A program made the translations under genes and the position numbers. From the NCBI GenBank assembly GCA_033127725.1, contig AP026798.1, positions 558,001 to 622,000 of the forward strand: a stretch of DNA of 64,000 nucleotides. Direction: 5' to 3'. This document shows, in pieces, positions 1 through 64,000 of this stretch. The notes beneath the pieces are model-generated. The model was not told the DNA's origin. It did not search any database and saw only the letters and a list, made by a program, of their open reading frames with translations. The DNA is from Bombiscardovia nodaiensis (GTDB lineage Bacteria > Actinomycetota > Actinomycetes > Actinomycetales > Bifidobacteriaceae). Position 1 is the first letter of the stretch, and each line of letters begins with the position of its first letter.

Positions 1-1422
1 GGCAAACTTGGCTTTTTCCTCCAAGCTGGTGGGTGTGTCGACCCGCTGGTACCAGCTTTCGCCGAAGCGCTCGACCTGCTCCTGGTGGAGTTGGGCCGGG
101 TTCTTGCCGGTCTTGGCGGTGATTTCTGCGGCCAGGAGGTCGGGGATGAGTCCGTCCTTGTCGGTGGTCCAGACGTGGCCGTCCAAGCGCAGGAAGCTCA
201 TGCCGGAGCTCTCTTCGCCACCGAAAGCGACCTGACCCTTGAAGAGCGGGTCTACGAACCATTTGAAGCCGACGGGCACTTCTACCAGCTTGGCGCCGAT
301 GGAGGCGGCCACACGGTCAATCAGGGAAGAGGAGACCAAAGTCTTACCGATGCCAGCGCCTGCCGGCCAGTCGGGGCGGTTGCCCGAGAAGAGGTACTGG
401 ACGCACACGGCGATGTAGTGGTTGGGGTTCATAACGCCCCAGCCTGGGCAGACGATGCCGTGGCGGTCAGCGTCGGGGTCGGTGCCGCCGACCAAGTCGT
501 AGGAGTCCCAGGCGCCGTTGTCCAGCCGGTCTACCAGGCCCTTCATGGCGTAAGGCGAAGAGGGATCCATGCGAATCTTGCCGTCGTGGTCAATGGTCAT
601 GAAGCGCCAGGTGGGGTCCACTTCGGGGTTGATGACCCCAATGTTGAGCCCGTACTTTTCGTTGATGAGCGGCCAGTAGTTGACCGACGCGCCGCCCAGA
701 GGATCGATGCCCAGGCGCACACCGGAGGAGCGGATGGCTTCGAAGTCGATGACCAGGTCCAGGTCGTTAACATAGTGCTCCCGGTAGTCGAAGCGCTCCA
801 CCAGGTCGGACTTGATGGCCTGCTCGAAGGGGATGCGCCGAATCTGCTGGTAAGAGCCCAGGAGCTCGTTGGCGCGGTCAGCAATGGCCTTGGTGGTCGC
901 CTCGGGGGCCGGGCCGCCTGTGGGCGGATCGTACTTGAAACCGCCGTCGGTGGGTGGGTTGTGGGAGGGGGTGACGACGATGCCGTCGGCCAGGTCGTCG
1001 CCCGAGAAGCGCTGGGTGCCGTCGTTGGCCCGGTTGTGGGTCAGGATGGCTTGCGAGATGGTGGGAGTAGGGGTGTAGTCGTCGCGCGAATCGATGCGCA
1101 CCCGCACACCAGCGGCCACGAGCACTTCAATGGCAGACTTCCAAGCTGGTAGGGAGAGGGCGTGCGTATCGCGGCCCAAGTAGAGGGGACCGGTCACACC
1201 TTCCTTGGCCCTCTGCTCGGCAATGGCCTGGGAAATGGCTACGATATGAGCCTCGTTAAAGGAGGTTTTGAGGGAGGAACCCCGGTGGCCTGAGGTGCCG
1301 AAGGAGACGCGCTGGGCGGCGTTGGAAGGGTCAGGGACTAGGTCGTAGTATTGGCCGACGACCTCGTCGACGTTGATTAAATCATCTTGAGTGGCGGGCA
1401 TTCCCGCATTGTTTGCAACCAT
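1..1422 (-). CDS. pgm: Phosphoglucomutase, alpha-D-glucose phosphate-specific (3' end outside window)
   Basis: Interconverts glucose-1-phosphate and glucose-6-phosphate in the cytoplasm, linking glycogen and nucleotide-sugar metabolism to the central pathway. Reading from the ATG at 1422, the N-terminus runs through a region ending in [10 protein letters not shown], the phosphohexomutase substrate and metal entry motif typical of the Pgm subfamily. The frame stays open for 474 codons to the window edge, so the last part of the usual roughly 550-residue enzyme is missing. Long open frames on the opposite strand here are shadows. Only the start and central part are visible, but family assignment is secure. 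Confidence 0.93.
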
Positions 1423-1522
1423 AAGCCCTATTTTCTCACAGTGACCTGACAGCAATTCGCACAAAAGTCAACGTAAGCTCACATTTGCTTACATTTTCGC
1501 CAGCTGGGCTGGCAGACTCGCT

Positions 1523-2608
1523 TCACTCTACTGGCACCCGCACGCTCAGGGATTGATGGTCTACGGTGAGCTCAATACTCTGGGTCTCACCCAAAATGTC
1601 GCCGTCCACTTGCGCCAGAGCGGGTTCGCGCAGATTAATCTGTGCGCTCGCTCCCTGCATCTGCACAATCGAGGAGTTGGTTGACAAGGGGCTCTGCGAA
1701 GACTTGCGGGTGATGGTCTGGTGCATCACGTCGCCAAAAAGATTGGCCCAGCCGATTAAGCCGCCAGTGGTGTCGATAATCTCGAAGTCGAGAATACCGT
1801 CGTCAAAGGAGGCGTCTGGCATCAGGGAAAAGCCCGGAATTTCACCGCAATTGCCGGCCATAAAGGTGCGAAACTCTACGTTGGTGTTCGTCTGTGCGCG
1901 CCCGTCTGGCTGCCGGATAGTAATGTCGCCCTGGTACTTGTCGGCGAAGAGATGCTTGGCGCCGGAGATGAAGTAAGCCAGCCAGGAGATGCTCTTTTTT
2001 AGGTTGGGATCGGTGTCGTCAATCATCAGAGCGTCAAAGCCGATGCCGGCAATAATAAGGAAGGCGTGGCGGGTGGCGGTGTCGGGGCCGTCGAGGATAC
2101 GCATTCGCCCCACGTCGACCTTCCGAGAGCCGCGCGAAGTAGCCACTGCCAGCGCTGCGTCCAAATCGCCCACGGGAATGCCTAGGTTGCGGGCGAAAAG
2201 GTTGCCGGTGCCGATGGGAATAATGCCTAGTACGTGGCCGGTTCCTGCCACCGCGCTCGCGACCGTGCGCACTGTGCCGTCGCCGCCCACAGCCACGATG
2301 ATGTCGGCACCCTGGGCGAGCGCCTCCAGAGCGCAAGCCTTGCCGTCTTTGTCTAGCTGGGTGTCGTAAAAGCGAACGTCAGTCAGCCTTTTGCCCTGGC
2401 AGAATTCCTTGATACGCGCGCGTGTCTGCTCGGCTTGGGGCTTGGAGGGGTTAACGATGAAAGCGTAAGAGACCTGATCGTCGTGGCGGGCCTGGAGCAG
2501 TGCCGCAAACCGGCGTCGGGAGCGGGCTCTGAGCCACAGGGCCAGCACCGCCAGGGCGATGATGACACACACCACCACAGCGAGGACAATGATGGCTGAT
2601 ACGGGCAT
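1523..2608 (-). CDS. Diacylglycerol kinase family lipid kinase (DagK/YegS/LCB5 type)
   Basis: Predicted ATP-dependent kinase of diacylglycerol or a related lipid, acting at the inner face of the membrane. The N-terminus is a hydrophobic segment (about residues 3-25) followed by basic residues, so it is membrane-tethered. The catalytic domain shows the family glycine-rich motif GGDGT and, further on, PIGTGNLFARNL. I start it at the ATG at 2608, which puts the hydrophobic anchor first; an upstream in-frame ATG at 2647 adds 13 residues and neither start has a strong ribosome site. It ends 101 bases upstream of the pgm start and lies on the same strand. The exact lipid substrate cannot be told. 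Confidence 0.85.
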   Translation of the reverse strand: MPVSAIIVLAVVVCVIIALAVLALWLRARSRRRFAALLQARHDDQVSYAFIVNPSKPQAEQTRARIKEFCQGKRLTDVRFYDTQLDKDGKACALEALAQGADIIVAVGGDGTVRTVASAVAGTGHVLGIIPIGTGNLFARNLGIPVGDLDAALAVATSRGSRKVDVGRMRILDGPDTATRHAFLIIAGIGFDALMIDDTDPNLKKSISWLAYFISGAKHLFADKYQGDITIRQPDGRAQTNTNVEFRTFMAGNCGEIPGFSLMPDASFDDGILDFEIIDTTGGLIGWANLFGDVMHQTITRKSSQSPLSTNSSIVQMQGASAQINLREPALAQVDGDILGETQSIELTVDHQSLSVRVPVE

Positions 2609-2890
2609 GAACTCTATTGTCTGCCCTGATGGCAGTGATCGGGGCATTTGTAGGCAGATATCGACGAATCCTGCACGTTCTGGCGGGCTCGAGCGTGCTA
2701 AGGGGCTGTTTCTTTCTGTGAGAAATGACTTCCCTTATGCTCTCAAAGGGTTTAGTGTCAACATATACGCGCCGTGCCTTGCGTCAAACCCGCAGTTTTG
2801 GCCGAGATTTCTGTAAACTTTAAGGGCTGGGAGATGAACGGCGTGCAGTTGGTAATCGTTGGTTGCGCGGGGCGAGTGAGGGAGGCTGCG

Positions 2891-3568
2891 ATGGCAGGGG
2901 AGTACAGGAGTGTCTTTGACATCATAGGCCCCGTTATGGTCGGCCCTTCCAGCTCGCACACCGCTGGTGCCGTAGCGATTGGACGGGCTGCTCGCCACCT
3001 GATTGGCGGTCTGCCGGACGAAGCGATTATTGACTACTATGAGTCGTTTGCCAAGACCCACAAGGGCCACGGCACTGACTACGCCATTGTGAGTGGCTTG
3101 CTCGGTTTTGCCCCAGACGACGGGCGCGTGCCCAATGCGGTGAGTATTGCCCGCGACCAGGGTGTGCATATCGAGTTCCGCGAGTGCCCTGGTCCCAGTC
3201 CGATTGACCACCCCAATACGGCTGTGCTCAACATGCGGCGCGGGCAGCGGCAGATGAGTATTTTTGGCTGCTCGATTGGCGGCGGAACAGTGGAAATACG
3301 GCGTATTCAGATGAATGGATACGATTTGAAGCCCGGCGGTATGCTCCCGCTCTTGCTGGTGGAGGAGCCCAGCGGGCGGCCCGATTCCGGTCAAGATGAT
3401 CCGGTTGCGCAGCTGGCCGGGGCTGGAGACAACCTGCGTCGGTCAAGCTCCTACCAGAGCGCTGACGGCGGGTCAATCATGCACGTATACGACTTAGATA
3501 AGCCCCTGTCCGAGCTGGTTTTGCAGAAAATTCGGCGGGCCGCACCACAGATGATTTACATCAACTAG
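2891..3568 (+). CDS. sdaAB: L-serine ammonia-lyase, iron-sulfur-dependent, beta subunit
   Basis: Beta subunit of the 4Fe-4S L-serine dehydratase that converts L-serine to pyruvate and ammonia. The start at 2891 is chosen because GAGGGAGG lies just upstream; a longer frame opens at 2774 but that leader is not conserved-looking. Seen in the protein: FDIIGPVMVGPSSSHTAGA near the N-terminus, the classic SdaA beta-domain motif, and a Gly-rich GCSIGGG segment. At the C-terminus IMHVYDLDKPLS starts an ACT-like region that is shorter than in some homologues. The alpha subunit follows 25 bases downstream, so this is the two-gene (Bacillus-type) arrangement. Confidence 0.93.
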   Translation: MAGEYRSVFDIIGPVMVGPSSSHTAGAVAIGRAARHLIGGLPDEAIIDYYESFAKTHKGHGTDYAIVSGLLGFAPDDGRVPNAVSIARDQGVHIEFRECPGPSPIDHPNTAVLNMRRGQRQMSIFGCSIGGGTVEIRRIQMNGYDLKPGGMLPLLLVEEPSGRPDSGQDDPVAQLAGAGDNLRRSSSYQSADGGSIMHVYDLDKPLSELVLQKIRRAAPQMIYIN

Positions 3569-3593
3569 GGCTAGCGCAGAAAAGGAAGCACGC

Positions 3594-4469
3594 ATGTTTA
3601 CCTCAGTCAAGGAGCTGGTGGGCATGGCCCAATCCCAGGGGCTGCCCATTAGTGAGGTGATGATCCGTCAGGAGATGGACCGCTACCAGGAGAGCCGGGA
3701 GCAGGTCTGGCAGCGGATGAGCGAGAATTTGGATGCCATGGACCGGGCGGTTGAGAAGGGGTCGCGCGGCAAGGGCGTTTTCTCTCCAACGGGGCTGACC
3801 GGCGGCGAGGCTGCGCTTCTGCGCGACTACCGGAAGGACCATGTGAGTCTGTCAGGCGACACCATGCTCGAGGCCGTGCAGGCGGCCATGGCTACCAATG
3901 AGGTCAACGCTTCGATGGGGGTGATTTGCGCTACTCCCACGGCTGGCTCCTCGGGCACTCTGCCGGGCGTTTTGGCAGCCCTCAAGCGACGGATTGACCT
4001 GAGCCGGGATGGGCAGATTCGCTTCCTCTTCACGGCCGGGGCTTTCGGCTTGGTCACGGCCAACAACGCCATGATTGCCGGGGCCACTGGGGGCTGCCAG
4101 GCGGAGGTGGGCTCGGCCTCGGCCATGGGTGCTGCGGCGGCTGTGGAGGCGGCTGGCGGTGACCCTGCCACCTGTGCAGAGGCCTTCGCCATCGCTATGA
4201 GCAACCTCCTGGGCCTGGTCTGTGACCCTGTGGCCGGGCTGGTGGAGCTGCCTTGCGTCAAGCGCAACGCCATCGGTGCTGGCAACGCGCTGATTGCGGC
4301 AGATATTGCCTTGTCTGGCGGGAGCAACAAGATTCCGGCCGATGAAGTGATTGAGGCCATGCGGAAGGTGGGGCGGCAGCTGCCAGCCTCCCTGCGCGAG
4401 ACCGGAGAAGGCGGCTTAGCAGGCACGCCGACCGGTCAGCGCTTCCGTAAGACCATTTTTGGCCGATAA
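3594..4469 (+). CDS. sdaAA: L-serine ammonia-lyase, iron-sulfur-dependent, alpha subunit
   Basis: Catalytic alpha subunit of serine dehydratase carrying the oxygen-labile 4Fe-4S cluster. Three well-placed cysteines expected to ligate it are visible in GVICATPTAGSSGT, TGGCQAEVGSASAM and LVCDPVAGLVELPC. The length of 291 residues is normal for the separate alpha chain. It is co-directional with sdaAB and 25 bases after it, and seryl-tRNA synthetase follows 88 bases later. That places serine breakdown and serine charging together on one strand, though a common transcript is only inferred. Confidence 0.94.
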   Translation: MFTSVKELVGMAQSQGLPISEVMIRQEMDRYQESREQVWQRMSENLDAMDRAVEKGSRGKGVFSPTGLTGGEAALLRDYRKDHVSLSGDTMLEAVQAAMATNEVNASMGVICATPTAGSSGTLPGVLAALKRRIDLSRDGQIRFLFTAGAFGLVTANNAMIAGATGGCQAEVGSASAMGAAAAVEAAGGDPATCAEAFAIAMSNLLGLVCDPVAGLVELPCVKRNAIGAGNALIAADIALSGGSNKIPADEVIEAMRKVGRQLPASLRETGEGGLAGTPTGQRFRKTIFGR

Positions 4470-4557
4470 CATATGCGGGTGCTCTGACCAGGTGCCCGTC
4501 TGCTGGCTGCGGGCTCCATCTGGGGCCTGTGTCGCCTTTTGGCAGTAGGATAAAGCC

Positions 4558-5844
4558 ATGCTAGATATTCAGTTCATCCGCGACCATGCGGACATTGTAA
4601 AAGAGTCTCAGCGCAAGCGCGGCGAATCTGTAGAGCTCGTGGATCAGGTGCTCCAGGCGGATGCTGAGCGGCGTGAGGCCCTGCAGTCCTATGAGTCCAC
4701 CAGGGCCGAGCAGAAGGGGCTAGGCAAGAAGATTGCCCAGGCGCAGGGCGACGAGAAGACTTCCCTGCTGGCCCGCACCAAGGAGCTCTCCGAGCAGGTT
4801 GGGCAGTACAAAGACGCTGCCGACCGGGCCAACGAAACGTACACCACGCTCATGTGGAAGTTCAGCAATGTGGTTGAACCCGAGGCACCTGAGGGCGGCG
4901 AAGATGACTACGTAGTCGTCAAGAAAGTCGGTCAAATCCGCGACTTTGCGGCTGAGGGCTTCGAGCCCAAGAATCACTTGGAGCTGGGTGAGGGCGTAGC
5001 GGGTATCGACATGCGCCGTGGCGTCAAGGTCTCGGGCTCCCGCTTCTACTTCCTGCGCGGCGACATTGCTCGCATGGAGATTGCCATGCTGACCATGGCT
5101 GTAGACCAGGCCCAGGCGCACGGCTTTATTCCAACGATTACTCCAACCCTGGTTCGCCCGGAAGTCATGGCTGGCACCGGCTTTTTGAACTCCCATTCCG
5201 ACGAGATTTACCGCCTGCGCGAGCCCGACGATCAGTACCTGGTGGGCACTTCCGAGGTGGCTCTGGCTGGCATGCATGAGGACGAGATTCTGGACCTGGA
5301 ATCCGGCCCCCTGCGCTACTGCGGTTGGTCCTCCTGCTACCGGCGCGAGGCTGGTGCCGCGGGCAAGGACACTATGGGTATTATTCGCGTCCACCAGTTC
5401 GACAAGGTGGAGATGTTCGTCTACTGCAAGCAGGAGGACTCCCGCGCCCAGCACCAGGAGCTTTTGGGCATGGAGCAGGAGATGCTCGGCAAGGTAGATG
5501 TGCCTTACCGCATTATCGACACGGCTGCCGGCGACCTGGGCTCTTCGGCTGCCCGCAAGTTCGACTGCGAAGCCTGGGTGCCCACCCAGGAGCGCTACCG
5601 GGAGCTGACGTCCACCTCCAACTGCACGCAGTACCAGGCCCGCCGTTTGAACATCCGCGAGCGTATGGAGGACGGCGGCACTCGTCCGGTAGCGACGCTT
5701 AATGGCACCCTGGCCACAACCCGCTGGCTGGTGGCGATTTTGGAGAACCATCAAAATAAGGACGGCTCCATCACCGTTCCCGAGGCCATGCGCCCCTACA
5801 TGGGCGGCAAGGAAGTCATTGAACCCACCAAGTGGGAGGCCTGA
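4558..5844 (+). CDS. serS: Seryl-tRNA synthetase
   Basis: Class II aminoacyl-tRNA synthetase that attaches serine to tRNA-Ser in the cytoplasm. Residues about 1-110 form the long antiparallel coiled-coil arm (many Glu, Lys, Gln and Ala) that grips the long variable arm of tRNA-Ser. The catalytic core follows, with a motif 2 region at [20 protein letters not shown] and a motif 3 region around [16 protein letters not shown]. Length (428 residues) is standard. The ATG has AGGATAAAG upstream. A tRNA-Ser(UGA) gene, one of its substrates, lies about 3.2 kb downstream. Confidence 0.97.
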
Positions 5845-6063
5845 GTTTTAGCTAGTTGTAAAGCCTAGCCCCGCAGCTCGTGCGCAGACCATCTGAGCGC
5901 CCGCTGGGGGGCTCTGTCGTATCTCGACACAGACGGCCCGAAAAATTGCTGAAAATAACTCTTGTATTCGGCTCCATTCTCTCATAGGCTGGAAGAAACA
6001 ATCAATTGTTTGTGGTGCCAGCCCAGCCTGGTTATCTTCAGACTTAGAGACGGGAGCAAGGCG

Positions 6064-6705
6064 ATGGGCACAGGACGAACGCTGAAAACCAAGGATCTGG
6101 TGAACGTAGGCATCTACAGTGCCTTGTACTTCATTTGCATGGGCATTGCCGAGGGGCTCACGACCCTAGTCACCGGCCTACTGCTGCCTGGATTCACCTC
6201 CATTTTTGTGCCGGGCATTGTGGGACTTTTGGCCGGCCCGGTCTACATGCTCTTGTGCCAGAAGGTGCCGCGCTTTGGGGCCATCACCATTATGGGAATC
6301 CTGATGGGTCTCTTCTTCCTCATCTCTGGCCACTTTGCGCTCGCTTTCATCCCCTACGCCCTGTGCGGCCTTCTGGCCGACGCCATCCAGACGTTTGCTG
6401 GTAAGCCGCAGGAGCCGGGAGCGGATCGGCGTTGGGTGCGCGTAGTCAGTTATGTGATCTTCACCTTCGGTTCCACTGGCCCGGTGCTGCCCCTGTGGTT
6501 CATGAAGAATGCGTACGTGGCCAGCCTGGTCAAGCGAGGCAAGAGTCAGGACTATATCAATACCCTCTTCTCGCACATCACCGCCCCCACGCTCGTGGCC
6601 TGCGTCGCTATCACGCTGGTCGGTGCCTTAATTGGTGCTTACTGGGGCGATAAGCTGGTCAAGCGGTACTTCGCTCCGAAAACCGCAGCAATTGTAGGAA
6701 ACTGA
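6064..6705 (+). CDS. ECF transporter substrate-binding (S) component, MptD/Trep_Strep type
   Basis: Membrane substrate-capture subunit of an energy-coupling-factor importer. The start at 6064 is preceded by GGGAGCAAGGCG; an open frame begins earlier at 5962 but has no ribosome site. About 213 residues form five to six hydrophobic segments, with N-terminal TLKTKDLVNVGIYSALYF typical of the MptD/Trep_Strep S-component family. The gene abuts the T component (stop at 6703-6705, next start at 6706) and is followed by the ATPase, so this is a dedicated group-I-style operon with its own energising module. The substrate is unknown; no riboswitch was recognised in the 219 bases upstream. Confidence 0.85.
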   Translation: MGTGRTLKTKDLVNVGIYSALYFICMGIAEGLTTLVTGLLLPGFTSIFVPGIVGLLAGPVYMLLCQKVPRFGAITIMGILMGLFFLISGHFALAFIPYALCGLLADAIQTFAGKPQEPGADRRWVRVVSYVIFTFGSTGPVLPLWFMKNAYVASLVKRGKSQDYINTLFSHITAPTLVACVAITLVGALIGAYWGDKLVKRYFAPKTAAIVGN

Positions 6706-7395
6706 GTGCGGATGAGAGCAGCATCAATTTTCAGCAAGTTTTTCCTGGTGATTTTTGCGAATATCCTTCTCTTTTTCAACCTGCCTATATGGCTGCAAAT
6801 CGCTTCGTACGTTTACCTGTGCCTGCTGTTTTTCCTGGCCCGACGCTGGCGGCAGGGGCTGACCTGGCTGGCGGTGAGCGCGGTGTTCGTTGTTGGCAAT
6901 GCCTGCGCCCTGCTCTACCCAGACAACCTTTGGGGGCATTACTTGCTCTTCCTTTTCTCTGGTCTGGGCAAAATGCTGCCGGTAATTATTGTGGCGGCGC
7001 TCGTGTTCGCCAGCACGCACGTCTCCGAGCTAGTTTATGGCCTGCGCAGCCTGCACATGCCCCAGTGGGTGGTGGTGCCGCTGAGTGTGCTCTTCCGCTT
7101 TTTCCCCACTATTCGCAGCGACTACCATCAGATTCGCAACGCCATGAAGTTTCGTGGCCTGGCGGTGGGCGGGACCGACTTGCTCTTCCACCCGGCAAGG
7201 AGCTTGGAGTACATTTATGTGCCCCTGCTCAACAATGCCTCGAATGTGGCGGCCGACCTGACCGCCGCTGCCCTGACGCGCGGACTGGCCAATCCCGGGC
7301 GCAAGAGCTCCCTCTATAAGGTCTCCTGGTCGCTCACTGACGCACTGGTTTTGCTGGTCGGGCTCGTTTTGCTGGGGTGCTTGGCCTATGCTTGA
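6706..7395 (+). CDS. ECF transporter transmembrane (T) component
   Basis: EcfT-family coupling subunit that links the S component to the ATPases in the membrane. It has hydrophobic segments at about residues 10-45, 55-70, 80-105 and 205-228, with a cytoplasmic stretch between containing the coupling-helix-like region near MPQWVVVPLSVLFRFFPTIR. The first possible codon is a GTG directly after the S-component stop; an ATG two codons later is equally possible. The 3' end overlaps the ATPase gene by 8 bases, indicating translational coupling. Confidence 0.88.
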   Translation: MRMRAASIFSKFFLVIFANILLFFNLPIWLQIASYVYLCLLFFLARRWRQGLTWLAVSAVFVVGNACALLYPDNLWGHYLLFLFSGLGKMLPVIIVAALVFASTHVSELVYGLRSLHMPQWVVVPLSVLFRFFPTIRSDYHQIRNAMKFRGLAVGGTDLLFHPARSLEYIYVPLLNNASNVAADLTAAALTRGLANPGRKSSLYKVSWSLTDALVLLVGLVLLGCLAYA

Positions 7396-8878
7396 GCTCT
7401 CTGATCTTTCCTTCACCTACGCTGGCAGCCGCGAACCGGCGGTCAACCAGGTCTCCTGTCGGCTGGAGCCGGGGCAAGTGCTGGTCATCACCGGCAAATC
7501 CGGCTGCGGGAAAACCACGATTTCTAGGCTTATCAACGGCCTGATTCCTGAGCTTTACGAGGGACGCAAGGATGGCAGCTGCCGGGTGGCGGGCCTGGAG
7601 ACCGGATCGGTGCCTATCTTCCAGGTTTCTGAGCGCATCGGGTCCGTCTTCCAGAATCCGAAAACGCAGTTTTTCACCACCGATGTGACCAGTGAGCTGG
7701 CCTTCCCGCTAGAGAATATGGGCATTGACCGCCAGCAGATTCGGGAGCGCTTACACCAGGTGGCTGACCTCTTTGGCATCGGGTCTCTGCTGGACCGGAG
7801 CATGTTTGCCCTCTCCGGCGGCGAGAAGCAGCTGGTGGCGCTCGCCTCGTCCTACATGCTAGACCCCCAGCTCCTCCTGCTCGACGAACCCTCTTCAAAT
7901 TTGGACACTGAGGCGATTGAGACCTTGATGCGGGTGCTGGTCAAGCTCAAGGGCCTGGGGATGTCGATGGTGATTATTGAGCACCGGCTGTACTACTTGC
8001 GCCAGTTGGCCGACCGTTTTCTGGTGGTCGACAGGGGAGCGGTCACCCACGACCTGAGCCCCGAGCAGATGGCAGATATGAGCCAGCAGACCAGGGAAGA
8101 GTTGGGCTTGCGCGCCCTGAGCCTGCCTGCTCCTGGTGAGCAAGAGATACGGCCTGGGGCCTCCGTTTCTGTCGTTGCTCCCGTTGCCACCGTCCTGGGT
8201 TCCGACACTTCCGTCGCTGCTGAGAGCAGCTTAGACCTGCATATCGAAGGTTTGACCTACTCCTACAAGGGTGGCGAGCTACCGGCTCTGCGTGTGGATA
8301 GCTTGAACCTGAACAACCGCGAAGTCGTCGGCATCGTAGGACGCAACGGGGCTGGCAAGTCCACCTTAGCCAAGGCTTTAACAGGCTTGATTAAGGTGGA
8401 CAAGGGGGCGCGCATTAGCCTGGCTGGGCGGCGGATGAGTGCTCGGGGCCTCACCCGCGAGTCCTTCCTGGTCTTTCAAGATGTCAACTATCAGCTCTTT
8501 TCTGAATCGGTAGCCAAGGAGCTGGTTTTGGGAGCGCCTGACCAGGGCCGCGAGCGACTGCAGGAAGTGGCCCAGCAGCTGGGTCTCGCCGACCTGCTCG
8601 AACGCAATCCCAGCACGCTCTCCGGCGGACAAAAGCAGCGGCTGGCCGTGGGCTGCGCGGTGCTCTCCGGCAAGCGCCTGGTGATTATGGACGAGCCTAC
8701 GAGCGGACTCGACCTGGCCCACATGCACCAGGTGACCCATGCCATTGACTTCCTGCACTCCTTGGGCGCGATCGTCCTCGTCATCTCCCACGACCGTGAA
8801 TTCCTCCAGCAGACCTGCACCCGTTTCATCCGCTTTGAGCAGGGGCGAGTAATCAGCGACAGCCACCAGCTGGGTTGA
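7388..8878 (+). CDS. ECF transporter ATPase with two fused ATP-binding cassettes (EcfA1-A2 type)
   Basis: Energises the ECF importer by ATP hydrolysis. Two complete cassettes are fused in 496 residues. The first has Walker A GKSGCGKTT (around residue 36), signature LSGGEKQ and Walker B LLLLDEPSSN. The second has GRNGAGKST (around residue 318), signature LSGGQKQRLAVG and Walker B LVIMDEPTSGLD. A low-complexity linker rich in Val, Ala and Ser joins them. One fused chain replaces the usual EcfA/EcfA' pair. It overlaps the T gene by 8 bases and ends the operon. Confidence 0.93.
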   Translation: MLELSDLSFTYAGSREPAVNQVSCRLEPGQVLVITGKSGCGKTTISRLINGLIPELYEGRKDGSCRVAGLETGSVPIFQVSERIGSVFQNPKTQFFTTDVTSELAFPLENMGIDRQQIRERLHQVADLFGIGSLLDRSMFALSGGEKQLVALASSYMLDPQLLLLDEPSSNLDTEAIETLMRVLVKLKGLGMSMVIIEHRLYYLRQLADRFLVVDRGAVTHDLSPEQMADMSQQTREELGLRALSLPAPGEQEIRPGASVSVVAPVATVLGSDTSVAAESSLDLHIEGLTYSYKGGELPALRVDSLNLNNREVVGIVGRNGAGKSTLAKALTGLIKVDKGARISLAGRRMSARGLTRESFLVFQDVNYQLFSESVAKELVLGAPDQGRERLQEVAQQLGLADLLERNPSTLSGGQKQRLAVGCAVLSGKRLVIMDEPTSGLDLAHMHQVTHAIDFLHSLGAIVLVISHDREFLQQTCTRFIRFEQGRVISDSHQLG

Positions 8879-9048
8879 GCTCAGTGCTTTTTCGTGCGGG
8901 CAGGAGCCATGCCTTGGGCTGCTTGCTGCTGTAGGCCCTGCCAGCGCCTTTCGTACGGGCAAGAGTCGGTCCTAGGCACGCCTCCCTTGCGATGTAAGCC
9001 GTATCCGCTAAACTAGTTTCTGTTGCTCTGCTCTGCGCACAGCAACAT

Positions 9049-9136
9049 GGACAGATGTCTGAGCGGTCGAAAGAGACGGTCTTGAAAACCGTTGTGGCGC
9101 AAGTCACCGCGGGTTCGAATCCCGCTCTGTCCGCCA
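9049..9136 (+). tRNA. tRNA-Ser (anticodon UGA)
   Basis: The acceptor stem GGACAGA (9049-9055) pairs with TCTGTCC (9126-9132), followed by discriminator G and an encoded CCA. The anticodon arm ACGGT-CTTGAAA-ACCGT presents TGA. A long variable arm (TGGCGCAAGTCA) sits between the anticodon and T arms, as required for serine tRNAs. The T arm reads GCGGG-TTCGAAT-CCCGC. All four stems pair well. Reads UCA-family serine codons. Confidence 0.97.
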
Positions 9137-9178
9137 AAACCCCCAGAATCGCCGGAAAATGGCGGTTCTGGGGTTTTC
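9137..9178 (+). terminator. Rho-independent terminator of tRNA-Ser
   Basis: Immediately after the CCA, CCCCAGAATCGCC pairs with GGCGGTTCTGGGG (one G-U pair) across a short GGAAAAT loop, and the stem is followed by TTTTCTC. A strong stem with a U-run directly behind a tRNA is a clear terminator. Confidence 0.9.
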
Positions 9179-9267
9179 TCATATTGCTATGACTACAAAC
9201 AAGGCCAGGGCATGGCCAAATTGTTTGCGAGGCTCTTTGCGCCCGGTACAACGCAACTCTCAGATAC

Positions 9268-9299
9268 ACACAACTATTCGCCAATGCGAATAGTTGTGT
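9268..9299. repeat. Perfect 14-bp inverted repeat with CAAT spacer
   Basis: ACACAACTATTCGC and GCGAATAGTTGTGT flank CAAT in the 270-base stretch between the tRNA terminator and the MFS gene end, which otherwise holds no gene. There is no U-run on either side, so it is not a typical terminator. It could be an operator, an RNA stem at the 3' end of the MFS transcript, or a recombination-type site. Confidence 0.6.
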
Positions 9300-9450
9300 A
9301 CACACTGGTGGTATCTCTGGCCATACAAAGAGTTGACGGCTAACTTTGGGCCGTGATTGCTCACCCGCTTCAGGGCAAGTTAAGGAATAGGTATGACCGC
9401 ACAACTCTTAGTCTCAAGTTCCGTCCATCCTTGGAATGTGGTGTATGCGC

Positions 9451-10737
9451 TTACAGTGAGGCTTCCTCCCAGGATTGGGGCTTGGGGATGGTGCGCACTG
9501 AGGTGAGAGCGGAGAGAGCGGTGGCTGCGATGGTGAGAGCGACGGCTAGGGCGACTACGAGTGTGAAACCGTGGGGGAGTTGGAGAGCGAAGCCGGTGAG
9601 GGCCGGAGTGATGGCGGCAGGCAAGCCCAGGGCTGTTTCGAAGACGGCGTTGGCGCGGCCTTGCATGGAGTCGGGAGTTTTGCCGAAGATGAATCCGCAG
9701 AGCCCAGCGTTGAGCCCCGGCAGTAGTAGACCCGTCAGCGACAGGCAGATGAGCATAGCCCAGTAGGAGCTCAGGGCCAGGAGGGGCAGGTAGCTGGCGC
9801 AGACGGCGAACGAGGTGTAGGCCAGGAGGCGGCCGGTGGGAATGTGTGTCAGGAGCCAGCCCGCCAGGAGGGAGCCTAGGAGGGCCGTCGCGCCCATGCC
9901 CGTGTCGAGTAAGCCGATGAGGAGGGGGTCTGTCTTACGGCCTATCAGGGTCAGTTGCGTGCCGGTTTCAACCAGAGCAAAAGCTATATTGAGCAGGGCA
10001 CCGATGACAGTGATGAGCACGAACCGGCGCTTGGTCAGAGCCCACCGGACTCCTTCGCCCAGCTCGCGGGCAAAGGCCCTGAAGGCAGAGGGAGCAGCGG
10101 AAGTGTGCTCTGGTGGTTTTTCGCCCTTGCTCGCCAGCTGGCGGTTTGGGCTGCCGGGCAGAAGAAACGCGCTCCCCGCTTCGAGCAGGTAGAGCAGGCC
10201 CGAAGCCAAGAAGGGCACGGAGCTTGCCAGCTTGTAGAGGACACTGCCAATCGCGCTGCCGCACAGGGAGATGCAGGCTTCGCGGCCTTCGCGCACGGCC
10301 TGGGCTTTGGCGAACTGCGAGGTTGGGATGAGCGACTTGAGAATCGCATCGTTGGAGCCGCCGATGAGTCCTTTGAGCAGGCCGAAAGCAACGACTACAG
10401 CTGCCAGCAGGCCGATGGTGAGCTGGTGGGCTTGCATGAGACCGACGGCTATCAGGGAGAGGAGGGCACCGGCTAGGCCCAGTAGAATCATGAGCTTTCG
10501 CCGGTCGTAACGGTCAATGAGGGTGCCGCCCGCGGGCAGGGCCACGAGCACGAGTGTGGATTCAATGGCTACCACCACGCCAGCCGTCGATTCGGACCCC
10601 GTGAGAGCAAAAGCTATCAGGGGGACTGCAAACGTTCGCAGGCTGACAGCCATGACATCCGATGTGTCCGCAGTGAACCAGAGCCGGTAAGTTCGCATCT
10701 TCCATAGGGAGACGGGTTCTTGCTTTGGTGTGCTCAC
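9451..10737 (-). CDS. MFS transporter, drug/siderophore-exporter-like (MFS_3/EntS type)
   Basis: Major facilitator protein of 428 residues, about twelve hydrophobic helices expected. The N-terminal SLWKMRTYRLWFTADTSDV and the loop LIDRYDRRKLMIL correspond to the conserved start and the loop 2-3 motif A region of MFS exporters in the EntS-like group. It starts with GTG at 10737 and is divergent from the Panacea/Doc operon, sharing a 106-base intergenic region. An efflux role (toxic small molecule) is likely by family, with no substrate evident. An inverted repeat lies about 150 bases beyond its stop. Confidence 0.82.
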   Translation of the reverse strand: MSTPKQEPVSLWKMRTYRLWFTADTSDVMAVSLRTFAVPLIAFALTGSESTAGVVVAIESTLVLVALPAGGTLIDRYDRRKLMILLGLAGALLSLIAVGLMQAHQLTIGLLAAVVVAFGLLKGLIGGSNDAILKSLIPTSQFAKAQAVREGREACISLCGSAIGSVLYKLASSVPFLASGLLYLLEAGSAFLLPGSPNRQLASKGEKPPEHTSAAPSAFRAFARELGEGVRWALTKRRFVLITVIGALLNIAFALVETGTQLTLIGRKTDPLLIGLLDTGMGATALLGSLLAGWLLTHIPTGRLLAYTSFAVCASYLPLLALSSYWAMLICLSLTGLLLPGLNAGLCGFIFGKTPDSMQGRANAVFETALGLPAAITPALTGFALQLPHGFTLVVALAVALTIAATALSALTSVRTIPKPQSWEEASL

Positions 10738-10843
10738 GATGTGCTCACCCCCTCTCCTGGTGTGCTGGCAATTATACGGTATGGGCTGGGGCCTAGACTA
10801 GTTGCATACCAACTGATGAGATTGCCGGAGAGAGGGAGGAAGG

Positions 10844-11359
10844 GTGAAAGCGCTCGATATAGCCAATCTTTTCATCTCCAGGCACGGGTATGACATTATT
10901 TTGAACAACGTGCGCCTGAACGCCCTGGTCTACTGGGCCCAGGTGGAGGCCCTGCGCGCTCGCGGGCAAGTCGCTTTTGAGGACAGGGTCGAAGCCTGGC
11001 AAATGGGGCCCGTGGAGCCGGCGGTATTCCAAGCCTTTAAAGGCTACGGTAGGCGGCGGATAGCCCTACCGCGAGGAGACGTGCCTGCAGACGATCCGGC
11101 GGCGCAAGAGCTGATAGAGCAGGTGATCGAGCGCTACGGATTTCTGACCACCTATGACCTGGTCTGCTTCACTCAACGGGAGGGATCGGCCTGGCGGGCG
11201 GCCTACCAGCAGGGGGCTGAAACGCCCATCAGCAGCCAGCTGATTCTTGCTTCCCGGGACGGCATCGACAGCCCAGCTAGCAAGGGCACGCTCGCCTCGG
11301 CCATAGCAGTGGTCAACCAGACTTGGCCCAACACCTTTAGGATCCTGAAAAATGCCTGA
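10844..11359 (+). CDS. Panacea (SocA-like, DUF4065) antitoxin
   Basis: Predicted antitoxin that neutralises the Doc-type protein encoded just downstream. The 171-residue chain is almost entirely a Panacea domain. It begins LDIANLFISR, continues with LNALVYWAQ, and has the family hallmark EAWQMGPVEPAVFQAFKGYG. The GTG start at 10844 has GGAGGAAG just upstream. The stop overlaps the Doc start by 8 bases, the tight coupling expected of an antitoxin-first pair. Panacea domains are known to pair with many unrelated toxins, so the function rests on both family and context. Confidence 0.86.
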   Translation: MKALDIANLFISRHGYDIILNNVRLNALVYWAQVEALRARGQVAFEDRVEAWQMGPVEPAVFQAFKGYGRRRIALPRGDVPADDPAAQELIEQVIERYGFLTTYDLVCFTQREGSAWRAAYQQGAETPISSQLILASRDGIDSPASKGTLASAIAVVNQTWPNTFRILKNA

Positions 11360-11834
11360 ACTACCAGAGCGCAGCAAGTGGCAGCAAGAGGCCCCGCCCA
11401 TAGAATTCGCCAACGAACCTGATTTTTTGGCCTTCGTGCAGACTGTACTCGATGCACACATGGAGGAGATGACCAAGCACGGTGGCTATGCCATTGAGAA
11501 GGGCGACGAGGGCCCACGGGTCCAGTCGGTCGTGGCTTCTACTTTTTTGAGCAGCTTCGGGCAGAGCCCCGCCGACCGCTTCGCTGACATTTTCGACCAG
11601 GCCGCCGCCTTTGCCTATTATCTGGTGCGCGACCACCCCTTCGGCGACGGCAACAAACGCACAGCCATCCGCATTGCCCTGGCCATGGTGGGCTTGCGAG
11701 GCGTAAAACTGAACATTTCCGACTCGCCCAACCCCTGGCAGAACGACCTCTACCAATGGATTGAGGCCCTGGTCTCCGGCGAGCTGACCCAGGAGGCGCT
11801 CGCCGCCAACCTGCGAGGGCGGGCCCATTCGTAA
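11352..11834 (+). CDS. Doc/Fic-family toxin (death-on-curing type)
   Basis: Predicted toxin that modifies a target protein with a phosphate or nucleotide. The 160-residue protein carries an intact Fic core motif, DHPFGDGNKRTA at about residues 95-106, with the catalytic His followed by Phe, Asp, Gly, Asn and Arg in canonical spacing. The Lys before Arg is typical of Doc-like rather than classical AMPylating Fic enzymes. It overlaps the Panacea gene by 8 bases. The N-terminal 35 residues are unrelated to short Doc proteins and may bind the antitoxin. Which target it modifies cannot be told. Confidence 0.88.
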   Translation: MPELPERSKWQQEAPPIEFANEPDFLAFVQTVLDAHMEEMTKHGGYAIEKGDEGPRVQSVVASTFLSSFGQSPADRFADIFDQAAAFAYYLVRDHPFGDGNKRTAIRIALAMVGLRGVKLNISDSPNPWQNDLYQWIEALVSGELTQEALAANLRGRAHS

Positions 11835-12178
11835 ATTATTTGCTAAGTACAGGATCGCCCCTTTTAGCGGTTAGCTTAAGGTCAGGCTGTTCGTCTTGAA
11901 AATGTTGTGTGGTTTTGTTTTTGCTTGTCGGTGCTGTAGGTGTGCTGTATAGGCCGGAGCTCCTGCTGTGTCTAGCTCCGGATTGCTGCTGTTGCCCTTT
12001 CTTTTGTTGTGCATAGTTTATTCCTGGAGATTGTGGACGGAAGGTGAGACAGATAACTCCTCTTAGATACATACCTTTTGAGCATGGATAAGTGGCAAAA
12101 AAGGTTTTTGTTATGGGCTTCGCTTTTATAGGATGAGCACCACAAGCACCCTAGCACCAAGCGAAAGGAGCTCTAGCG
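11835..12178. other. Intergenic stretch, AT-richer, with one weak hairpin
   Basis: No gene is supported here. CCGGAGCT (11954-11961) pairs with AGCTCCGG (11974-11981), followed at some distance by a T-rich run, and may end the Panacea/Doc transcript. The last 50 bases before 12179 must hold the ribosome site of the reductase gene (GAAAGGAG is visible). Confidence 0.5.
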
Positions 12179-12913
12179 ATGCCTCGACCCAAGATTACCC
12201 TCCATATTTTAAGTTCGCTCGACGGCAGGATTACCGGATCGTTTGAACAATGTGTCGATGCCGCTGCTTCCGATGCCTTCAAGCGCATTGGCTTTGAGCA
12301 GGGCCCGGATGCCGTCTTTGATTTTCAAGGTTGGATCTACGGCACGGTGACCTCCTCCTCATACTTTGCCAAAGGAGAGCCGGATATCCGCCCAGATGCG
12401 GCGCCAGTGTCAGCCGGTGACTTTCTAACTAATATGGACGCGCCCTGCTATTACATAGCCTTTGACCGGGCAGGCAAGCTGGGCTGGCAGTCCAACCAGA
12501 CCGCCTACGCTGGCCACCCGGCTACCGTGCTGGAAGTGCTCACGCAGCAGGCCTCAAACGGATATAAAGACTTCCTGCGCAGGCTCGATATTCCTTATAT
12601 TATTGCCGGAGAGAGCGATATTGACATTCCCCTGGCCCTGGAGAAGCTCTCCTCCCTCTTTCACCTGTCCAACCTTCTGCTGGGTGGCGGTGGCGTGCTC
12701 AACTGGAGTTTTGTTCAGGCCGGGCTCTGCGATGAAATCAGCATCATCGTTACTCCCGCGATTGACGGCGAGCCTGACAGTGCGCGCTTATTCAACGCGA
12801 GCTTTGCGGGCAACCCGCGGCCCATCGGTTTCAGCTTACAATCCGTCCAGACCCTGCCCGGCGACGCCCTGTGGGTGCGGTATATGCTGCGAGGACTGGG
12901 CGGGATTGCCTGA
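12179..12913 (+). CDS. Dihydrofolate reductase-fold protein (RibD C-terminal domain family)
   Basis: Predicted NADPH-dependent reductase of the RibD_C family, 244 residues. The N-terminal KITLHILSSLDGRITGS is the usual first strand and substrate loop, and LLGGGGVLNWSFVQAGLCDE near residue 165 is the nucleotide-binding region plus the helix following it. GAAAGGAG lies ahead of the ATG. It stands alone, convergent with an aldo-keto reductase across a strong terminator, and no riboflavin genes are nearby, so it is probably not the riboflavin enzyme. The substrate is unknown. Confidence 0.85.
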   Translation: MPRPKITLHILSSLDGRITGSFEQCVDAAASDAFKRIGFEQGPDAVFDFQGWIYGTVTSSSYFAKGEPDIRPDAAPVSAGDFLTNMDAPCYYIAFDRAGKLGWQSNQTAYAGHPATVLEVLTQQASNGYKDFLRRLDIPYIIAGESDIDIPLALEKLSSLFHLSNLLLGGGGVLNWSFVQAGLCDEISIIVTPAIDGEPDSARLFNASFAGNPRPIGFSLQSVQTLPGDALWVRYMLRGLGGIA

Positions 12914-12984
12914 GGGCACGAACGTTCAATTTGCTGTGAAGCAGTAATCGATCCGGGCTTCATCGCCTCGCAATACATACAAGT

Positions 12985-13039
12985 GCGCGGCCCGTCAGTT
13001 TCATCGCTCTGGTGTGAGCAGGGAACTGACGGGCCGCGC
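12985..13039. terminator. Bidirectional terminator hairpin between convergent genes
   Basis: GCGCGGCCCGTCAGTT (12985-13000) and AACTGACGGGCCGCGC (13024-13039) pair perfectly over 16 bases with a 23-base loop. The position between two convergent genes (stops at 12913 and 13075) fits a shared terminator, although U-runs are weak. Confidence 0.75.
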
Positions 13040-13074
13040 TTGCTGCGTGGGTAGCGGCCGGTAGGGCCTGGTTG

Positions 13075-14079
13075 TCAGCGGGTGAAGTCGCTTTCCTCTG
13101 GGTTGTAAGGGCCAACTACCTCGTGGGGCACATAGGGCTCTTCCAGGAAGGCCATGTCTTCGGCGGTGAGCTGTAAGTCCAGGGCGTCAACTGCGCCGGT
13201 CAGGTGCTCGCTCTTGTGGGCGCCAATAATAGGTGCCACCACCTGCGGCTTCTTGAGGAGCCAAGCTAGGGCCACCTGCACCATGGGCACCTGGTAGCGC
13301 TCTGCCAGCTGGTTCACTCGCTCGACGATAGCCATGTCCTGCTGCTGGGTCTTGTCGTACTTGCCCCGGGCTACGTCGTCGGTGCGGGAGCGCTTGGAAT
13401 CGCTGGACCACAGGCGGGTCAGACGGCCCGATGCGAGCGGGCTGTAGGGAGTGACGGCGATATTCTCGTCCTGGCACAGGGGCAGCATCTCGCGCTCCTC
13501 CTCCCGATAGAGCAGGTTCATATGGCTCTGCATGGAGATGAAGGGGGTCCAGCCGTTGCTGGCGGCCACAAATTGGGCTTTCTCGAACTGCCAGGCGTAC
13601 ATGGCGCTCGCACCCAGGTAGCGCACTTTGCCGGCCTTTACCAGGTCGTGCAAGGCTTCCATGGTCTCTTCGATGGGCGTGGAGTAGTCCCAGCGGTGGA
13701 TGATGTAGAGGTCCAGGTAGTCCATTCCCAGGCGCTCCAGGCTCTGGTCAATCTGCTGCATGATGGCCTTGCGGGAGAGCCCGTGCTGGTTGGGCCGGTC
13801 GGAATGGGTAAAGAAGACCTTGCTGGCGACAACGACCTCATCGCGGTTGGCGTATTTCTTGAGCGCGCTGCCTAGGTAACGCTCAGAATCGCCGTAGGAG
13901 TAGATGTTGGCGGTGTCGAAGAAGTTAATCCCCAAATCCAGGGCGCTCTTCACCACCGCTTGGCTCTCTTCCTCGCCCACTGCCCAGGGGAACTGGCTGC
14001 CAGGCTGGCCAAAACCCATAGTTCCCAGGCAGATGCGGGAGACATCCAAGCCCGACGCTCCCAGTTTGGCGTATTGCAT
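13075..14079 (-). CDS. Aldo/keto reductase
   Basis: NADPH-dependent carbonyl reductase with a TIM-barrel fold, 334 residues. The start MQYAKLGASGLDVSRICLGTMGFG is the common first strand of the family. The tetrad can be read as Asp and Tyr in NFFDTANIYSYGDSE, Lys in VVASKVFF and His in YIIHRWDYSTP. The closing region GAHKSEHLTGAVDALDLQLT contains the cofactor-binding loop. It follows a quinone-reductase-like gene on the same strand by 20 bases, so both probably form an operon controlled by the divergent TetR protein and serve detoxification of reactive carbonyls or quinones. Confidence 0.9.
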   Translation of the reverse strand: MQYAKLGASGLDVSRICLGTMGFGQPGSQFPWAVGEEESQAVVKSALDLGINFFDTANIYSYGDSERYLGSALKKYANRDEVVVASKVFFTHSDRPNQHGLSRKAIMQQIDQSLERLGMDYLDLYIIHRWDYSTPIEETMEALHDLVKAGKVRYLGASAMYAWQFEKAQFVAASNGWTPFISMQSHMNLLYREEEREMLPLCQDENIAVTPYSPLASGRLTRLWSSDSKRSRTDDVARGKYDKTQQQDMAIVERVNQLAERYQVPMVQVALAWLLKKPQVVAPIIGAHKSEHLTGAVDALDLQLTAEDMAFLEEPYVPHEVVGPYNPEESDFTR

Positions 14080-14099
14080 AGTAGGCTCCTTAGCTTCTG

Positions 14100-14669
14100 T
14101 TAGTTGGCGGTCGTTGTTGTTGGAGGAGTTGCGGCCGTTTCGCTGCCCGGCCCTTGCAGACGGAGGGCAAACTGCTGGGCTGCCTGCTCGAGGTCTTCGT
14201 CGCTGATGAAGGAGGCGCCGTGAACCAGGAAGGGCTGCTGCCAGTCGACGCCGATCAGGCGGGCCGTAGCCCTAAAGGGGGTGAGTAGGTCCTTGCCTGC
14301 TACGGCGAATTCACCTTCGGGCCGGTACTTTTCGGCCGGGGAGCCGATGGAGATGGCGAGCATGAACTCCTTGCCGTGCAGGCGGTCGCCGTCGCTGCCG
14401 TAAGCCCAGCCGTGTTCGAGCACGTCGTCCTCCCACTGCTTGAGCAGGGCTGGCGAGCTGTACCAGTAGAAGGGGAAGAGCCAGACGATGCGGTCGGCCT
14501 GGAGGAGGGTCTCCTGCTCGGCGGCCACGTCAATATGGAAGTCGGGGTAGAGCTGGTATTCGTTGACGAGGCTCACGCCGTCCACACTCTGGGCGGCCTG
14601 GGCGAGCCTGTGGGTCACCCGAGAGCCGGAGCCCAGATGGGGGTGGAAAGCTAAAACTGCTGTTTTCAT
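14100..14669 (-). CDS. NAD(P)H-dependent quinone oxidoreductase, flavodoxin-2 fold (MdaB/KefF-like)
   Basis: Predicted FAD- or FMN-binding quinone reductase of 189 residues. The first strand is MKTAVLAFHPHLGSGS, and WLFPFYWYSSPALLKQW is the conserved flavin-ring contact and active-site stretch of the Flavodoxin_2 family. YRPEGEF and the late HGASFISDEDLEQ fit MdaB/KefF-type chains. It is the first gene of an operon with the aldo/keto reductase and is divergent from a TetR regulator with a dyad near its promoter, which suggests induction by an electrophile. Confidence 0.88.
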   Translation of the reverse strand: MKTAVLAFHPHLGSGSRVTHRLAQAAQSVDGVSLVNEYQLYPDFHIDVAAEQETLLQADRIVWLFPFYWYSSPALLKQWEDDVLEHGWAYGSDGDRLHGKEFMLAISIGSPAEKYRPEGEFAVAGKDLLTPFRATARLIGVDWQQPFLVHGASFISDEDLEQAAQQFALRLQGPGSETAATPPTTTTAN

Positions 14670-14748
14670 GCTGTCCTTTGGTTGAGAAATTTGGAGGGCG
14701 GTCAGCGCGGCGAGCCGAAATCGACGGCGCCGACTGCTTGAACATATG

Positions 14749-14799
14749 TAACTATGTGTTAGTTAACTATAGAATATATAACGTATAGTCTATTGTCAA
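14749..14799 (-). promoter_or_regulatory. Promoter with downstream dyad, probable TetR operator
   Basis: On the minus strand TTGACA (14799-14794) and TATTCT (14776-14771) are spaced by 17 bases, a good -35/-10 pair for the quinone reductase gene. Just downstream, TAACTA-TGTGT-TAGTTA (14749-14765) is an inverted repeat placed over the expected transcription start, a sensible site for repression by the divergent TetR gene. Binding is inferred. Confidence 0.6.
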
Positions 14800-14867
14800 C
14801 TCAGTAAAGAGCGTTGTGAGCCGGTCTTATATAATGGGCACAAGAGGCGGAGCTATAGGGGAGGAAT

Positions 14868-15527
14868 ATGGGTGATTTCGTTCGTGCCAGGCGGGCTGAG
14901 CAAAAGCAGGAGCGCATGGATGAGGTCAAAACGGCCGCAGACCGCCTCTTTATGAGCCAGCCCTATTCGCAAATTTCCCTGACTTCCATCGCCCGTGAGC
15001 TCTCCTGGACCCGTGCCAACCTCTACAAGTATGTGGGCAGCAAGGAAGACATTTTCCTGGACCTCTGCGGTGACAAGATGGACAGTTTTTTCGAAGCCCT
15101 CCTAGCTGCCCTGCCCGCCGGTGCGACCTACTCGGCAGATACCTACGCCCAGGTCTGGAGCGAAATTCTGTACGCTCACCGAGATTTTTTGCACTACAGC
15201 GACATCCTCCACACGGTCATCGAGACGAACGTGTCCATCCAGCGGCTGGCGGCCTTCAAGCTGCGCTACTACGACTGGGCCGGGCAGGTGAATGAGCGGC
15301 TGGCCAGCAATCTGGGCACCAGCCAGGAGGCGGCCTACGATCTCTTCCTCGCCGTGCACTATCACGCTGTGGGCATCGCCAGCCTCTGTCGCTTCAACCC
15401 GCTGGTTGAGGAGGCCCTGCGCTCAGATGGGCTCACGCCGCCCCAGACCGATTTTCGGACCAACGTGCGCGAATTTATCCGCATTGCCCTGCCTGGCTAC
15501 GCGGCCGCCGACCCAGCTCAGGACTAG
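14868..15527 (+). CDS. TetR/AcrR family transcriptional regulator
   Basis: Helix-turn-helix repressor of 219 residues. The N-terminal domain (about residues 10-60) contains the pattern ISLTSIARELSWTRANLYKY followed by GSKEDIF, the standard TetR recognition helix region. The rest is a ligand-binding helical domain of unknown specificity, aromatic-rich, with HYHAVGIASLCRFNP near the end. GGGGAGGAAT precedes the ATG. It is divergent from the quinone reductase/aldo-keto reductase operon, its likely target, and a HAD phosphatase follows 29 bases later on the same strand. Confidence 0.9.
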   Translation: MGDFVRARRAEQKQERMDEVKTAADRLFMSQPYSQISLTSIARELSWTRANLYKYVGSKEDIFLDLCGDKMDSFFEALLAALPAGATYSADTYAQVWSEILYAHRDFLHYSDILHTVIETNVSIQRLAAFKLRYYDWAGQVNERLASNLGTSQEAAYDLFLAVHYHAVGIASLCRFNPLVEEALRSDGLTPPQTDFRTNVREFIRIALPGYAAADPAQD

Positions 15528-15556
15528 TGGGCCGGAGCCTAACCTAGACTGGGGGC

Positions 15557-16201
15557 ATGAGCGAAAAAGATGAGCCCAGCGGCAGACAGATCAGCAACAT
15601 TGTGTTTGACTTCGGCGGCGTGCTGCTGAATTGGGACCCGCGCTTGGCTCTGGAGGGCTTCTACCCGGACGGGGTCATTGACATGGTCCTGGACCGGCGG
15701 GACGAGTGGGGCTTTTGGCGTTTTAACGACCTGTGCGACTCGGGCTGGAGTCAGGAGAAGATTCTGGCGGACTACGAGAGTGACCACGGGCCTGCGGTAG
15801 CTTGGGTCCTGCGCACGTATTTTGACCACCTTGACCGCTCCTTGACTTCCGTGATTCCTGGCATGGATCAGCTCGTGCGTGAGCTGAGTGCGGCTGGCCT
15901 GCACTTGTGGGGGCTGACCAACGCCTCTAGGGAATCCGTCGATGCTGGCCTGGAAAAGTTCGAGATCCTGCGCCTGATGGAGGGCATTGTGGTCTCGGCC
16001 GACGAGTGCCTGCGCAAACCCGACCCGCTCATCTACCAAGTCATGCTCCGCCGCTTCCGCATCACAGCCGAGCAAACCCTGTTTATCGATGACCGCCCAG
16101 AGAATGTGCGTGCCGCCCAAGCCCTGGGAATTCACAGCCTCCTCTTCACCGGCGCCGACCAGATCAAGCGCGACCTGCGCCAGCTGGGCATCGAGTGTTG
16201 A
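15557..16201 (+). CDS. HAD-superfamily hydrolase, subfamily IA
   Basis: Predicted small-molecule phosphatase of 214 residues. Motif I is VFDFGGVLLNWD (variant with Gly after the first Asp-Phe-Gly, as in the YihX-like group), motif II is GLTNAS, motif III Lys lies in CLRKPDPLIYQ and motif IV is LFIDDRPENV. YihX-like enzymes release phosphate from sugar phosphates such as glucose-1-phosphate. It follows the TetR gene by 29 bases and may be cotranscribed. A paralogue of the same subtype is encoded at 53665-54315. Confidence 0.88.
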   Translation: MSEKDEPSGRQISNIVFDFGGVLLNWDPRLALEGFYPDGVIDMVLDRRDEWGFWRFNDLCDSGWSQEKILADYESDHGPAVAWVLRTYFDHLDRSLTSVIPGMDQLVRELSAAGLHLWGLTNASRESVDAGLEKFEILRLMEGIVVSADECLRKPDPLIYQVMLRRFRITAEQTLFIDDRPENVRAAQALGIHSLLFTGADQIKRDLRQLGIEC

Positions 16202-16439
16202 AGTAGAGCCTGGAGCTGGTACTTCTGCCGCGTCTGGGCCGGGTTGGTGCTGTTTTTCTGTGTAACACTGCTAGTTGTGGTGGTTCAAAGGCTGACCTGT
16301 TTGTTGAGGATGGCGACAAGCCAAAACTCAAGTAGCAATTCTGCTGATAGAAGAAAAATTTTAGGCTGGCTTGACTTCGAGCTGACTTGAACTTCTACAT
16401 TCACCAGTAGTTGGGCACATTGAGCAGAGGAGCCAACAG

Positions 16440-17117
16440 ATGAAAAAGCGAATCACCATTTTGATCGTCGCCGTAGTGGCTGTTGTGGCCCTTGTTGCGG
16501 GAATTGAGATGTACCGGGGACACGCCAGTGAAAGGAACAATACTATGGCAACAAGGCAGACGCAACAGTCAAAAACCACGGGCTCCGATAAGGCACCGGA
16601 CCAAACGAAATCTGGTAAAACGTTGGTAGTGTATTTCTCTCGTAAGGGAGCCAACTTCGATGGCAATTTGAAAGTGGGACACACCAAAGTGGTGGCGGAT
16701 TTCATCCAGAAGCACACCAAAGCCGATGAATACGAAATTGTGCCGGTGCAGGACTATTCCGGCACGTATGATGAAACTACTGACCAAGCCAAAAAAGAGC
16801 AGCAAGAGAACGCTCGGCCCAAGATTAAGAATCCACTGCCAGATGTGAGTAGCTACGACACAGTGTTTATTGGAGGGCCCATCTGGTGGGGCGAGTATCC
16901 GATGATTGTGCGCACATTTATGGATGCAGTAGACCTGAACGGCAAGACCGTTATTCCGTTCACAACAGCAGCTGGTTCCGGCCTGGGAAATACGCAAGAG
17001 GCGGTGCGCAAGCAGTATCCGCAGGCCAAAGTGCTTGATGGTTTCACGGTCGAGGGAACTAAGGCTGATGGGGCTGAAGGTCAGGTTAATGACTGGCTGG
17101 CCAAGATTGGCTACTAA
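16440..17117 (+). CDS. Membrane-anchored flavodoxin-like protein
   Basis: Flavodoxin-fold FMN protein predicted to sit outside the cell membrane. Residues about 5-24 are an uncleaved hydrophobic anchor with basic residues before it, followed by a Thr/Gln/Lys-rich linker to about residue 58. The flavodoxin domain then begins TLVVYFSRKGANFDGNLKVG, and GGPIWWGEYPMIVRTFMD is the conserved second flavin loop and helix. AGAGGAG precedes the ATG. A flavocytochrome-like ferric reductase follows on the same strand, so the two may pass electrons across the membrane. Typical cytoplasmic homologues lack the anchor. Confidence 0.85.
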   Translation: MKKRITILIVAVVAVVALVAGIEMYRGHASERNNTMATRQTQQSKTTGSDKAPDQTKSGKTLVVYFSRKGANFDGNLKVGHTKVVADFIQKHTKADEYEIVPVQDYSGTYDETTDQAKKEQQENARPKIKNPLPDVSSYDTVFIGGPIWWGEYPMIVRTFMDAVDLNGKTVIPFTTAAGSGLGNTQEAVRKQYPQAKVLDGFTVEGTKADGAEGQVNDWLAKIGY

Positions 17118-17217
17118 CCCTCAGTTCACGCTCAATGCGCAGGGTAAAAGCCTATGAGATGTGGACAACAATGTAATCTGGCCACAGCGGCTATGAAGGG
17201 TGGTTGCAGGTGTTCAA

Positions 17218-18531
17218 ATGGCATCCTCTGTCGCTCTATTTGACTTGGCTGGCATACTGCTCGTCCTGCCCGCCCCGCTCATCGCCCTCCTGGACAGCTC
17301 CCTGGTGGATTCGACCCGCAACCTGCTGGTCTACGACTGCGGTTTGTTTGCCTACGCCTGCTGGCTGGCTATTGTGGTGCTCTCGACTTGGCCCCGCTGG
17401 CTGGATCGGCTGATTGGCTTACCGGCCCTGTACTTTGTGCACGGCGCGGTAGGAATCCTAGCTCTAGCGCTGGCCTCGACCCACGTTTTGCTCGCGTTCA
17501 GCATGCACCCCGTCATCAGCAACACAGGTCATATTGCTTGGTATTTAGCCATTTTTGGTGCCGTATATGCAGTTCTTTTTCTCTCTGGCTGGCTAGTTGA
17601 CCGCTCAGCAGTGGCCTTGAAGCTCAAGCGCTGGCTGGAGCGAGTTTTCCACCATCAGCTCTCTGTGTGGATTCACCGCCTGAATCTTGTGGTGATTGCA
17701 CTGATTTTCCTGCATGTACACGTCATTCCTCGCATCAGTGTGCTTACGCCCTTCATGCTGACCTTCGACGCTTACACCCTGCTGGCCGCCCTCGCCTACG
17801 CTTGGAGCAAGTTTGTGACCCCGGCCTCGGAGAGGCGCAGTGGGCGTGTGCTGGAAAACCTGGCAGTGGAACCGCGTGTGAGGCAAATTACTTTTGAGCT
17901 CGGGCCCCAGGCACCAGACCCGCACCCGGGCGACTTCTATTTCGTGAGTTTCCCTGCTACCACTGGGCTGAGTGCTGAAGCGCACCCGTTCTCGCTAACC
18001 AACGCTTCAGAGGGCAGTACTCCAGAGGGCGGCAAGGCGAGCAGGGCAGCCATTTTTACTATTCAAACTACCGGCGATTACACAAGGCAGTTAAAGAAAG
18101 TACAGGCGGGAGATCAAGCGCGCTTGGAGGGGCCTTTCGGGCGTTTTGACAGCGAAATTAGCAGCTACCCATCTACTGAGCCACTCGTGTTTATCGGTAT
18201 GGGAACCGGTCTATCGCCCCTCATGAGCCTAGCGTTGCACTACGGTTCGAAGAGGTCAATTCATCTCTTGTGGAGCGTGCGCGAGGGTGAAGAAAGCATG
18301 TTCGAGCGGCAATTACAGGAGCTCGCAGATGTCAATCCCCAGATTTCTGTTGATTTTCGCCACCACCGCTTCAGTCCCGAAGACTACCGGAAGTTGCTTA
18401 CGCAGACCGAACTCATGCACGCGCTCTTCGTCGTCGTGGGGCAGGCTGTCGTCGTTGTCCAAACCGAGCGAATCCTCCACCAACTGGGAGTAGAGCACTC
18501 CCGCCTAGTCGACGAGCGGCTGACTATGTGA
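17218..18531 (+). CDS. Ferric-reductase-like flavocytochrome (FAD/NAD(P)-binding)
   Basis: Predicted transmembrane oxidoreductase that takes electrons from NAD(P)H through FAD to heme. The N-terminal half (about residues 5-205) has five to six hydrophobic segments. Histidines lie in FVHGAVGILALALASTHVLLAF and in HHQLSVWIHRLNLVV through FLHVHVIP, suitably placed as heme ligands. The C-terminal half is a ferredoxin-reductase domain with HPFSLTN (FAD), FIGMGTGLSPLMSLAL (NAD(P) loop) and a final VVGQAVVVVQ region. A GTG at 17200 could add six residues. The electron acceptor is unknown; iron or the neighbouring flavodoxin are candidates. Confidence 0.85.
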   Translation: MASSVALFDLAGILLVLPAPLIALLDSSLVDSTRNLLVYDCGLFAYACWLAIVVLSTWPRWLDRLIGLPALYFVHGAVGILALALASTHVLLAFSMHPVISNTGHIAWYLAIFGAVYAVLFLSGWLVDRSAVALKLKRWLERVFHHQLSVWIHRLNLVVIALIFLHVHVIPRISVLTPFMLTFDAYTLLAALAYAWSKFVTPASERRSGRVLENLAVEPRVRQITFELGPQAPDPHPGDFYFVSFPATTGLSAEAHPFSLTNASEGSTPEGGKASRAAIFTIQTTGDYTRQLKKVQAGDQARLEGPFGRFDSEISSYPSTEPLVFIGMGTGLSPLMSLALHYGSKRSIHLLWSVREGEESMFERQLQELADVNPQISVDFRHHRFSPEDYRKLLTQTELMHALFVVVGQAVVVVQTERILHQLGVEHSRLVDERLTM

Positions 18532-18571
18532 ATGTGCTTCGAGCCTGTCAACTGCCTAGTATTTGCAGAAA

Positions 18572-19459
18572 TTAGATGTGCTGGCAGGCTTTGAGTAGGG
18601 CGTCTATGGATTGTTGATTTGTGGCTCGTGCTTGCGCGGATGGTAGCAAATAAGCAGGCAGTCTGAGGGTCGGTTCGATCGGGGCCGACCAGATGCCCTC
18701 ATAGGTATGTTCGGATTCGTAGCCAAGATATATGGGTGCCCATAGGGGTTCATCACTCACCGCCATTTGGGCGAAGGTAATTTCCGTGCTGGTGAAGGGC
18801 AGGGCTCGCCGCATGGCTGAGCTGTCCGTAAAGACTTGCTTGCTGATGAGGTCAACTAGCATGGGGTTGCCCCTGCGGGGAACCAAGGCTAAAGAGGTGT
18901 TTTGTAGTGATTGAACCGCTATGGTAGGGCTGCCGAAGGAGGGGTGGGCTGCGTTGACTGCTGCGACTACAATGTCGTCCCACACATGCTCGGCATGGTC
19001 CATTTGGCTTGCCCGGCGGCCTCGGAGGATAGCTGCGTCGGCTCTGCCCTCCTCAATCATTGCCACCCGTTGCGCTGGCTCGGCTTCGGTGATATGCAAG
19101 AAAATGTTGTCTGCTCGTAGCCTACTTGCAATGTGAGCCACCTTTTGAGCCATGCCTTTGCCTATCACGAGGCGCAAGCCGGTAGTCTGTCTTGTGTCCT
19201 GGCTGTTTTTTACGCCGAGTCGTAGGGCATCGAGGTCTTTCACAACAGCTAAGGCTAGGGTAGTGGCTGTTCGGCCAGTGGCAGTGAGCTGTGCGTTGCG
19301 GTGAGAGCGGTCAAAGAGCTGGACTCCAAGTTCGCGTTCTAAACGTTTAATATGTTCGCTTACTACCGATTGAGGGAGAAAGAGCTTTTCGGCGGCTCGG
19401 CTAAAGTTTTCCTCCTGAGCTGCAGCCAGAAAAATCTCCAACGTTTTGATTTCAATCAT
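18572..19459 (-). CDS. LysR family transcriptional regulator
   Basis: Regulator of 295 residues starting at the ATG at 19459, where the protein begins MIEIKTLEIFLAAAQEENFS, the usual LysR opening. The open frame reaches far upstream (to 19816) but that part overlaps the divergent gene and is not used. The helix-turn-helix (about residues 15-60) includes SRAAEKLFLPQSVVSEHIKRL. AAGGGG lies before the start. It is divergent from an NADP oxidoreductase gene with a T-N11-A box between them, so that gene is the likely target. The inducer is unknown. Confidence 0.92.
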   Translation of the reverse strand: MIEIKTLEIFLAAAQEENFSRAAEKLFLPQSVVSEHIKRLERELGVQLFDRSHRNAQLTATGRTATTLALAVVKDLDALRLGVKNSQDTRQTTGLRLVIGKGMAQKVAHIASRLRADNIFLHITEAEPAQRVAMIEEGRADAAILRGRRASQMDHAEHVWDDIVVAAVNAAHPSFGSPTIAVQSLQNTSLALVPRRGNPMLVDLISKQVFTDSSAMRRALPFTSTEITFAQMAVSDEPLWAPIYLGYESEHTYEGIWSAPIEPTLRLPAYLLPSAQARATNQQSIDALLKACQHI

Positions 19460-19506
19460 GCTTACCCCTTGAGCTCCCAACCAGTTTGCCAAAACTCTAC
19501 CGCACT

Positions 19507-19523
19507 TATCGGATTTTACGATA
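19507..19523. promoter_or_regulatory. LysR-type operator (T-N11-A dyad)
   Basis: TATCG-GATTTTA-CGATA is a perfect 5-7-5 inverted repeat containing TCG-N7-CGA, the T-N11-A architecture of LysR boxes. It lies 47 bases upstream of the LysR start and about 105 bases before the divergent gene, the standard autoregulatory position. Confidence 0.65.
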
Positions 19524-19627
19524 GGTTCTTTCGCAAAGTCACTCTTGTTGGGGATTGGTGCCTGCGCGATGATAAAACCTGTCGTCTGGATGAGAAGCAT
19601 CCAGACCCTTAGAGAACAGGAATAGTC

Positions 19628-20215
19628 ATGGCGAAGATCGTGGTAATTGGCACGGGAAATGTTGGAAGCGGTATTAGGCAAGCTGCCGCTGCCCAGCATC
19701 ATGAGGTGGTATCGCTCAATACTTCCAGTCAGCTTGAAGACGGTCGCAATGCCATTGCAAGCGCTGATTTTATCTTCATTGCTATTCCTTTTGCGGCTGT
19801 AGTAGACCTGCCGCAAGGGTGGAAAGATGAGACTCGTGGGCGAATCGTAGTCGACGCAACAAACCCTCTAACAGCTGATTTTGCGAACTTAACGGTGGGG
19901 TTCTCTGATTCGGCTGGCGAACAGGTTGCTGCTGCTCTGCCCGGTGCGCAGGTTGTTAAGGCTCTGAACGCTGTCCTCGCCCCCAATCAAGACCCAAGCG
20001 CATTTCCCACAGGGTCTATCTTTGTGCCCGTCGCTGGTGAGGAATCGGCAGCTAAGAGTGTGACTGATTTGTTGAACGGCTTGGGCTTCGACGCGCAGGT
20101 TGTTGGCGACTTGAGCTGCTCGCGTTACTTGGAGCCCTTGGCTGAGTTGATGATTCACTTGGCGTATATGGAAGGTCAAGGAACCGGTATTGCCCTGCAG
20201 TTGATGCGTGCTTAA
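19628..20215 (+). CDS. NADP oxidoreductase, F420-dependent-reductase-like (NAD(P)-binding)
   Basis: Rossmann-fold protein of 195 residues starting with KIVVIGTGNVGSGI, the dinucleotide-binding loop. It continues with FIFIAIPFAAV and VVDATNPLT, conserved in the coenzyme F420-dependent NADP oxidoreductase family. C-terminal SRYLEPLAELMIHLAY is also typical of it. In bacteria without F420 such proteins act as NADPH reductases of other flavin-like or ferric compounds, so the true partner is open. It is divergent from the LysR regulator and convergent with a flavodoxin-like gene across a strong terminator. Confidence 0.85.
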   Translation: MAKIVVIGTGNVGSGIRQAAAAQHHEVVSLNTSSQLEDGRNAIASADFIFIAIPFAAVVDLPQGWKDETRGRIVVDATNPLTADFANLTVGFSDSAGEQVAAALPGAQVVKALNAVLAPNQDPSAFPTGSIFVPVAGEESAAKSVTDLLNGLGFDAQVVGDLSCSRYLEPLAELMIHLAYMEGQGTGIALQLMRA

Positions 20216-20258
20216 ATCAACGGAGCTTGGCCCTATATGTGCGCCTAGCTCAGACTAC

Positions 20259-20328
20259 AACGATGGGGCAGGCCACCCTAGCGAAGATGAGGAATACTAT
20301 CTAGCTGGGGATGGCCTGCCCCATCGTT
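20259..20328. terminator. Bidirectional terminator hairpin
   Basis: AACGATGGGGCAGGCCA (20259-20275) pairs perfectly with TGGCCTGCCCCATCGTT (20312-20328), 17 bases with a 36-base loop in which CCCTAGC and GCTGGGG can extend the stem. It sits between convergent genes ending at 20215 and 20365. Confidence 0.78.
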
Positions 20329-20364
20329 GATAAGCGCCGCTGTAAACGACTGACTGCAGTGCTG

Positions 20365-21027
20365 CTACTTACCGATCATGGTTTGGTGGAGCTGCTTGAT
20401 TTGGTCACTGGTTTGGCCGATGCCTACGAAGTTGAGACTGAAGCGCTTGGCGATGCGGTTCATGGTGCCATAGGTGGAATTGATAGCGTTGGTCTGGTCG
20501 GCATCGGCTCCCTGCACAATCAGGTAGAGGTCGGCAGCTTTCAGGTCGTCATTAATCTCTACGTTATCGATAAACGTTTTTAAGTAGCCGGACATGTTGG
20601 ACCAGTAGACTGGCGTGCCAATGACAATAACGTCTGCACCCTTGAGCTGATCCCAGACTTTCGCAAAGTCGCCCTCGCCTTGGCCGGTTTGTGGAATATG
20701 ATAATCAACCAAATCTATCTGCCGGTAGGACTGCCCGTCGAAGAGCTGCTTGGCTAGGGAAGCCGTGTTGCCGTCCTTGTTTTTGCTGGCATTGAGGAAG
20801 ACGCGCTTGCTGTCATTGCCGGTGTGCTGGGGCTTGTCGAAGGCTCGGGCAGCTTGGGCAGGTGCGGCTGAGGGCGATGACGAGGCGGTTGAGCTGGAAG
20901 TCTGGCTGGCAGAGGATGCTCCCGAGCTGCTGCGCCCGCCAAAATCCCATATTGCTACTACGCCTATGCCGAGGCCCAAGAGGAAAACGACGATATAAAC
21001 GATTGCTTTTTTCAGTGCTGTATTCAT
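20365..21027 (-). CDS. Membrane-anchored flavodoxin-fold NAD(P)H reductase-like protein
   Basis: A 220-residue protein with an N-terminal anchor (about residues 7-28) followed by a 45-residue Ser/Ala-rich linker and then a flavodoxin/FMN-reductase domain. Domain landmarks are VFLNASKNKDGNTASLAKQL, a phosphate-binding-like loop, and GTPVYWSNMSGYLKTFIDNV, the second flavin loop. It therefore presents the flavoprotein on the outer face, like the unrelated-in-sequence anchored flavodoxin at 16440. The downstream neighbour on this strand is a terminator, and upstream lies a soluble paralogue (21118-21540). Confidence 0.82.
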   Translation of the reverse strand: MNTALKKAIVYIVVFLLGLGIGVVAIWDFGGRSSSGASSASQTSSSTASSSPSAAPAQAARAFDKPQHTGNDSKRVFLNASKNKDGNTASLAKQLFDGQSYRQIDLVDYHIPQTGQGEGDFAKVWDQLKGADVIVIGTPVYWSNMSGYLKTFIDNVEINDDLKAADLYLIVQGADADQTNAINSTYGTMNRIAKRFSLNFVGIGQTSDQIKQLHQTMIGK

Positions 21028-21117
21028 GATTCATGCTCTCTGTGTATAGCTTGCGGGTAGTGTAGGGGGTGCTGTCCTGCCGGATAGGTAGCGAGACAGC
21101 CCTAGTGTGGGGAAGCT

Positions 21118-21540
21118 TTACGCTTCTTGCAAATCCACGAATTCCATCTTGGCCACCCCGGCAAAACGCTGAATAATTCGCGTGACCGGGCCTATGGTAT
21201 CGCTAGGATCACTGCCCTGGATGAGAATGGAGAGGCGTTTGCCGCGCAAAGCATCAAAGTCGTCGTCCTGGGAGAGCCGCTCGAGGAGCGTTTGTAAGTA
21301 GGCGCTCATATGGTGCCAGTAGACAGGCGTGCCCAGTACTATCCAATCCGCAGCTTTGAGCTGGGAGAATACCTGTGAGAACTGGTCGCCCTGGTATTGC
21401 TGGTTGAGTTGATTGATGCGATACTCCACCAGGTTGAGCTGCTGGTAATCATTGCCCCGAAGATACTGGCGCCCCATCTCGCTAGTGGCTCCTTTGGCAT
21501 GTTGGCTGGCGTTGACAAATACGGTGGTAATAATGTTCAC
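21118..21540 (-). CDS. Flavodoxin-fold NAD(P)H-dependent reductase-like protein
   Basis: Soluble 140-residue flavodoxin-fold protein, about the length of a single domain. VFVNASQHAKGATSEMGRQYL opens it and GTPVYWHHMSAYLQTLLERL matches the second flavin loop of the anchored neighbour, so the two are paralogues. It starts with GTG at 21540, whose ribosome site (GGAAGGAT) lies inside the 3' arm of a 14-bp hairpin. A MerR-type promoter with a 19-base spacer lies just upstream, so it is probably the MerR target. Its substrate is unknown. Confidence 0.8.
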   Translation of the reverse strand: MNIITTVFVNASQHAKGATSEMGRQYLRGNDYQQLNLVEYRINQLNQQYQGDQFSQVFSQLKAADWIVLGTPVYWHHMSAYLQTLLERLSQDDDFDALRGKRLSILIQGSDPSDTIGPVTRIIQRFAGVAKMEFVDLQEA

Positions 21541-21576
21541 ATCCTTCCATAGGGGGAGTGTTCCTATGGAAGGATG
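21540..21576 (-). promoter_or_regulatory. Leader hairpin overlapping the ribosome-binding site
   Basis: CATCCTTCCATAGG and CCTATGGAAGGATG form a perfect 14-bp stem with a 9-base loop directly ahead of, and touching, the GTG start of the flavodoxin-like gene. The arm nearest the start contains the only good ribosome site (GGAAGG), so folding would hide it. Confidence 0.6.
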
Positions 21577-21604
21577 CTAATTCTTAGAGTGTCCTCTAAG
21601 TCAA
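21574..21604 (-). promoter_or_regulatory. MerR-type promoter with 19-bp spacer and 7-4-7 operator
   Basis: On the minus strand TTGACT (21604-21599) and TAGCAT (21579-21574) are 19 bases apart, the overlong spacing characteristic of MerR-activated promoters. The spacer contains CTTAGAG-N4-CTCTAAG (21583-21600), a perfect dyad resembling sites of the AdhR/NmlR-like MerR subgroup. The MerR gene lies immediately upstream. Confidence 0.75.
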
Positions 21605-21625
21605 ATGGTGCGGCTCAAAGGTAGA

Positions 21626-22066
21626 TTATTTATTCTCAGAGAGAATTTTGTGCAGGAGTTCAGCCCGCTCGTCCTGGCACACGTCTAAACGCTGGCGGTC
21701 CACAGCTTCCTGATAATAATGCAGCTTCGTTTTGATAGTTTCGAGTGCCTGCTGCAAGTCGCTGATCTCTTGCTCTACCCGAGTTTTTTGCTCGGCGAAC
21801 ATGTCTCGGCGCTCTTCAGCCGAATCGAGTCCATCGCCGACGAGCTCAAGGTAATGCTTAATGTCTTTCAGCGGCATGCCAGTGTCTTTTAAGCAGCGAA
21901 CCGTGTTGAGCGTGAGCACATCTTTGTCTTCGAACTCCCGCACGCCGTTTATGTCGCGCTTGACGAAGGAGAGTAGTCCGATTTTTTCGTAGTAGCGCAG
22001 GGTGTAGGCGCTTATGCCCATCATGGAGCTGACATCTGCAATGCTATATGTTGTCATTCCCGCCAC
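21626..22066 (-). CDS. MerR family transcriptional regulator
   Basis: Regulator of 146 residues. The DNA-binding domain is at about residues 5-75: YSIADVSSMMGISAYTLRYYEKIGLL, followed by a wing with RREF-like VREFEDKDVLTLN. A coiled coil of about 45 residues follows (VEQEISDLQQALETIKTKL). There is a single late Cys (VCQDERAE), placed as in thiol- or aldehyde-sensing AdhR/NmlR-type members, but one Cys alone does not prove sensing. It starts with GTG at 22066, or the ATG at 22057. The promoter of the flavodoxin-like gene downstream carries a matching operator. Confidence 0.88.
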   Translation of the reverse strand: MAGMTTYSIADVSSMMGISAYTLRYYEKIGLLSFVKRDINGVREFEDKDVLTLNTVRCLKDTGMPLKDIKHYLELVGDGLDSAEERRDMFAEQKTRVEQEISDLQQALETIKTKLHYYQEAVDRQRLDVCQDERAELLHKILSENK

Positions 22067-22194
22067 CAGATCTCTCGTAGATGAACGCGCTTGTTCGGTA
22101 ATTCTTGCTGCACGACACCTGCCATCTTATCTGACTCAGTGCCCTTGAGGCCAGGATTTAGGCCGATAGCGCGAAGATGTGCAGCCGGCAATGG

Positions 22195-22222
22195 TGGACG
22201 GCTCGTTCGAAGCCGCCGTCCA
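22195..22222 (-). terminator. Weak hairpin after the response regulator gene
   Basis: TGGACGGC pairs with GCCGTCCA across a 12-base loop between the response-regulator stop (22233) and the MerR start. There is no U-run, so termination is only suggested. Confidence 0.35.
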
Positions 22223-22232
22223 GCAAACCCTG

Positions 22233-23105
22233 CTACACGATCCGGCGGTCGGCGGCCCAGCGGGTCAGTTCTGAGCGGTTGGAGAGCTGGAGCTTGCGCA
22301 GAACGGAGGAGACGTGGGTCTCTACGGTCTTGGCTGAGATGAAAAGCTCGGCGGCCACCTCCCGGTAGGTGTAGCCGCGGGCGATCAGGCGCATGACCTC
22401 TTGCTCCCGGGCGGAGAGGCGGTCTAGCTCGTCGTCGTGGGCTGGGGTGTCCTCGCCTGAGCCGCCCTCTTGGAAGGCGGAGAGTACGAATCCGGCCAAT
22501 TTCGGCGAGAAAACCGCGTAGCCTTCGTGCACCTGGCGGATGGAGGAAACCAGGTCGGAGGCGGAAATTGTTTTCGTCACGTAGCCGCGGGCCCCGGAGC
22601 GGATGACTGAGCCCACATCTTGCGGGGAGTCGGAGACCGAGAGCGCCAAAAATACTGAGCGCGGGGCCAGGGGCTGGGAGCGGGCTAAGATTTCGGCGCC
22701 GCCACCGCCCTGACCGCCAGGAACATGCACGTCTAAGAGCACCACATCGGGCTGCGTTTGGCCGATCATGGCGATGGAGCTGTCCACATCGGCCGCCTGA
22801 CCCACGATGTCGAAGTAAGGTTGGAGGGTGGCGATGACGCCAGCTCGAAACATCTCATGGTCGTCAACCACGCCGATGCGGATGGGCTGCTTGCCGCTTG
22901 CGCTGGTTGGTGTGCTGTCTGCCTGCGCTGCTTGCCCGGTAGGTTCGTGAGATTCGTTGGCTTGGTTGGCCGTGCTGTGCCCGCCCGTTGCGCTCGCTGT
23001 TACTGCTTTCATAGTGTCCTCGCCCTCTCTAGCTTGAGTCAGTGCGCCGTGCTGGCTGTCAGCTGAGCCCTGCTGAGCGGGTAGTCCTTTCAACTCCGTG
23101 TTCAC
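22233..23105 (-). CDS. NarL/LuxR-type response regulator
   Basis: DNA-binding response regulator of 290 residues, partner of the kinase encoded just upstream (4-base ATGA overlap, which also supports this long start). Residues about 1-72 are a low-complexity Ala/Gln/Ser-rich extension not found in most relatives. The receiver begins RIGVVDDHEMFRAGV, with the phospho-accepting Asp in VVLLDVHVPG, and the LuxR helix-turn-helix ends the protein (LSAREQEVMRLIARGYTYRE through KTVETHVSSVLRKL). Together with the PspC kinase it probably senses envelope stress. Confidence 0.9.
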   Translation of the reverse strand: MNTELKGLPAQQGSADSQHGALTQAREGEDTMKAVTASATGGHSTANQANESHEPTGQAAQADSTPTSASGKQPIRIGVVDDHEMFRAGVIATLQPYFDIVGQAADVDSSIAMIGQTQPDVVLLDVHVPGGQGGGGAEILARSQPLAPRSVFLALSVSDSPQDVGSVIRSGARGYVTKTISASDLVSSIRQVHEGYAVFSPKLAGFVLSAFQEGGSGEDTPAHDDELDRLSAREQEVMRLIARGYTYREVAAELFISAKTVETHVSSVLRKLQLSNRSELTRWAADRRIV

Positions 23106-24619
23106 TTCGTTCCTCCCTGCGTAGGGGTGCTCCCGGTCGGCGGTCCGGACTGCGGCTTGGGCTGGGTGCTCTCCGCTGGGCTGCTGGCCTGCTTGCCCTG
23201 TGTTTGCTTGCCCTGCGTCTGATTGCTGGCTGCCGATATGGGCATATGCATACGCACTTCGGTGCCCCAGTGGGGGCGGGAGACTATCTCCACTGTACCG
23301 CCCCTGCGCTCGATGCGCCCAATGATGGACTCACGAATGCCTAAGCGGTCGGGTGGCACGGCCTTGGGGTCAAACCCGTCGCCGTGGTCGCGCACAAAGA
23401 CTTCCACCTTGCCTCGGCCCGCTTCGCAGTAGAGGGAGATGGGTTCGCCGCCGTGGGTGACGGCGTTGATGAGCGCCTGCTGGGCCGCGTCGAGCAGGGC
23501 GTCGCTCTGGGCCGAGGGGAGGGCATCTCCCACGGTCACTACGTCAATGGGCTTGCCGTGCTCATCTTCTATGTAGGCAGCGATTTCTTTCAGACCCGAG
23601 CTGACCGAGCGGTCGGAGGGCGTGCGCTCCTGGTAGAGCCAGTTGCGCAGGTCGCGCTCCTGGCCGCGGGCCAGGGTGAAGACGGTCTGGGGGTCGTCAG
23701 CGTTGAGCTGGATGAGTGCCAACGTTTGCAGTACGCCGTCGTGCAAGTGGGCGGCCATATCGGCTCGTTCTTCTTCGCGCTCTTTTTGCGCTTGCTCGGA
23801 GCTCAGGCGCTGGAGGAGGCTACTGGCCCAGGGAGCCAAAATAATGGCTACAGCGCACAAGAGGGCCAGGGCCAAAACCATCATCTGCCAGGCTTGATTC
23901 CAGGGGAAGCTGGGGAAGACATAGGCTGCCAGAGCTGCCAAAATCAGGGCTCCGCTCACGGCCAGCGTCCAGAAGCGGCCTTGGCGCTCGCCAATATGCA
24001 GCCAGGCCACAACCACTCCCGCCCCCAGCAATACTGCGGGGGCAATCAGGCGAACGTGTACGCCCGCCTGCCCCAGGAAGATGGCTCCAGCCAGGAGCAG
24101 GGCGCCGAAGCCTATAAGGAGGGCTGGCTTTGATGCGTGATGGACGATCTCGCTCAAGCCCTCAGAGCTGCCTGCAGCGGTCTTGCTCTCGCTCCCGTCG
24201 GCCTGGTGACCTTCGCTGGCGCTGAGAGAGGCGTTGCCGTGGGAGAGGGGTTGGCTGCCGGGCGCTGCCGCCATCTGCTGGGCTGCGGCAAGAGGGTCGC
24301 CGGCGGGAATGACAATCCACAAGAAGATATAGGCCACGATGCCCAGTCCGAAAGCGAAGATGAGCGCGAACATGGCCAGGCGCACCCAGGAGACCTTGAG
24401 GCCGAGGTGCAGGCTGATTCCCCGGCAGACCCCGCACAGGACCCGGCCGTACTTGGGGCGCATGAGCGGCAGGCGGGCTGGCCACAGGGGAGGCGGGCCG
24501 GACGCTTGCCAGGCGGGGGTTGGACCTGCTCCGTAGGCGGCCTGAGCGCTGCCAGCAGCGGAGCCCTGACCGGTATTGCCGGGGTATGGCGCCTGCTGCT
24601 GGGGGTCTCGGGCGGCCAA
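23102..24619 (-). CDS. PspC-domain sensor histidine kinase
   Basis: Membrane sensor kinase of 505 residues. Order: Gln/Pro-rich cytoplasmic start; PspC domain at about 50-115 (GRVLCGVCRGISLHLGLKVS then a hydrophobic helix); several more hydrophobic helices to about residue 270; a HisKA_3-type dimerisation box with the phospho-accepting His in ADMAAHLHDGVLQTLALIQ; and an ATPase domain with N-box ALINAVTHGG and G-box RDHGDGFDP. It is divergent from another PspC protein (24770-26728), implying a shared envelope-stress circuit as in other actinobacteria. Its tail is Gln/Ser/Thr/Pro-rich. Confidence 0.9.
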   Translation of the reverse strand: MAARDPQQQAPYPGNTGQGSAAGSAQAAYGAGPTPAWQASGPPPLWPARLPLMRPKYGRVLCGVCRGISLHLGLKVSWVRLAMFALIFAFGLGIVAYIFLWIVIPAGDPLAAAQQMAAAPGSQPLSHGNASLSASEGHQADGSESKTAAGSSEGLSEIVHHASKPALLIGFGALLLAGAIFLGQAGVHVRLIAPAVLLGAGVVVAWLHIGERQGRFWTLAVSGALILAALAAYVFPSFPWNQAWQMMVLALALLCAVAIILAPWASSLLQRLSSEQAQKEREEERADMAAHLHDGVLQTLALIQLNADDPQTVFTLARGQERDLRNWLYQERTPSDRSVSSGLKEIAAYIEDEHGKPIDVVTVGDALPSAQSDALLDAAQQALINAVTHGGEPISLYCEAGRGKVEVFVRDHGDGFDPKAVPPDRLGIRESIIGRIERRGGTVEIVSRPHWGTEVRMHMPISAASNQTQGKQTQGKQASSPAESTQPKPQSGPPTGSTPTQGGTK

Positions 24620-24769
24620 GGCTGGGGCGCTGGACCGGAGGAATGATGAAAGAGCATACAGCCATTATGACTGCTGGTGACCCCTGAGCCAGCCTTAGGG
24701 GCAAAAATCAGGGATAAATCAGGGTGTTCCCGGATACGGTTGGCGACTTTCACCTGCTGTAATGGACCT

Positions 24770-26728
24770 ATGAGCAATTTTAACGAATACCAGGGGCCCA
24801 CCAACGGCTCCCCAGAGAACCACGACCAGGGCTACGGCCCCTCATATAGTGGACAATATCAACAATCTAACGCGGGCAGTCAGCCTAACTCGGGTGCCTG
24901 GTCGGACTCGACCGGCCAGCAAGCTCCCGGGGCGGGCGCGCATGGCGGCCCTTACCAACAGGGCGGACCGGGCAACCCTCGGCCCTTCCAGCCGGTGGGC
25001 TACGAGACCAGTAGCCGCTTCTTCAACTGGGTACGCCGTACGTATATTCGCCGTTCCGACGACCGCTGGATTGGCGGGGTCTGCGGCGGTCTAGCTGAAC
25101 GCCTGGGCTGGTCGCCGGCCCTGGTGAGGGTGATTATGCTCCTATGCGCCTTGTGCTTTGGAGCGGGCGCGGCCTTTTACGGCTTTGCCTGGTTCATCCT
25201 GCCAGATAAGCGCAACGTCATTGTTGCCGAAGACCTGATGGCAGGCCGCTGGCGGGGAGCCATGGTGGGCATTATTATCTGCTGGATAGCTTCCATTGGT
25301 TCCAGCTGGTTCGTTTCGCCCGTCATCGCGGCACTCGCCCTCTGGGCCCTCCTGGGCTGGAGCGGCGACCAGGCGAAGCGTTACGGCTGGGGCTACGGAC
25401 CAGCTTCCTACTCCGGGCCAGCAGGAGGCCCCCACCCTTTCGCTGACACCCGCGGCCAAGGCCCCATGCCTGCGGGTACCGGGCCAGCTCGCGGGTCGCA
25501 AGATGCTGGCTGGCAGGCTCCGGCTAGCGGGCAAGAACCGTATGGGTATGACCAGGCCAAGGCCCAAGGACCCATGCCCGCTGGAGGGGCTGATAACACT
25601 ACCGGTGCAGGGTTTGTACCGCCGGTAGACGACAGCAGCCAGTCGGGCGGTCAGCGTGCGCATAAGCAGACAGCTTATTCGGATAGTGAATACGGGCGGT
25701 CTGGCGGTGGGTACGGGCCATCTGATCCGGCACTGGCGTACACCCCGCCTGCTGCCAGCTATGTGCCCCCGGTTCAACCGCCGGCAGCGACCTACACGCA
25801 GCCAGCTCGCGTCATCAAGGGCCGCCGCAAGCCTGCCGGACCTGCCCTAGTGCTGATAAGTTTGGGCGTGCTGTTCCTGTCCGCCCTGGGCATCTGGGGG
25901 ATGGGTCTGCAGCCCACATCCTTAGTCTCCTCGGCTGTGCGCCTCTCCCTGCTCTGGGTGGGCGGTCTGGCCCTGGCTTTGGGCCTCCTGCTGATGATTT
26001 TGGGCACGATGGGTCGCAGGTCTGGCGGGCTCATACCGGTGGCGCTCGTGGTGCTGATGGTGGTGAGCGTGGTAGCGGGCATAGCCCTGGCTACTGGCAT
26101 TAACCGCAACGAGCTGCGCCGGGACCTGGCTGAGTACGAGAATATCAGCCTGAGTGGGGATCAACAGCTGACTCTGGGTTCGAGCAAGGACGATATACGT
26201 CGCTACCAGCGGGGTCTCTTCCTGTCCGGCGACCCGTCTGCACCGGCCCAGGTAAGCGTGGATTTGAGCCAGTATGAGGCTGACCAAGGCACCCACCAGG
26301 TGCGGATGAGCGACGGCACCCGCCAGAATTCGGGCTGCCCAACCGGACAAATGCGCATCGCGGCATCGGCCACTCAGGTGGACCTGAAACTGCCGGAGGG
26401 GTGCTCGTACGTCATCACTAAGCAGATGGCTACGAACAGCTTGGCGACCTCGTCTGGCGGCTCCATCAATTGGAACCAGTGGATTGACCACTTCAATATT
26501 TGGGGGATTGAGGTCAACGTGCACGGCAACGAAGGTGATTACTGGCCTGCCGGTCACCACGGGGTATCAAGTCCGGAGTTGGAAGTGAAATTCACTTACG
26601 ATTCCACCAGCCGTATCAGGGTAAGCCATGAGGGCACAGCCACCCTGCCCCAGAACGGCACCAATAGAGACAAAGTGTACGGACACAGCCACAATGAAGA
26701 CGAGGATGATGACGATGACGATGACTGA
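24770..26728 (+). CDS. PspC-domain multi-pass membrane protein
   Basis: A 652-residue protein with a Gly/Gln/Asn-rich start, a PspC domain (about residues 85-145; RRSDDRWIGGVCGGLAERLG and a hydrophobic helix), a long Gly/Pro/Tyr/Ala-rich linker, three to four helices around 345-445, and a C-terminal beta-rich region resembling LiaF/DUF4097-type adhesin-like domains. It ends in a run of acidic residues. I start at the ATG at 24770, where no ribosome site is visible but TGTAAT lies 7 bases upstream, compatible with a leaderless transcript; an upstream frame to 24677 is less likely. It is divergent from the PspC kinase. Confidence 0.85.
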   Translation: MSNFNEYQGPTNGSPENHDQGYGPSYSGQYQQSNAGSQPNSGAWSDSTGQQAPGAGAHGGPYQQGGPGNPRPFQPVGYETSSRFFNWVRRTYIRRSDDRWIGGVCGGLAERLGWSPALVRVIMLLCALCFGAGAAFYGFAWFILPDKRNVIVAEDLMAGRWRGAMVGIIICWIASIGSSWFVSPVIAALALWALLGWSGDQAKRYGWGYGPASYSGPAGGPHPFADTRGQGPMPAGTGPARGSQDAGWQAPASGQEPYGYDQAKAQGPMPAGGADNTTGAGFVPPVDDSSQSGGQRAHKQTAYSDSEYGRSGGGYGPSDPALAYTPPAASYVPPVQPPAATYTQPARVIKGRRKPAGPALVLISLGVLFLSALGIWGMGLQPTSLVSSAVRLSLLWVGGLALALGLLLMILGTMGRRSGGLIPVALVVLMVVSVVAGIALATGINRNELRRDLAEYENISLSGDQQLTLGSSKDDIRRYQRGLFLSGDPSAPAQVSVDLSQYEADQGTHQVRMSDGTRQNSGCPTGQMRIAASATQVDLKLPEGCSYVITKQMATNSLATSSGGSINWNQWIDHFNIWGIEVNVHGNEGDYWPAGHHGVSSPELEVKFTYDSTSRIRVSHEGTATLPQNGTNRDKVYGHSHNEDEDDDDDDD

Positions 26729-27509
26729 TCACGAATCACAAGAAACTGCGCAGGGCGCAGGCGAAGGTCCAGAGTCCAGTCAGATGATGGACAACGTACA
26801 GCAAACTGCCTCTATTGAGGAGGCGGCCACGCAGGTGCTACCAGCTCACGAGGGCGAGTTTGGTGGGCAAGAAGAGCCGGTAGAGCTCGGTGACGAGAGC
26901 GAGCAAACAGTTGACTATGGCAACAAATCAGCTGCTATGCAGGCTCCATCGACCCCGCAAGACGCACCTACTGCGCAAGCCGACAGTGCTGAAGTAGAGC
27001 AAGCTGCTGACGGTGCTGAGTCTGCTGACGCTGCTGGAGCTGGAGCCGCCGAGCCTACTGATCCTACGCAAGCCATCCCAGAAGGAGCGCAAGGCGAGAG
27101 CGGTGAAAACGCTGACAGCTGGTCACAGGGCGCAAGTGGACCGGCCTTTGGAGGTCAGCCCACCTGGCAGAGCGGTCCCAGTGGAGCGCCTCCCACCTAC
27201 ATCTCCACGCCGCCCTCGGAGTATATGCGCCCTCCGGCGACCCCGCAGGTGCGGCGGCCCACAGGACCCAACGCGCCCACCATCGTCTTCGGTCTCCTGA
27301 TAGGACTGGTGGGTCTGGCCTGCCTGGCTGCCGGCCTCTTTTTCTCCTGGTACGACGGCGTCGGTGTCAGCTTCAATGTGGGACTGATTATGACTGTGCT
27401 CTGCGGCGGCCTGGGCGGCTTTCTGCTCCTGGCGGGCCTGGTCTGGGGGCTGGTCTCCTGGATCAAAGGGCGAGATGACGACGAGCGACATGCCGAGTTT
27501 AGAGGCTGA
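26721..27509 (+). CDS. Acidic, proline-rich protein with two C-terminal membrane helices, unknown function
   Basis: I do not recognise a family. From the ATG at 26721 the protein has 262 residues: about 150 disordered residues rich in Glu, Ala, Gln and Ser, then Pro/Gly/Ser-rich sequence, then two hydrophobic helices (about 195-215 and 225-250) and a charged end. It overlaps the PspC gene by 8 bases in another frame and shares its style (long disordered part, short membrane part), so it is probably in the same envelope operon. Other in-frame Met codons just upstream (26694-26715) are possible starts. Its 3' end overlaps the convergent hydrolase gene by 11 bases. Confidence 0.7.
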   Translation: MTDHESQETAQGAGEGPESSQMMDNVQQTASIEEAATQVLPAHEGEFGGQEEPVELGDESEQTVDYGNKSAAMQAPSTPQDAPTAQADSAEVEQAADGAESADAAGAGAAEPTDPTQAIPEGAQGESGENADSWSQGASGPAFGGQPTWQSGPSGAPPTYISTPPSEYMRPPATPQVRRPTGPNAPTIVFGLLIGLVGLACLAAGLFFSWYDGVGVSFNVGLIMTVLCGGLGGFLLLAGLVWGLVSWIKGRDDDERHAEFRG

Positions 27510-29145
27510 ACATACCCCAAAAGGCAAATGAGAGCAGGCAGCAGACCAGCCCCAGCAGCGCTAGGATCAGCACCAACCAGTGCCCCCAGCCGCGGGCTAG
27601 GACTGGCTGCCTGCTTCTAGTATGAGGAGATTGCCTGGCGTGGCAGGCCATGAGCGCACTGGATGGGCCCGGTTGGGCGCTCTTGCGCGCCTGTAGCCAG
27701 TTGCTGATGAGCTGGCTGACTAGGCAGGCCAGGAGGACCAGCCAGAGCAGGGAGAGCACCCGAAGGGCTGGCCAGTAGGCAGCCTGCAGGCGGTTGATGG
27801 GCTCCAGGCTCATGGCCCGAGCAACTATGAAGATAATATAGGTTAGGAGAGCGCCGAGCGTGAGGAGCCCGAAAGCCCCTGAAGCCCATAGGAGCGCGCT
27901 GATGCCCTTGCCAAAGCGAGCTCTTGGACTTGACTGCCCCCTGAGCCGCCGCCGGGCCAGCCCTGCCACGCCCAGGCAGAGCGCCCCCAAGGCTGCTAGG
28001 AGCGGTAGGGTAAGGCTCGCCGCCAGGAGGACCATGAGCCCGCCGATTGACTTGACTAAGCCGGCGCGAGTGCTCGTCGGCACCCTGTAGAGCTGCCGGG
28101 GCTGGGAGCCCGCCACCAGGGGAGTAGACCAGTCGCCGGTCTGAGCGCCTAGGGCGACAGCGTTGATCCAGTCCTCCAAATTGTGTGTGTAATGCTCCTC
28201 CAGGGGTAGGCCGGGCTTGGACAAGCGGCTGCCCACCCGCATTTGGTGGTTGGTGGGGTAGTAGCGCACGGTGACGTTCGTATTCCCGGCGCGCTTGGTT
28301 CGCTCTTGCAGCTCCCGGGCCCCCTGCTCGATGGGCATGGAGGCATCTTCGGTGCCGAAGTTCACCAGAGTAGGAGCCTTGAGCTTGTCCCAGTTGGGCA
28401 AGGGGTCAAAGTCCGCATATTCCAAGCCCAAGGGAGCGAAGTTGAGCCCTAGGAGCTTGGGAATTTGCTCGCGCAGGCCGGATGGGGCACCAATCAAATC
28501 GAGATAGGAGCTCACGGCCATGGACATCTGGTCCCGGCCCGGGTAGACCGGCGGCGAGGTCATGATGCTGAAGGCCAGCTGGGGGTCGTTGGCTGTCATC
28601 ACCGAAGCAATCCAGGTGCCCTCAGATTCGGAGTAGAGGCCGGTTTTGCTCGGGTCCACGCCGGGCCAGGAGCGCAGGAGCTCCAATGATTTGTTGTAGT
28701 CGGCGGCCATGGCCGGATAGTCCCGGTGGAAGGTGGTGTAGGTGTCCAAGCGCTTGTCCGGCACCAGCGTGGTGATACCGGCGGAGGCCAAGGCAGAAGC
28801 CAAGTCCCCGTAGACTTCTGAGGCCCTACCGGTGCCAGCCCCGTGAATAAAAAGGCAGGCCGGGTGGCCGCCAGGAGCGTCGACAGGTTCGCGCACCAGG
28901 GCGTTGATGGTTACCTGCTGGCTGAGCCGAACCGTGACGTGCGTTTCCTTGGTCTGGTAGTGCCCCTCAGTCGTGGTCAGTCCCCTACGGGAGACGATGG
29001 AAGTGTCAGCCGTAGGAAGGCTTATGTGCGGCTGGTAGGGCTCTACCCGCCAGTGGGGGTCCATCAGGGCACCTAGGCCCGCTGCGAGTCCTAGCAGAAC
29101 CAGAAAAGAGAGCAGAGCAATGCCCAGACGCTTCAAAATGTGCAC
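27499..29145 (-). CDS. Membrane-bound alpha/beta hydrolase
   Basis: A 548-residue protein with an N-terminal hydrophobic segment (about 6-28), an extracytoplasmic alpha/beta-hydrolase domain, and about four C-terminal transmembrane helices (370-420, 440-470, 485-500, 525-545). Domain landmarks are LFIHGAGTGRASEVYGD (oxyanion loop), GLYSESEGTW (nucleophile elbow with Ser), FGTEDASMP (acid region) and YYPTNHQMR (catalytic His). The elbow departs from strict GxSxG. Substrate unknown; an ester or peptide outside the cell is plausible. It overlaps the end of the convergent gene. Confidence 0.8.
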   Translation of the reverse strand: MHILKRLGIALLSFLVLLGLAAGLGALMDPHWRVEPYQPHISLPTADTSIVSRRGLTTTEGHYQTKETHVTVRLSQQVTINALVREPVDAPGGHPACLFIHGAGTGRASEVYGDLASALASAGITTLVPDKRLDTYTTFHRDYPAMAADYNKSLELLRSWPGVDPSKTGLYSESEGTWIASVMTANDPQLAFSIMTSPPVYPGRDQMSMAVSSYLDLIGAPSGLREQIPKLLGLNFAPLGLEYADFDPLPNWDKLKAPTLVNFGTEDASMPIEQGARELQERTKRAGNTNVTVRYYPTNHQMRVGSRLSKPGLPLEEHYTHNLEDWINAVALGAQTGDWSTPLVAGSQPRQLYRVPTSTRAGLVKSIGGLMVLLAASLTLPLLAALGALCLGVAGLARRRLRGQSSPRARFGKGISALLWASGAFGLLTLGALLTYIIFIVARAMSLEPINRLQAAYWPALRVLSLLWLVLLACLVSQLISNWLQARKSAQPGPSSALMACHARQSPHTRSRQPVLARGWGHWLVLILALLGLVCCLLSFAFWGMFSL

Positions 29146-29227
29146 GAATTAACTGTCGCACGAGGGGTGCCCGGCAGCCAGTCTTGCTCTAAGTTGAAGC
29201 TCTGTTGGATTTTGCTCAGACCTGCTT

Positions 29228-29881
29228 TTAGGCCTGGACTGGCTCGCGCTGAGCGGCTTCCGCCTCTTCCAAGCTCTCATAGCCGGCCTGCTGAACGGTG
29301 GCGAGCAGGGTCTCTTGCGTGATATTGCGCCGCTGAGACATCCGGAAGAGCAACATCTTCTCGTACAAGCGCAGGGTTTGTGGCGAGTAGGTGGACAGTT
29401 CACCGCGCAGGTAGGTCTCGAAAGAGGTGTCGGTGGGGGTGTCGTCGGCCGTACGCAGAATGCGCATCTCCTGGCCGAGCTTGGGGTAGTGCTGGCGGAA
29501 TTCGTCGGCCCAAGCCACCTGCTGCTTGATGATCCGCTCCTGGTGGCTCTGACGCTCAATGCCTAGCTTGGGTAGGTGGGGGGCAATGTTGCGCCGGTAC
29601 TCGTCGGGCGCTGTGGACTCCATCATCCGCCCATACTTTTCGGTCAGCAGGTTGCGGCCCTCGCTGTCCGCCTGATCCAGATCGTGCGCGTAGCTCTCTA
29701 GCAGTTCTCGCGGCCAGACCTTGAACTGGCTCAAGCGCATCTGGTGGAAGGTGGGCCAGTTCCCCTGACAGTTGGCCCTGCCGCCCTCGTTGTCTACCTG
29801 CTGGAACTGGTCCCACTCGTGTTTGACGATGCGCTCGCGCAGGTCGTCGTCGGCCTGTTCTTGCTCTGTTGTCTGATTCAT
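29228..29881 (-). CDS. DUF4125 family protein
   Basis: Cytoplasmic helical protein of 217 residues from the ATG at 29881, which is preceded by GAAGGG; the frame also extends 14 codons upstream. The features HEWDQFQQVDNEGGRANCQ near the start and YLRGELSTYSPQTLRLYEKM near the end are recognisable as DUF4125. No catalytic motif is identified, but the family recurs beside or fused to DUF4037 proteins, and here it lies 81 bases downstream of a TPR-DUF4037 gene on the same strand. The pair probably acts together; the function is unknown. Confidence 0.85.
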   Translation of the reverse strand: MNQTTEQEQADDDLRERIVKHEWDQFQQVDNEGGRANCQGNWPTFHQMRLSQFKVWPRELLESYAHDLDQADSEGRNLLTEKYGRMMESTAPDEYRRNIAPHLPKLGIERQSHQERIIKQQVAWADEFRQHYPKLGQEMRILRTADDTPTDTSFETYLRGELSTYSPQTLRLYEKMLLFRMSQRRNITQETLLATVQQAGYESLEEAEAAQREPVQA

Positions 29882-29962
29882 GTGCCCTTCTTTCTCGAAG
29901 GTGCCGATACCATACGACACCATTGGTTGTGATTATGTCCCCGTCCTTGTTAAGTTCTCATC

Positions 29963-32089
29963 TTACAGGGAGTGGAGGCTAGGATCTGCGCTGGAAATAT
30001 GCGATTCGATGTAGGGGCGCTGCCATTCGAGGAAGCCCTCAGACGAGGTGGTCAGGCCTTCTGCCTGTAGTTCTCGCAGGATCTGCTGGCAGATGGATTC
30101 GACCGCAGCTAGGAGGCGTTGGGCGACCGGTGCTGCACCCTTGCCGCCTTCGCCGAAGCCCCTGCCCCCAAAGCAGGCGCCGGAGGAGAGCTGCAAGATG
30201 GTCTCCAGCTCCTCAGTCACTGGCCCCAAGCGGGTGGCCATGCGGGAGCTGATCTGCCGCAGAGCTGCGAAGGTCCACTTGTAGTAGGGCAGGTAGCCCA
30301 CGGTCAGCGGGTTGTTGACCAGGAAGACCAGGGAGGCAACGGCCTTGGTGAATTCGCCGATAGAGAGCCAGGCAGCAGCCCCATCGCCCCGGTTCAGACT
30401 GCGGGGTAGATTGTATTGGCCGGCCTGGCTAATCATGCCTAAGCGCTGGGAAATCAAGGCAAAGCGCACGTCGTCGGGCATAGATTTGAAGTCCTGCCGG
30501 GCCTGGAGGAAGGTTCCCAGGGGGTCGGCGAACACGTCGCCGTTGGTGGCGGCGGCCAGCGTGGATTCGGGCAGGAGGAGCCACTCGTGGGGTTTGTCGG
30601 GCGCTGGAGCCTGCCGGTAGCCGGTGATGGATTGGAAGAAGTCGCCAATTTCAAAGACTCCGACCCGCTTGGCGGCGCCCGTGGCCCGTACGCTGTCTTC
30701 GCGCGGACCATAACCCCGGAAGGTCTGGGGGAGGGCATCGTAGTCGGCCTGGAGCTGGTCGCCAATGGCGGCATAGTCTTCGGCCGTGAGCCACAGGCAG
30801 AAGCCCGGGCCAAAGTCGTGGTCCTGGGAAAACTCGTCGTCAAAGCCGTAGCACTCCGAACCGTGGCCCACCAGACCAGCGGCAATGCGGCCTACATACT
30901 GGGGGTATTTTGCTTCTAGCAGGGGCTTGCCGCACTCCTGCCAGTAGGTGCGGGCCAGTTGGAGGCCGCTCATGCGCGGACGGCTTTCGGCGCTTGCGGG
31001 GGTGGCGAGATGGTCTGATTTTTGGTTGCTGGCTTGGCCTGCTGCCTCTGCTGAGTTGGCAGAAAAATCGGCCAAATTGGGTGCCTCGACCGGCTGACCG
31101 GCAGCTTGGGCGGCCTGCTGAGCCTCCTGAAGGTTCTCCTGCGTAATCCGGTAGGAGTCGCTGGCTTTGCCGTAGTCGCGCTGAATAATCGCCAGGGCAG
31201 CCTGGTAGGCCCCAGCTGCCTGCCCAAAGTGGCCAACGGCGTACGCCACCTGCCCGTAGCCGGCGAGGGCTGAGGCGTAGTGTGGATTGGCTTCCAGCCC
31301 TCCTGTCCGGTAGATATGCAGGGCCTGCTTCGCGTGCCCGTAAGCCTCCTGGAGGAGGTCGTCACGCTCCTGCGCCTGCTCCTGGTTGCCGTCCGCTCCC
31401 GTACTAGCTTCCGGCAGATCTAAGATGGCGAGGGCCAGGTTGGTGTGGGTCGAAGCCACATCCAGGTCGCGCTCGGGGTCGGGGGAGGAGTCGGTCAGCA
31501 TCTGGAGCGCCTGCCGCAGTTCCTCCACGGCCTGCTGGCCTCGGCCGGTCTCGGAGTAAAGCATGGAGAGGTTGTTGTGGAGGGCTGCCAGACGGCGGTC
31601 GCCGGGCTTCAAGGTCTGCTCAGCCGAACTCAGGGCCTGCTGGTACAGGTCCTCGGCCTGCTCGTACTGTCCAGCGGCCCGCATGCCGGTGGCGGCGTTG
31701 ATGAGCGTGGTGGTCCAAGCGTCGCTGCCTTGCAGCTGCATTTTTGCTGCCAACTCCAGGGCCCGCTGAATCATCCACAGGTTGTCCTGGTGGCGCCCAC
31801 GCGAGCGATAGTAGCCAATCACTTCGTTGAGTACCGTCAAGAGCCCCGGATTGTCGGACGCATTTTCGGCATCTGCCAGGGCCTGCAAGAGGTAATCTTC
31901 AGCCTCGTCGTTGGACTGGCTGGAGTCAAAAATCTGGTCGAGCCCGCGCAAAAAAGCTTCCGCGTCAAATGAGCCGTCCGCCCGCAGGTAGTGAGGCTGC
32001 TGCGTTGAATGTTGTGCGCGTTGAATATGGGCGGGGAAGGAATCGGCACTCCGCTCCTGATCTGACTCGCTAGTGGCTCTCGCAGACAT
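29963..32089 (-). CDS. TPR-repeat protein with DUF4037 nucleotidyltransferase-like domain
   Basis: A 708-residue protein. Residues about 45-330 are tetratricopeptide repeats (for example NLSMLYSETGRGQQAVEELR), a protein-binding scaffold. The C-terminal half is DUF4037, a predicted nucleotidyltransferase-fold domain. GLVGHGSECYGFDDEFSQDH followed by DFGPGF has the Gly-Ser and paired acidic residues expected of the metal site. Its DUF4125 partner is encoded next on the strand. The substrate is not known; nucleotide transfer to protein or small molecule is an inference from the fold. Confidence 0.85.
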   Translation of the reverse strand: MSARATSESDQERSADSFPAHIQRAQHSTQQPHYLRADGSFDAEAFLRGLDQIFDSSQSNDEAEDYLLQALADAENASDNPGLLTVLNEVIGYYRSRGRHQDNLWMIQRALELAAKMQLQGSDAWTTTLINAATGMRAAGQYEQAEDLYQQALSSAEQTLKPGDRRLAALHNNLSMLYSETGRGQQAVEELRQALQMLTDSSPDPERDLDVASTHTNLALAILDLPEASTGADGNQEQAQERDDLLQEAYGHAKQALHIYRTGGLEANPHYASALAGYGQVAYAVGHFGQAAGAYQAALAIIQRDYGKASDSYRITQENLQEAQQAAQAAGQPVEAPNLADFSANSAEAAGQASNQKSDHLATPASAESRPRMSGLQLARTYWQECGKPLLEAKYPQYVGRIAAGLVGHGSECYGFDDEFSQDHDFGPGFCLWLTAEDYAAIGDQLQADYDALPQTFRGYGPREDSVRATGAAKRVGVFEIGDFFQSITGYRQAPAPDKPHEWLLLPESTLAAATNGDVFADPLGTFLQARQDFKSMPDDVRFALISQRLGMISQAGQYNLPRSLNRGDGAAAWLSIGEFTKAVASLVFLVNNPLTVGYLPYYKWTFAALRQISSRMATRLGPVTEELETILQLSSGACFGGRGFGEGGKGAAPVAQRLLAAVESICQQILRELQAEGLTTSSEGFLEWQRPYIESHISSADPSLHSL

Positions 32090-32305
32090 AAGGCTCCTTC
32101 GCTTTTGGGCTATTCACCACGCTCGGGCGAATACTACCTGTGCCCTTCATCTTAGAGCCTCGTCCTCCTCTTAGGAAATTACCGACCAATTTGTCTGGTG
32201 GCTGAGGCTACTGAGGCAGCCTGGAGTGGCGTTTCCGGGCTTACGAGCAACGCAAAAGGGGATAGGATGGGATTGTTACAACAGTGTAGAAAGGCAGTGT
32301 AGCTC

Positions 32306-33256
32306 ATGCAAGGTTGGCAATTAAATCGTACCAATGAACCGCTCGAACTCGTGACTAAGCCCGATCCAGAGCCAGGTCCTGGCGAAGTACTCATCGGCGT
32401 CAAGGCCGCAGGCTTGTGCCACACAGATGTGGGCATGTTGCACGACCCGGGGTGGATGTCGAAAATTAGCGCACCGGTCATCTTGGGCCACGAGTGTGCG
32501 GGCGTGGTGCAAAAAATTGGCCCGGAGGTCTCTGGTTTTCAGGTGGGCGACCGGGTGGGAGTGGCACCGCTGGACGCCAAAACGGGCAAGACCATAGGCG
32601 CTCAGAGAGACGGCGCGTACTCAGACGTGTGCTTGGTTGGTGTTGACCAGTTGATTCACCTGCCTGACAACGTGAGCTTTGAGCAGGGGGCGGCCGCCAC
32701 GGATGCCGGCATGTCCTCCTACCACCCGCTCTTCAAGGTGGGCGGCGCAACAAAGGGCATGAAAGTAGGCATTATTGGCGTGGGCGGACTGGGCCAGTTT
32801 GCCGCTAATATGGCGCTCATTGCAGGCTGCGATGTCAGCGTGGCCGACACTAGCGCACAGGCACGCGAGTGGGCGCGCGGAATCGGCATTGAGAAGGTCT
32901 ACGAACAAATTACGGACATGGCCCAAGACGATGTGGAGCTAATAGTTGACTTCGCAGGCTTTGGCAGCACTACTCGGGACGCAATTTCAGCGGTGCGGTC
33001 CGGCGGCTTAGTGATTCTGGTGGGCATGGGCAAGTTGGAGGCGACCATCGACACCGGAGATTTGATTGTGCGCAACATCACCTTGCGGGGCAACAATGGC
33101 GGTACGGCCCAAGATATAGCCGATGTGTACGGCTACTTCCAGACCGGCAAGATGCACCCCACCCTGACGGCGACTAGCTTCGACAAGATTCCTGAGGGGC
33201 TAGACCGCCTGGAGCAAGGTGCGGTGAGTGGCCGTCTGATTGCAGTTCGGGATTAG
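32306..33256 (+). CDS. Zinc-type alcohol dehydrogenase-like oxidoreductase lacking the structural-zinc lobe
   Basis: Medium-chain dehydrogenase of 316 residues. The catalytic zinc ligands are visible in AAGLCHTDVG (Cys) and GHECAG (His, Glu), and the cofactor loop is GIIGVGGLGQFAANMAL. Where typical members have four cysteines for the structural zinc, this protein runs directly from GDRVGVAPLDAKTGKTIG to GAYSDVCLV, so the lobe is missing, which also explains the short length. A GAAAGG-like site precedes the ATG. No neighbouring pathway genes are visible; the substrate is unknown. Confidence 0.88.
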   Translation: MQGWQLNRTNEPLELVTKPDPEPGPGEVLIGVKAAGLCHTDVGMLHDPGWMSKISAPVILGHECAGVVQKIGPEVSGFQVGDRVGVAPLDAKTGKTIGAQRDGAYSDVCLVGVDQLIHLPDNVSFEQGAAATDAGMSSYHPLFKVGGATKGMKVGIIGVGGLGQFAANMALIAGCDVSVADTSAQAREWARGIGIEKVYEQITDMAQDDVELIVDFAGFGSTTRDAISAVRSGGLVILVGMGKLEATIDTGDLIVRNITLRGNNGGTAQDIADVYGYFQTGKMHPTLTATSFDKIPEGLDRLEQGAVSGRLIAVRD

Positions 33257-33347
33257 CGAACCTTCGCCCTCAACAGATATTCTCCCTATATTTCCTGTGC
33301 TGGGTGCCGCGCTAGAAAGTGAGCGATGGCCCCAGCGCAGCGCCTAC

Positions 33348-34534
33348 CTATACCTCTATGGGTTGCAGGCGGGAGATGGCATCGGTATCGGTCTCTAGCT
33401 TGTGGGAGTAGAGCAGGAGGAGAAGCACGGCGACCAGGGCTAGGGGGGCACCGGCTAGGGCGGGGTAGTGGTAGTTCATGCCGGAGAGCGTCAGGGCACC
33501 GCCGCCCAGGGAGGAGCCTACTGCGTTGCCGAAGTTGAAGGCGACCTGGATAGTGGCGCCGCCAATCAGCTCGCCGCCGCCCTGGCCTGCCTCAACCATG
33601 AGTATTTGCTGGGGGGTGGAGACGAAGAAAAGGCCGAAAGCCACCCAGAAGGTGAGGATGGCAGTGGAGAGGTGGGAGCCGGGAACTAAGAAGACCAAAC
33701 TCAAGCCGGTAAACGATATAAATTGCCCCAGGGCTGCGGAACCGGCGTGCCGCCAGCGGTCGCTCAGTGCCCCGCCCGCTATGCCGCCGACCACCATGCC
33801 GAAACCGGCCAGCATCATGAGCAGGGACACGGTGCCGCTCGACCATCCGCCCACATGGCTGAGCCAGGGAGAGACGTAGGACCACCAGCAGAAAATGCCG
33901 GCGTTGCCGGTGAATACGGCCAGCAAAATTACCCAGGGGCCCCGGCGCTTGAGGAAGCGGAACTGTCCGCGCAGGCCGGTATCGGGCACGGCTGGTAGGT
34001 TGGGCACCCACCGCAGGACCAGGATGATGGTGGCGGCTCCCCAGATGGCCAAAAATGCGAAAGCGGCCCGCCAAGACAGGTATTCCGACAGGAGGGTGCC
34101 CCGGGCACGCCGAGCATGTTCGCAACCGTCTGCCCGGTCACGGTCACTGCCATGGCCTGGGCTTCCTTGCCTGGCTCAGCGGTGAGCTTGGCTATGTAGG
34201 CGGCGGTGCCGAAGAAGGCGCCGTGGGGGAGCCCGGCTATAAAGCGCGCCACAATGAGCATTCCGGCGTTGGCGGAAAGCGCCGAGAACGTGTTGCCCAC
34301 TACGATCAGGACCATGAAAATGAGCACCAGGCTCTTGGGAGGCAGTTTGCGGCCGAAGACGAGCATGAGCGTGCCCACGCACACGCCAATCGCGTAAGAG
34401 GAAATAAAATGGCCGGCCTGCGGGATGGACACGCTCATGGCATGAGCGGTCTGGGGCAGGATCCCCATCATCACAAACTCCGCCGCTCCCAGGGCAAAGG
34501 CCCCCGCCGCCAGTGCAATTAAACTCTTTTTCAT
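33348..34534 (-). pseudogene. MFS transporter (AraJ/DHA1 type) with a one-base frameshift
   Basis: Two overlapping frames together make one normal-sized transporter of about 395 residues. The first (from the ATG at 34534, MKKSLIALAAGAFALGAAEF) runs through helix 5 to VANMLGVPG and then loses homology. The second, in another frame, continues sensibly from about 34090 (LLSEYLSWRAAFAFLAIWGA through further helices to the stop at 33348). Reading across requires one extra G at the run of four C (34099-34102 on the plus strand). So it is a recent pseudogene, a phase-off allele, or a sequencing error. Family: sugar/drug efflux of the AraJ type. Confidence 0.85.
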
Positions 34535-34856
34535 GCCCCTGCTCTTCCGCGTCTGTCGGTTCAAGATTCGCGGGCCAGACCTGTGGATGTGACCGTCCGA
34601 ACCCGCCGGTGCCCGACCGCCGATTCTGTAGTGTACGCCTCGCTCTGCCCTATCTCGCGCAGATTGTGCTCGCTTGTAAGTCGTAGTTTTTGCTGGCGCG
34701 GTTCTAGTGTTGCAAAGAGTGCTGGCCTATTTGCTGGGAGAGTCGGTGCGGGGCTGACTGTCGGGGTTGACAGCCAGCAATCGAGGCAAACGCCTGAAAT
34801 GCCTGGGTTGCGCTATATTTTTACAGGAAGCAGCATCGGACGGTAGCGGAGGCGAT

Positions 34857-35864
34857 ATGGGGAGAGAAACGGGTGCTCCTCAGCGTGGGGATCAGGGCGC
34901 TCAGCGCTCCTCGGGCTCTGGTGCGGGCAAACCCCAAGGACCTGCGCACCCAGGCTGGCGCAGATTCGCGAGAATCTGGAAGACCGTTTGCCTGTCTCTA
35001 TCCTCCGACAGCGTTGACCAGGCCAATGATGACCAGGCCGCTGCGATTTTCCGTATCCGGCGGTTTGCTATTGCTGCTCTCGTGGCTGCGATCGTCGTTT
35101 GCATAGCCCTGTTCGCATTCCTGACCTATCGGGGTGGCCGCTTATCCGCATTGCCTAAGGGTAATGGATCTTCCTCGGCGACAAGCAAGGCTGTGACGAA
35201 ATCTGACGGTGGTGACAGAGGCAAGTCGGCGACACAATTGGGCGCAGACAAGCTGGCTGCTGCCCCACCTGCAGCCAAGACTATGGATACTAAGCCGAGC
35301 CTGGTCTCGCCTTTGAGCGACCAGGAACGGGCGGGCATTCTGGCACAAGCTCAGGCGACTGCGGCGGCCTCGGGCAAGCCAGCGCAGCAGTTCTCTTACT
35401 GCGTGGCTGGCAAGGGGAATGTGGGGGAGACGGACTCGTTTGCCAGCGCCATTTTCCGCACCCTCAACGACCCGAGGGGCTGGCCGAGGGCCGGTGCCAC
35501 TTTCGTGCAGGGCAGCGACGGGGCTTGCGACATGACCATCGTGCTTTCGGAAGCCCAGTATTTGCCTACGTTTTCGCCCTCGTGCTCCAGCACGTATAGC
35601 TGCCGGGTGGGCAATCAGGTGATTATTAACAAGGACCGTTGGGACGGCGGCACTGACCTGTGGCTAGGCGCGGGCGGAGATATGGAACGTTACAAGGTGA
35701 TGGTTATCAACCACGAGGTGGGGCATCGCTTGGGGCACATGGACAACGAGCAGACTTGCGCTGCCCAGGGCCAGCCTGCGCCCCTCATGCAGGAGCAATC
35801 TATGGGGCTCGATGGCTGCACGCCCAACGAGTGGCCCCTCGACTCCGAGCTGTGGGTGCGCTAG
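34857..35864 (+). CDS. Secreted/anchored DUF3152 protein with metalloprotease-like zinc motif
   Basis: A 335-residue protein from the ATG at 34857 (GGAGG just upstream). A cytoplasmic, Gly/Ser/Pro-rich start is followed by one transmembrane helix (about residues 65-90), then an Ala/Ser-rich linker. The extracellular domain from about 190 is DUF3152, which contains NHEVGHRLGHMDN, an HExxHxxxGH-type zinc-binding motif as in metzincin proteases, with cysteines that may form disulfides. Peptidase activity is predicted by the motif but not established for this family. It stands alone on its strand. Confidence 0.85.
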   Translation: MGRETGAPQRGDQGAQRSSGSGAGKPQGPAHPGWRRFARIWKTVCLSLSSDSVDQANDDQAAAIFRIRRFAIAALVAAIVVCIALFAFLTYRGGRLSALPKGNGSSSATSKAVTKSDGGDRGKSATQLGADKLAAAPPAAKTMDTKPSLVSPLSDQERAGILAQAQATAAASGKPAQQFSYCVAGKGNVGETDSFASAIFRTLNDPRGWPRAGATFVQGSDGACDMTIVLSEAQYLPTFSPSCSSTYSCRVGNQVIINKDRWDGGTDLWLGAGGDMERYKVMVINHEVGHRLGHMDNEQTCAAQGQPAPLMQEQSMGLDGCTPNEWPLDSELWVR

Positions 35865-35907
35865 AGGACTTTCAGGGCGGATAGGGCAGACGGCAGATTA
35901 GCGCAAG

Positions 35908-36086
35908 CTAGGACAGGCTGATGCGCGAACCCGTAGCTGTCAGTTCAAAGTTGGGGGAGCCGGGGCGCTGGGCCTGGCTCATGCCGGTCAAGGTGCGGTC
36001 GGGCAGGCGGATGCTGCCGTTGATGCAGTCAGCTTGGCAGCCGAAACTGGCTCTGTCGTTGGCCTGGGCGCGGGTGGAGATGCTGA
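35908..36086 (-). pseudogene. Headless gene remnant (C-terminal fragment, about 59 codons)
   Basis: In one minus-strand frame the codons from about 36086 to the TAG at 35908-35910 look strongly coding, with C or G at nearly every third position. The peptide includes SISTRAQANDRASFGCQADC and ends FELTATGSRISLS. The frame stays open to 36159 but has no start codon, and its upstream part runs through a strong hairpin. It looks like the 3' end of a lost gene rather than an intact small gene. I do not recognise the family; a beta-rich surface domain is possible. Confidence 0.45.
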
Positions 36087-36136
36087 CTCGGCCGCCGCTC
36101 GCTGTAGAGCTGATAATACAGCGAGCGGCGGCCGAG
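36087..36136. terminator. 20-bp perfect hairpin, probable terminator
   Basis: CTCGGCCGCCGCTCGCTGTA (36087-36106) is the exact reverse complement of TACAGCGAGCGGCGGCCGAG (36117-36136), with a 10-base loop. It lies 55 bases past the short-chain dehydrogenase stop. The U-run is poor (GAGTCAGC), so a role beyond termination is possible. Together with the remnant it accounts for the 326-base stretch between genes. Confidence 0.65.
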
Positions 36137-36190
36137 CTAAAGCGGGGTGAATAGGGAGCTTAAATAGTGTGGTTCCTTGAATCGCTGACT

Positions 36191-36937
36191 TTACCAGGGC
36201 TGAATGGTGGGGCCAATCGTGAACTCGGAGACGTTGGTGTCTTCGGGCTGGTCGATGGCGAAGGCCACGACGGAGGCCACGCGGTCGGGCGTGATCTGGT
36301 AGGAGTCGTAGGTCTGATTCATGGCTTCCTTGGCGCCTGGGTCGGTGATCGTGCTCAGGAGCTCGGTCTGGATGGCGGCCGGGTAGATGGTGGCCGTGCG
36401 AATGTGGGTGCCCTCCATGGCGGACTCCATGCGCAGCACCTCCATCAGGTCGCGCACAGCCCACTTGGTAGCGCCGTAGACCGCGCCGTTGGGATAGGCT
36501 TTCAGGCCCGCGACGGACGAGGTCGTGATGAACTGGCCCGACTTCTGGCCTACGAACTCAGGCAGGACGGCGGCAATACCGTTCAACACGCCCTTCAAAT
36601 TCACATCCACCATCTGGTTCCACTCGTCGGTTTTGAGGGCCGAGAGTGGGGAAGAGGGCATGAGACCGGCGTTTAGGAACATCACGTCCACGCTGCCGAA
36701 CTGCTCCTTGGCAAAGACCACGAAGTCCTTATTCTGCTGGGGGTCGGTCACGTCCAGCTTGTAGTAAGCCGCCTGCCCGCCGTCTTGCGCAATGCTGTCG
36801 ACAATCTCCTTGAGCTTGTCGGTCCGGCGCGCTCCCAGCACTACCCTGGCACCCTTGCTGGCCAAGAGCCGGGCGCTCGACTCGCCTATGCCCGAGGAAG
36901 CGCCAGTGATTAACACTGTTTTGTTTGCAATAGTCAT
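36191..36937 (-). CDS. Short-chain dehydrogenase/reductase
   Basis: Classical SDR of 248 residues. Cofactor motif LITGASSGIGESSARLL at residues about 8-24 fits NADP(H). The structural NAG sits in MFLNAGLMP. The catalytic Ser is in ITTSSVAG and the Tyr-Lys pair in VYGATKWAV. The C-terminus (FTIGPTIQPW) is typical of the YdfG/serine-dehydrogenase-like SDR group. It starts with ATG at 36937 and is a single gene. The substrate is unknown. Confidence 0.92.
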   Translation of the reverse strand: MTIANKTVLITGASSGIGESSARLLASKGARVVLGARRTDKLKEIVDSIAQDGGQAAYYKLDVTDPQQNKDFVVFAKEQFGSVDVMFLNAGLMPSSPLSALKTDEWNQMVDVNLKGVLNGIAAVLPEFVGQKSGQFITTSSVAGLKAYPNGAVYGATKWAVRDLMEVLRMESAMEGTHIRTATIYPAAIQTELLSTITDPGAKEAMNQTYDSYQITPDRVASVVAFAIDQPEDTNVSEFTIGPTIQPW

Positions 36938-37159
36938 GTTTTGTACCTTTCCGCGCTTATCTGTGCGTATGCCCTTACGCTAAACCTTCAAGTTGCTTGA
37001 AGTGCAAGTCCGGGGTGTGCAAAGTTGCCATTCCGCACTGATTGCGTAGTGGAGGGGGTGCGAGGGCAGGCAGCCCTGCACAGCGCTAAAAGTGTCTGGA
37101 ATAATCAGGAATTTGTGCGATTTTGTACAGGCTTACCGCTTGCGGCTGGTGGCTGGCTG

Positions 37160-38149
37160 TTAGCGGGTTGGGGTGAAGGTGAGCGTTGGTATGAGCTGAT
37201 TGTTCTTGGCGATGCCCGAGATGACGACTTCGCACTTGCTCACGCCGTAGTTTTTCATCCCGTCGGCGGCCTGCTGCCCGGCCTGCTCCAGCAGGGGCTC
37301 AGCGGCCCCGCGCTCGATGTCGGGGTAGAGCACGTATATTTCCAGCCTGAGACCCTTGGTTTTGAAGCTGGCGACGCTCTGCTGTCCGCTTGCCAGCAGT
37401 GTGGCTTTCAGATCGCTACGGTGGGTGCCCTCGGCCAGCCAACTTTTGGGCGTTTTATATTCGGAACCCAGGAGCCTGCTGTTGCTGGGCAGGAGGGGGA
37501 GCGTGTCCGAGCCCACCTGGTCAAGGAAGGTGCTGAAGCCGCCCGACAACGTGAATACGGCGGACAGGAGAATGAATATGCAAAAGCGGCGGGTCCAGAC
37601 GGCGAAGGAGTTGAGGTTGGTGCCCAGGGAGCGCCCTCGCCTCCTGACGTGCGTGGACAGGGCAATGCCGATGACGGCCATCGCGAGGCTGAAGGCGCAC
37701 AGGCCAAAGGTGAGCAGGTCGGGGCTATTTTTGAAGGCTGCTAGACCGTTGTCGGCTCTTGGGCTGCCAAAGAGCCAGTCGGGCTGCTGAACAGAGACCG
37801 CCGTATTCAGGCCTTCGGCAGGGATGGCGAGCACCAGGGCAAGGATGATGAGATGGGACAGGTGCTTTCGCTGGCGCTGCGCCAAGAGCTGAGCCAGCTG
37901 AGAGCCCTGGTAGACGAAGGTGATGGGCTCGGCTTGGTCCTCTTCCTCTCGTTCACCGTCCCCAGCATGAGCCCACTGCTGCAAGTTCTCTTGCAGAGCC
38001 TCATGGGCGTTAGCTGGTTGTTCCTCCCACTGACTGCCTGGAGGGTCGGAAAAAGTTATCTGATCGGCCTGGTTGAGAGGAGACTGATAGCTAGCCTGCT
38101 CCTGCCCGTGCCTGGACCGCTTCAAAGAGAATCTGTGCGATGTACCCAT
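37160..38149 (-). CDS. Three-helix membrane protein, paralogue B (unknown family, duplicated module)
   Basis: I do not recognise a family. The ATG at 38149 is chosen because the start (MGTSHRF then SYQSPLNQADQITF) aligns with the paralogue at 39191-40324. Layout: acidic cytoplasmic region to about 105; helix 1 (about 110-130); conserved QQPDWLFGS; helix 2 (about 155-180); VWTRRFC; helix 3 (about 200-220); then an extracellular or cytoplasmic C-terminal domain of about 110 residues beginning LPLLPSNSRLLGSEYK. Shared blocks with the paralogue are strung along the whole length. The DUF1266 gene lies 159 bases upstream on the strand. Function unknown. Confidence 0.8.
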   Translation of the reverse strand: MGTSHRFSLKRSRHGQEQASYQSPLNQADQITFSDPPGSQWEEQPANAHEALQENLQQWAHAGDGEREEEDQAEPITFVYQGSQLAQLLAQRQRKHLSHLIILALVLAIPAEGLNTAVSVQQPDWLFGSPRADNGLAAFKNSPDLLTFGLCAFSLAMAVIGIALSTHVRRRGRSLGTNLNSFAVWTRRFCIFILLSAVFTLSGGFSTFLDQVGSDTLPLLPSNSRLLGSEYKTPKSWLAEGTHRSDLKATLLASGQQSVASFKTKGLRLEIYVLYPDIERGAAEPLLEQAGQQAADGMKNYGVSKCEVVISGIAKNNQLIPTLTFTPTR

Positions 38150-38308
38150 GAGTAAAGTTTCTCTGTCCTGCTCTGGTGCCTTCAAGCTTGCGGTGCGGCA
38201 CGGCGCTCACTCGGTATTGCAGGGAGTTAGAAGCTCACCGAAATAGGAGTGATGCGCCGGACTTGCTCAAGCCTAAAGGCACGTTTGTAAGCAGTATGGC
38301 TGTGCGAG

Positions 38309-39166
38309 CTACTTGAAGGAGATTTTGTTGACCAAGGCCCGTGGGTCGTCTAGGAGCATACTGACCGTGCGGTTCATGGCCTCAGCGCGCGTCTGCGAAG
38401 GGTGCCAAATGATGGCCCCTAAAGCGTAAGCGACACCTACTGACCGCCAGCTGTCGTACGTATCTTGTACTTGCGCTTTGAGCTGGCTGGCGTACTGCTC
38501 GGCCTCCTCCTGCGAGATATAGCCTGCAAGCATCGCTAGGCGGCTGATATTGACGACGCGGACGGCATCCCAAGCCAAGATGTTGTCTACGCTGGGCATG
38601 TCACGCAGGAGCTCGTCGTGCTCCATTGTGGCTTTTCCGTAGCCAATTTCGAGCATCCTAGCTAGCTCGGTCAGCTCAAGGCCCAGCGCGGGCGCCACCT
38701 GCCGAAAGTCCATGCTGTGCTTTTTCTGGAAGTAGGGGAGGGCGGCGTTGGGAATCACATTGACCGCAAACTTCATGAGTCCGCCGGCGTTGTCGAGCGT
38801 CTCGCGGTAGCTGGCAATGAGCTGCATGTGCGGCTGGAACTGCGTCCTGTGCCCGGCAGTAATCAAGCTCTGAGCGGTCTCGCGGAAGCTGTTGGCGTCC
38901 ACAATGTCCCAAGCGTCTTCCAAGTTCATCTTCACGTAGGACTCGTTGCCGGTGGACTCGAAAGCGTTAACATAGTCGCCGGTGTAGGCGCACATAAAGG
39001 AGCCCAAGGCCAGGAGCCACTGCTGGTCGAAGTTGTAGTGCTCGCTGGTGTAGGCTTCGGGCGTGCTCTCGCCGAAGTCGCCCTTGCTGTTCTTGCTGTC
39101 GGGGTAGAAGTTCAGCTGGGCGTTGTCAATCATTGCCTGGCCTAGTTTTTCTGTGAATTCTGCCAT
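38309..39166 (-). CDS. DUF1266 family protein
   Basis: Cytoplasmic protein of 285 residues; no membrane segment. The part from about residue 185 (NILAWDAVRVVNISRLAMLAGYISQEEAE followed by YDSWRSVGVAYALGAIIWHP) is the DUF1266 signature: an Ala-Trp-Asp start, Arg, a Gly-Tyr-Ile turn, and a late Trp-Ser-x-x-Gly-x-Ala-Tyr helix. The N-terminal half is not recognised. It follows the membrane paralogue A by 24 bases and precedes paralogue B. DUF1266 has no established activity, so the role is open. Confidence 0.82.
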   Translation of the reverse strand: MAEFTEKLGQAMIDNAQLNFYPDSKNSKGDFGESTPEAYTSEHYNFDQQWLLALGSFMCAYTGDYVNAFESTGNESYVKMNLEDAWDIVDANSFRETAQSLITAGHRTQFQPHMQLIASYRETLDNAGGLMKFAVNVIPNAALPYFQKKHSMDFRQVAPALGLELTELARMLEIGYGKATMEHDELLRDMPSVDNILAWDAVRVVNISRLAMLAGYISQEEAEQYASQLKAQVQDTYDSWRSVGVAYALGAIIWHPSQTRAEAMNRTVSMLLDDPRALVNKISFK

Positions 39167-39190
39167 TATATTACTTTCTTTTTTCTATCG

Positions 39191-40324
39191 TTATGCCTGA
39201 TTGCTCGGCATAATTTGGTCCTTAGCTACTGTCAAATCTGGTATGGGCTTGCCGTCTTTGGTGTTTCCTTCGACGCTGACCTGGCAATAGCTGATGCCGT
39301 AAGCGCTCATCTCCCGTATAGCTCGCTGCGACACTTGCTCAAGCACGGGTTCAAGCTCCTCGTAGCTGGAGTCGGGCGCGCTCAGGTAGACCGAGAGGCT
39401 GAGTCCGTCGGCCTTGAGACTGGCTATGATGCGATTGTTTGGCGCTTCAAAGGCAGCTTTGAAATCGCGCTCATGGCTGCCTTCTGCCAGCCAGCCCTCT
39501 ACGCTCTTGTACTCGGAGCCCAATACGCGACTATTGGTGGGCAGGAGGGGGAGCGTGCGCTGACCCAGCTGGTTGAAAAAGGCTGGTCCTGCAAACCCCA
39601 TGGTGATTGCGCAAGCTAAGGCGCTCACCGCGCAAAAACGGCGGGTCCAGACGGCACAGGAGCGCAAGGTTGAGCCGTGGGGTTTGCTGCGCCAGGTGAT
39701 GTGGACGGCTAGGAAGAAGCTGACGGTGCTCAGTGCCAAAGAGAGCGCGTAGATGCCGAAAACTAGGAGGTTTGGATGGTGCTGGAAGGCCACTATACCG
39801 TTGGTGCTCAGCGTGCCGAAAAGCCAGCGGGGCTGCTGGACTTTCACCAGCGCGAAGATGACATCTGCTAGGAGTACCAAGGCGATGGTACAGGCTAGGA
39901 GATGGGTCAATTTCGCCTTTTCTCGCCGTTCTAGGAGGATGGTTATAGGTGAACCGGGATAGGCATAGGAAGGTTCGTTGCCCTCGTCGTATTCCTCCTC
40001 GGTGTCCTCCTTGTTGCCCTCGTCGTCCTCAACGCTCTTATGAGAATTATAGGAATCATCGGAGGGCCCTTCTTGGCCCTTGCCTGCCGGAGCGTGTGGT
40101 GCTGTGCAGCTGTCTGTCTCGGCTCTGTTGGTCTGCGACCATCGTTCGGTGGGATTGCTGAGCTGGCTTGCGCCGCCGGGCTTGGACTCGGGCTCCAGTT
40201 CAAGCGAGCTATCATCTGCACTGTCGAATGAAATTTGGTCGTCTTGGTCGAAGGGCGATTGGTAGGAGGGCTGTTTGGAGTCGCGCTTCCAGGGGAATCC
40301 ACCCGAGCTGCTGGTCTTGCCCAT
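39191..40324 (-). CDS. Three-helix membrane protein, paralogue A (unknown family, duplicated module)
   Basis: Paralogue of the 37160-38149 product, 377 residues. A longer, highly acidic cytoplasmic start (about 125 residues, with runs of Glu and Asp) precedes YPGSP. Then come helix 1 (about 140-165), KVQQPRWLFGT, helix 2 (about 185-210), VWTRRFCAV, helix 3 (about 225-245) and a C-terminal domain starting LPLLPTNSRVLGSEYKSVEG. The last part ends with a Ser-Val-Glu-rich strand like the paralogue's. It lies 32 bases after the upstream soluble gene and 24 before the DUF1266 gene, so an operon is likely. Function unknown. Confidence 0.8.
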   Translation of the reverse strand: MGKTSSSGGFPWKRDSKQPSYQSPFDQDDQISFDSADDSSLELEPESKPGGASQLSNPTERWSQTNRAETDSCTAPHAPAGKGQEGPSDDSYNSHKSVEDDEGNKEDTEEEYDEGNEPSYAYPGSPITILLERREKAKLTHLLACTIALVLLADVIFALVKVQQPRWLFGTLSTNGIVAFQHHPNLLVFGIYALSLALSTVSFFLAVHITWRSKPHGSTLRSCAVWTRRFCAVSALACAITMGFAGPAFFNQLGQRTLPLLPTNSRVLGSEYKSVEGWLAEGSHERDFKAAFEAPNNRIIASLKADGLSLSVYLSAPDSSYEELEPVLEQVSQRAIREMSAYGISYCQVSVEGNTKDGKPIPDLTVAKDQIMPSNQA

Positions 40325-40356
40325 AGGGGAGGCCTTTCTTGGCTGGAAACCGCTAC

Positions 40357-41208
40357 TCAGGCGGCCATGCTGCGGTAGGAGCTCAGGGGGTAGCGGACCC
40401 AGGGGCTGCCGGACTTGAAGCCAAGACTCTCGACCGTGTTGCGCAAGAGCTTGGCCCCGCGGCCCTTGTTGATGCCTAGCAGTTGGTCGGTTTTGAGGAA
40501 GTCGAAAGCGTACTGCTCCCAGTCCTGGTAGTTGCGCAGGACCACAGGTGCCAGCTCAGACAGTATCTGCACGGCCTGCTCCTTGGACAGCCCGTTGCAC
40601 TCGGTGCCGGAGACCAGCAGGGAGGCGAAGGCGCTCACCAGCCAAGCGTTCACCCCGTCATCTTCGCGCTCAAAAGTAAAACCGTCCAAGGGCGAGGGCA
40701 TTTCCTCAACGCCATCAAGTGAGGGGAGGGATATGCCAGTTAACGTCAGGAAGTTCTTGCCGATCTTGAGCACGTCTTCATCGCGTTCAATGCCGAAACT
40801 GCGCTCCTGCTGCTGGCGGAGCATGTCCGCTTGCTCTTGGGTCAGCCCGCTATCTTGGCCAAAGCTATAGAGGTGGAAGGGCACAACGGTTGGGTCGGGG
40901 TCTTGGCGGCTGGACTTAAAGAGGGAGAACCAGTCGTAGCAGGCGGAGGCTCTAAAGGGTGCGGCTAGCGAGCAGGCGAAAATCTCTGCCTGGGGGAGAC
41001 CGGCAATGCGTTCCAAGGTCTGTTGAGCTGCCTGCGCTTCTTCCGACTCTGGCTGTCCGGCGTTTGGCTCTGGCCCTGGTTGACTGCTGCTTGCACCCGC
41101 TGCGTTTTCCGTGCTCGCCAGAGCTTTCTGCTCGGCTGCGGAGTCCTCGTCGGCCTCATTCCAGCTGTCGCGGATGAGATCCTTCATCTGTTTGAATATG
41201 GAAGCCAT
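40357..41208 (-). CDS. Soluble alpha-helical protein, partner of membrane paralogue A (unknown, possibly DUF1266-like)
   Basis: A 283-residue cytoplasmic protein with an acidic Ala/Glu/Gln-rich region at about 15-80. The C-terminal part (NAWLVSAFASLLVSGTECNG, then LSKEQAVQILSELAPVVLRN and YQDWEQYAFDF) resembles the helical layout of DUF1266, but I cannot confirm membership. The ATG at 41208 is chosen over a GTG at 41217 because GGGAG sits eight bases before it. It takes the same position relative to membrane paralogue A as the DUF1266 gene does to paralogue B, and follows the XRE regulator by 94 bases. Confidence 0.72.
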   Translation of the reverse strand: MASIFKQMKDLIRDSWNEADEDSAAEQKALASTENAAGASSSQPGPEPNAGQPESEEAQAAQQTLERIAGLPQAEIFACSLAAPFRASACYDWFSLFKSSRQDPDPTVVPFHLYSFGQDSGLTQEQADMLRQQQERSFGIERDEDVLKIGKNFLTLTGISLPSLDGVEEMPSPLDGFTFEREDDGVNAWLVSAFASLLVSGTECNGLSKEQAVQILSELAPVVLRNYQDWEQYAFDFLKTDQLLGINKGRGAKLLRNTVESLGFKSGSPWVRYPLSSYRSMAA

Positions 41209-41302
41209 AGCCTTCACTCCCGGGTTGTAGAGCTACTCTTTCGAGTAAGTTGGACAGCCCCCTGCAGGACAGCTTAACAGAACCCAGCCCCTCTTAAAAA
41301 GT

Positions 41303-41791
41303 TCATTTGTCTAAATTCTTGTGCTGCTTGACCTGGCGCTTGTCAGGCTTCTTCACGCGCTCTTTTCTGTTAGCAAGTTCTTTCTGGACCTGCTCGGCAA
41401 TCTGGTTTTCTTCCCACTCTTGCTGGTCGAGTTCATCGGGGTCGTAAGCCAAAATATTTTCCGGGCGTACGCGAATCGGGCGGGCCGTGAAGTCCTGAGC
41501 CTCGTGCGCGTGGCTCTCTTCCGCTGGTTCAACTACATACGTGACCCGCGCCCCGACTTCCACCGCATAGGCACCGAGCAGCTCTACTAAGTCCTTCCGC
41601 CCAGTCTCAATTTGCGACACGTAAGACTGCGTGACGCCCATACGTTTAGCGAGCTCCGCCTGAGTCAGTCCGCGCTTCTGCCTCATGCCTACGAGCTGGT
41701 TGAGCAATTCGTCGGCCTGCCAATATAAGTCAAGCGACAGTTCTTCGTAGTCGTAGCGTGGGTCAAATTCGCGGGGCTGCTCGTTCGGCAT
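41303..41791 (-). CDS. XRE family regulator, type with conserved YDYEEL start (paralogue 1)
   Basis: DNA-binding protein of 162 residues. From the ATG at 41791 (GGAAGGA upstream) it has YDYEELSLDLYWQADELLNQ, then a canonical XRE helix-turn-helix at about 40-90 (RQKRGLTQAELAKRMGVTQS then YVSQIETGRKDL), a short linker and a charged Lys/Glu/Gln-rich tail. The start block and the helix-turn-helix are shared closely with the regulator at 48632-49141. A dyad (41828-41848) lies just upstream. It is followed on the same strand by the soluble/membrane module, its probable target or partner. Confidence 0.88.
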   Translation of the reverse strand: MPNEQPREFDPRYDYEELSLDLYWQADELLNQLVGMRQKRGLTQAELAKRMGVTQSYVSQIETGRKDLVELLGAYAVEVGARVTYVVEPAEESHAHEAQDFTARPIRVRPENILAYDPDELDQQEWEENQIAEQVQKELANRKERVKKPDKRQVKQHKNLDK

Positions 41792-41827
41792 TGTCAATCC
41801 TTCCGGTGTCGGGATATTAACAATACT

Positions 41828-41848
41828 AATATTACCATTTGTAATATT
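41828..41848 (-). promoter_or_regulatory. Perfect dyad upstream of XRE paralogue 1, probable operator
   Basis: AATATTAC-CATTT-GTAATATT is an exact 8-5-8 inverted repeat in the 62-base gap between the upstream gene stop and the XRE start. The same GTAATATT half-site lies in front of the second XRE gene at 48553-48560, suggesting a shared operator sequence. Confidence 0.7.
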
Positions 41849-41853
41849 CTGCT

Positions 41854-42402
41854 CTACTGTTCGCATGTTTGGGCTCCTTGCCACTGGTCAAAGTGTTGTA
41901 TTGCAATGAATATTTGCGCATTTTGCAAGATACGGATTTCCGCTGGGCTGCCCGACACTGCTTTCTCGTGGGCATGCAATCCCAAGATCAAATTTGGTTC
42001 AGCGCTGGGCTCGCCAACATACTGCCGGATATGCACAGTAGCGCCCCCGCGCAAGTAGGCGTAACGTGCTTCCCATCGAATCTCAAAGAGCGGGCGGTGC
42101 CCTGCACTGGCCAATGGAACGACATCAGACCCGGCTGCGAGCATGCCGAGTGAGGCGTGCTTAATTTTTGCTGCGATAGCCGTTGCTATTCGTATTCTGA
42201 AGGCTTCATAGGAGTAGTAGGTCAACGCTCCGGAGATGAATTTGTCTTTGGCGATGATATTGGCAAAGTGGTTGCCGATTTCCAGCGGGGTTGGAAATTC
42301 ATTTTCACTTTTGATAGGTTGGCCGATCCACTGATATATCGCTGGTTTTCCGCGCGTACACCGGCTGATTCTCGTTTTCCTAGTATCTGAATGTTCTTCC
42401 AT
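41854..42402 (-). CDS. Hypothetical protein upstream of XRE paralogue 1
   Basis: I do not recognise a family. Of 182 residues, the centre is Ala/Ile-rich and likely folded (ALTYYSYEAFRIRIATAIAA, PLFEIRWEARYAYLRGG). There is no signal peptide or membrane helix. GGAAAG precedes the ATG. It ends 62 bases before the XRE gene on the same strand. In the paralogous pair the XRE gene is followed by a SecB-like gene; this protein may play that part here, but no SecB motif is convincing and the order is reversed. Function unknown. Confidence 0.55.
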   Translation of the reverse strand: MEEHSDTRKTRISRCTRGKPAIYQWIGQPIKSENEFPTPLEIGNHFANIIAKDKFISGALTYYSYEAFRIRIATAIAAKIKHASLGMLAAGSDVVPLASAGHRPLFEIRWEARYAYLRGGATVHIRQYVGEPSAEPNLILGLHAHEKAVSGSPAEIRILQNAQIFIAIQHFDQWQGAQTCEQ

Positions 42403-42459
42403 ATCGTGTCACTTTCCGCTCATGAACACTGGCTGTGAGCACAACACTAGAGCGAAAGC

Positions 42460-42516
42460 AAGCGAGCCGGCTACCTGGGCGGCCAATGTGGTCGAACGTG
42501 GGTAGTCGGCTCGCTT
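42460..42516 (-). terminator. Terminator hairpin of the RCC1 surface-protein gene
   Basis: AAGCGAGCCGGCTACC (42460-42475) pairs with GGTAGTCGGCTCGCTT (42501-42516), one mismatch, 25-base loop, about 55 bases past the stop. On the minus strand the stem is followed by GCTTTCGC, a weak U-run. Confidence 0.65.
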
Positions 42517-42569
42517 TGTGGATAAAGGAGTGCGCGACGTTGGGTCGGGCAGGGGAGGGGAGCGAGCCC

Positions 42570-45500
42570 TTAGCTCGCTTGTGGTGCGTGTGCGCGGCGT
42601 CTGCGGTTGCGGCCTGGGTGGCGGCGTTTGCGTGACAAGGTGTAGCCGGCGTAGGCGAGGCCGGTTAGGGCGCTTAGGCCTAGGAGGCTGCTGCCGGTTA
42701 GGCGGTTGAGGGGGATTGAACCGGCATTGGGCAGGTTGAAGACCGTGAAGTAGGTGTAGGAGTTGATGGGGTAGTCGGTTTGCGGTGCGCCTACCAGGCT
42801 CCAGGAGATGGTGACGGTGACTGGTCCGTCCGCGTGGGCTGGGGTGATTACACCCCAGGTGCCGTCGGAGTTGGCGGTCAGGCCGGTTCCATCGGTGGAG
42901 TCGAAGCGAACCTTGCTGATGACCAGCTTGGGGTTCGTGACTCCCACGGCGCTCAGGCTCAGGCTTCCGGCTGATCCGCCAGCGCCATTGCCCAACTGCC
43001 CGTACTGGTTGTCGCCCCAAGCCCAGACCTTGCCGGTGGTGTCTACGGCCAGGCTGTGTTGCCTGCCAACCATGACTTTAGCGTAAGTCACGCCGCCGGG
43101 AGGGGTGATTTGCACGGGGTTGGCCTGGCTGCTCTGGTTGCCGGTTCCCAGCTGCCCGTAGCCGTTCCAGCCCCAAGTGTAGGCTGCGCCGGAGCTGGCG
43201 AGTGCCACCGTGCCGTCTCCTTCTACACTCACCTGGTCGAAGCTGAGACCGCCCGGCAGAGCGGGCGCGACTGGGGTGCTCCGGTTGACGGTGGTGCCGT
43301 CGCCCAGTTGGTTGTCGCCGTTGTAACCCCAGGTGTAGATGCGTCCGCTTGAGCTGGTGCCCAGGCTCCAATCGTTGCTGGCCACCACCTGCTTGAAGCT
43401 CGACACCCCGCCCGGCAGGGAGGTGGCAACCGGGGTAGAACTCTGTCCGCCGACTGCTACGGCTGCAGAGCCCAGTTGCCCGTAGCCGTTCCAACCCCAG
43501 CTATAGGCCCGCCCATCCGAGCCGAGAGCCACCGTGTGGGAGGAGCCCGCGCTGATTTGTGTAAAGCCCGTCACGCCGGTTGGCAGTTTAACCTTGACCG
43601 GTGTGAGCGAGTCGAAAGTCGTGCCCTCGCCCAACTGCCCCATATCGTTGGCACCCCAGGCGTAGACCGCTCCGGTGTCGGTCACGGCCAGGGTGTGCTG
43701 GCGGCCGGGAATAATCTTCGTATACTTGGTCGACCCATCGGGCACCGGCACCAGCACCGGTGTGGATTGGTTCACCGTATTGCCGTTGCCCAGCTGCCCC
43801 TTGCTGTTCCAGCCCCAAGCGTAGAGGGAGCCGTTGGTGGCTAGCGCAAAGGAGTCGTTCGGCCCCGCCACCACCTGCGTAAACTTCATGCCGCCCGGCG
43901 TGCGCACCGCAACCGGCGAAGTGAGGTTGCTGGCCGTTCCGTCGCCCAGTTGCCCGGCATCGTTGCGCCCCCAGGCGTAGACCTTACCGTCGCGCCCTAA
44001 GCCCAGCGAGTGATACCAGCCCGCGCTCACCTGCGTCAGCGTCGCGTCAAAGTTGGGCGGCGTTACAGTAACGTGCGTGCCGCCCGTGCCAAGGCCCCTA
44101 ACCGGTGAAATGGTAAACATGTATGAATTCCACCGGGCTTTGAGTGTGATGTTCCCATTGACTGGCTGAGTAAAGTCATACGCGCTTCCATTGAGTTCCC
44201 AGCCCCCAAACCAGTACCCATTCCACTTAGGATCGTCCGCAGGCCAGGAAGCCTTATGCCCGTTCAGCACATGCTGCTGCCCAGGCGGCGTGACCGGCGC
44301 TCCAGCCATATCAAAGCTCACCGAATACGAAACCTTATACTCATAATCCAGCAAAGCCGTAGTCTGCGCCTGCCCATTCAGCGTCCAAGTAATCCGCACC
44401 TTAATCTTCCCCGGCACCATATGTCGAGGTGCATTAACATGCCACAAATCAGTAGCCGTGTCATGAGTAACCGTCCCCGCGCCAATCCCGTCGAAGCTGA
44501 CACCGGTAATGACAATTATTGGTTTAGCCACTCGCACCGGGCTGAGCCTAGGTATACCTGCCGATCCGTCGCCTATCTGTCCAACACTGTTGTCGCCCCA
44601 GGCATAGGCGTAGCCATCATTGCCAATGCAAATAGAAATCTCTGCAGCTACACTAATTTGTGTAACTTGATAGTCGGGTGGTACGTTTGTTGGAAGATTA
44701 ACTGCCACGGGTATTCTCTGGTCGGTTGTCGTGCCGTTGCCTACCACCCCAGTATAAGGAGCGCTATTCCGCCCCCATCCATAAGCTTGGCTATTAGATC
44801 CTAAAGCTATCATGTGGTTAGCTCCAATACTAATTTCGGTAAAAGCTACAGGTGTTGCTATCGCTATCGGTGTTGAATGGCTGACTGTGGTACCGTCGCC
44901 TAGCTCACCATAAGTATTGCTTCCCCATGTGTAAGTTCGTCCATTATCTCGGCTTATGCCTGCAATCGCTGTATCTCCCCACTGGCATGCGCTAATTGTT
45001 TTGAAATGTATGCCGCCAAGGACTAGCTGTGGTGTAGTTACTGAGGAACTGACATTCCCGGTTCCAAGGCTTGGACTATTCCTACCCCATGCATAAGCGT
45101 TGCCATCGCTGTCCAGGGCGACTGAAAAGTCATTACCTGATCGGATTTTTGTAAAAGATATGCTGGAAGAAATTTTTATTGGTTTTCTGACTGCGCTACC
45201 GACTGATCCAGTGCCAAGCTGGCCAGATGAATTATTTCCCCATGCCCAGAGGTAGCCGTTGCTGTCTATAGCTAATGAGTGAGTACGGCCCGCACTGACG
45301 CTTTTGAAAGTTATGCCTGCTGGCGTATGCACGCGTATCGGAACAGCACTGTTACCGGCTGTTGTTTCGTTGCCGAGTTCGTAGTTACTGTTATCTCCCC
45401 ATGCCCAGAGATTGCCATCTGTATCTATGGCGATATTATGATAAACACCGGCACTAATTGTTTTAAATTTTACATCAGTTGGTATCTGAACGCGGATTGG

Positions 45501-45833
45501 CAGTGCGTTGGTTCTAGCGTAGCTGCCGTTGCCAAGTTGTCCTGCATTATTGTATCCCCACGCCCAAAGTACGCCGTCAGTAGTACTTGCGAGGACATGG
45601 GCCCCTCCTGCTTCAATTGTCTTGAATTTTAATGTCGTCTTAAATGGCGGTGTGATGGCGACGTCGTTGCCGCCTTCTACTGGGCCTTCGGTGGGGGATA
45701 TGGAGAAGCCTTGCGCGTCGGTTATGGGGTCTGCGTGAGCTGCGGTCGGTCGCGCTAAATTAGCGTACCCCCCCCCCAGGACCGTTAGGACTAGGGCCAG
45801 AGCCATAGCCTGCAATGAGCGCCCCATACGCAT
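42570..45833 (-). CDS. Sortase-anchored surface protein with two RCC1 propellers and an InlB-type repeat
   Basis: Cell-wall protein of 1087 residues from the ATG at 45833. A signal peptide (about 1-34, ending AAHA) is followed by seven RCC1 blades (each with HSLA-like and WAWG...GQLG marks). Then comes an InlB B-repeat/Flg_new domain (YSVSFDMAG to LKARW), a second set of seven blades, a small beta domain, the sortase-type motif LPNAG, a hydrophobic helix and a basic tail. RCC1-like repeats and the B-repeat suggest an adhesin or ligand-binding role. A 10-G tract lies in the signal-peptide codons. The first propeller is visibly AT-richer than the second, suggesting a mosaic. Confidence 0.87.
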   Translation of the reverse strand: MRMGRSLQAMALALVLTVLGGGYANLARPTAAHADPITDAQGFSISPTEGPVEGGNDVAITPPFKTTLKFKTIEAGGAHVLASTTDGVLWAWGYNNAGQLGNGSYARTNALPIRVQIPTDVKFKTISAGVYHNIAIDTDGNLWAWGDNSNYELGNETTAGNSAVPIRVHTPAGITFKSVSAGRTHSLAIDSNGYLWAWGNNSSGQLGTGSVGSAVRKPIKISSSISFTKIRSGNDFSVALDSDGNAYAWGRNSPSLGTGNVSSSVTTPQLVLGGIHFKTISACQWGDTAIAGISRDNGRTYTWGSNTYGELGDGTTVSHSTPIAIATPVAFTEISIGANHMIALGSNSQAYGWGRNSAPYTGVVGNGTTTDQRIPVAVNLPTNVPPDYQVTQISVAAEISICIGNDGYAYAWGDNSVGQIGDGSAGIPRLSPVRVAKPIIVITGVSFDGIGAGTVTHDTATDLWHVNAPRHMVPGKIKVRITWTLNGQAQTTALLDYEYKVSYSVSFDMAGAPVTPPGQQHVLNGHKASWPADDPKWNGYWFGGWELNGSAYDFTQPVNGNITLKARWNSYMFTISPVRGLGTGGTHVTVTPPNFDATLTQVSAGWYHSLGLGRDGKVYAWGRNDAGQLGDGTASNLTSPVAVRTPGGMKFTQVVAGPNDSFALATNGSLYAWGWNSKGQLGNGNTVNQSTPVLVPVPDGSTKYTKIIPGRQHTLAVTDTGAVYAWGANDMGQLGEGTTFDSLTPVKVKLPTGVTGFTQISAGSSHTVALGSDGRAYSWGWNGYGQLGSAAVAVGGQSSTPVATSLPGGVSSFKQVVASNDWSLGTSSSGRIYTWGYNGDNQLGDGTTVNRSTPVAPALPGGLSFDQVSVEGDGTVALASSGAAYTWGWNGYGQLGTGNQSSQANPVQITPPGGVTYAKVMVGRQHSLAVDTTGKVWAWGDNQYGQLGNGAGGSAGSLSLSAVGVTNPKLVISKVRFDSTDGTGLTANSDGTWGVITPAHADGPVTVTISWSLVGAPQTDYPINSYTYFTVFNLPNAGSIPLNRLTGSSLLGLSALTGLAYAGYTLSRKRRHPGRNRRRRAHAPQAS
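45768..45777 (-). repeat. Poly-G tract of 10 inside the signal-peptide codons
   Basis: On the minus strand CT-G10-TAC encodes Leu-Gly-Gly-Gly-Tyr near residues 19-23 of the RCC1 surface protein. With 10 G the full frame is open; a one-base change would shift it and stop translation early. Such tracts slip readily during replication, which gives on/off switching. Confidence 0.8.
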
Positions 45834-45993
45834 AATAAACCCCTCCACCAGCGCCGCACCCAGCAGCGCCCATCAATAAAACGAACCTCGGCCCGCGCAA
45901 TTCCCCAACCGCGCCAAGCCCCAACATATCTTCATCTACTCTACCATCCGCAAGCCCTATCCCTAAAATAAGCGTGCAGACCCTCAAACATCA

Positions 45994-46704
45994 CTAGCGT
46001 AGGTTCCACTCCAGCAGCCAGCCCAAAAGCTCCGCGTCTCCCTCCAAATACCAAGCCGTAAGCAGGTCATTGAACCTGGCGGCATCGTCTGTGTCTGCGG
46101 GCACGGAGAGCACGAGCGGAGACTGCGCGCGCATCAGCAGGCCGTTGGCGGCGAGCAGGGCTGAGCGCTTGTTGCCGTCGCCAAAAGGTTGCGCCTTGGC
46201 AAGGCGGGCAAAGAGCTCAACAGCTTGGGCCAGGAGCGCGTGTCCGGTCGGCGCTGGCTGCGCTGCGGCGACCAGCCAGTCTTCTATCGCTCTGGCGTTC
46301 GGAACCGGCGGTTGGTAGGGGCCGCGCCCAGTAGAGACCAAAATATTTGCGGATTGGCGCAGGACCCTAGGCTCGATGGCAGCCGTGCGGGTCATCGAAC
46401 CGTTAATGCCGCGCAACCAGGTCAAGTCAAACGGACGATTGGCGTAGTCGTAGCCGACGGTATACCGCGCAGCATCGGTCAAATCTTGCAGGAGAGCGAG
46501 GTCGTTTTTGGACCCAAGCACGCGCGGATTGCCGGTGCGCACAAAGTCCTCAGTAGCAATATAAGAGGAGTTCAGCCCATCAAACGTGCGCCCCATCCGG
46601 TACAGCAAGGTCGCCAACCCCTTAACCGTCTTAAGCGGCGACCCCTGCCCGTAAGCAGCTTCCGACCCCTGCCCGCCAGCAGCTCCAGAATCCTGCCAAT
46701 CCAT
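45994..46704 (-). CDS. Fic-domain protein with Gln in place of the catalytic His
   Basis: A 236-residue Fic protein. The ATG at 46704 has GAGGTGAG upstream; the open frame goes 42 codons further but that part is Pro/Gly-rich and unlikely. The core motif at about residues 176-190 reads AKAQPFGDGNKRSALLAAN: Phe, Asp, Gly, Asn and Arg are kept but the usual His is Gln. That should abolish ordinary AMP transfer, although some natural Fic proteins carry this variant. It sits between the two phase-variable surface genes. It may be a regulator, an inactive antagonist, or an altered enzyme. Confidence 0.83.
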   Translation of the reverse strand: MDWQDSGAAGGQGSEAAYGQGSPLKTVKGLATLLYRMGRTFDGLNSSYIATEDFVRTGNPRVLGSKNDLALLQDLTDAARYTVGYDYANRPFDLTWLRGINGSMTRTAAIEPRVLRQSANILVSTGRGPYQPPVPNARAIEDWLVAAAQPAPTGHALLAQAVELFARLAKAQPFGDGNKRSALLAANGLLMRAQSPLVLSVPADTDDAARFNDLLTAWYLEGDAELLGWLLEWNLR

Positions 46705-46889
46705 AACCAACTCACCTCGCTTCCAGCCAATCGTGCCACCAACAAATCCTACCCACCATACTAAAGCACCTGCTCGTCCGCCAGGCCCTTGCCGACAAGG
46801 TCTACCAGGCAGAATACGAAAGTACCCCACTTCCGCAGTATATGGCGGGAGCGGGGCACTTGAATACGTATGCTGTCAACTACTGGATA

Positions 46890-48344
46890 TCACACGCGAG
46901 AGCGCTTGGCTGCGGCTAAGCAACCAGCAGCGGCGGCCATGAGGGCCAGTGCGATGCCGACAACTGCGCGCACGTTGGAGCCGGTTTGGGCCAGCTCGCC
47001 CTTGCTTGCAGAGGCGGTGGCCGCCTTGGCAGCCGGGTCAACGGTCTTGCCCTTGTCGGTGGTCTGAACTGCGGGGTCTTCCGTGGTTTTGGAATCGACC
47101 GGGGCGGCAGGCGCTGGAGCTGGCTGGGTTGATACAGGAGCTGCGACGGGCTCGGGCAGCGGCGGGGTGGCTATCTGCGTGAGCGTAGTGCCCGCAATGT
47201 TCACCTTCGTCCAAGCCTGAACTTCGCCCTGCTCGTCCGCCAAAACCACCGTATGCTCGCCGCTAAAGGTCTGCGGGATGCTGGCATCAAAGTAGTATCG
47301 GCCCTGGTCGTCCTTGCTGACGGCCGTGTATGGGGCGCCGTCAGGCCCCGTCAACTTGCTCGGTGTAGAGTAAATATTGGAATACCAGAAGCAATCCTGC
47401 CCGGTATCAACCTTAGCTTTGCCGGTTTCTGATAAGGAGTTGATATAGAAGCGGGCGGAACCATTCTCATTCACTGCACCGGGGGTCAGGTTATTTCTGC
47501 CCTGATTGGTGAGCTTGTCCTCAGCAACAGGCTGCGGCTCAGCAATCGTTTTAAAAAGCTGGAGCGGCTGCGTGAATGTTTTTGAGGAAACAGAAACCGC
47601 TGTAACAATACCGTCGGAGTGTGTGAAATCCTTCGTGGTGTTGATTCCCACCAGTAAACGCGACATATTGACTGGTGTTGCTTGTCCTAGATGTTGCTGT
47701 GAGAGCTCAGAAGTTTTCGCCCAAAGAGCTGAGTTGGCGTCACTATTCGTGTAATCATGGCCGTTAATATTCTCGAATCCCTGCTTGCTATACGCTGTTG
47801 AAGGATCTAGCCCAGTCAGGGAAACATGAGCGGTACCGCTTGTTTTATCACTGCTCAGCACTTGCTCTTTTCCAAGGTCGTTCGACCAGCTTCGTCCAGT
47901 AGCTTGACCTACGAGCTCATGTTCTTGATATACGTCCCAGGTATGAGACTCGTGTGATAGCTTATAGTCATCCACCTTGTCGAGACCAACAAAACTGCCA
48001 TCGGCGCCGAAAGTCATTGGTCCGTGTCGCAATGGCTTATCGTATCCCTCAGCATAATTGAACTGCTTGCTAGGAGTAATGCTGCTGTATTGCTCAAAGA
48101 ATGCGACAGGAACCATGACTCCGAGTGTTCCATTGGGGTCGTTTACTTGGTAGTCAAAAGTTACGCCAACGCTGTGGGCACCAATCTCAGAGATGCGGAT
48201 ATTGCTGATGGATATGTTGCCACTAGCATTGGGGTCAGTATTTTCAGCTGCACTAGCCGCGCCAGCTGCGCCAATGACCATAGCGCCCGCGGCAGCGAAG
48301 CTTATCGCCCCCGCTAGCCACTTCTTTTTTACTATCTGTTTCAT
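46890..48344 (-). CDS. Sortase-anchored surface protein (fimbrial-like, LAQTG motif)
   Basis: Cell-wall protein of 484 residues. The signal peptide is about 1-33 (ends ASAAE). A large beta-rich exported part (about 35-390) follows, and then a Pro/Ala/Thr-rich wall-spanning stalk (about 395-450). The C-terminus has GELAQTGSNVRAVVGIALAL, a sortase motif with helix, and a final AAKRSRV. The ATG has AAGAAGGAG at good distance. A 10-G tract lies 58 bases upstream of the start, in the leader or promoter. No sortase or other pilin gene is next to it; it may be a lone adhesin. The exported part is not recognised. Confidence 0.83.
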   Translation of the reverse strand: MKQIVKKKWLAGAISFAAAGAMVIGAAGAASAAENTDPNASGNISISNIRISEIGAHSVGVTFDYQVNDPNGTLGVMVPVAFFEQYSSITPSKQFNYAEGYDKPLRHGPMTFGADGSFVGLDKVDDYKLSHESHTWDVYQEHELVGQATGRSWSNDLGKEQVLSSDKTSGTAHVSLTGLDPSTAYSKQGFENINGHDYTNSDANSALWAKTSELSQQHLGQATPVNMSRLLVGINTTKDFTHSDGIVTAVSVSSKTFTQPLQLFKTIAEPQPVAEDKLTNQGRNNLTPGAVNENGSARFYINSLSETGKAKVDTGQDCFWYSNIYSTPSKLTGPDGAPYTAVSKDDQGRYYFDASIPQTFSGEHTVVLADEQGEVQAWTKVNIAGTTLTQIATPPLPEPVAAPVSTQPAPAPAAPVDSKTTEDPAVQTTDKGKTVDPAAKAATASASKGELAQTGSNVRAVVGIALALMAAAAGCLAAAKRSRV

Positions 48345-48401
48345 CGTAGAAACTCCTTCTTTTTCACTGAAGAGGTGTTACTTCCCCCTCTTTCATGACT
48401 A

Positions 48402-48411
48402 CCCCCCCCCC
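48402..48411 (-). repeat. Poly-G tract of 10 upstream of the LAQTG surface protein
   Basis: On the minus strand CAT-G10-TAGTC sits 58 bases before the start codon, in the leader or promoter region. With 10 G an upstream ATG gives only Met-Gly-Gly-Gly before TAG; other lengths would open short upstream frames, one of them ending over the gene's own ATG. Length change could alter promoter spacing or leader translation. Confidence 0.78.
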
Positions 48412-48552
48412 ATGACTTCGCTGCAAATAGTGGGTTCTTGTCAGTGGTTCTAGGGTTTACTTGCTAGGCAAGTGGGTGGGTTGGTATTTAGAAGTGGTCG
48501 CTGATGTTAGATATGAAATCGTTGACTTTATGGATAGCAATTATTCCTGAGT

Positions 48553-48567
48553 GTAATATTGTTATAC
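48553..48567 (+). promoter_or_regulatory. GTAATATT site upstream of XRE paralogue 2
   Basis: GTAATATTGTTATAC is an imperfect dyad 65 bases before the second XRE start. Its first eight bases equal the half-site of the perfect dyad before XRE paralogue 1 (41841-41848). Shared binding is inferred from this match. Confidence 0.55.
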
Positions 48568-48631
48568 GTGATGACAGCTGGCGGTGCAGCAATGGCTGAA
48601 GAGGGTGTTGACGATAAGCAAGGACGGTGAG

Positions 48632-49141
48632 ATGCCGAACGCTACGTACGATTATGAAGAGCTAGCTTACGATTTGTACGAGGCCAGCAGTGAGCTTCTC
48701 GATGGCCTAGTTGCTATGAGGAAGCAGCGAAGGATGACTCAACAGCAGCTTGCCGAAGAGATGAATGTTAGCCAGTCGTATATCTCAAAAATAGAAAATG
48801 GCCAGGCCGAGCTCACCACGATACTTACCGATTACGCTCTCGAAGTTGGGGTGCGCATAGACTATCATCTCGAACCTGCCGAGAAAAAGCCTAACGGAAA
48901 ACGAAACTTTGTCATCACTCACGCAACCTTTGACGAGCCGGTTTTTGATGCTTCACATGCGGGAGATGTATCTGTGCGCATTATGAAAATCGACGTGACT
49001 ACATCATTGCCCAGCTCAGGCAAGAGCGAGCGAGCCAATACGAGCTCTATCTCTCTAGCCAAGAGCAAGCAAACGGGTTCGTGGAATGTGACGATTAAAG
49101 ACCCTAAGAGAGAAAAGGAATTAGCTGATGCACGTCAATAG
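48632..49141 (+). CDS. XRE family regulator, type with conserved YDYEEL start (paralogue 2)
   Basis: DNA-binding protein of 169 residues. From the ATG at 48632 (AAGGA upstream): YDYEELAYDLYEASSELLDG, a helix-turn-helix RKQRRMTQQQLAEEMNVSQS then YISKIENGQAEL, a linker with HLEPAEKK, and a long C-terminal part rich in Thr/Ser/Lys. Start block and helix-turn-helix match paralogue 1 at 41303-41791. The 3' end overlaps the SecB-like gene by 14 bases. In known toxin-antitoxin-chaperone systems an XRE-type antitoxin with a SecB-like chaperone accompanies a toxin, but no toxin gene is next to it here. Confidence 0.87.
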   Translation: MPNATYDYEELAYDLYEASSELLDGLVAMRKQRRMTQQQLAEEMNVSQSYISKIENGQAELTTILTDYALEVGVRIDYHLEPAEKKPNGKRNFVITHATFDEPVFDASHAGDVSVRIMKIDVTTSLPSSGKSERANTSSISLAKSKQTGSWNVTIKDPKREKELADARQ

Positions 49142-49484
49142 TTTGCACCTTCTTAGTGATGAATCTTCTAGGGGAGTGAACCTCCCCAAAGCGCATAATC
49201 CAGCGGAAAAGATGGCGCTGAACGTCGAAGTACAAGATGCGACAGGAAAACCGTGGCCGAACGAGGTTGTTGTGTCAGTCAAGCTGGGAGATCCGGGCGC
49301 TGAATCGAGTACATTTTCATGCAAACTTCGGTATGCTGTTGAATTTAGCGAACCTCCGCAAGAGCATTCACCTGGCCCTTTGAAAGCCATTTGGCCGTTT
49401 GTTCGTGCGGATTTATTGGGCCAAATGAATAAATACGACATTAGCGTTAATGGGAGCTTGCCTTTTAACATGGGCGAAGAATGA
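49128..49484 (+). CDS. SecB-like small protein, partner of XRE paralogue 2
   Basis: A 118-residue protein overlapping the XRE gene by 14 bases. It has the outline of a SecB chaperone: strands around VVVSVKLGDPGAESSTFSCK followed by LRYAVEFSEPP, then PLKAIWPFVRADLLGQMNKY, which corresponds to the SecB helix after the FPYAR-like motif, and ending ISVNGSLPF. Family SecB proteins hold unfolded client proteins; in toxin-antitoxin-chaperone loci they stabilise the antitoxin. The match is by pattern, not by search. It may stabilise the XRE protein. Confidence 0.65.
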   Translation: MHVNSLHLLSDESSRGVNLPKAHNPAEKMALNVEVQDATGKPWPNEVVVSVKLGDPGAESSTFSCKLRYAVEFSEPPQEHSPGPLKAIWPFVRADLLGQMNKYDISVNGSLPFNMGEE

Positions 49485-49511
49485 CAATCCTGACGCAGCT
49501 CTGGTAAAAGC

Positions 49512-49539
49512 ATCAAACCCCGCCCGAGCGAGGTTTGAT
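49512..49539. terminator. Hairpin between convergent genes, probable terminator
   Basis: ATCAAACC pairs with GGTTTGAT across a GC-rich 12-base loop between the SecB-like gene stop (49484) and the convergent VOC gene stop (49674). A further T-rich run (TTTTGTTTCTTT) follows at about 49555 on the plus strand. Confidence 0.6.
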
Positions 49540-49673
49540 AGCGCAGAACTGCGTTTTGTTTCTTTCTTGGCCTTTCTTGACTGGTCAGGATGCTTTTGAA
49601 GCATTTCGGGCACTGAAATCAAGCTGTTAAGGTTGACGCCAAGATTCCTTTATACTGAGTTTTCTGTTTCAGC

Positions 49674-50258
49674 TCAGGCAGTCTCGCCATTGGCTTGTAG
49701 GAATTGGCGGACTTTGTTGGGGTCTTCGGGGAGGGCGGCGGTCAGGGTGACGACCAGGCCTTCTGGGGTGGTGACTTTGGCTTCTAGGGACCTCCACTGG
49801 ACTCGCTTGGGTGGGGTGGTGGAGCCGGGGAGTAGGCGCTCGCAGGCGGCGATCATGTCTTCTATCTGCGACTGCGCTACGGCTATGCTCAGACTGCCTG
49901 CGAGGCCTTGCGCGGGTGTGTTACCGGTCTCTGCGCTTCGCTCAGCTTGCGTTGCTTTGGTTTGCGCTGCTTGGCTTGCGCTTGTGGAGTCGCGCTGGCC
50001 TACTAAGAGCACGTCTTGGAATGCCCAGCGGCGCAGGTGGACTAGGATGCCGGGCATGGAGTAGAGGTTGATGAAACCCAGGCCCTGCGTCCAAAAGCGG
50101 ACCGACTCCTCCAAATCCGGGCTGGGCAGGGTTACGAACATAGGCATCGGGTAAATGCCCTGGTAGGGCTCCGGTGGTTGGCCTTGCGCGTTGGGATCGG
50201 GCACTGGGCTTATTTGCACGGCATCGAAGGTGGAGGATTGGGGTGTTTGGTTTGTCAT
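49674..50258 (-). CDS. VOC (glyoxalase/bleomycin-resistance) superfamily protein
   Basis: Protein of 194 residues with the two-repeat metalloenzyme fold. It has a Gln/Pro-rich start, then MFVTLPSPDLEESVRFWTQG followed by LGFINLYSM, the usual first beta-alpha unit of the VOC fold, and VQWRSLEAKVTTPEGLVV near the end. The insert between (about 85-115) is Ala/Thr/Gln-rich and unusual. A GGTATT repeat lies in its leader (50281-50312), and a TipA-like regulator lies beyond. Family members include glyoxalases and drug-binding proteins; which applies is not evident. Confidence 0.8.
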   Translation of the reverse strand: MTNQTPQSSTFDAVQISPVPDPNAQGQPPEPYQGIYPMPMFVTLPSPDLEESVRFWTQGLGFINLYSMPGILVHLRRWAFQDVLLVGQRDSTSASQAAQTKATQAERSAETGNTPAQGLAGSLSIAVAQSQIEDMIAACERLLPGSTTPPKRVQWRSLEAKVTTPEGLVVTLTAALPEDPNKVRQFLQANGETA

Positions 50259-50280
50259 GATTCTTGCTTTCGGTAGGGTT

Positions 50281-50312
50281 GGTATTGGTATTGGTATTGG
50301 TATTGGTATTGG
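50281..50312. repeat. Hexanucleotide tandem repeat (GGTATT) x5 plus GG
   Basis: Five uninterrupted copies of GGTATT and a partial sixth lie 22 bases upstream of the VOC gene start and 22 bases past the TipAS-domain gene stop (both on the minus strand). The repeat could change leader or promoter length by slippage in six-base steps. Confidence 0.85.
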
Positions 50313-50334
50313 TCTCGACTAAGGGAGGCGAGGG

Positions 50335-50679
50335 CTACTCCCACTTGGCCTTCGCTGGGTCGATGCCGTGGGCCTGGGCGTTGGATTCTATGGCCTCTAG
50401 CATCCACTCGGCCAGGCCGGGTTCAATCGCTTCGTAGCGGCGCTTAAAGCGGAGGTCGCAGACATACATGCGGCCCAGTAGCACATGCATGGAGGGCGAA
50501 ACCCGGAACCAAGTGAGTGCGTGGCGGTGGCGCTCAATCAGCTCAAGCGCCTCCTGGCCAGTGGGGTCCATGCCCTCGCTCTTAGCCTGTCCTAGCTGAC
50601 TTTCTACAGCCTGCAGGAGGTCGAGGTCCTCCTGCTGCTGGGCCTTGCTGCGCGAAGCCATGCGTTCGGCGTACTCCAT
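50335..50679 (-). CDS. TipAS-domain protein (3' part of an amber-split tipA-like gene)
   Basis: A 114-residue reading frame carrying the all-helical TipAS ligand-binding domain: FKRRYEAIEPGLAEWMLEAI matches the C-terminal TipAS helices and RHALTWFRVSPSMHVLLGRM the ligand-binding face. It is in the same frame as the upstream MerR part, separated by a TAG and three codons (SHQW) before the ATG at 50679. TipA proteins normally have both domains in one chain; a free TipAS form is also made naturally from an internal start in Streptomyces. Here it may be expressed separately or be a pseudogene fragment. Confidence 0.75.
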   Translation of the reverse strand: MEYAERMASRSKAQQQEDLDLLQAVESQLGQAKSEGMDPTGQEALELIERHRHALTWFRVSPSMHVLLGRMYVCDLRFKRRYEAIEPGLAEWMLEAIESNAQAHGIDPAKAKWE

Positions 50680-50691
50680 CCACTGGTGGCT

Positions 50692-51156
50692 CTACCCCCA
50701 GCGCTCGTGCGCCTCCTCCTGCTCGGCCTGGGCCTGCAGGGCCGCGCTTGTTTTGCTTGCATTTGTCATATTCTCTCCTTCTACTGCTTTCCCTTCGGCC
50801 GTAGCGATGAGCTTGTCGAGTGTGCCCAGCGCCGCCGTAAGATACTTGAATTTGTCAACTAATTGTGTCCGATGTTGGCGCAGTTCGTCCACCGCCAGCG
50901 AACCGGGCGAGGCTAGGACTTCCTTCATCTGTCGAGCATTCAGCCCCAGCTCCCGGTAGAGCACAACCCGTTCCAGCTGACCTATGTCAGCTGCCCCGTA
51001 TTCGCGGTAGCCCGACCAGGAGCGGGGCGGCGAGACGAGCCCAGCCTGCTCCCAGTGACGCAGCATCCGCTCGCTGACCCCCAGGAGATGCGCAACCTCG
51101 CCAATGCTGAAAACCGGCTCGCTTCCGGCGCCTTCCGTATCATCATCGCTTCTCAT
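50692..51156 (-). CDS. MerR family regulator, TipA type, truncated by in-frame TAG
   Basis: DNA-binding half of a TipA-like activator, 154 residues from the ATG at 51156. MerR domain at about residues 14-85: FSIGEVAHLLGVSERMLRHW EQ and the wing SGYREYGAADI, then a coiled coil. The chain ends EEAHERWG followed by TAG in the same frame as the TipAS domain, so the two parts were one gene. In family members this position continues with an Asp, Glu or Gln residue; a single C-to-T or G-to-T change explains the stop. A dyad 20-30 bases upstream is its likely operator. Drug-sensing regulator by family. Confidence 0.82.
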   Translation of the reverse strand: MRSDDDTEGAGSEPVFSIGEVAHLLGVSERMLRHWEQAGLVSPPRSWSGYREYGAADIGQLERVVLYRELGLNARQMKEVLASPGSLAVDELRQHRTQLVDKFKYLTAALGTLDKLIATAEGKAVEGENMTNASKTSAALQAQAEQEEAHERWG

Positions 51157-51174
51157 ACTCGAGACCTTAAACCC

Positions 51175-51187
51175 TGACAAGCTGTCA
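51175..51187 (-). promoter_or_regulatory. MerR-type dyad upstream of the tipA-like gene
   Basis: TGACA-AGC-TGTCA is a perfect 5-3-5 inverted repeat. On the minus strand it overlaps a TTGACC/TAAGGT pair with a 19-base spacer, the spacing of MerR-activated promoters, directly ahead of the MerR gene. Confidence 0.55.
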
Positions 51188-51244
51188 AGGTCAAATCGCC
51201 GTGTTTGGCTCACACGCTCCGGCTTTGCGAAAGCGGGCATAGCA

Positions 51245-51293
51245 AAAGCGCATACCTCACAGCCCGGTAGAAGAGCTGTAAGATATGCGCTTT
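51245..51293 (-). terminator. Terminator hairpin of the alcohol dehydrogenase gene
   Basis: AAAGCGCATA (51245-51254) pairs with TATGCGCTTT (51284-51293), extended by TCACAGC against GCTGTAA. On the minus strand it ends in TTTTGC, 42 bases after the dehydrogenase stop. Confidence 0.7.
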
Positions 51294-51334
51294 CTGTCTG
51301 AGCCCGGCAAATAGAGTCGGGCCCAACGTGCCAC

Positions 51335-52450
51335 TTAGAACTTGGTGATGACGGATCGGATGGTCTTTCCCGCGACCAGCTGCTCGTAAGCCTGGTCAAT
51401 TTGCCTCAGCTCAATGCGTTGGGAGACGATGTCGTGCATGTTGAGCCGGCCGTCCACTGCAAAGTCCGCGTACATGGGCAGGTCGTGCTTGGGGTTAGTG
51501 GAGCCCATGTACACGCCACGAATACCCTTCTGGAAGCCTAGGAACTGGAAGCGGTCCACGTTGATTTCGATGGTGGCGCCCGGCTTCGTCAGGCCAATCA
51601 CAAACGCTGTGCCGCCTACTCCCAGCATGTCCCAAGCCTGCTTGATGGTCGGTGCCAGGCCGATGGCCTCAAAAGCGTGGTCCACGCCGCCGCTGGTTAG
51701 TTCCTTGACCTTGGCGACAGGATCCTCATTCTTGGAGTTAATCAGGTCGGTGGCCCCGAACTTTTTGGCGAATTCCAGCTTGTTGTCGAACACGTCGATG
51801 GCGATAATGCGCCCGGCTCCAGCTAAGCGAGCGCCAGAAATAATGTTCAGCCCCACGCCGCCGGTGCCGATGACTGCCACCGTGTCGCCGGGCCGCACGC
51901 GCGCTGTGTTGATGGCCGCGCCCGCGCCGGTAATGGTGGAGCAGCCAATGCAGGCCGCCTCAGCCCAGTCCACCTGGTCGTTGACCACTGCCAGCTGGTT
52001 TTCGTGAATCAGTGCCTTCTGCGCAAAGCCGCCAATGCCGAACATCTGCGTAATCGGCCGCCCGTCCGGGAAGGAAATTCGTGGCTTGGCATCGGCTGGG
52101 CGCTCGCACTCTTCCGGGTGCAGGCAAGACTGGGGGCGGCCGCTCAGGCACTTGGAGCAGTGGCCGCAAATCTTCTCCAGCGAGGCGACGACCTTATCTC
52201 CGGGCTTGAGCCCCACCACTTCGGGACCCACCGCCTCCACGATGCCGGAAACCTCGTGGCCCAGCAGGAGCGGATAGGGTAGGGTGTCGCCGAAATCGTC
52301 AACATAGTGCAGGTCCGAGTGGCACAGGCCCGAGGCTTTGACGTCCACCAGCACTTCCGCTCCTCGCGGGTCGTCAATGATGACGTCCTCCGGCTGTGCG
52401 AATCCCTGCTTGGGCCCATACGCGATGGATGCTTTGATTGTTTGAGGCAT
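51335..52450 (-). CDS. Zinc-dependent alcohol dehydrogenase (class III-like MDR)
   Basis: Enzyme of 371 residues starting at the ATG at 52450 (AAGGGAG upstream). Catalytic zinc ligands are in KASGLCHSDLHYV (Cys) and LGHEVSG (His-Glu). Structural-zinc cysteines lie in KICGHCSKCLSGRPQSC, so that lobe is intact here, unlike the enzyme at 32306. The cofactor loop is AVIGTGGVGLNIISGARLAG with Asp after it, fitting NAD. CIGCSTITGAGAAINTA and the overall length fit the class III/aryl-alcohol group. It is a single gene with its own terminator and a large upstream region shared with a DUF4391 gene. Confidence 0.9.
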   Translation of the reverse strand: MPQTIKASIAYGPKQGFAQPEDVIIDDPRGAEVLVDVKASGLCHSDLHYVDDFGDTLPYPLLLGHEVSGIVEAVGPEVVGLKPGDKVVASLEKICGHCSKCLSGRPQSCLHPEECERPADAKPRISFPDGRPITQMFGIGGFAQKALIHENQLAVVNDQVDWAEAACIGCSTITGAGAAINTARVRPGDTVAVIGTGGVGLNIISGARLAGAGRIIAIDVFDNKLEFAKKFGATDLINSKNEDPVAKVKELTSGGVDHAFEAIGLAPTIKQAWDMLGVGGTAFVIGLTKPGATIEINVDRFQFLGFQKGIRGVYMGSTNPKHDLPMYADFAVDGRLNMHDIVSQRIELRQIDQAYEQLVAGKTIRSVITKF

Positions 52451-52828
52451 GTCTGCTCCCTTGCGTAGTTCGGTTTTCACTCGTCGTGCTGACCGGCGCC
52501 CCAGGTGGCTCAACCTCTTTCCCACCAGCCTCACCACCGGAGCACCCCGCCGTTCAAGCCTTCTGCGGCGCTAACGAATGTGTACTTTCCAGAATACCTT
52601 CTCCCGGCCCCCGAGGTAAAACGCCCAGCCTCGCTCGTCTGTTCCTCAGCTTCGTTTCGGCGAGTTGCTCCCGTTTGCATCAGAGCATGAGTCTGTCTGT
52701 GATGTTTTCGCCAATTGTCAGGAAGATGAGTGGGGCACGGCAACCCGTACTATATGCTAAGAGCGACCATTGATTGTACGCAGGCTATTGGGGGATAGGC
52801 TGGGATTTGGCTACTGTCGGAAAGGGCG
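52451..52828. other. Divergent intergenic region, no gene seen
   Basis: The 378 bases between the alcohol dehydrogenase start and the DUF4391 start hold no supported gene; short frames inside are Pro/Ser-rich and unlike the neighbours. Upstream of DUF4391, ACTATATGCTAAGA may include a -10 element, and GGAAAGGGCG is its ribosome site. Confidence 0.5.
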
Positions 52829-53551
52829 ATGATGACACCTGCAAGTTGCGGTACGGTGAGTGCACTGACCTTGGGATTGCCTGCGAATACGGCGATCCCC
52901 GCTGAGAAGGGGACTTTGCCTAAGCAGATGTTTTACGCTAAGCAACAGGTTTCAAGTAAGCTCAAGCAGCGCTACAACAACGAGCTGGGGGCGGTGACCA
53001 TGTTGGCCCTCCTGCGCCCGGTAAACACCGGTTTGGCAGAGGGGAGAGCTACCAAGGAAATTCTGGTGATTGGCCTTGATTTGGCTATTCAAGAAGTGCC
53101 GGTTGAATTGGTGGATCACATCGCTCACTTGCGAGCTTCCGGGATTCTCTTCGTCTGTCACAGGCAGATAGTGGGAGAGGATGGCAGCGAACGTGAGGAG
53201 TGCGCGCTCGCAGTCCGTCGAGCCCTGCCAACCAAGCCAGGATACCAAAAGCAATATCGCGTGTACTTGGGTCCTTGGCAACCCGCCAGTCAGACCCGTT
53301 TGGAGATTGACGGGCACAACATGGACGAATTGTGGGACTGCCTGAACGCGCAAGTTATTTTCGGCAGTTCGGATGGGGCTGACTTGGACGACCGCATTGC
53401 CCGCCGGGACGAGATTGCTGGGCTGGTAGCGGAAGAAGCTAAGCTGAGCAAAGACCACTCTCGGGCGAAAGATGCGGCCCAGCGCAACGAAATCTACACC
53501 CAGCTCCACAAGGTGCGCACCCGGCTGCGGGAGATGGGTGCATTAGATTAA
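52829..53551 (+). CDS. DUF4391 family protein
   Basis: A 240-residue protein starting with ATG at 52829. GTLPKQMFYAKQQVSSKLKQ near residue 28 matches the start of DUF4391. The end is a helical, charged coiled-coil-like part (EEAKLSKDHSRAKDAAQRNE). DUF4391 proteins are often encoded beside helicases or methylases of restriction/defence loci; no such gene is next to this one. A mid-protein ILFVCHRQIVGEDGSEREEC is conserved-looking. No activity is established for the family, so an orphan defence component or remnant is one reading. Confidence 0.75.
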   Translation: MMTPASCGTVSALTLGLPANTAIPAEKGTLPKQMFYAKQQVSSKLKQRYNNELGAVTMLALLRPVNTGLAEGRATKEILVIGLDLAIQEVPVELVDHIAHLRASGILFVCHRQIVGEDGSEREECALAVRRALPTKPGYQKQYRVYLGPWQPASQTRLEIDGHNMDELWDCLNAQVIFGSSDGADLDDRIARRDEIAGLVAEEAKLSKDHSRAKDAAQRNEIYTQLHKVRTRLREMGALD

Positions 53552-53664
53552 GACTGGCTTGCTGATGTCTTGGCTCGCTGGCTCGCTGAAGTCGGCCACT
53601 CTAAGACTCGGATTGCCGTGCTTGTGTCCAATCCCGTCTTGCGGAGCGCAGAATGCGAAAGCGC

Positions 53665-54315
53665 TTATTGCAGGGCGGGCAGGGGGAGCCCGACAGTAAT
53701 CAGCTGCTGGCGGAGGGCAGCCATACCTGTGAATTCCAGGGCTTGGAGGCCGGCAGCGCGGGCGCCTTCGGCGTTGACTTGCTTGTCGTCCACAAAGAGC
53801 GAACGCTCGGGTGTGAGAGCGAAACGCTCGATAGCCAGCTGGTAGATGCGGATGTCGGGCTTGCGAATCCCGCAGTCGCCCGAGACTAGGATGCCGTTAA
53901 ACTCCTGCAGGATGGGCATGGCATCGAGCCCGTAGTGGAAGGTGTCTCCATTCCAATTGGTGAGCGCGTACACCCCCACTCCGGCTGCCTGTAAGTCGCG
54001 GACCATCTGTACTGCTCCGGGAATATCGCCGGCCTGGGTCTGAGCAAAATGATCGTGGTACCAGTGCATCATCTGCAGGTAGAGCTCGCGGTGGCCCTCG
54101 TCGCTTGAGGCCGCGATGCGCTCGTAGGCCTCCTGCCAGCTCATTCCAGCATCGAGATCGTCGTTGAGGGCGAAGAAGTTGCAGTCGCGGAAAAATTGCT
54201 GGATAGTTTCCGGGCGATAGCGGCTGCAGAGGGCATCTTCGGGCACCCAGCGGGAGATAACACCCCCTAAATCGAAGATGACGGCCTCGATGGGCGCTTG
54301 AATGCTGTTGCTCAT
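53665..54315 (-). CDS. HAD-superfamily hydrolase, subfamily IA
   Basis: Predicted phosphatase of 216 residues. Motif I is VIFDLGGVISRWVPEDAL, motif II is ALTNWNGDT, motif III Lys lies in GIRKPDIRIYQ and motif IV is LFVDDKQVNAEGARAAGL. It is a paralogue of the protein at 15557-16201. It begins 9 bases after the stop of the glycerophosphodiesterase gene on the same strand, so it is probably cotranscribed; a phosphatase acting on glycerol phosphate would fit but is not shown. Confidence 0.88.
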   Translation of the reverse strand: MSNSIQAPIEAVIFDLGGVISRWVPEDALCSRYRPETIQQFFRDCNFFALNDDLDAGMSWQEAYERIAASSDEGHRELYLQMMHWYHDHFAQTQAGDIPGAVQMVRDLQAAGVGVYALTNWNGDTFHYGLDAMPILQEFNGILVSGDCGIRKPDIRIYQLAIERFALTPERSLFVDDKQVNAEGARAAGLQALEFTGMAALRQQLITVGLPLPALQ

Positions 54316-54324
54316 GCTGCCTCC

Positions 54325-55293
54325 TTATCGGCTTATCCTGGCCGCGTAGGCCCTGTCTGTGCTGACCCGATTCTGGGGTTCCTTGCCCGCGCTGGCCCAA
54401 GCCCGCTGCTCCCGGTAATTCACCAGCATTTCCGGCCAGTCGGTTTGGATAATATCGGCGCCGAATTCGTCCAGGAGTAGGCCCCAGCCGCTCTCGGGGC
54501 CGTCGAGCACCGATTTTGCGTCGTCTATGCCGCCGAAGCCCTGGTAGCCGTGGTCAAGCGCGTTGACGAACGTGTAGAGGCCGCGCGAGTGAGCTGCGCG
54601 GAAGATGGCTTCGTCGCTCGCCGTGGCTGAGTCTCCGGGCGTGGAGAGCTCTACGCCCACACAGTTGATAGCCTCGTTGGTCAGCCGGGCATCAATTGCA
54701 TCGGTGGTCTGTATTTTCACCATAAAGGGGTACTTGGCCTGGTGCTGGGCCAGGCTACGTAGGTAGTCGTCGTTGGCCGGGCTCTTGATGATGAGCCGTT
54801 CTGCGATACCAAATTGGTCCAGCCAGTCCAAAAAGCCGCTGCCCCAGTAGCGCCAGGAGCGGTCGATGTTGAGCAGGGTGTGGGGGGCGGCCTCGGCCAA
54901 ACGGCTCAGAATGTAACCAGCCTTTTCCACTTTGCCCAGCGTCATTCCCGGTCGGTCTGTGTAGTTGAGTGCCTGGATTTGTTGGGCTGTGAGCGTGCTC
55001 AGGCTGTGGGGCGTGGACAGGCGGGAGAGCTCATACTCGTCGTGGAAGGCAAAATATTCGCCGTCTACCGAGCGCACAATGTCGATTTCGGCGATGTCAG
55101 CGCCGACTCGCTCGGTGGCTATGATGCCGTTCAGCGTATTTTCGAGAATGGAACCGCGCGGAGTTGAGCGGTGGCTGGTGATTAAAAACTCCTGCCGGTC
55201 TAAGGCTTCGTTGATAAGTTTATTGATTTTCTCATACTGCTTCTGGCCGCAGTGGCCTCGTATCTGTCCCCGGGTGGTCGTTTGCTCAGCCAC
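54325..55293 (-). CDS. Glycerophosphodiester phosphodiesterase family protein
   Basis: Predicted hydrolase of glycerophosphodiesters to glycerol-3-phosphate and an alcohol, 322 residues, GTG start at 55293 with AAGGGAG upstream. The fold is a TIM barrel: SHRSTPRGSILENTL carries the first catalytic His-Arg and Glu-Asn, GADIAEIDIVRSVDGEYFAF the metal-binding Glu and Asp, and FHDEYELSRL the second His. DIIQTDWPEMLVNY closes the barrel as usual. No signal peptide, so it acts inside, on imported substrate. A HAD phosphatase follows by 9 bases, and a binding-protein importer lies upstream. Confidence 0.88.
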   Translation of the reverse strand: MAEQTTTRGQIRGHCGQKQYEKINKLINEALDRQEFLITSHRSTPRGSILENTLNGIIATERVGADIAEIDIVRSVDGEYFAFHDEYELSRLSTPHSLSTLTAQQIQALNYTDRPGMTLGKVEKAGYILSRLAEAAPHTLLNIDRSWRYWGSGFLDWLDQFGIAERLIIKSPANDDYLRSLAQHQAKYPFMVKIQTTDAIDARLTNEAINCVGVELSTPGDSATASDEAIFRAAHSRGLYTFVNALDHGYQGFGGIDDAKSVLDGPESGWGLLLDEFGADIIQTDWPEMLVNYREQRAWASAGKEPQNRVSTDRAYAARISR

Positions 55294-55358
55294 GTTCGTC
55301 TCCCTTGAAGTAAAAACGCTATCCTACTCCATCTGCGGACAAAGGTCGAACGAACAAG

Positions 55359-55386
55359 AAAAGCTCCCCGGTTGAGGGGAGCTTTT
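55359..55386 (-). terminator. Rho-independent terminator of the importer operon
   Basis: AAAAGCTCCCC pairs with GGGGAGCTTTT across GGTTGA. On the minus strand it sits 12 bases past the binding-protein stop and ends in a T-run (CTTTTCTTG), a strong terminator. It separates the importer from the downstream phosphodiesterase gene. Confidence 0.9.
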
Positions 55387-55398
55387 CGAAGGCGCTTA

Positions 55399-56760
55399 CT
55401 ACTTGCGTGCAGCCTTGTTGTAGGAGGTAATGTCGGTGGCAGCCTTGTCTTCTGCGGCCTTCATAGCGCTCTTCATGTCGGTGCCGTTCAGGGCATCGTT
55501 GAAGGAGCCGATCACATCCTTACGGATGAGAGGGAAGGCGCCAGCGCGGCAGCCGAGCGAAGCATTGGAAGCTGGGTTGTCTTCCAGCTGCTTGTAGAGC
55601 ACCTTGATGTTGGGGTCAGCCATCATCTCTTTGCCCTCAGGTTCCTGGGCGGCCTTTTCGTTGGCGAAGAGGTAGCCGGTGGACTTGGCGAACACGGCCT
55701 GAGCGTGAGGCGACATGAGATACTTGCCGAACTCGTAGGAAGCCTTCTGCTCAGCCTCGCTGTGGTTGCCCTTGATGACCCACAGGGAGTTACCGCCGAT
55801 AGGGGTGCCAGCCTTCTTCGAGTCAGAAATCTTGGGGAAGGGGGCGATAATCACGTTGCTGGAGGGGCCCATCACCGTGTAAGCGGCGGAGGAGCTCAAG
55901 GCCAGGCCCAGCTTGTTGGCGGAGAAGGTGGCGGCCACGTCGGTGTTGCGCGTGCCGTTGTTCAGCCCCACGCCGGACTTGAACATGTCGGCAATCTTTT
56001 GGAAGGTCTTGACCTGCAAGTCCTTGGTCATGGTGATGCCCGTCACCTGCTTGGAGCCCTGTCCGTTGTCGGGATTGCAAATTTCCAGGCCGCCATTTGC
56101 GGAGAGCATCTCGAAAATCCAGGAGTCAGACATGTACTGGGAGTAGCCGTAAGCGCCGGTCTTTTCGTGGATGGTATTGGCCCATTGGACTACGTCGTCG
56201 AAAGTCTTGGGAGGATTGCTCACGTCGAGCCCGGCCTGGGTGGCCAGTTGCTTGTTGATGTACATGGTGGGCTCGGAGACCGACATAGGCAGGGAGAGCA
56301 GGCCCTTGGAATCCGAGTAGTACTTGCGGGCAGCCTTGGGGATGGAGGAGCCGTCGAAGGACTTGTCGCCCTTGGCCAGCTCGTAGATGGGGGTGGTTTG
56401 CTTGCTGTCAATCATGAAAGCCGTGGCAATGTCGTTCATCTGCATGATTGAGGGCGTGGACTTGGACTGCACGGCCGCGGAGAACTTCTGCTGGACGTCC
56501 GTGTAATTGCCCTGGTAGGAGGCCTTGACCGTGATCTTGCCCTTGTGATCGGCGTTGAACTTGGAGACCAGGTCGTTGATGGTGTCTACGGCGTGACCGG
56601 CGCTGGAGTACCAGAAGGTGACGGTCTGCTCACCCTCTGAAGCTGCAGACCCCGATGATGGTGAGGCAGTGTTGCCTGTTTGAGCACTGCCGCAGGCCGA
56701 TAGAGCCATCACTGGGATGATGACCGCGGCGGCGAGAGTGGCGAGTCGATGCTTGCGCAT
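55399..56760 (-). CDS. Extracellular solute-binding lipoprotein, sugar or glycerol-3-phosphate type
   Basis: Binding protein of an ABC importer, 453 residues from the ATG at 56760 (GGAAGG upstream). The signal peptide ends in the lipobox MALSACGS, so it is lipid-anchored outside the membrane. The mature part begins with a Ser-rich linker and TVTFWYSSAGHAVDTINDLV, typical of the family that includes UgpB. Two permease genes precede it on the strand with no ATPase gene; the ATPase is probably shared from elsewhere (MsmK/UgpC type). Proximity of a glycerophosphodiesterase suggests glycerol-3-phosphate or a diester as substrate, but sugar cannot be excluded. Confidence 0.85.
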   Translation of the reverse strand: MRKHRLATLAAAVIIPVMALSACGSAQTGNTASPSSGSAASEGEQTVTFWYSSAGHAVDTINDLVSKFNADHKGKITVKASYQGNYTDVQQKFSAAVQSKSTPSIMQMNDIATAFMIDSKQTTPIYELAKGDKSFDGSSIPKAARKYYSDSKGLLSLPMSVSEPTMYINKQLATQAGLDVSNPPKTFDDVVQWANTIHEKTGAYGYSQYMSDSWIFEMLSANGGLEICNPDNGQGSKQVTGITMTKDLQVKTFQKIADMFKSGVGLNNGTRNTDVAATFSANKLGLALSSSAAYTVMGPSSNVIIAPFPKISDSKKAGTPIGGNSLWVIKGNHSEAEQKASYEFGKYLMSPHAQAVFAKSTGYLFANEKAAQEPEGKEMMADPNIKVLYKQLEDNPASNASLGCRAGAFPLIRKDVIGSFNDALNGTDMKSAMKAAEDKAATDITSYNKAARK

Positions 56761-56830
56761 GATTCTTCCTTTCATTTCCTTCCCCACAATAGGGGCAAAA
56801 CTAGGTAAATTGATAGTGGATGGATACTAG

Positions 56831-57634
56831 TCACTTGATGCCGCCTGCAACCGTCATGCCGCGCAGGGACTTGTTGAAAGCCAGGGTGAGGATCAAGGTG
56901 GGGATGATGGCGATAGCTGAACCAGCTAGAACCACACCCATGTGAGAAGATTCGGCGCCTGAGAGCTGAGTAATGCCCACCTGAATGGTGCGCGTCTCGG
57001 GCGAGTTGGTAACCAACAGGGGCCAGAAGTAGCCGTTCCAAGCGGCCACAGCTGAGTTGATGGTGGCGGCGATGACCGTGGGCTTCGTAATAGGTAGAAG
57101 CACATGGAACATGAAGCGGAAGTGGCCAGCGCCGTCAATTTGTGAGGCATCCCTCAGCTCGCTGGGGAAGGATTGGAAGGCTTGGCGGAAGAGGAAGACC
57201 GTGAAACCCTGCACCAGGTAGGGCAGGAAGACGGCGATAACGGTGTCCATCAGGCCCCAACTGGTCACGTTCAGGTAGTTGGAGAGGATGGTTGTTTCGC
57301 CGGGAATCATCAGGCTGAGCAGGAAGACCATCATCCACAGCTGCGGGCGCTTCAGATTGCAAAAGACGATAGCGTAGGCGGCGAGAATTGCGGTGACGAT
57401 CTGGCCCAGCGTCTGGCAGATGGTCACGATAATGCTGTTGCCTACCTGCCGCACGAGGGGCATGGACGTGGCTGCTGTGGTGAAATTGCTCAGGGTCGGG
57501 GCTTTGACCACGCCACTGGCGTTGAAGGTCAGCGCGCCTACAAAAATGTAGAGCACGGGAAGCAACACGATAAGCGCCAGGACAATGCCCAGAGCGACCA
57601 TGAGGGTCTGTGACAGCTTAGAACGGCGGACCAT
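56831..57634 (-). CDS. Carbohydrate ABC transporter permease (MalG/UgpE type)
   Basis: Inner-membrane subunit of 267 residues with about six transmembrane helices. The cytoplasmic loop EAA motif is seen as ELRDASQIDGAGHFRFMFHV LLP, the contact site for the ATPase. Its ATG shares one base with the stop of the upstream permease (TGATG), so the two are translationally coupled. The binding-protein gene follows 70 bases later. Confidence 0.92.
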   Translation of the reverse strand: MVRRSKLSQTLMVALGIVLALIVLLPVLYIFVGALTFNASGVVKAPTLSNFTTAATSMPLVRQVGNSIIVTICQTLGQIVTAILAAYAIVFCNLKRPQLWMMVFLLSLMIPGETTILSNYLNVTSWGLMDTVIAVFLPYLVQGFTVFLFRQAFQSFPSELRDASQIDGAGHFRFMFHVLLPITKPTVIAATINSAVAAWNGYFWPLLVTNSPETRTIQVGITQLSGAESSHMGVVLAGSAIAIIPTLILTLAFNKSLRGMTVAGGIK

Positions 57635-58581
57635 CAGTAGCTCACCTTCCTATCCATAAACTTGAACTGCAAGAGGGTCAGGACGAACACAAAAGCGAAG
57701 AGCACAATGCCCAGGGCCGAGGCGATGCCGAAGTTGGCTGAACCAGCGCCGAACGCTGCCGTGTAGATGTTGTAGGTGATGGTGGTGGTGGCTTGGCCGG
57801 GGCCGCCCTTGGTCATGATGTTGATTTGTGCAAAGGCTTGCAGGGTTTCGATGCAGGCGGTCACGGCGATGTAGAAGAGCGTGGGGCTAATCAGCGGCAC
57901 CACAATCGACCACTGGATGCGCCCTTCGCTGGCTCCGTCCACGCGGGCGGCTTCGATAATTTCGGGGTCCACAGCGTCAATGGCGGCGCACAGGAGGATG
58001 AGCGTAAAGCCGAGCCCAGTCCAAATGGTCACCATGGTGATGGTCGGGAAGGCCCAGTGCGGGTCCGTGAGCCAGCCGACGGGTTTAATGCCGAATTTGC
58101 CGAGCGCGTCGTTGATGATGCCCGTGGGACTGAAAATAGCCAGGAAGCCCAGGGAAGCGGCGGCTACCGACACGCTGACTGTGGAGGTCATGAGCACGCG
58201 GAAGATTTTGTTGCCGCCAAACTGGCGGGTCAGGAAGATAGCCAACAGTGTGCCTAAAATCAGCCTGCCGGCGACCACCGCAATTGCGTAGACAATCGTG
58301 CGCACGAGCACACTCGTAAAGGAGGGGTCGGTGAAAACAGTAATGTAGTTTTCCATCCCGATAAACCCTGCCGGCGAGCCGAACAAGTCGGTGCCTTGCG
58401 TGCTCATAATGAAGACGCGCACGAGTGGGATGAAGGAGAATATGGTGAGTAGGCCCAAGCCGGGGATGAGCATGAGTGTGCCCACAGCGCGGTTGCGCCG
58501 GGTGGTAGCCGAGTGCTTATTGCTGCTGACTGGGTCGCCACTGGCCGACGATGCGGCAGTATCTTGCTTACGTATCGACAA
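57634..58581 (-). CDS. Carbohydrate ABC transporter permease (MalF/UgpA type)
   Basis: First permease of the operon. I start at a TTG at 58581, preceded by AAGGAAGGAG, a very strong ribosome site, giving 315 residues that begin MSIRKQDTAAS. An ATG at 58626 adds 15 residues but has no such site. It has about six helices after a disordered, Ser/Asp-rich start. The EAA loop reads EIIEAARVDGASEGRIQWSI. The 3' end overlaps the second permease by one base. Confidence 0.88.
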   Translation of the reverse strand: MSIRKQDTAASSASGDPVSSNKHSATTRRNRAVGTLMLIPGLGLLTIFSFIPLVRVFIMSTQGTDLFGSPAGFIGMENYITVFTDPSFTSVLVRTIVYAIAVVAGRLILGTLLAIFLTRQFGGNKIFRVLMTSTVSVSVAAASLGFLAIFSPTGIINDALGKFGIKPVGWLTDPHWAFPTITMVTIWTGLGFTLILLCAAIDAVDPEIIEAARVDGASEGRIQWSIVVPLISPTLFYIAVTACIETLQAFAQINIMTKGGPGQATTTITYNIYTAAFGAGSANFGIASALGIVLFAFVFVLTLLQFKFMDRKVSY

Positions 58582-59035
58582 CGGTTCGGCTCCTTCCTTT
58601 AAGTGTGTCCTAACGAGTGTCATCATTGGCAGCTGAGCGTTGGAGCGCGATATAGGGACAGTGTAGGCCCTTTATGGCGCTTCGTCCACACGGCGTTATT
58701 GATAACAGCAAAAGATAAGGCTGAATGGGCTACTGGCACTAGTCTTTACCCCCTTGCTTGGGTAATTCACTTTCGTTGTTTACTATGACTAATCCGCTCC
58801 CAACAGCGTTCAAAGTTCCTTCCAGATAATACCATCACCGGCGTGCTTTCTGGCGCTTATTCGTCCAAAAAATGGGGTGGTCCTGTCATTTTGCGCACAT
58901 TTTGCGCTTTTAGGCTCAATCGCAGCTCGTCTTGCGCAGGGGCAACACGCACGGAGGACGAAGCCTGCGCTGGCGTTGTATAGTATGTAACTTCCAATAT
59001 TCACGGACAAAGGGGATCGCTGAAAGGTAAGAGGT
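58582..59035. other. Divergent intergenic region, no gene seen
   Basis: This stretch of about 454 bases lies between the importer operon and the LOG-family gene. No protein frame is supported; a 66-codon frame on the minus strand (58810-59010) is Ala/Cys-rich with no ribosome site. The region must contain both promoters. I saw no clear LacI-type dyad. Confidence 0.5.
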
Positions 59036-59611
59036 ATGCGAATTACAGTCTATTGCGGTGCGGCTCAAGGTAACGACGAACGGTTTGTGCAGCTAGCCAA
59101 CGATATCGGACGGTGGGTGGCGCAGTCGGACCGGGAGCTGGTGTACGGCGGGGGAGGCGTTGGGCTGATGGGGATCGTGGCCCAATCTGTGCTCTCCAAC
59201 GGGGGGCAAGTCTACGGCGTTATGCCGCGCGTCTTGGTAGAGCGGCACGCGAACTTCGAGGGCTTGACTCACATGGAAGTCGTGGACGACATGGACGTGC
59301 GCAAGAAGCGCATGATGGAGTTGGGAGACGCGCTGATTGCCATTCCCGGCGGGCCTGGAACCCTGGAAGAGATGGCTGAGGCCTTCTCCTGGGCGCGTTT
59401 GGGGCTGAATAACAAACCGAGCATCTTCTTCAACATCGACGGCTACTGGGATCCGATTCGCGACATGTTTGACCGCATGGTGAGCAAGGGATTCTTGACG
59501 CAAGTTGACCGCGACAAGCTCTACTTCCTGGACTCTTTCGACCAAATTGACCAAGCTATCGCCTCATACACCCCTCCAGCCATCCGTACCTACCCCGACG
59601 CCAGGGCTTAG
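59036..59611 (+). CDS. LOG family protein (TIGR00730)
   Basis: Cytoplasmic Rossmann-fold protein of 191 residues. AGGTAAGAG precedes the ATG. The family signature PGGPGTLEEMAEAFSW sits at about residues 102-117, with an earlier VYGGGGVGLMGIVAQSVL as the nucleotide-phosphate loop. Homologues hydrolyse nucleoside 5'-monophosphates (the cytokinin-activating LOG reaction) and are linked to nucleotide salvage. No adenylate isopentenyltransferase is visible nearby. It is a single gene. Confidence 0.92.
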   Translation: MRITVYCGAAQGNDERFVQLANDIGRWVAQSDRELVYGGGGVGLMGIVAQSVLSNGGQVYGVMPRVLVERHANFEGLTHMEVVDDMDVRKKRMMELGDALIAIPGGPGTLEEMAEAFSWARLGLNNKPSIFFNIDGYWDPIRDMFDRMVSKGFLTQVDRDKLYFLDSFDQIDQAIASYTPPAIRTYPDARA

Positions 59612-59851
59612 CCAGAGACCGACAGCAGCCCGTTTGTGCTGGCCTGGTTCGTGCAGGCTCGGGCAATTTGCTGCTGCATACTGTGGTCTGCGGCAGGCCG
59701 GTGATAAATACTCGCAAGCGATTGGTTGTTGTCAGGGTTTTCCCTGAGAGCGACCCTGAACTATCCCTGGTTGCCCCCTGAAAACGGCGGTATACCACTT
59801 TCTTTGATGATTAGATGACATAGTAATCATTTTGAGAAGAAGGAGTTCGCT

Positions 59852-60634
59852 ATGTCAGCGAAGGCAGCCAGAATACGGGGATTTGCGCCAGTGGAGGCTC
59901 GGGGCCTGTCCAAGAGCGTGCAGGTGCGCAAAGGCGAGTCTATCGACATCCTCAAAGAGGTGGATTTTCAGGCGTCTTGGGGGCAGATGACTGGAATTGT
60001 GGGCCCTTCAGGCTCGGGCAAATCCACGCTTTTATACTGTCTGGCGGGCTTGGAGCAAGCTACGGGCGGGCAGGCGAGCGTCTTAGGCCAGCCTATTGGA
60101 AGCATGAGCAGGACCAAGTTGGCGCGCTTCCGTCGTGAGCACCTGGGCTTCGTATTTCAGGCCTATAATTTGGTGCCTACGCTCAATGTGGAAGAAAATA
60201 TTGCCCTGCCCTTCATGCTGCGGGGTAAAAAACCTCCTCATGGGGAGATTATTGAGCTTCTGGAGCGCTTTGGCCTGGGGGAGCGGCGCAAGTCGGATGT
60301 GGGCTCCCTCTCAGGAGGCGAGCAGCAACGTGTCGCCCTAGCCAGAGTGCTCGTTTCCAAGCCAGACGTGGTTTTTGCTGACGAACCCACCGGCGCGCTG
60401 GACCAGACTAGCGGGCGCATAGTAATTGACGAGCTCCACCGGGTGGCATCTGACCCCTGCCGCGCTGTCATTGTCGTTACGCATGCCAATGAGGTGGCCT
60501 CCCGCTGCGATCGCGTGGTCACGATGGTAGACGGGCGCATGAGTGAGGGCGCGGGAGTGGGCTTCGTACCGGTGCAGGGTCAGCCGCTTCCGCAGGCGCA
60601 GGCCCTTGCTGCTGGCCGTGGGGGTGCGCAATGA
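59852..60634 (+). CDS. ABC transporter ATP-binding protein (MacB/LolD type)
   Basis: ATPase of 260 residues. Walker A is GIVGPSGSGKSTL at about residues 50-62, the signature is LSGGEQQRVALARVL and Walker B is VVFADEPTGALD. The tail after about 235 is Gln/Pro/Ala-rich. GAAGGAG precedes the ATG. The permease gene overlaps its stop by 4 bases, so the two form an export or lipoprotein/peptide-handling pair of the MacB type. No sensor genes flank it, unlike bacitracin-sensing BceAB systems. Confidence 0.93.
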   Translation: MSAKAARIRGFAPVEARGLSKSVQVRKGESIDILKEVDFQASWGQMTGIVGPSGSGKSTLLYCLAGLEQATGGQASVLGQPIGSMSRTKLARFRREHLGFVFQAYNLVPTLNVEENIALPFMLRGKKPPHGEIIELLERFGLGERRKSDVGSLSGGEQQRVALARVLVSKPDVVFADEPTGALDQTSGRIVIDELHRVASDPCRAVIVVTHANEVASRCDRVVTMVDGRMSEGAGVGFVPVQGQPLPQAQALAAGRGGAQ

Positions 60635-62076
60635 GGGCCCTTGCAAAGAGCTTACGTTCGGCACCGGGCGTGTGGATTGGCGTTTTTCTTTACCTAAGCG
60701 TGGTCCAAAGCGTGATGGGAGCAATCACTATGGTGGCGGCTTCTTACTGGCGAACGTATGCGGGCGCTCAAGGGGACTTGCGCCAGGACGCTGAAAATAT
60801 GGTGCGGATGATGGGCTATTCCGAGCTGCCATTGACCGTCATTGCAGGCGTTTGCATTACTCTCTGGGTGGTGTCGGCTGCCGTCAATCACCAGCGCAAG
60901 CAGCTGGCCCTCCTCTCTATGCAGGGGGCTACACCTGTGCAGTTAACCCTACTTACAGAAGCCCAAGTCCTCATTCTGGGGCTGGCTGCTTCTGCGCTTT
61001 CGGGGGTAGTGGATGGCCTCGCCGTGCCGCCGTTTTTCCGATACATGACCAGCATCTATAGTGATTTTGTGGGCTCCTACCACTATCAGCCAGACCTTGC
61101 AGCGTGGCTACTGGGCGCGTTCGTAGGCCTCGCCACAGCAGCGATAGGCACTGCGCTGACCGTTCGCACAGCGGCCAAGGTTGATCCAGTGGAGGCTTAC
61201 CGGCCGCAAGCAGTGAAACCCAAGCGCCCCGGCTGGATGCGCATATTCCTATCCCTATCGTCGTTCGTGGGTGCAGTCTACGTATTTATTCTGCCTACTG
61301 GGAAGGTGCGCCGGGCCTCGCTTTCAGGCGGTAAGGCTGCAATGGATGCTTTTAGCGCGGACACATCGATGGTGCTGACTTGCGCCATGGGCGGCCTCAT
61401 GCTGCTGATGATTGCGTTCGCCTTTTTAGCTCCGCTGCTGTACGGCGGCTTGGTGCGACTGTGGACTCAGGTGCTGCCGATTTCAGCTGCGCCTTGGGTG
61501 TTGGCCAAGCGCCAAACTGTCTCTCGCATTGAGCGTTCCAGCTCAGTATTAGCGCCGCTCATGGCCTGCCTTGGGCTCATTATGGGGATGGGAACGCCTA
61601 TGCAAATATATGCTGCTTCTTTGGTGAAAGTGGCTGGTTACTCCACTCCTCCTGGCACCACGAGCACTGGTCTGTCGGGGATTTTGGGCGCGGTCGGCCC
61701 AGCTGCCCTCATCGCTTTGGGCGGTGCCTTGGCTGGTTTTTGCATGATTTCACGTGAGCGCAGCTTCGACCAGTCTCTGCTAGATATAGCGGGCGCTGAA
61801 CCGCGTCAGTTGCGCACCATGTCCGTCTTGGAAGGCGCTATTATCATGCTCACCGCCATTTTGGCAGCTTTCCTCATCACTATTCCTGCCACGGCCAGTG
61901 CCTACGTGGGCATTCGCATCATGTTGGGTACTGCCGTACTCTCCGTTCCCTGGGCTCTATGGGGATGGATAACCCTAGTGGTCACAGCCCTGGGCTCCGC
62001 CATCTTCCTGATTTCCTCAGTCCGTACCCTGCGGACTCCCGCAGTGTTCACGCTCGCTACCCAAGCGGGTCAGTGA
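60631..62076 (+). CDS. ABC transporter permease (FtsX/MacB type, two FtsX-like halves)
   Basis: Membrane subunit of 481 residues, starting at the ATG that overlaps the ATPase stop. About eight to ten helices form two groups: about 15-35, 70-95 and 115-195, and then 260-285, 340-380, 385-430 and 445-470. The extracellular insert is short, which suits drug or lipid export more than lipoprotein release. LKAR-like positive charges follow the first group (AVKPKRPGW). The substrate is unknown. Confidence 0.85.
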   Translation: MRALAKSLRSAPGVWIGVFLYLSVVQSVMGAITMVAASYWRTYAGAQGDLRQDAENMVRMMGYSELPLTVIAGVCITLWVVSAAVNHQRKQLALLSMQGATPVQLTLLTEAQVLILGLAASALSGVVDGLAVPPFFRYMTSIYSDFVGSYHYQPDLAAWLLGAFVGLATAAIGTALTVRTAAKVDPVEAYRPQAVKPKRPGWMRIFLSLSSFVGAVYVFILPTGKVRRASLSGGKAAMDAFSADTSMVLTCAMGGLMLLMIAFAFLAPLLYGGLVRLWTQVLPISAAPWVLAKRQTVSRIERSSSVLAPLMACLGLIMGMGTPMQIYAASLVKVAGYSTPPGTTSTGLSGILGAVGPAALIALGGALAGFCMISRERSFDQSLLDIAGAEPRQLRTMSVLEGAIIMLTAILAAFLITIPATASAYVGIRIMLGTAVLSVPWALWGWITLVVTALGSAIFLISSVRTLRTPAVFTLATQAGQ

Positions 62077-62190
62077 TTGCCCTATCAGTAGGTTGTCGTG
62101 CTTGGATCTCGCCAGCTCGTGCGAAGAAGAGTTGCTGAGTGTTAACGGATAATCGGTACCGACTCGTCCGCACGCATTGTGTGTTTAACA

Positions 62191-62216
62191 TATACTATTA
62201 GTATAGATATAGTATA
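62191..62216 (+). promoter_or_regulatory. Operator/promoter of the RelB-YafQ pair
   Basis: TATACT-ATT-AGTATA (62191-62205) is a perfect dyad, and a further AGTATA half-site follows at 62211-62216, within AT-rich sequence 30-55 bases before the antitoxin start. Spaced half-sites of this type are typical autoregulatory sites for RelB-like antitoxins. Confidence 0.65.
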
Positions 62217-62245
62217 TAAAAAGTTACTCAATAGGGGTCAAAACG

Positions 62246-62524
62246 ATGACGATTGCTACAGTGACGGTGCGCGTTGATGAAGAAACTAAACGGGAAGCTA
62301 GCCGGGTGGTAGAGAGCCTGGGTTTGGATCTGACCGCGGCGACGCGCATATTCTACAAGCAAATAGCCCGAGAACAGCGCATTCCAGTCAGCCTTGATTT
62401 GCAAGAAGATAGTATTCCTCGTAGAACTGTGGACTCAATCCGCGAGGCTGAAAGAATTGCTCAATCCGGCAGATCGCGCTATTCGGGCAGGGATGATTTC
62501 TTTGAGCAAATAGGCCTAGCATGA
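62246..62524 (+). CDS. RelB/DinJ family antitoxin
   Basis: Antitoxin of 92 residues. The N-terminal TVTVRVDEETKREASRVVES is a ribbon-helix-helix DNA-binding and dimerisation region, followed by LGLDLTAATRIFYKQI typical of DinJ. The flexible rest (about 55-92) would cover the toxin. It overlaps the toxin gene by 4 bases and an upstream dyad marks its operator. Confidence 0.92.
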   Translation: MTIATVTVRVDEETKREASRVVESLGLDLTAATRIFYKQIAREQRIPVSLDLQEDSIPRRTVDSIREAERIAQSGRSRYSGRDDFFEQIGLA

Positions 62525-62835
62525 CCGCCCTGCTTCCTGAGATGACCTCCGCTTTTCAAGCTGATATGAAAGCCCTGAAGAAGCCAAATATAGATTTATC
62601 CAGTTTGAAGGAAGTCATGGTGCTCATCCTTGACAATGCTGCCGAATCGAAAGACGAACTGAGAAGGCGGCATAGGGCCCATATGCTCAGTGGTTTTCCG
62701 GGGATTCAAGAGTGCCATGTAGCTAATCGGGGAGATTGGCTCCTCCTATGGAAAACAACTGGTGAATTAGCCATTTTTATAGGAATCGGCAGTCATGACG
62801 CTCTGCTGGGCAAAAGGGGTAGAGGAAGATTCTGA
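62521..62835 (+). CDS. YafQ/RelE-type mRNA interferase toxin
   Basis: Toxin of 104 residues that by family cleaves mRNA on the ribosome. HMLSGFPGIQECHVANRGDW LLLWK and the end FIGIGSHDALLGK follow the YafQ outline, with a His in the HxxL/Gxx..CH position and Asp-Trp typical of the family. Compared with YafQ the start is longer (about 18 residues). It is coupled by a 4-base overlap to the antitoxin gene. Confidence 0.88.
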   Translation: MTALLPEMTSAFQADMKALKKPNIDLSSLKEVMVLILDNAAESKDELRRRHRAHMLSGFPGIQECHVANRGDWLLLWKTTGELAIFIGIGSHDALLGKRGRGRF

Positions 62836-63106
62836 AATCTGATGTGAATTATCGCAATAACGGTGTTCGATAATTGCTTGGCACTTTGTTGAGCAAAGTT
62901 TCATGTTGACGAGTCTGGCTGCTTTCGTGCGGACTTCTGTGTGGTAAAGACGCTGCTTATGTTTGGTGCTCACGAGCGCTCTTTCGACCTTTTTATTATT
63001 CCAACACTTTCTTGAAAATTGCTGATTGTTTTCATGTGTGCAAGCCATCATAATAAAAATGCTGATGGTTTTAAGCCAACAGTTTGTTCTCGGAAAGGTA
63101 AATTCT

Positions 63107-63478
63107 ATGAAAAAAGAAAATTTCGTTGCTCTCATTCTCTCAACTATCGGTGTCCTCCTGTTTGCGCTTGGTATGTGTATGTGCCTAGTTCCAAACTGGC
63201 ACGCTGTTAACCAAGGCGTGATCATGGGCGGCATCGGTCTGCTTGTTCTTCTAATTATGGTGGTTGTGCGGCGCAGGATGCAAGGTAAAGCGCCGATAGT
63301 TATCAATGCTCGCTCACTTGGCATTGCCTTCCTGGCTGTTGCAGGTGCGCTAGTACTGGGATTGGGTATGTGCATGACTATGGTCTGGCAAGGGCTGATG
63401 GTTCCTGGCGTGATTGTTGGAATCGTCGGCATCGTCATGCTCCTGGCTCTGATCCCCCTCACTAAAGGTCTGCGGTGA
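63107..63478 (+). CDS. Small four-helix membrane protein with internal duplication, unknown
   Basis: I do not recognise a family. From the ATG at 63107 (GGAAAGG upstream) the product has 123 residues and four hydrophobic helices. The two halves look alike: LFALGMCMCLVP followed by GVIMGGIGLLVLL, and LGLGMCMTMV followed by GVIVGIVGIVMLL. So it arose by duplication of a two-helix unit. It has a Cys-Met pair in each half (CMC, CMT). An upstream frame to 63026 is possible but lacks a ribosome site. Alone on its strand. Confidence 0.72.
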   Translation: MKKENFVALILSTIGVLLFALGMCMCLVPNWHAVNQGVIMGGIGLLVLLIMVVVRRRMQGKAPIVINARSLGIAFLAVAGALVLGLGMCMTMVWQGLMVPGVIVGIVGIVMLLALIPLTKGLR

Positions 63479-63670
63479 GAACGCCGGCTCATGGCGAGAT
63501 TGCAAGCGCCCATACTGACAGGGCAGGTGAGTTTTTGCAAGCGACTGCGGGCTTGGGACATCGTACCTTAGTTGAAAGAGTGGGTTGGGGCAGCAGTTTG
63601 GCTGGAAGTGTCACTCGGGTGCGTATTGAGCAGTAGTTAGACGTAAATGGGCATATGAAGGAAGTGGATA

Positions 63671-63925
63671 ATGACACGATCCAAACTTGTACAAGCCAAT
63701 GAGCGCATTGCGCAGAAGTCTTCGGAAGCCTTTGGAAGCATAGAACACAGGGTGGTTACCAGCTTTGACTCTGTGGAAAATGCCTTTGTGGAACGGTATC
63801 TGGCGCATGAAAACGAATCCGTTGAGGAAGCCAAGAAACGGTTGTTGCAGGAGAAAGAATCCCGTCGGCAGTTACAGCAAGACCGCAAAAATAGCAAGGG
63901 GCATGAGCTGCGAACAGGTATATAA
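63671..63925 (+). CDS. Small charged helical protein, unknown
   Basis: An 84-residue protein with GAAGGAAG before its ATG. It is predicted almost entirely helical and charged (SVEEAKKRLLQEKESRRQLQ), like a coiled coil or a cytoplasmic adaptor. There is no signal or membrane helix. I do not recognise a family. It lies alone between a membrane-protein gene and the end of a minus-strand gene. Coding is supported by start, ribosome site and length, not by homology. Confidence 0.55.
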   Translation: MTRSKLVQANERIAQKSSEAFGSIEHRVVTSFDSVENAFVERYLAHENESVEEAKKRLLQEKESRRQLQQDRKNSKGHELRTGI

Positions 63926-63927
63926 AT

Positions 63928-63953
63928 AGCAGCCTGGAGGTTCAGAGGCTGCT
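63928..63953. terminator. Hairpin at the boundary of two convergent frames
   Basis: AGCAGCCT (63928-63935) pairs with AGGCTGCT (63946-63953) across a 10-base loop, just past the small-protein stop. It overlaps the end of the partial minus-strand frame. A shared terminator is plausible but the U-run is missing. Confidence 0.5.
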
Positions 63954-64000
63954 TGCTAGCAGGTCTTGTAAGAGTTGGCGGTAGCGCTGGAGGAGGGCTG
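63942..64000 (-). CDS. Possible C-terminal end of a gene entering from outside the window
   Basis: On the minus strand one frame from the window edge reads ALLQRYRQLLQDLLASSL then TGA at 63942. It is a leucine-rich amphipathic helix, compatible with a protein C-terminus, but 19 codons are too few to identify. The remainder lies beyond 64000. Confidence 0.35.
   Translation of the reverse strand, partial: ALLQRYRQLLQDLLASSL

Follow-up and report, generated by a model that had tools for sequence, protein, structure and literature searches.

Genes for a three-helix membrane protein and DUF1266 proteins sit together at differing chromosomal places in Bombiscardovia

The window analysed in this study, a stretch of 64,000 nucleotides from Bombiscardovia nodaiensis (contig AP026798.1), contains four minus-strand ORFs (40357-41217, 39191-40324, 38309-39166 and 37160-38185) that encode, in that order, a soluble, a membrane, a soluble and a membrane protein, the alternation described in the original prediction made from these letters. 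The intergenic gaps of 32, 24 and 159 bases given there were reproduced provided that the last gene begins at the ATG at 38149. The neighbours of the four-gene locus that were recognised with Pfam are RCC1, XRE and SDR genes (Table 1).

Table 1. Genes and other features at the locus (positions in the window)
Feature	Position	Strand	Remarks
DUF1266a (DUFa) gene	40357..41208	-	ATG start 41208; GTG 9 bases upstream is a possible start
TM1 gene	39191..40324	-	377 aa; three TM helices
DUF1266b (DUFb) gene	38309..39166	-	285 aa; all-helical
TM2 gene	37160..38149	-	TM1 paralogue; ATG start 38149; longer ORF from TTG at 38185
XRE regulator gene	41303..41791	-	likely ATG 41791; HTH_3; neighbouring unit
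Perfect dyad	41828..41848	.	probable operator of the XRE gene
182-aa ORF	41854..42402	-	directly upstream of the XRE gene; no family match

The membrane proteins TM1 and TM2 are 36% identical over 354 columns (E 1e-75), and their paralogy spans the whole length, including the motifs QQPxWLFG, VWTRRFC and LPLLPxNSRxLGSEYK on which it had first been proposed. By hydropathy TM1 has three transmembrane helices; the structure model adds an acidic N-terminal tail of about 140 residues, modelled with low confidence, and a small C-terminal α/β domain with the element order strand-strand-helix-strand-strand, which from the loop charges is predicted to be extracytoplasmic. The pLDDT is low overall (55.8), with the blocks of the C-terminal domain mostly at 65-80. 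TM1 had no Pfam match over the cut-off, no NCBIfam family and no PADLOC family, and a search of PADLOC-DB 2.0.0 at E≤1 with all four proteins of the locus gave no family, in agreement with the earlier view that no known system matches.

The soluble proteins were scored against the DUF1266 profile (PF06889; Pfam gathering cut-off 27 bits). DUF1266b reached 101.3 bits, DUF1266c (DUFc), encoded at a second locus described below, 98.5 bits and DUF1266a 29.7 bits, the last for a match that covers profile positions 77-174 only, so that by this curated score all three are members of the family. The original prediction was thus right to call one soluble partner DUF1266, but the other has more than a similar layout, since both exceed the cut-off. 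DUF1266a has a variable N-terminal extension of about 80 residues, followed by a diverged DUF1266 domain, and by eye its N-terminal LAAPFR and C-terminal SPW motifs align with DUF1266. The extension opens with a helix that looks amphipathic by eye. No significant similarity between DUF1266a and DUF1266b was found by BLAST (E 0.077); the C-terminal half of DUF1266a gave a profile match to DUF1266b (E 4e-4), yet with an HHalign probability of just 35%. The nearest paralogue of DUF1266b is DUF1266c, with 41% identity. No transmembrane helix was predicted in DUF1266b, and none of the solved chains compared clearly matched its helical fold as modelled (pLDDT 86.3, pTM 0.85); of the 19 rows in the structure alignment, 16 came from the second genome-contig scan, which gave 23 loci (see below).

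It had been proposed that the locus arose by tandem duplication of a soluble-plus-membrane pair. We rejected this explanation because divergence between the two soluble proteins far exceeds that between the membrane proteins, and is indeed too great for recent duplicates, and because the locus in Bombiscardovia apis consists of three genes, DUFa-TM1-DUFb, without the fourth. There, DUFb is followed after 132 bases by the SDR gene. TM2 is present in the window genome only, and its placement was not resolved in a five-row TM tree and had support of 87/82 in a six-row tree. The locus occupies the same chromosomal place in both species and has therefore not moved since they split. In a genome of another genus (G461) a decayed set was found, comprising an intact DUFa copy (50% identical), an internally deleted TM gene and a DUFc remnant. 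The DUFa-TM-DUFb order in the two Bombiscardovia species, together with these remnants, points to an ancestral module of three genes, DUF1266a, a three-helix membrane protein and DUF1266b, with TM2 as an extra copy.

Each of the two Bombiscardovia genomes carries a TM-DUF1266 pair, TM3-DUFc, at another locus as well, and the two sites do not match. In the window genome the pair lies beside recR in a 6.2-kb stretch, the corresponding B. apis stretch measuring 0.5 kb, while in B. apis a TM3-DUFc-DUF3800 stretch lies between a LacI gene and glyS, a site that in the window genome holds a HigBA-like pair instead and in G461 spans about 180 bases. The recR-side island also carries an HTH_17 gene. 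In keeping with the ancestral DUFa-TM-DUFb order, the N-terminus of TM3 in the window genome resembles that of DUF1266a (E 2e-5 and 0.001, both against tiny databases), as if the start of a deleted DUFa had been left fused to TM3. The locus differs between species (the original prediction had proposed a check for variation between strains), and the coupling of soluble and membrane genes that it described holds inside Bombiscardovia: a TM gene lies immediately upstream of all four intact DUF1266b/c genes, at gaps of 22-92 bases. Each of the six known TM genes, one of them decayed, is adjoined by a DUF1266 gene or remnant. Both the TM tree and the DUF1266 tree split the first-locus type from the second-locus type; TM genes and DUF1266b/c genes are neighbours that have been duplicated jointly. 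A first DUFb tree of 20 rows (the L050 and L045 rows being cut N-terminally) did not resolve the Bombiscardovia DUFb/DUFc group, which was supported in a second, from which the long branches L034, L045 and L050 were left out; 8 of the 18 Variovorax loci were included in these trees. Apart from that HTH_17 gene, no toxin, phage or mobility gene was recognised beside the Bombiscardovia modules among ORFs inspected by eye and, for some, with Pfam. The differing chromosomal places of the copies suggest that the module is an accessory device, perhaps one used in conflict between microbes.

The TM family has a narrow distribution. Counting the window genome itself, it was present in 3 of 189 Bifidobacteriaceae genomes and DUFa in four, one of these hits being marginal; marginal matches in G006 (DUFa search, E 3.4e-4) and G040 (E 3.8e-4) were set aside. 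Protein-database searches with the TM family, one of which scored the 8000 candidates sharing most words, returned Bombiscardovia members only. No TM relative was found in plasmids or, for the one protein searched, in viral contigs, no DUFb relative in phages or viral contigs and no DUFa relative in plasmids. DUF1266 itself occurs in several phyla, with at least three genes in Escherichia coli K-12, and relatives of DUF1266b without a TM partner were found in Frischella, Lactobacillaceae, Variovorax and Devosia. Genome contigs were scanned by exact patterns, a non-exhaustive procedure that gave no loci with six DUF1266 sequences and 23 loci with four. Outside the family, none of 39 DUF1266 genes surveyed (38 loci, without L044, L047/L073, which carry an interrupted Devosia gene, L048, L065 and L067) had a TM relative beside it. 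When five TM proteins were compared by tblastn with 44 DUF1266 loci (the 38 surveyed and six outside the survey), two matches at E≤1 were obtained, DUF1266 queries recovering 42 of the 44 loci and reversed sequences giving a best E of 0.16. The better match (E 6e-4, L034 3206-3463) overlaps an opposite-strand gene, FtsH-like by eye, and is 1.2 kb from the DUF1266 gene; we took it as chance. The predicted co-occurrence of DUF1266 with this membrane family is hence borne out from the side of the TM genes (6/6) but not from that of DUF1266 at large (0/39).

We tentatively favour the explanation that this is an accessory, relocating module of Bifidobacteriaceae in which DUF1266 proteins are docked at a three-helix membrane scaffold, its role in self-protection being a guess. 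The TM protein would be oriented N-in/C-out, exposing its small α/β domain outside the membrane and a long acidic tail to the cytosol; the cytosolic DUF1266 proteins may dock on this tail or on a cytosolic loop, and the complex could couple an event outside or at the membrane to DUF1266 action in the cytosol. We would guess that this serves self-protection, of an immunity or defence type, when microbes of the bee gut come into conflict. Our leading guess, unproven, is a role in interbacterial conflict, because the module behaves as accessory cargo, because one of its sites is otherwise held by a toxin-antitoxin-like pair and because DUF1266 elsewhere lies occasionally in toxin/immunity neighbourhoods. 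Such a context was seen in 3 of the 24 regions with DUF1266 that were inspected other than those of Bombiscardovia and Variovorax, the others looking ordinary, as judged by annotation, by eye and from ten scanned proteins. In one actinobacterial genome DUF1266 lies 0.8 kb from an RHS toxin with Col-Pyo DNase; in a second it is near an RHS toxin with Ntox28 and CdiI_3, where CdiI_3 is a likelier cognate immunity protein than DUF1266; and a Bacteroides plasmid carries a tandem DUF1266 pair in the same cluster as immunity genes of the Imm5 and PoNe types. The Bombiscardovia modules, unlike these loci, have no recognised toxin gene alongside, and at all of these loci DUF1266 is a candidate immunity protein at most. 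A bolder version, which we consider rather unlikely, is that a lineage-specific three-helix protein with an extracytoplasmic sensor or receptor domain, docking one or two DUF1266 proteins, represents an unrecognised class of membrane-anchored self-protection module, that DUF1266 is a widespread immunity or membrane-surveillance fold and that the cassette relocates between sites in bees.

One of the closest known arrangements may point to a different function. In E. coli, ybeR-djlB and ybeU-djlC likewise place a soluble DUF1266 gene beside a same-strand membrane-protein gene, in two copies at one locus; in Erwinia, too, a DUF1266 gene and a J-domain gene overlap, and a table in a paper on Dickeya lists a DnaJ/DUF805 protein beside a DUF1266 protein. 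DjlC is described as carrying a tail anchor, HscC has been suggested to work at the membrane, and sensitivity to Cd2+ has been reported for hscC/djl mutants. The module might accordingly be a membrane-tethered chaperone or quality-control adaptor whose DUF1266 partners survey the cytosolic portions of envelope or membrane proteins, in the way proposed for HscC-DjlB/DjlC. However, the E. coli pairs run in the order soluble-then-membrane with a 4-base overlap, and their membrane partner has a J domain and one tail anchor; a relationship of the TM family to DjlB/DjlC was rejected, there being no J-domain (DnaJ) match at E≤1 and an HHalign probability of 0.1%. An accessory, relocating distribution is also unlike that of housekeeping quality control, and we regard this function as a serious rival that is nonetheless probably not the right one. 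Another E. coli member of the family, YnjI, by eye combines N-terminal hydrophobic segments and DUF1266 in one chain. In Enterobacterales DUF1266 is tied to J-domain proteins, which in E. coli are anchored in the membrane; here its genes are tied to that of a dedicated membrane protein, having been duplicated and relocated jointly with it. This yields a proposal open to testing, namely that DUF1266 acts at the membrane by way of a partner, and the module supplies minimal pairs for the purpose. In the portions of the CC-licensed PMC literature searched, mentions of DUF1266 were table entries and no tested function was found. If our preferred reading of a docked accessory module is true, an accessory envelope system is added to the little-studied gut community of carpenter bees.

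The presence of an XRE regulator with its own dyad upstream on the same strand, noted at the outset, was confirmed: the protein matches HTH_3 (E 3e-11), and a perfect dyad, AATATTAC-N5-GTAATATT, which occurs without mismatch nowhere else in the genome, lies in the gap that separates the stop codon of the 182-aa ORF from the likely XRE ATG, with one mismatch in B. apis. The XRE gene and the 182-aa ORF could belong with the four genes and regulate them as a defence or toxin-antitoxin-like operon. They are on the same strand, with 94 bases between XRE and DUFa, the order is kept in B. apis, and the dyad looks autoregulatory. Whereas no PADLOC model is hit by the four module proteins, 16 are hit by the XRE protein at E≤1 (HTH_VI best, 5.7e-11), and it also gives sub-cut-off hits to NCBIfam models of the antitoxin type, all of these being generic HTH matches; in plasmids it had partial HTH-type matches only. 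Also in favour of the operon, identity falls from 91-95% over 41500-42000 to 80% over 41250-41500, so that the boundary of the conserved block lies inside the XRE gene, and the dS of DUFa (0.46) is intermediate. However, identity between the species is 88-99% for most of XRE, the alignable part of RCC1 and the 182-aa ORF (94%), compared with 70-74% for TM1, and the dS of XRE (0.23) matches that of the 182-aa ORF (0.25) rather than that of DUFa or TM1 (1.26). No operator copy with up to two mismatches was present at the module genes, nor was an XRE gene seen next to the modules at the second locus or in the G461 genome. The 182-aa ORF, which might conceivably be a toxin gene, had no match in Pfam, NCBIfam, PADLOC or plasmids. 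Neither the identity profile nor the operator search supports XRE as regulator of the module, and the operon is a decidedly unlikely explanation; the XRE gene seems to belong to a separately exchanged block, with a boundary that the sequence places within the gene, it is probably not part of the module and the dyad is probably its operator rather than that of the module.

More doubtful still is the possibility that these are decaying selfish or orphan genes without present function, as the decayed set in G461, the absence of TM2 from B. apis and a dN/dS of 0.40 for TM3 between the Bombiscardovia species (rough, as dS >1) might suggest. Between the window genome and B. apis, dN/dS is 0.15 for DUFa (89% identical), 0.11 for DUFb and 0.21 for TM1 (again rough, with dS >1), the first-locus frames are intact in both, and DUFc gives 0.15 between species (dS >1, hence rough); intact copies of the module are under purifying selection. 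Finally, an envelope stress anchor of the AmaP/Asp23 type, in which the TM protein would hold an alkaline-shock-type protein, is suggested by the small α/β domain, its modelled element order and the automatic UniRef name of the B. apis TM orthologue ('Alkaline shock response membrane a...'), but was rejected as very improbable, since AmaP has two transmembrane helices and the TM family three with the C-terminal domain predicted outside, the partner is DUF1266, Asp23 (PF03780) has no match in the window genome (5 of 14 control genomes match), no Pfam match of the TM proteins names AmaP or Asp23, and TM1 and TM2 have no match at E≤1 in NCBIfam, a library that should include an AmaP model.

The DUF1266 genes of Bombiscardovia nodaiensis adjoin genes for membrane proteins with three transmembrane helices (TM1, TM2 and TM3), and together they very probably constitute an accessory module that relocates. 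The intergenic distances originally given for the first locus (32, 24 and 159 bases) were correct, given ATG starts. One soluble partner had been assigned to DUF1266, an assignment that held but was incomplete, as each of the two scores above the 27-bit Pfam threshold for that family (101.3 and 29.7 bits); their profiles align over the C-terminal half with an E value of 4e-4 and an HHalign probability of just 35%. TM1 and TM2 had no match to a Pfam family above cut-off, to NCBIfam or to PADLOC, and the single named database match to TM1 beyond the window was a Bombiscardovia apis KIMH protein (64%). The window assembly consists of a chromosome of 2.288 Mb plus a single small contig; passages of a carpenter-bee study (PMC10433979) present KimH and Kim37-2 as two novel Bifidobacteriaceae isolates, report a plasmid in Kim37-2 and describe B. 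nodaiensis.

Genes of the first locus (window positions) and closest relatives of DUF1266b found outside Bombiscardovia (positions in the extracted loci)
Feature	Coordinates	Strand	Source
XRE	41303-41884	minus	window
DUF1266a (DUFa)	40357-41217	minus	window
TM1	39191-40324	minus	window
DUF1266b (DUFb)	38309-39166	minus	window
TM2	37160-38185	minus	window
DUFb relatives	L051 5959-6738; L052, L053 5983-6762		Frischella japonica, Lactobacillaceae MAGs

The four-gene arrangement had been interpreted as a tandem duplication of a soluble-plus-membrane pair, which would be expected to leave the soluble copies and the membrane copies about equally diverged. The membrane proteins are indeed paralogues (TM1 and TM2 are 36% identical), whereas DUFa and DUFb gave no significant BLAST match, and on this unequal divergence the tandem event is rejected. 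In B. apis the gene order at this locus is XRE, DUFa, TM1, DUFb, SDR, and the 132-base gap between the last two holds no remnant of TM2. A tree placed TM2 outside the two-species TM1 pair with support of 87/82, below the tool's 95/80 mark, which leaves two readings of TM2, an older copy that B. apis has lost or one that evolves fast; a five-row tree did not resolve its position. Both genomes carry a second locus, TM3 followed by DUFc, at 2.13 Mb in B. nodaiensis (L014) and 0.63 Mb in B. apis (L016). Because DUFb groups with DUFc (98/95, a resolution lost once three long-branch rows were added) and TM1/TM2 separate from TM3 as two groups (100/100), the TM and DUF1266 genes were most likely duplicated together. 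In another Bifidobacteriaceae genus (G461) the set has decayed to an intact DUFa (50%), followed by a TM gene carrying an internal deletion and then by a stop-broken DUF1266c remnant, between genes that we take to be priA and a cyclopropane synthase gene. The N-terminus of B. nodaiensis TM3 resembles that of DUFa (E 2e-5 against G461 and 0.001 against the window DUFa, both values from tiny databases), which is suggestive, although not proof, of a leftover of a deleted DUFa fused to TM3.

The first locus occupies the identical chromosomal place in both Bombiscardovia genomes; the second copies have relocated. In B. nodaiensis TM3-DUFc lies in a 6.2-kb stretch, shared with genes for a leucine-rich-repeat protein and an HTH_17 protein, between a 206-aa gene and recR (named by eye), flanks that in B. 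apis are only 0.5 kb apart. The B. apis copy, TM3-DUFc-DUF3800, is flanked by a LacI-type gene and glyS (names again by eye), an interval that contains two small genes, presumably HigB- and HigA-like, in B. nodaiensis and about 180 bases in G461, and that looks like an insertion hotspot (L096 5613-6174 in B. nodaiensis, L016 9187-11708 in B. apis, L098 in G461). No transposase or integrase was recognised among the ORFs adjoining these copies.

Selection acts on the module. Between the two species dN/dS was 0.15 for DUFa and 0.11 for DUFb and, roughly because dS exceeds 1, 0.21 for TM1, 0.15 for DUFc and 0.40 for TM3; the neighbouring SDR and XRE genes gave 0.09 and 0.30. Values of dS were 0.25 for the 182-aa ORF, 0.23 for XRE, 0.46 for DUFa, 1.26 for TM1 and 0.79 for DUFb. 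Compared with B. apis in 250-base steps, nucleotide identity was highest, at 88-99%, where RCC1 could be aligned, in the 182-aa ORF and towards the 5' end of XRE. It was 80% at the 3' end of XRE, 82-88% for DUFa, 70-74% for the greater part of TM1 and 79-85% across DUFb, with 70-87% in the flanks; an RCC1 portion (approximately 44519-45395) did not align. From this profile and the dS values, XRE seems to belong with the neighbouring block, whose edge falls inside it. The block itself (41500-45848: the alignable part of the RCC1-repeat surface-type protein, the 182-aa ORF and most of XRE) suggests recent exchange between the species. The dyad noted with the XRE gene is unique in the genome save for one two-mismatch site (48540-48560), directly upstream of a second XRE gene (48584-49141); for regulation of the module by XRE there was no positive evidence.

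Counting the window's own genome throughout, Pfam DUF1266 was found in 2/189 Bifidobacteriaceae, 3/59 close relatives and 8/396 actinobacterial genomes, and the TM family in three of the 189 Bifidobacteriaceae. Outside Bombiscardovia no TM relative was found among 5.8 billion proteins, searched with one sequence and with a profile for which the best 8000 candidates were scored. DUFb relatives found in named genomes amounted to 23 loci, including 18 Variovorax and Devosia/Rhizobiales; the Devosia sp. A8/3-2 plasmid gene (L047 5995-6793 / L073) is annotated as two pieces and is therefore probably interrupted. The closest found were those of Frischella japonica (39%) and two Lactobacillaceae MAGs (36 and 37%), which fall together, nearest to Bombiscardovia, in an unrooted tree. 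Frischella is a bee-gut genus, and the likeness possibly reflects gene exchange within bee guts. Outside the Bifidobacteriaceae, eight of 39 DUF1266 genes (38 loci) lay within 250 bases of a same-strand gene whose product is predicted to have one or more TM helices, ORF calling being rough in GC-rich loci; these neighbours include the two E. coli djl genes. When the five TM proteins were compared with these and six further DUF1266 loci, two matches reached E<=1; the stronger (E 6e-4), opposite an FtsH-like gene and 1.2 kb from the DUF1266 gene, is probably due to chance.

Our working hypothesis is that the TM protein would act as a scaffold in the membrane, carrying a domain outside the cell, with the DUF1266 proteins as its cytosolic partners; as a guess, the module may serve self-protection in conflict. 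To this mechanism as a whole we give somewhat less than even weight. TM1 and TM2 have three hydrophobic helices apiece, and in four of five TM proteins most K/R residues lie before helix 1 and in loop 2, which fits a predicted N-in/C-out topology; B. apis TM3 has more K/R in loop 1 than in loop 2, balanced by as many D/E. The C-terminal domain is modelled with moderate confidence as strand-strand-helix-strand-strand, and the acidic N-tail with very low confidence. Toxin or immunity genes accompany DUF1266 in three of 24 regions read: 0.8 kb from an actinobacterial RHS protein ending in Col-Pyo DNase (L037 109-5735), near another ending in Ntox28, with CdiI_3 (L040 5026-9918), and, as two tandem genes, with Imm5, PoNe-immunity and ankyrin-repeat genes on a Bacteroides finegoldii plasmid (L050 5641-7456). 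The main rival is a chaperone-adaptor function. In E. coli, which also has ynjI, ybeR-djlB and ybeU-djlC each overlap by four bases. An Erwinia J-domain gene is overlapped by a DUF1266 gene, and in a Dickeya paper a table lists a DUF1266 protein with a DnaJ/DUF805 protein as its neighbour; a passage of PMC8215388 has DjlC inserted in the plasma membrane, where HscC is suggested to act. No functional study of DUF1266 (PF06889) was found in the open-licensed PMC papers searched, where it occurred as table entries. Adjacent paired DUF1266 genes or domains occur in L036, L049 and L050, and one actinobacterial protein (G352, L042 4882-6567) joins a Ser/Thr protein kinase to a C-terminal DUF1266 in one chain. 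A motif near the N-terminus of TM1 and TM2, SYQSP..Q.DQI.F, has a loose look-alike, which may be due to chance, in a weakly DivIVA-like B. apis protein (L015 2857-3432).
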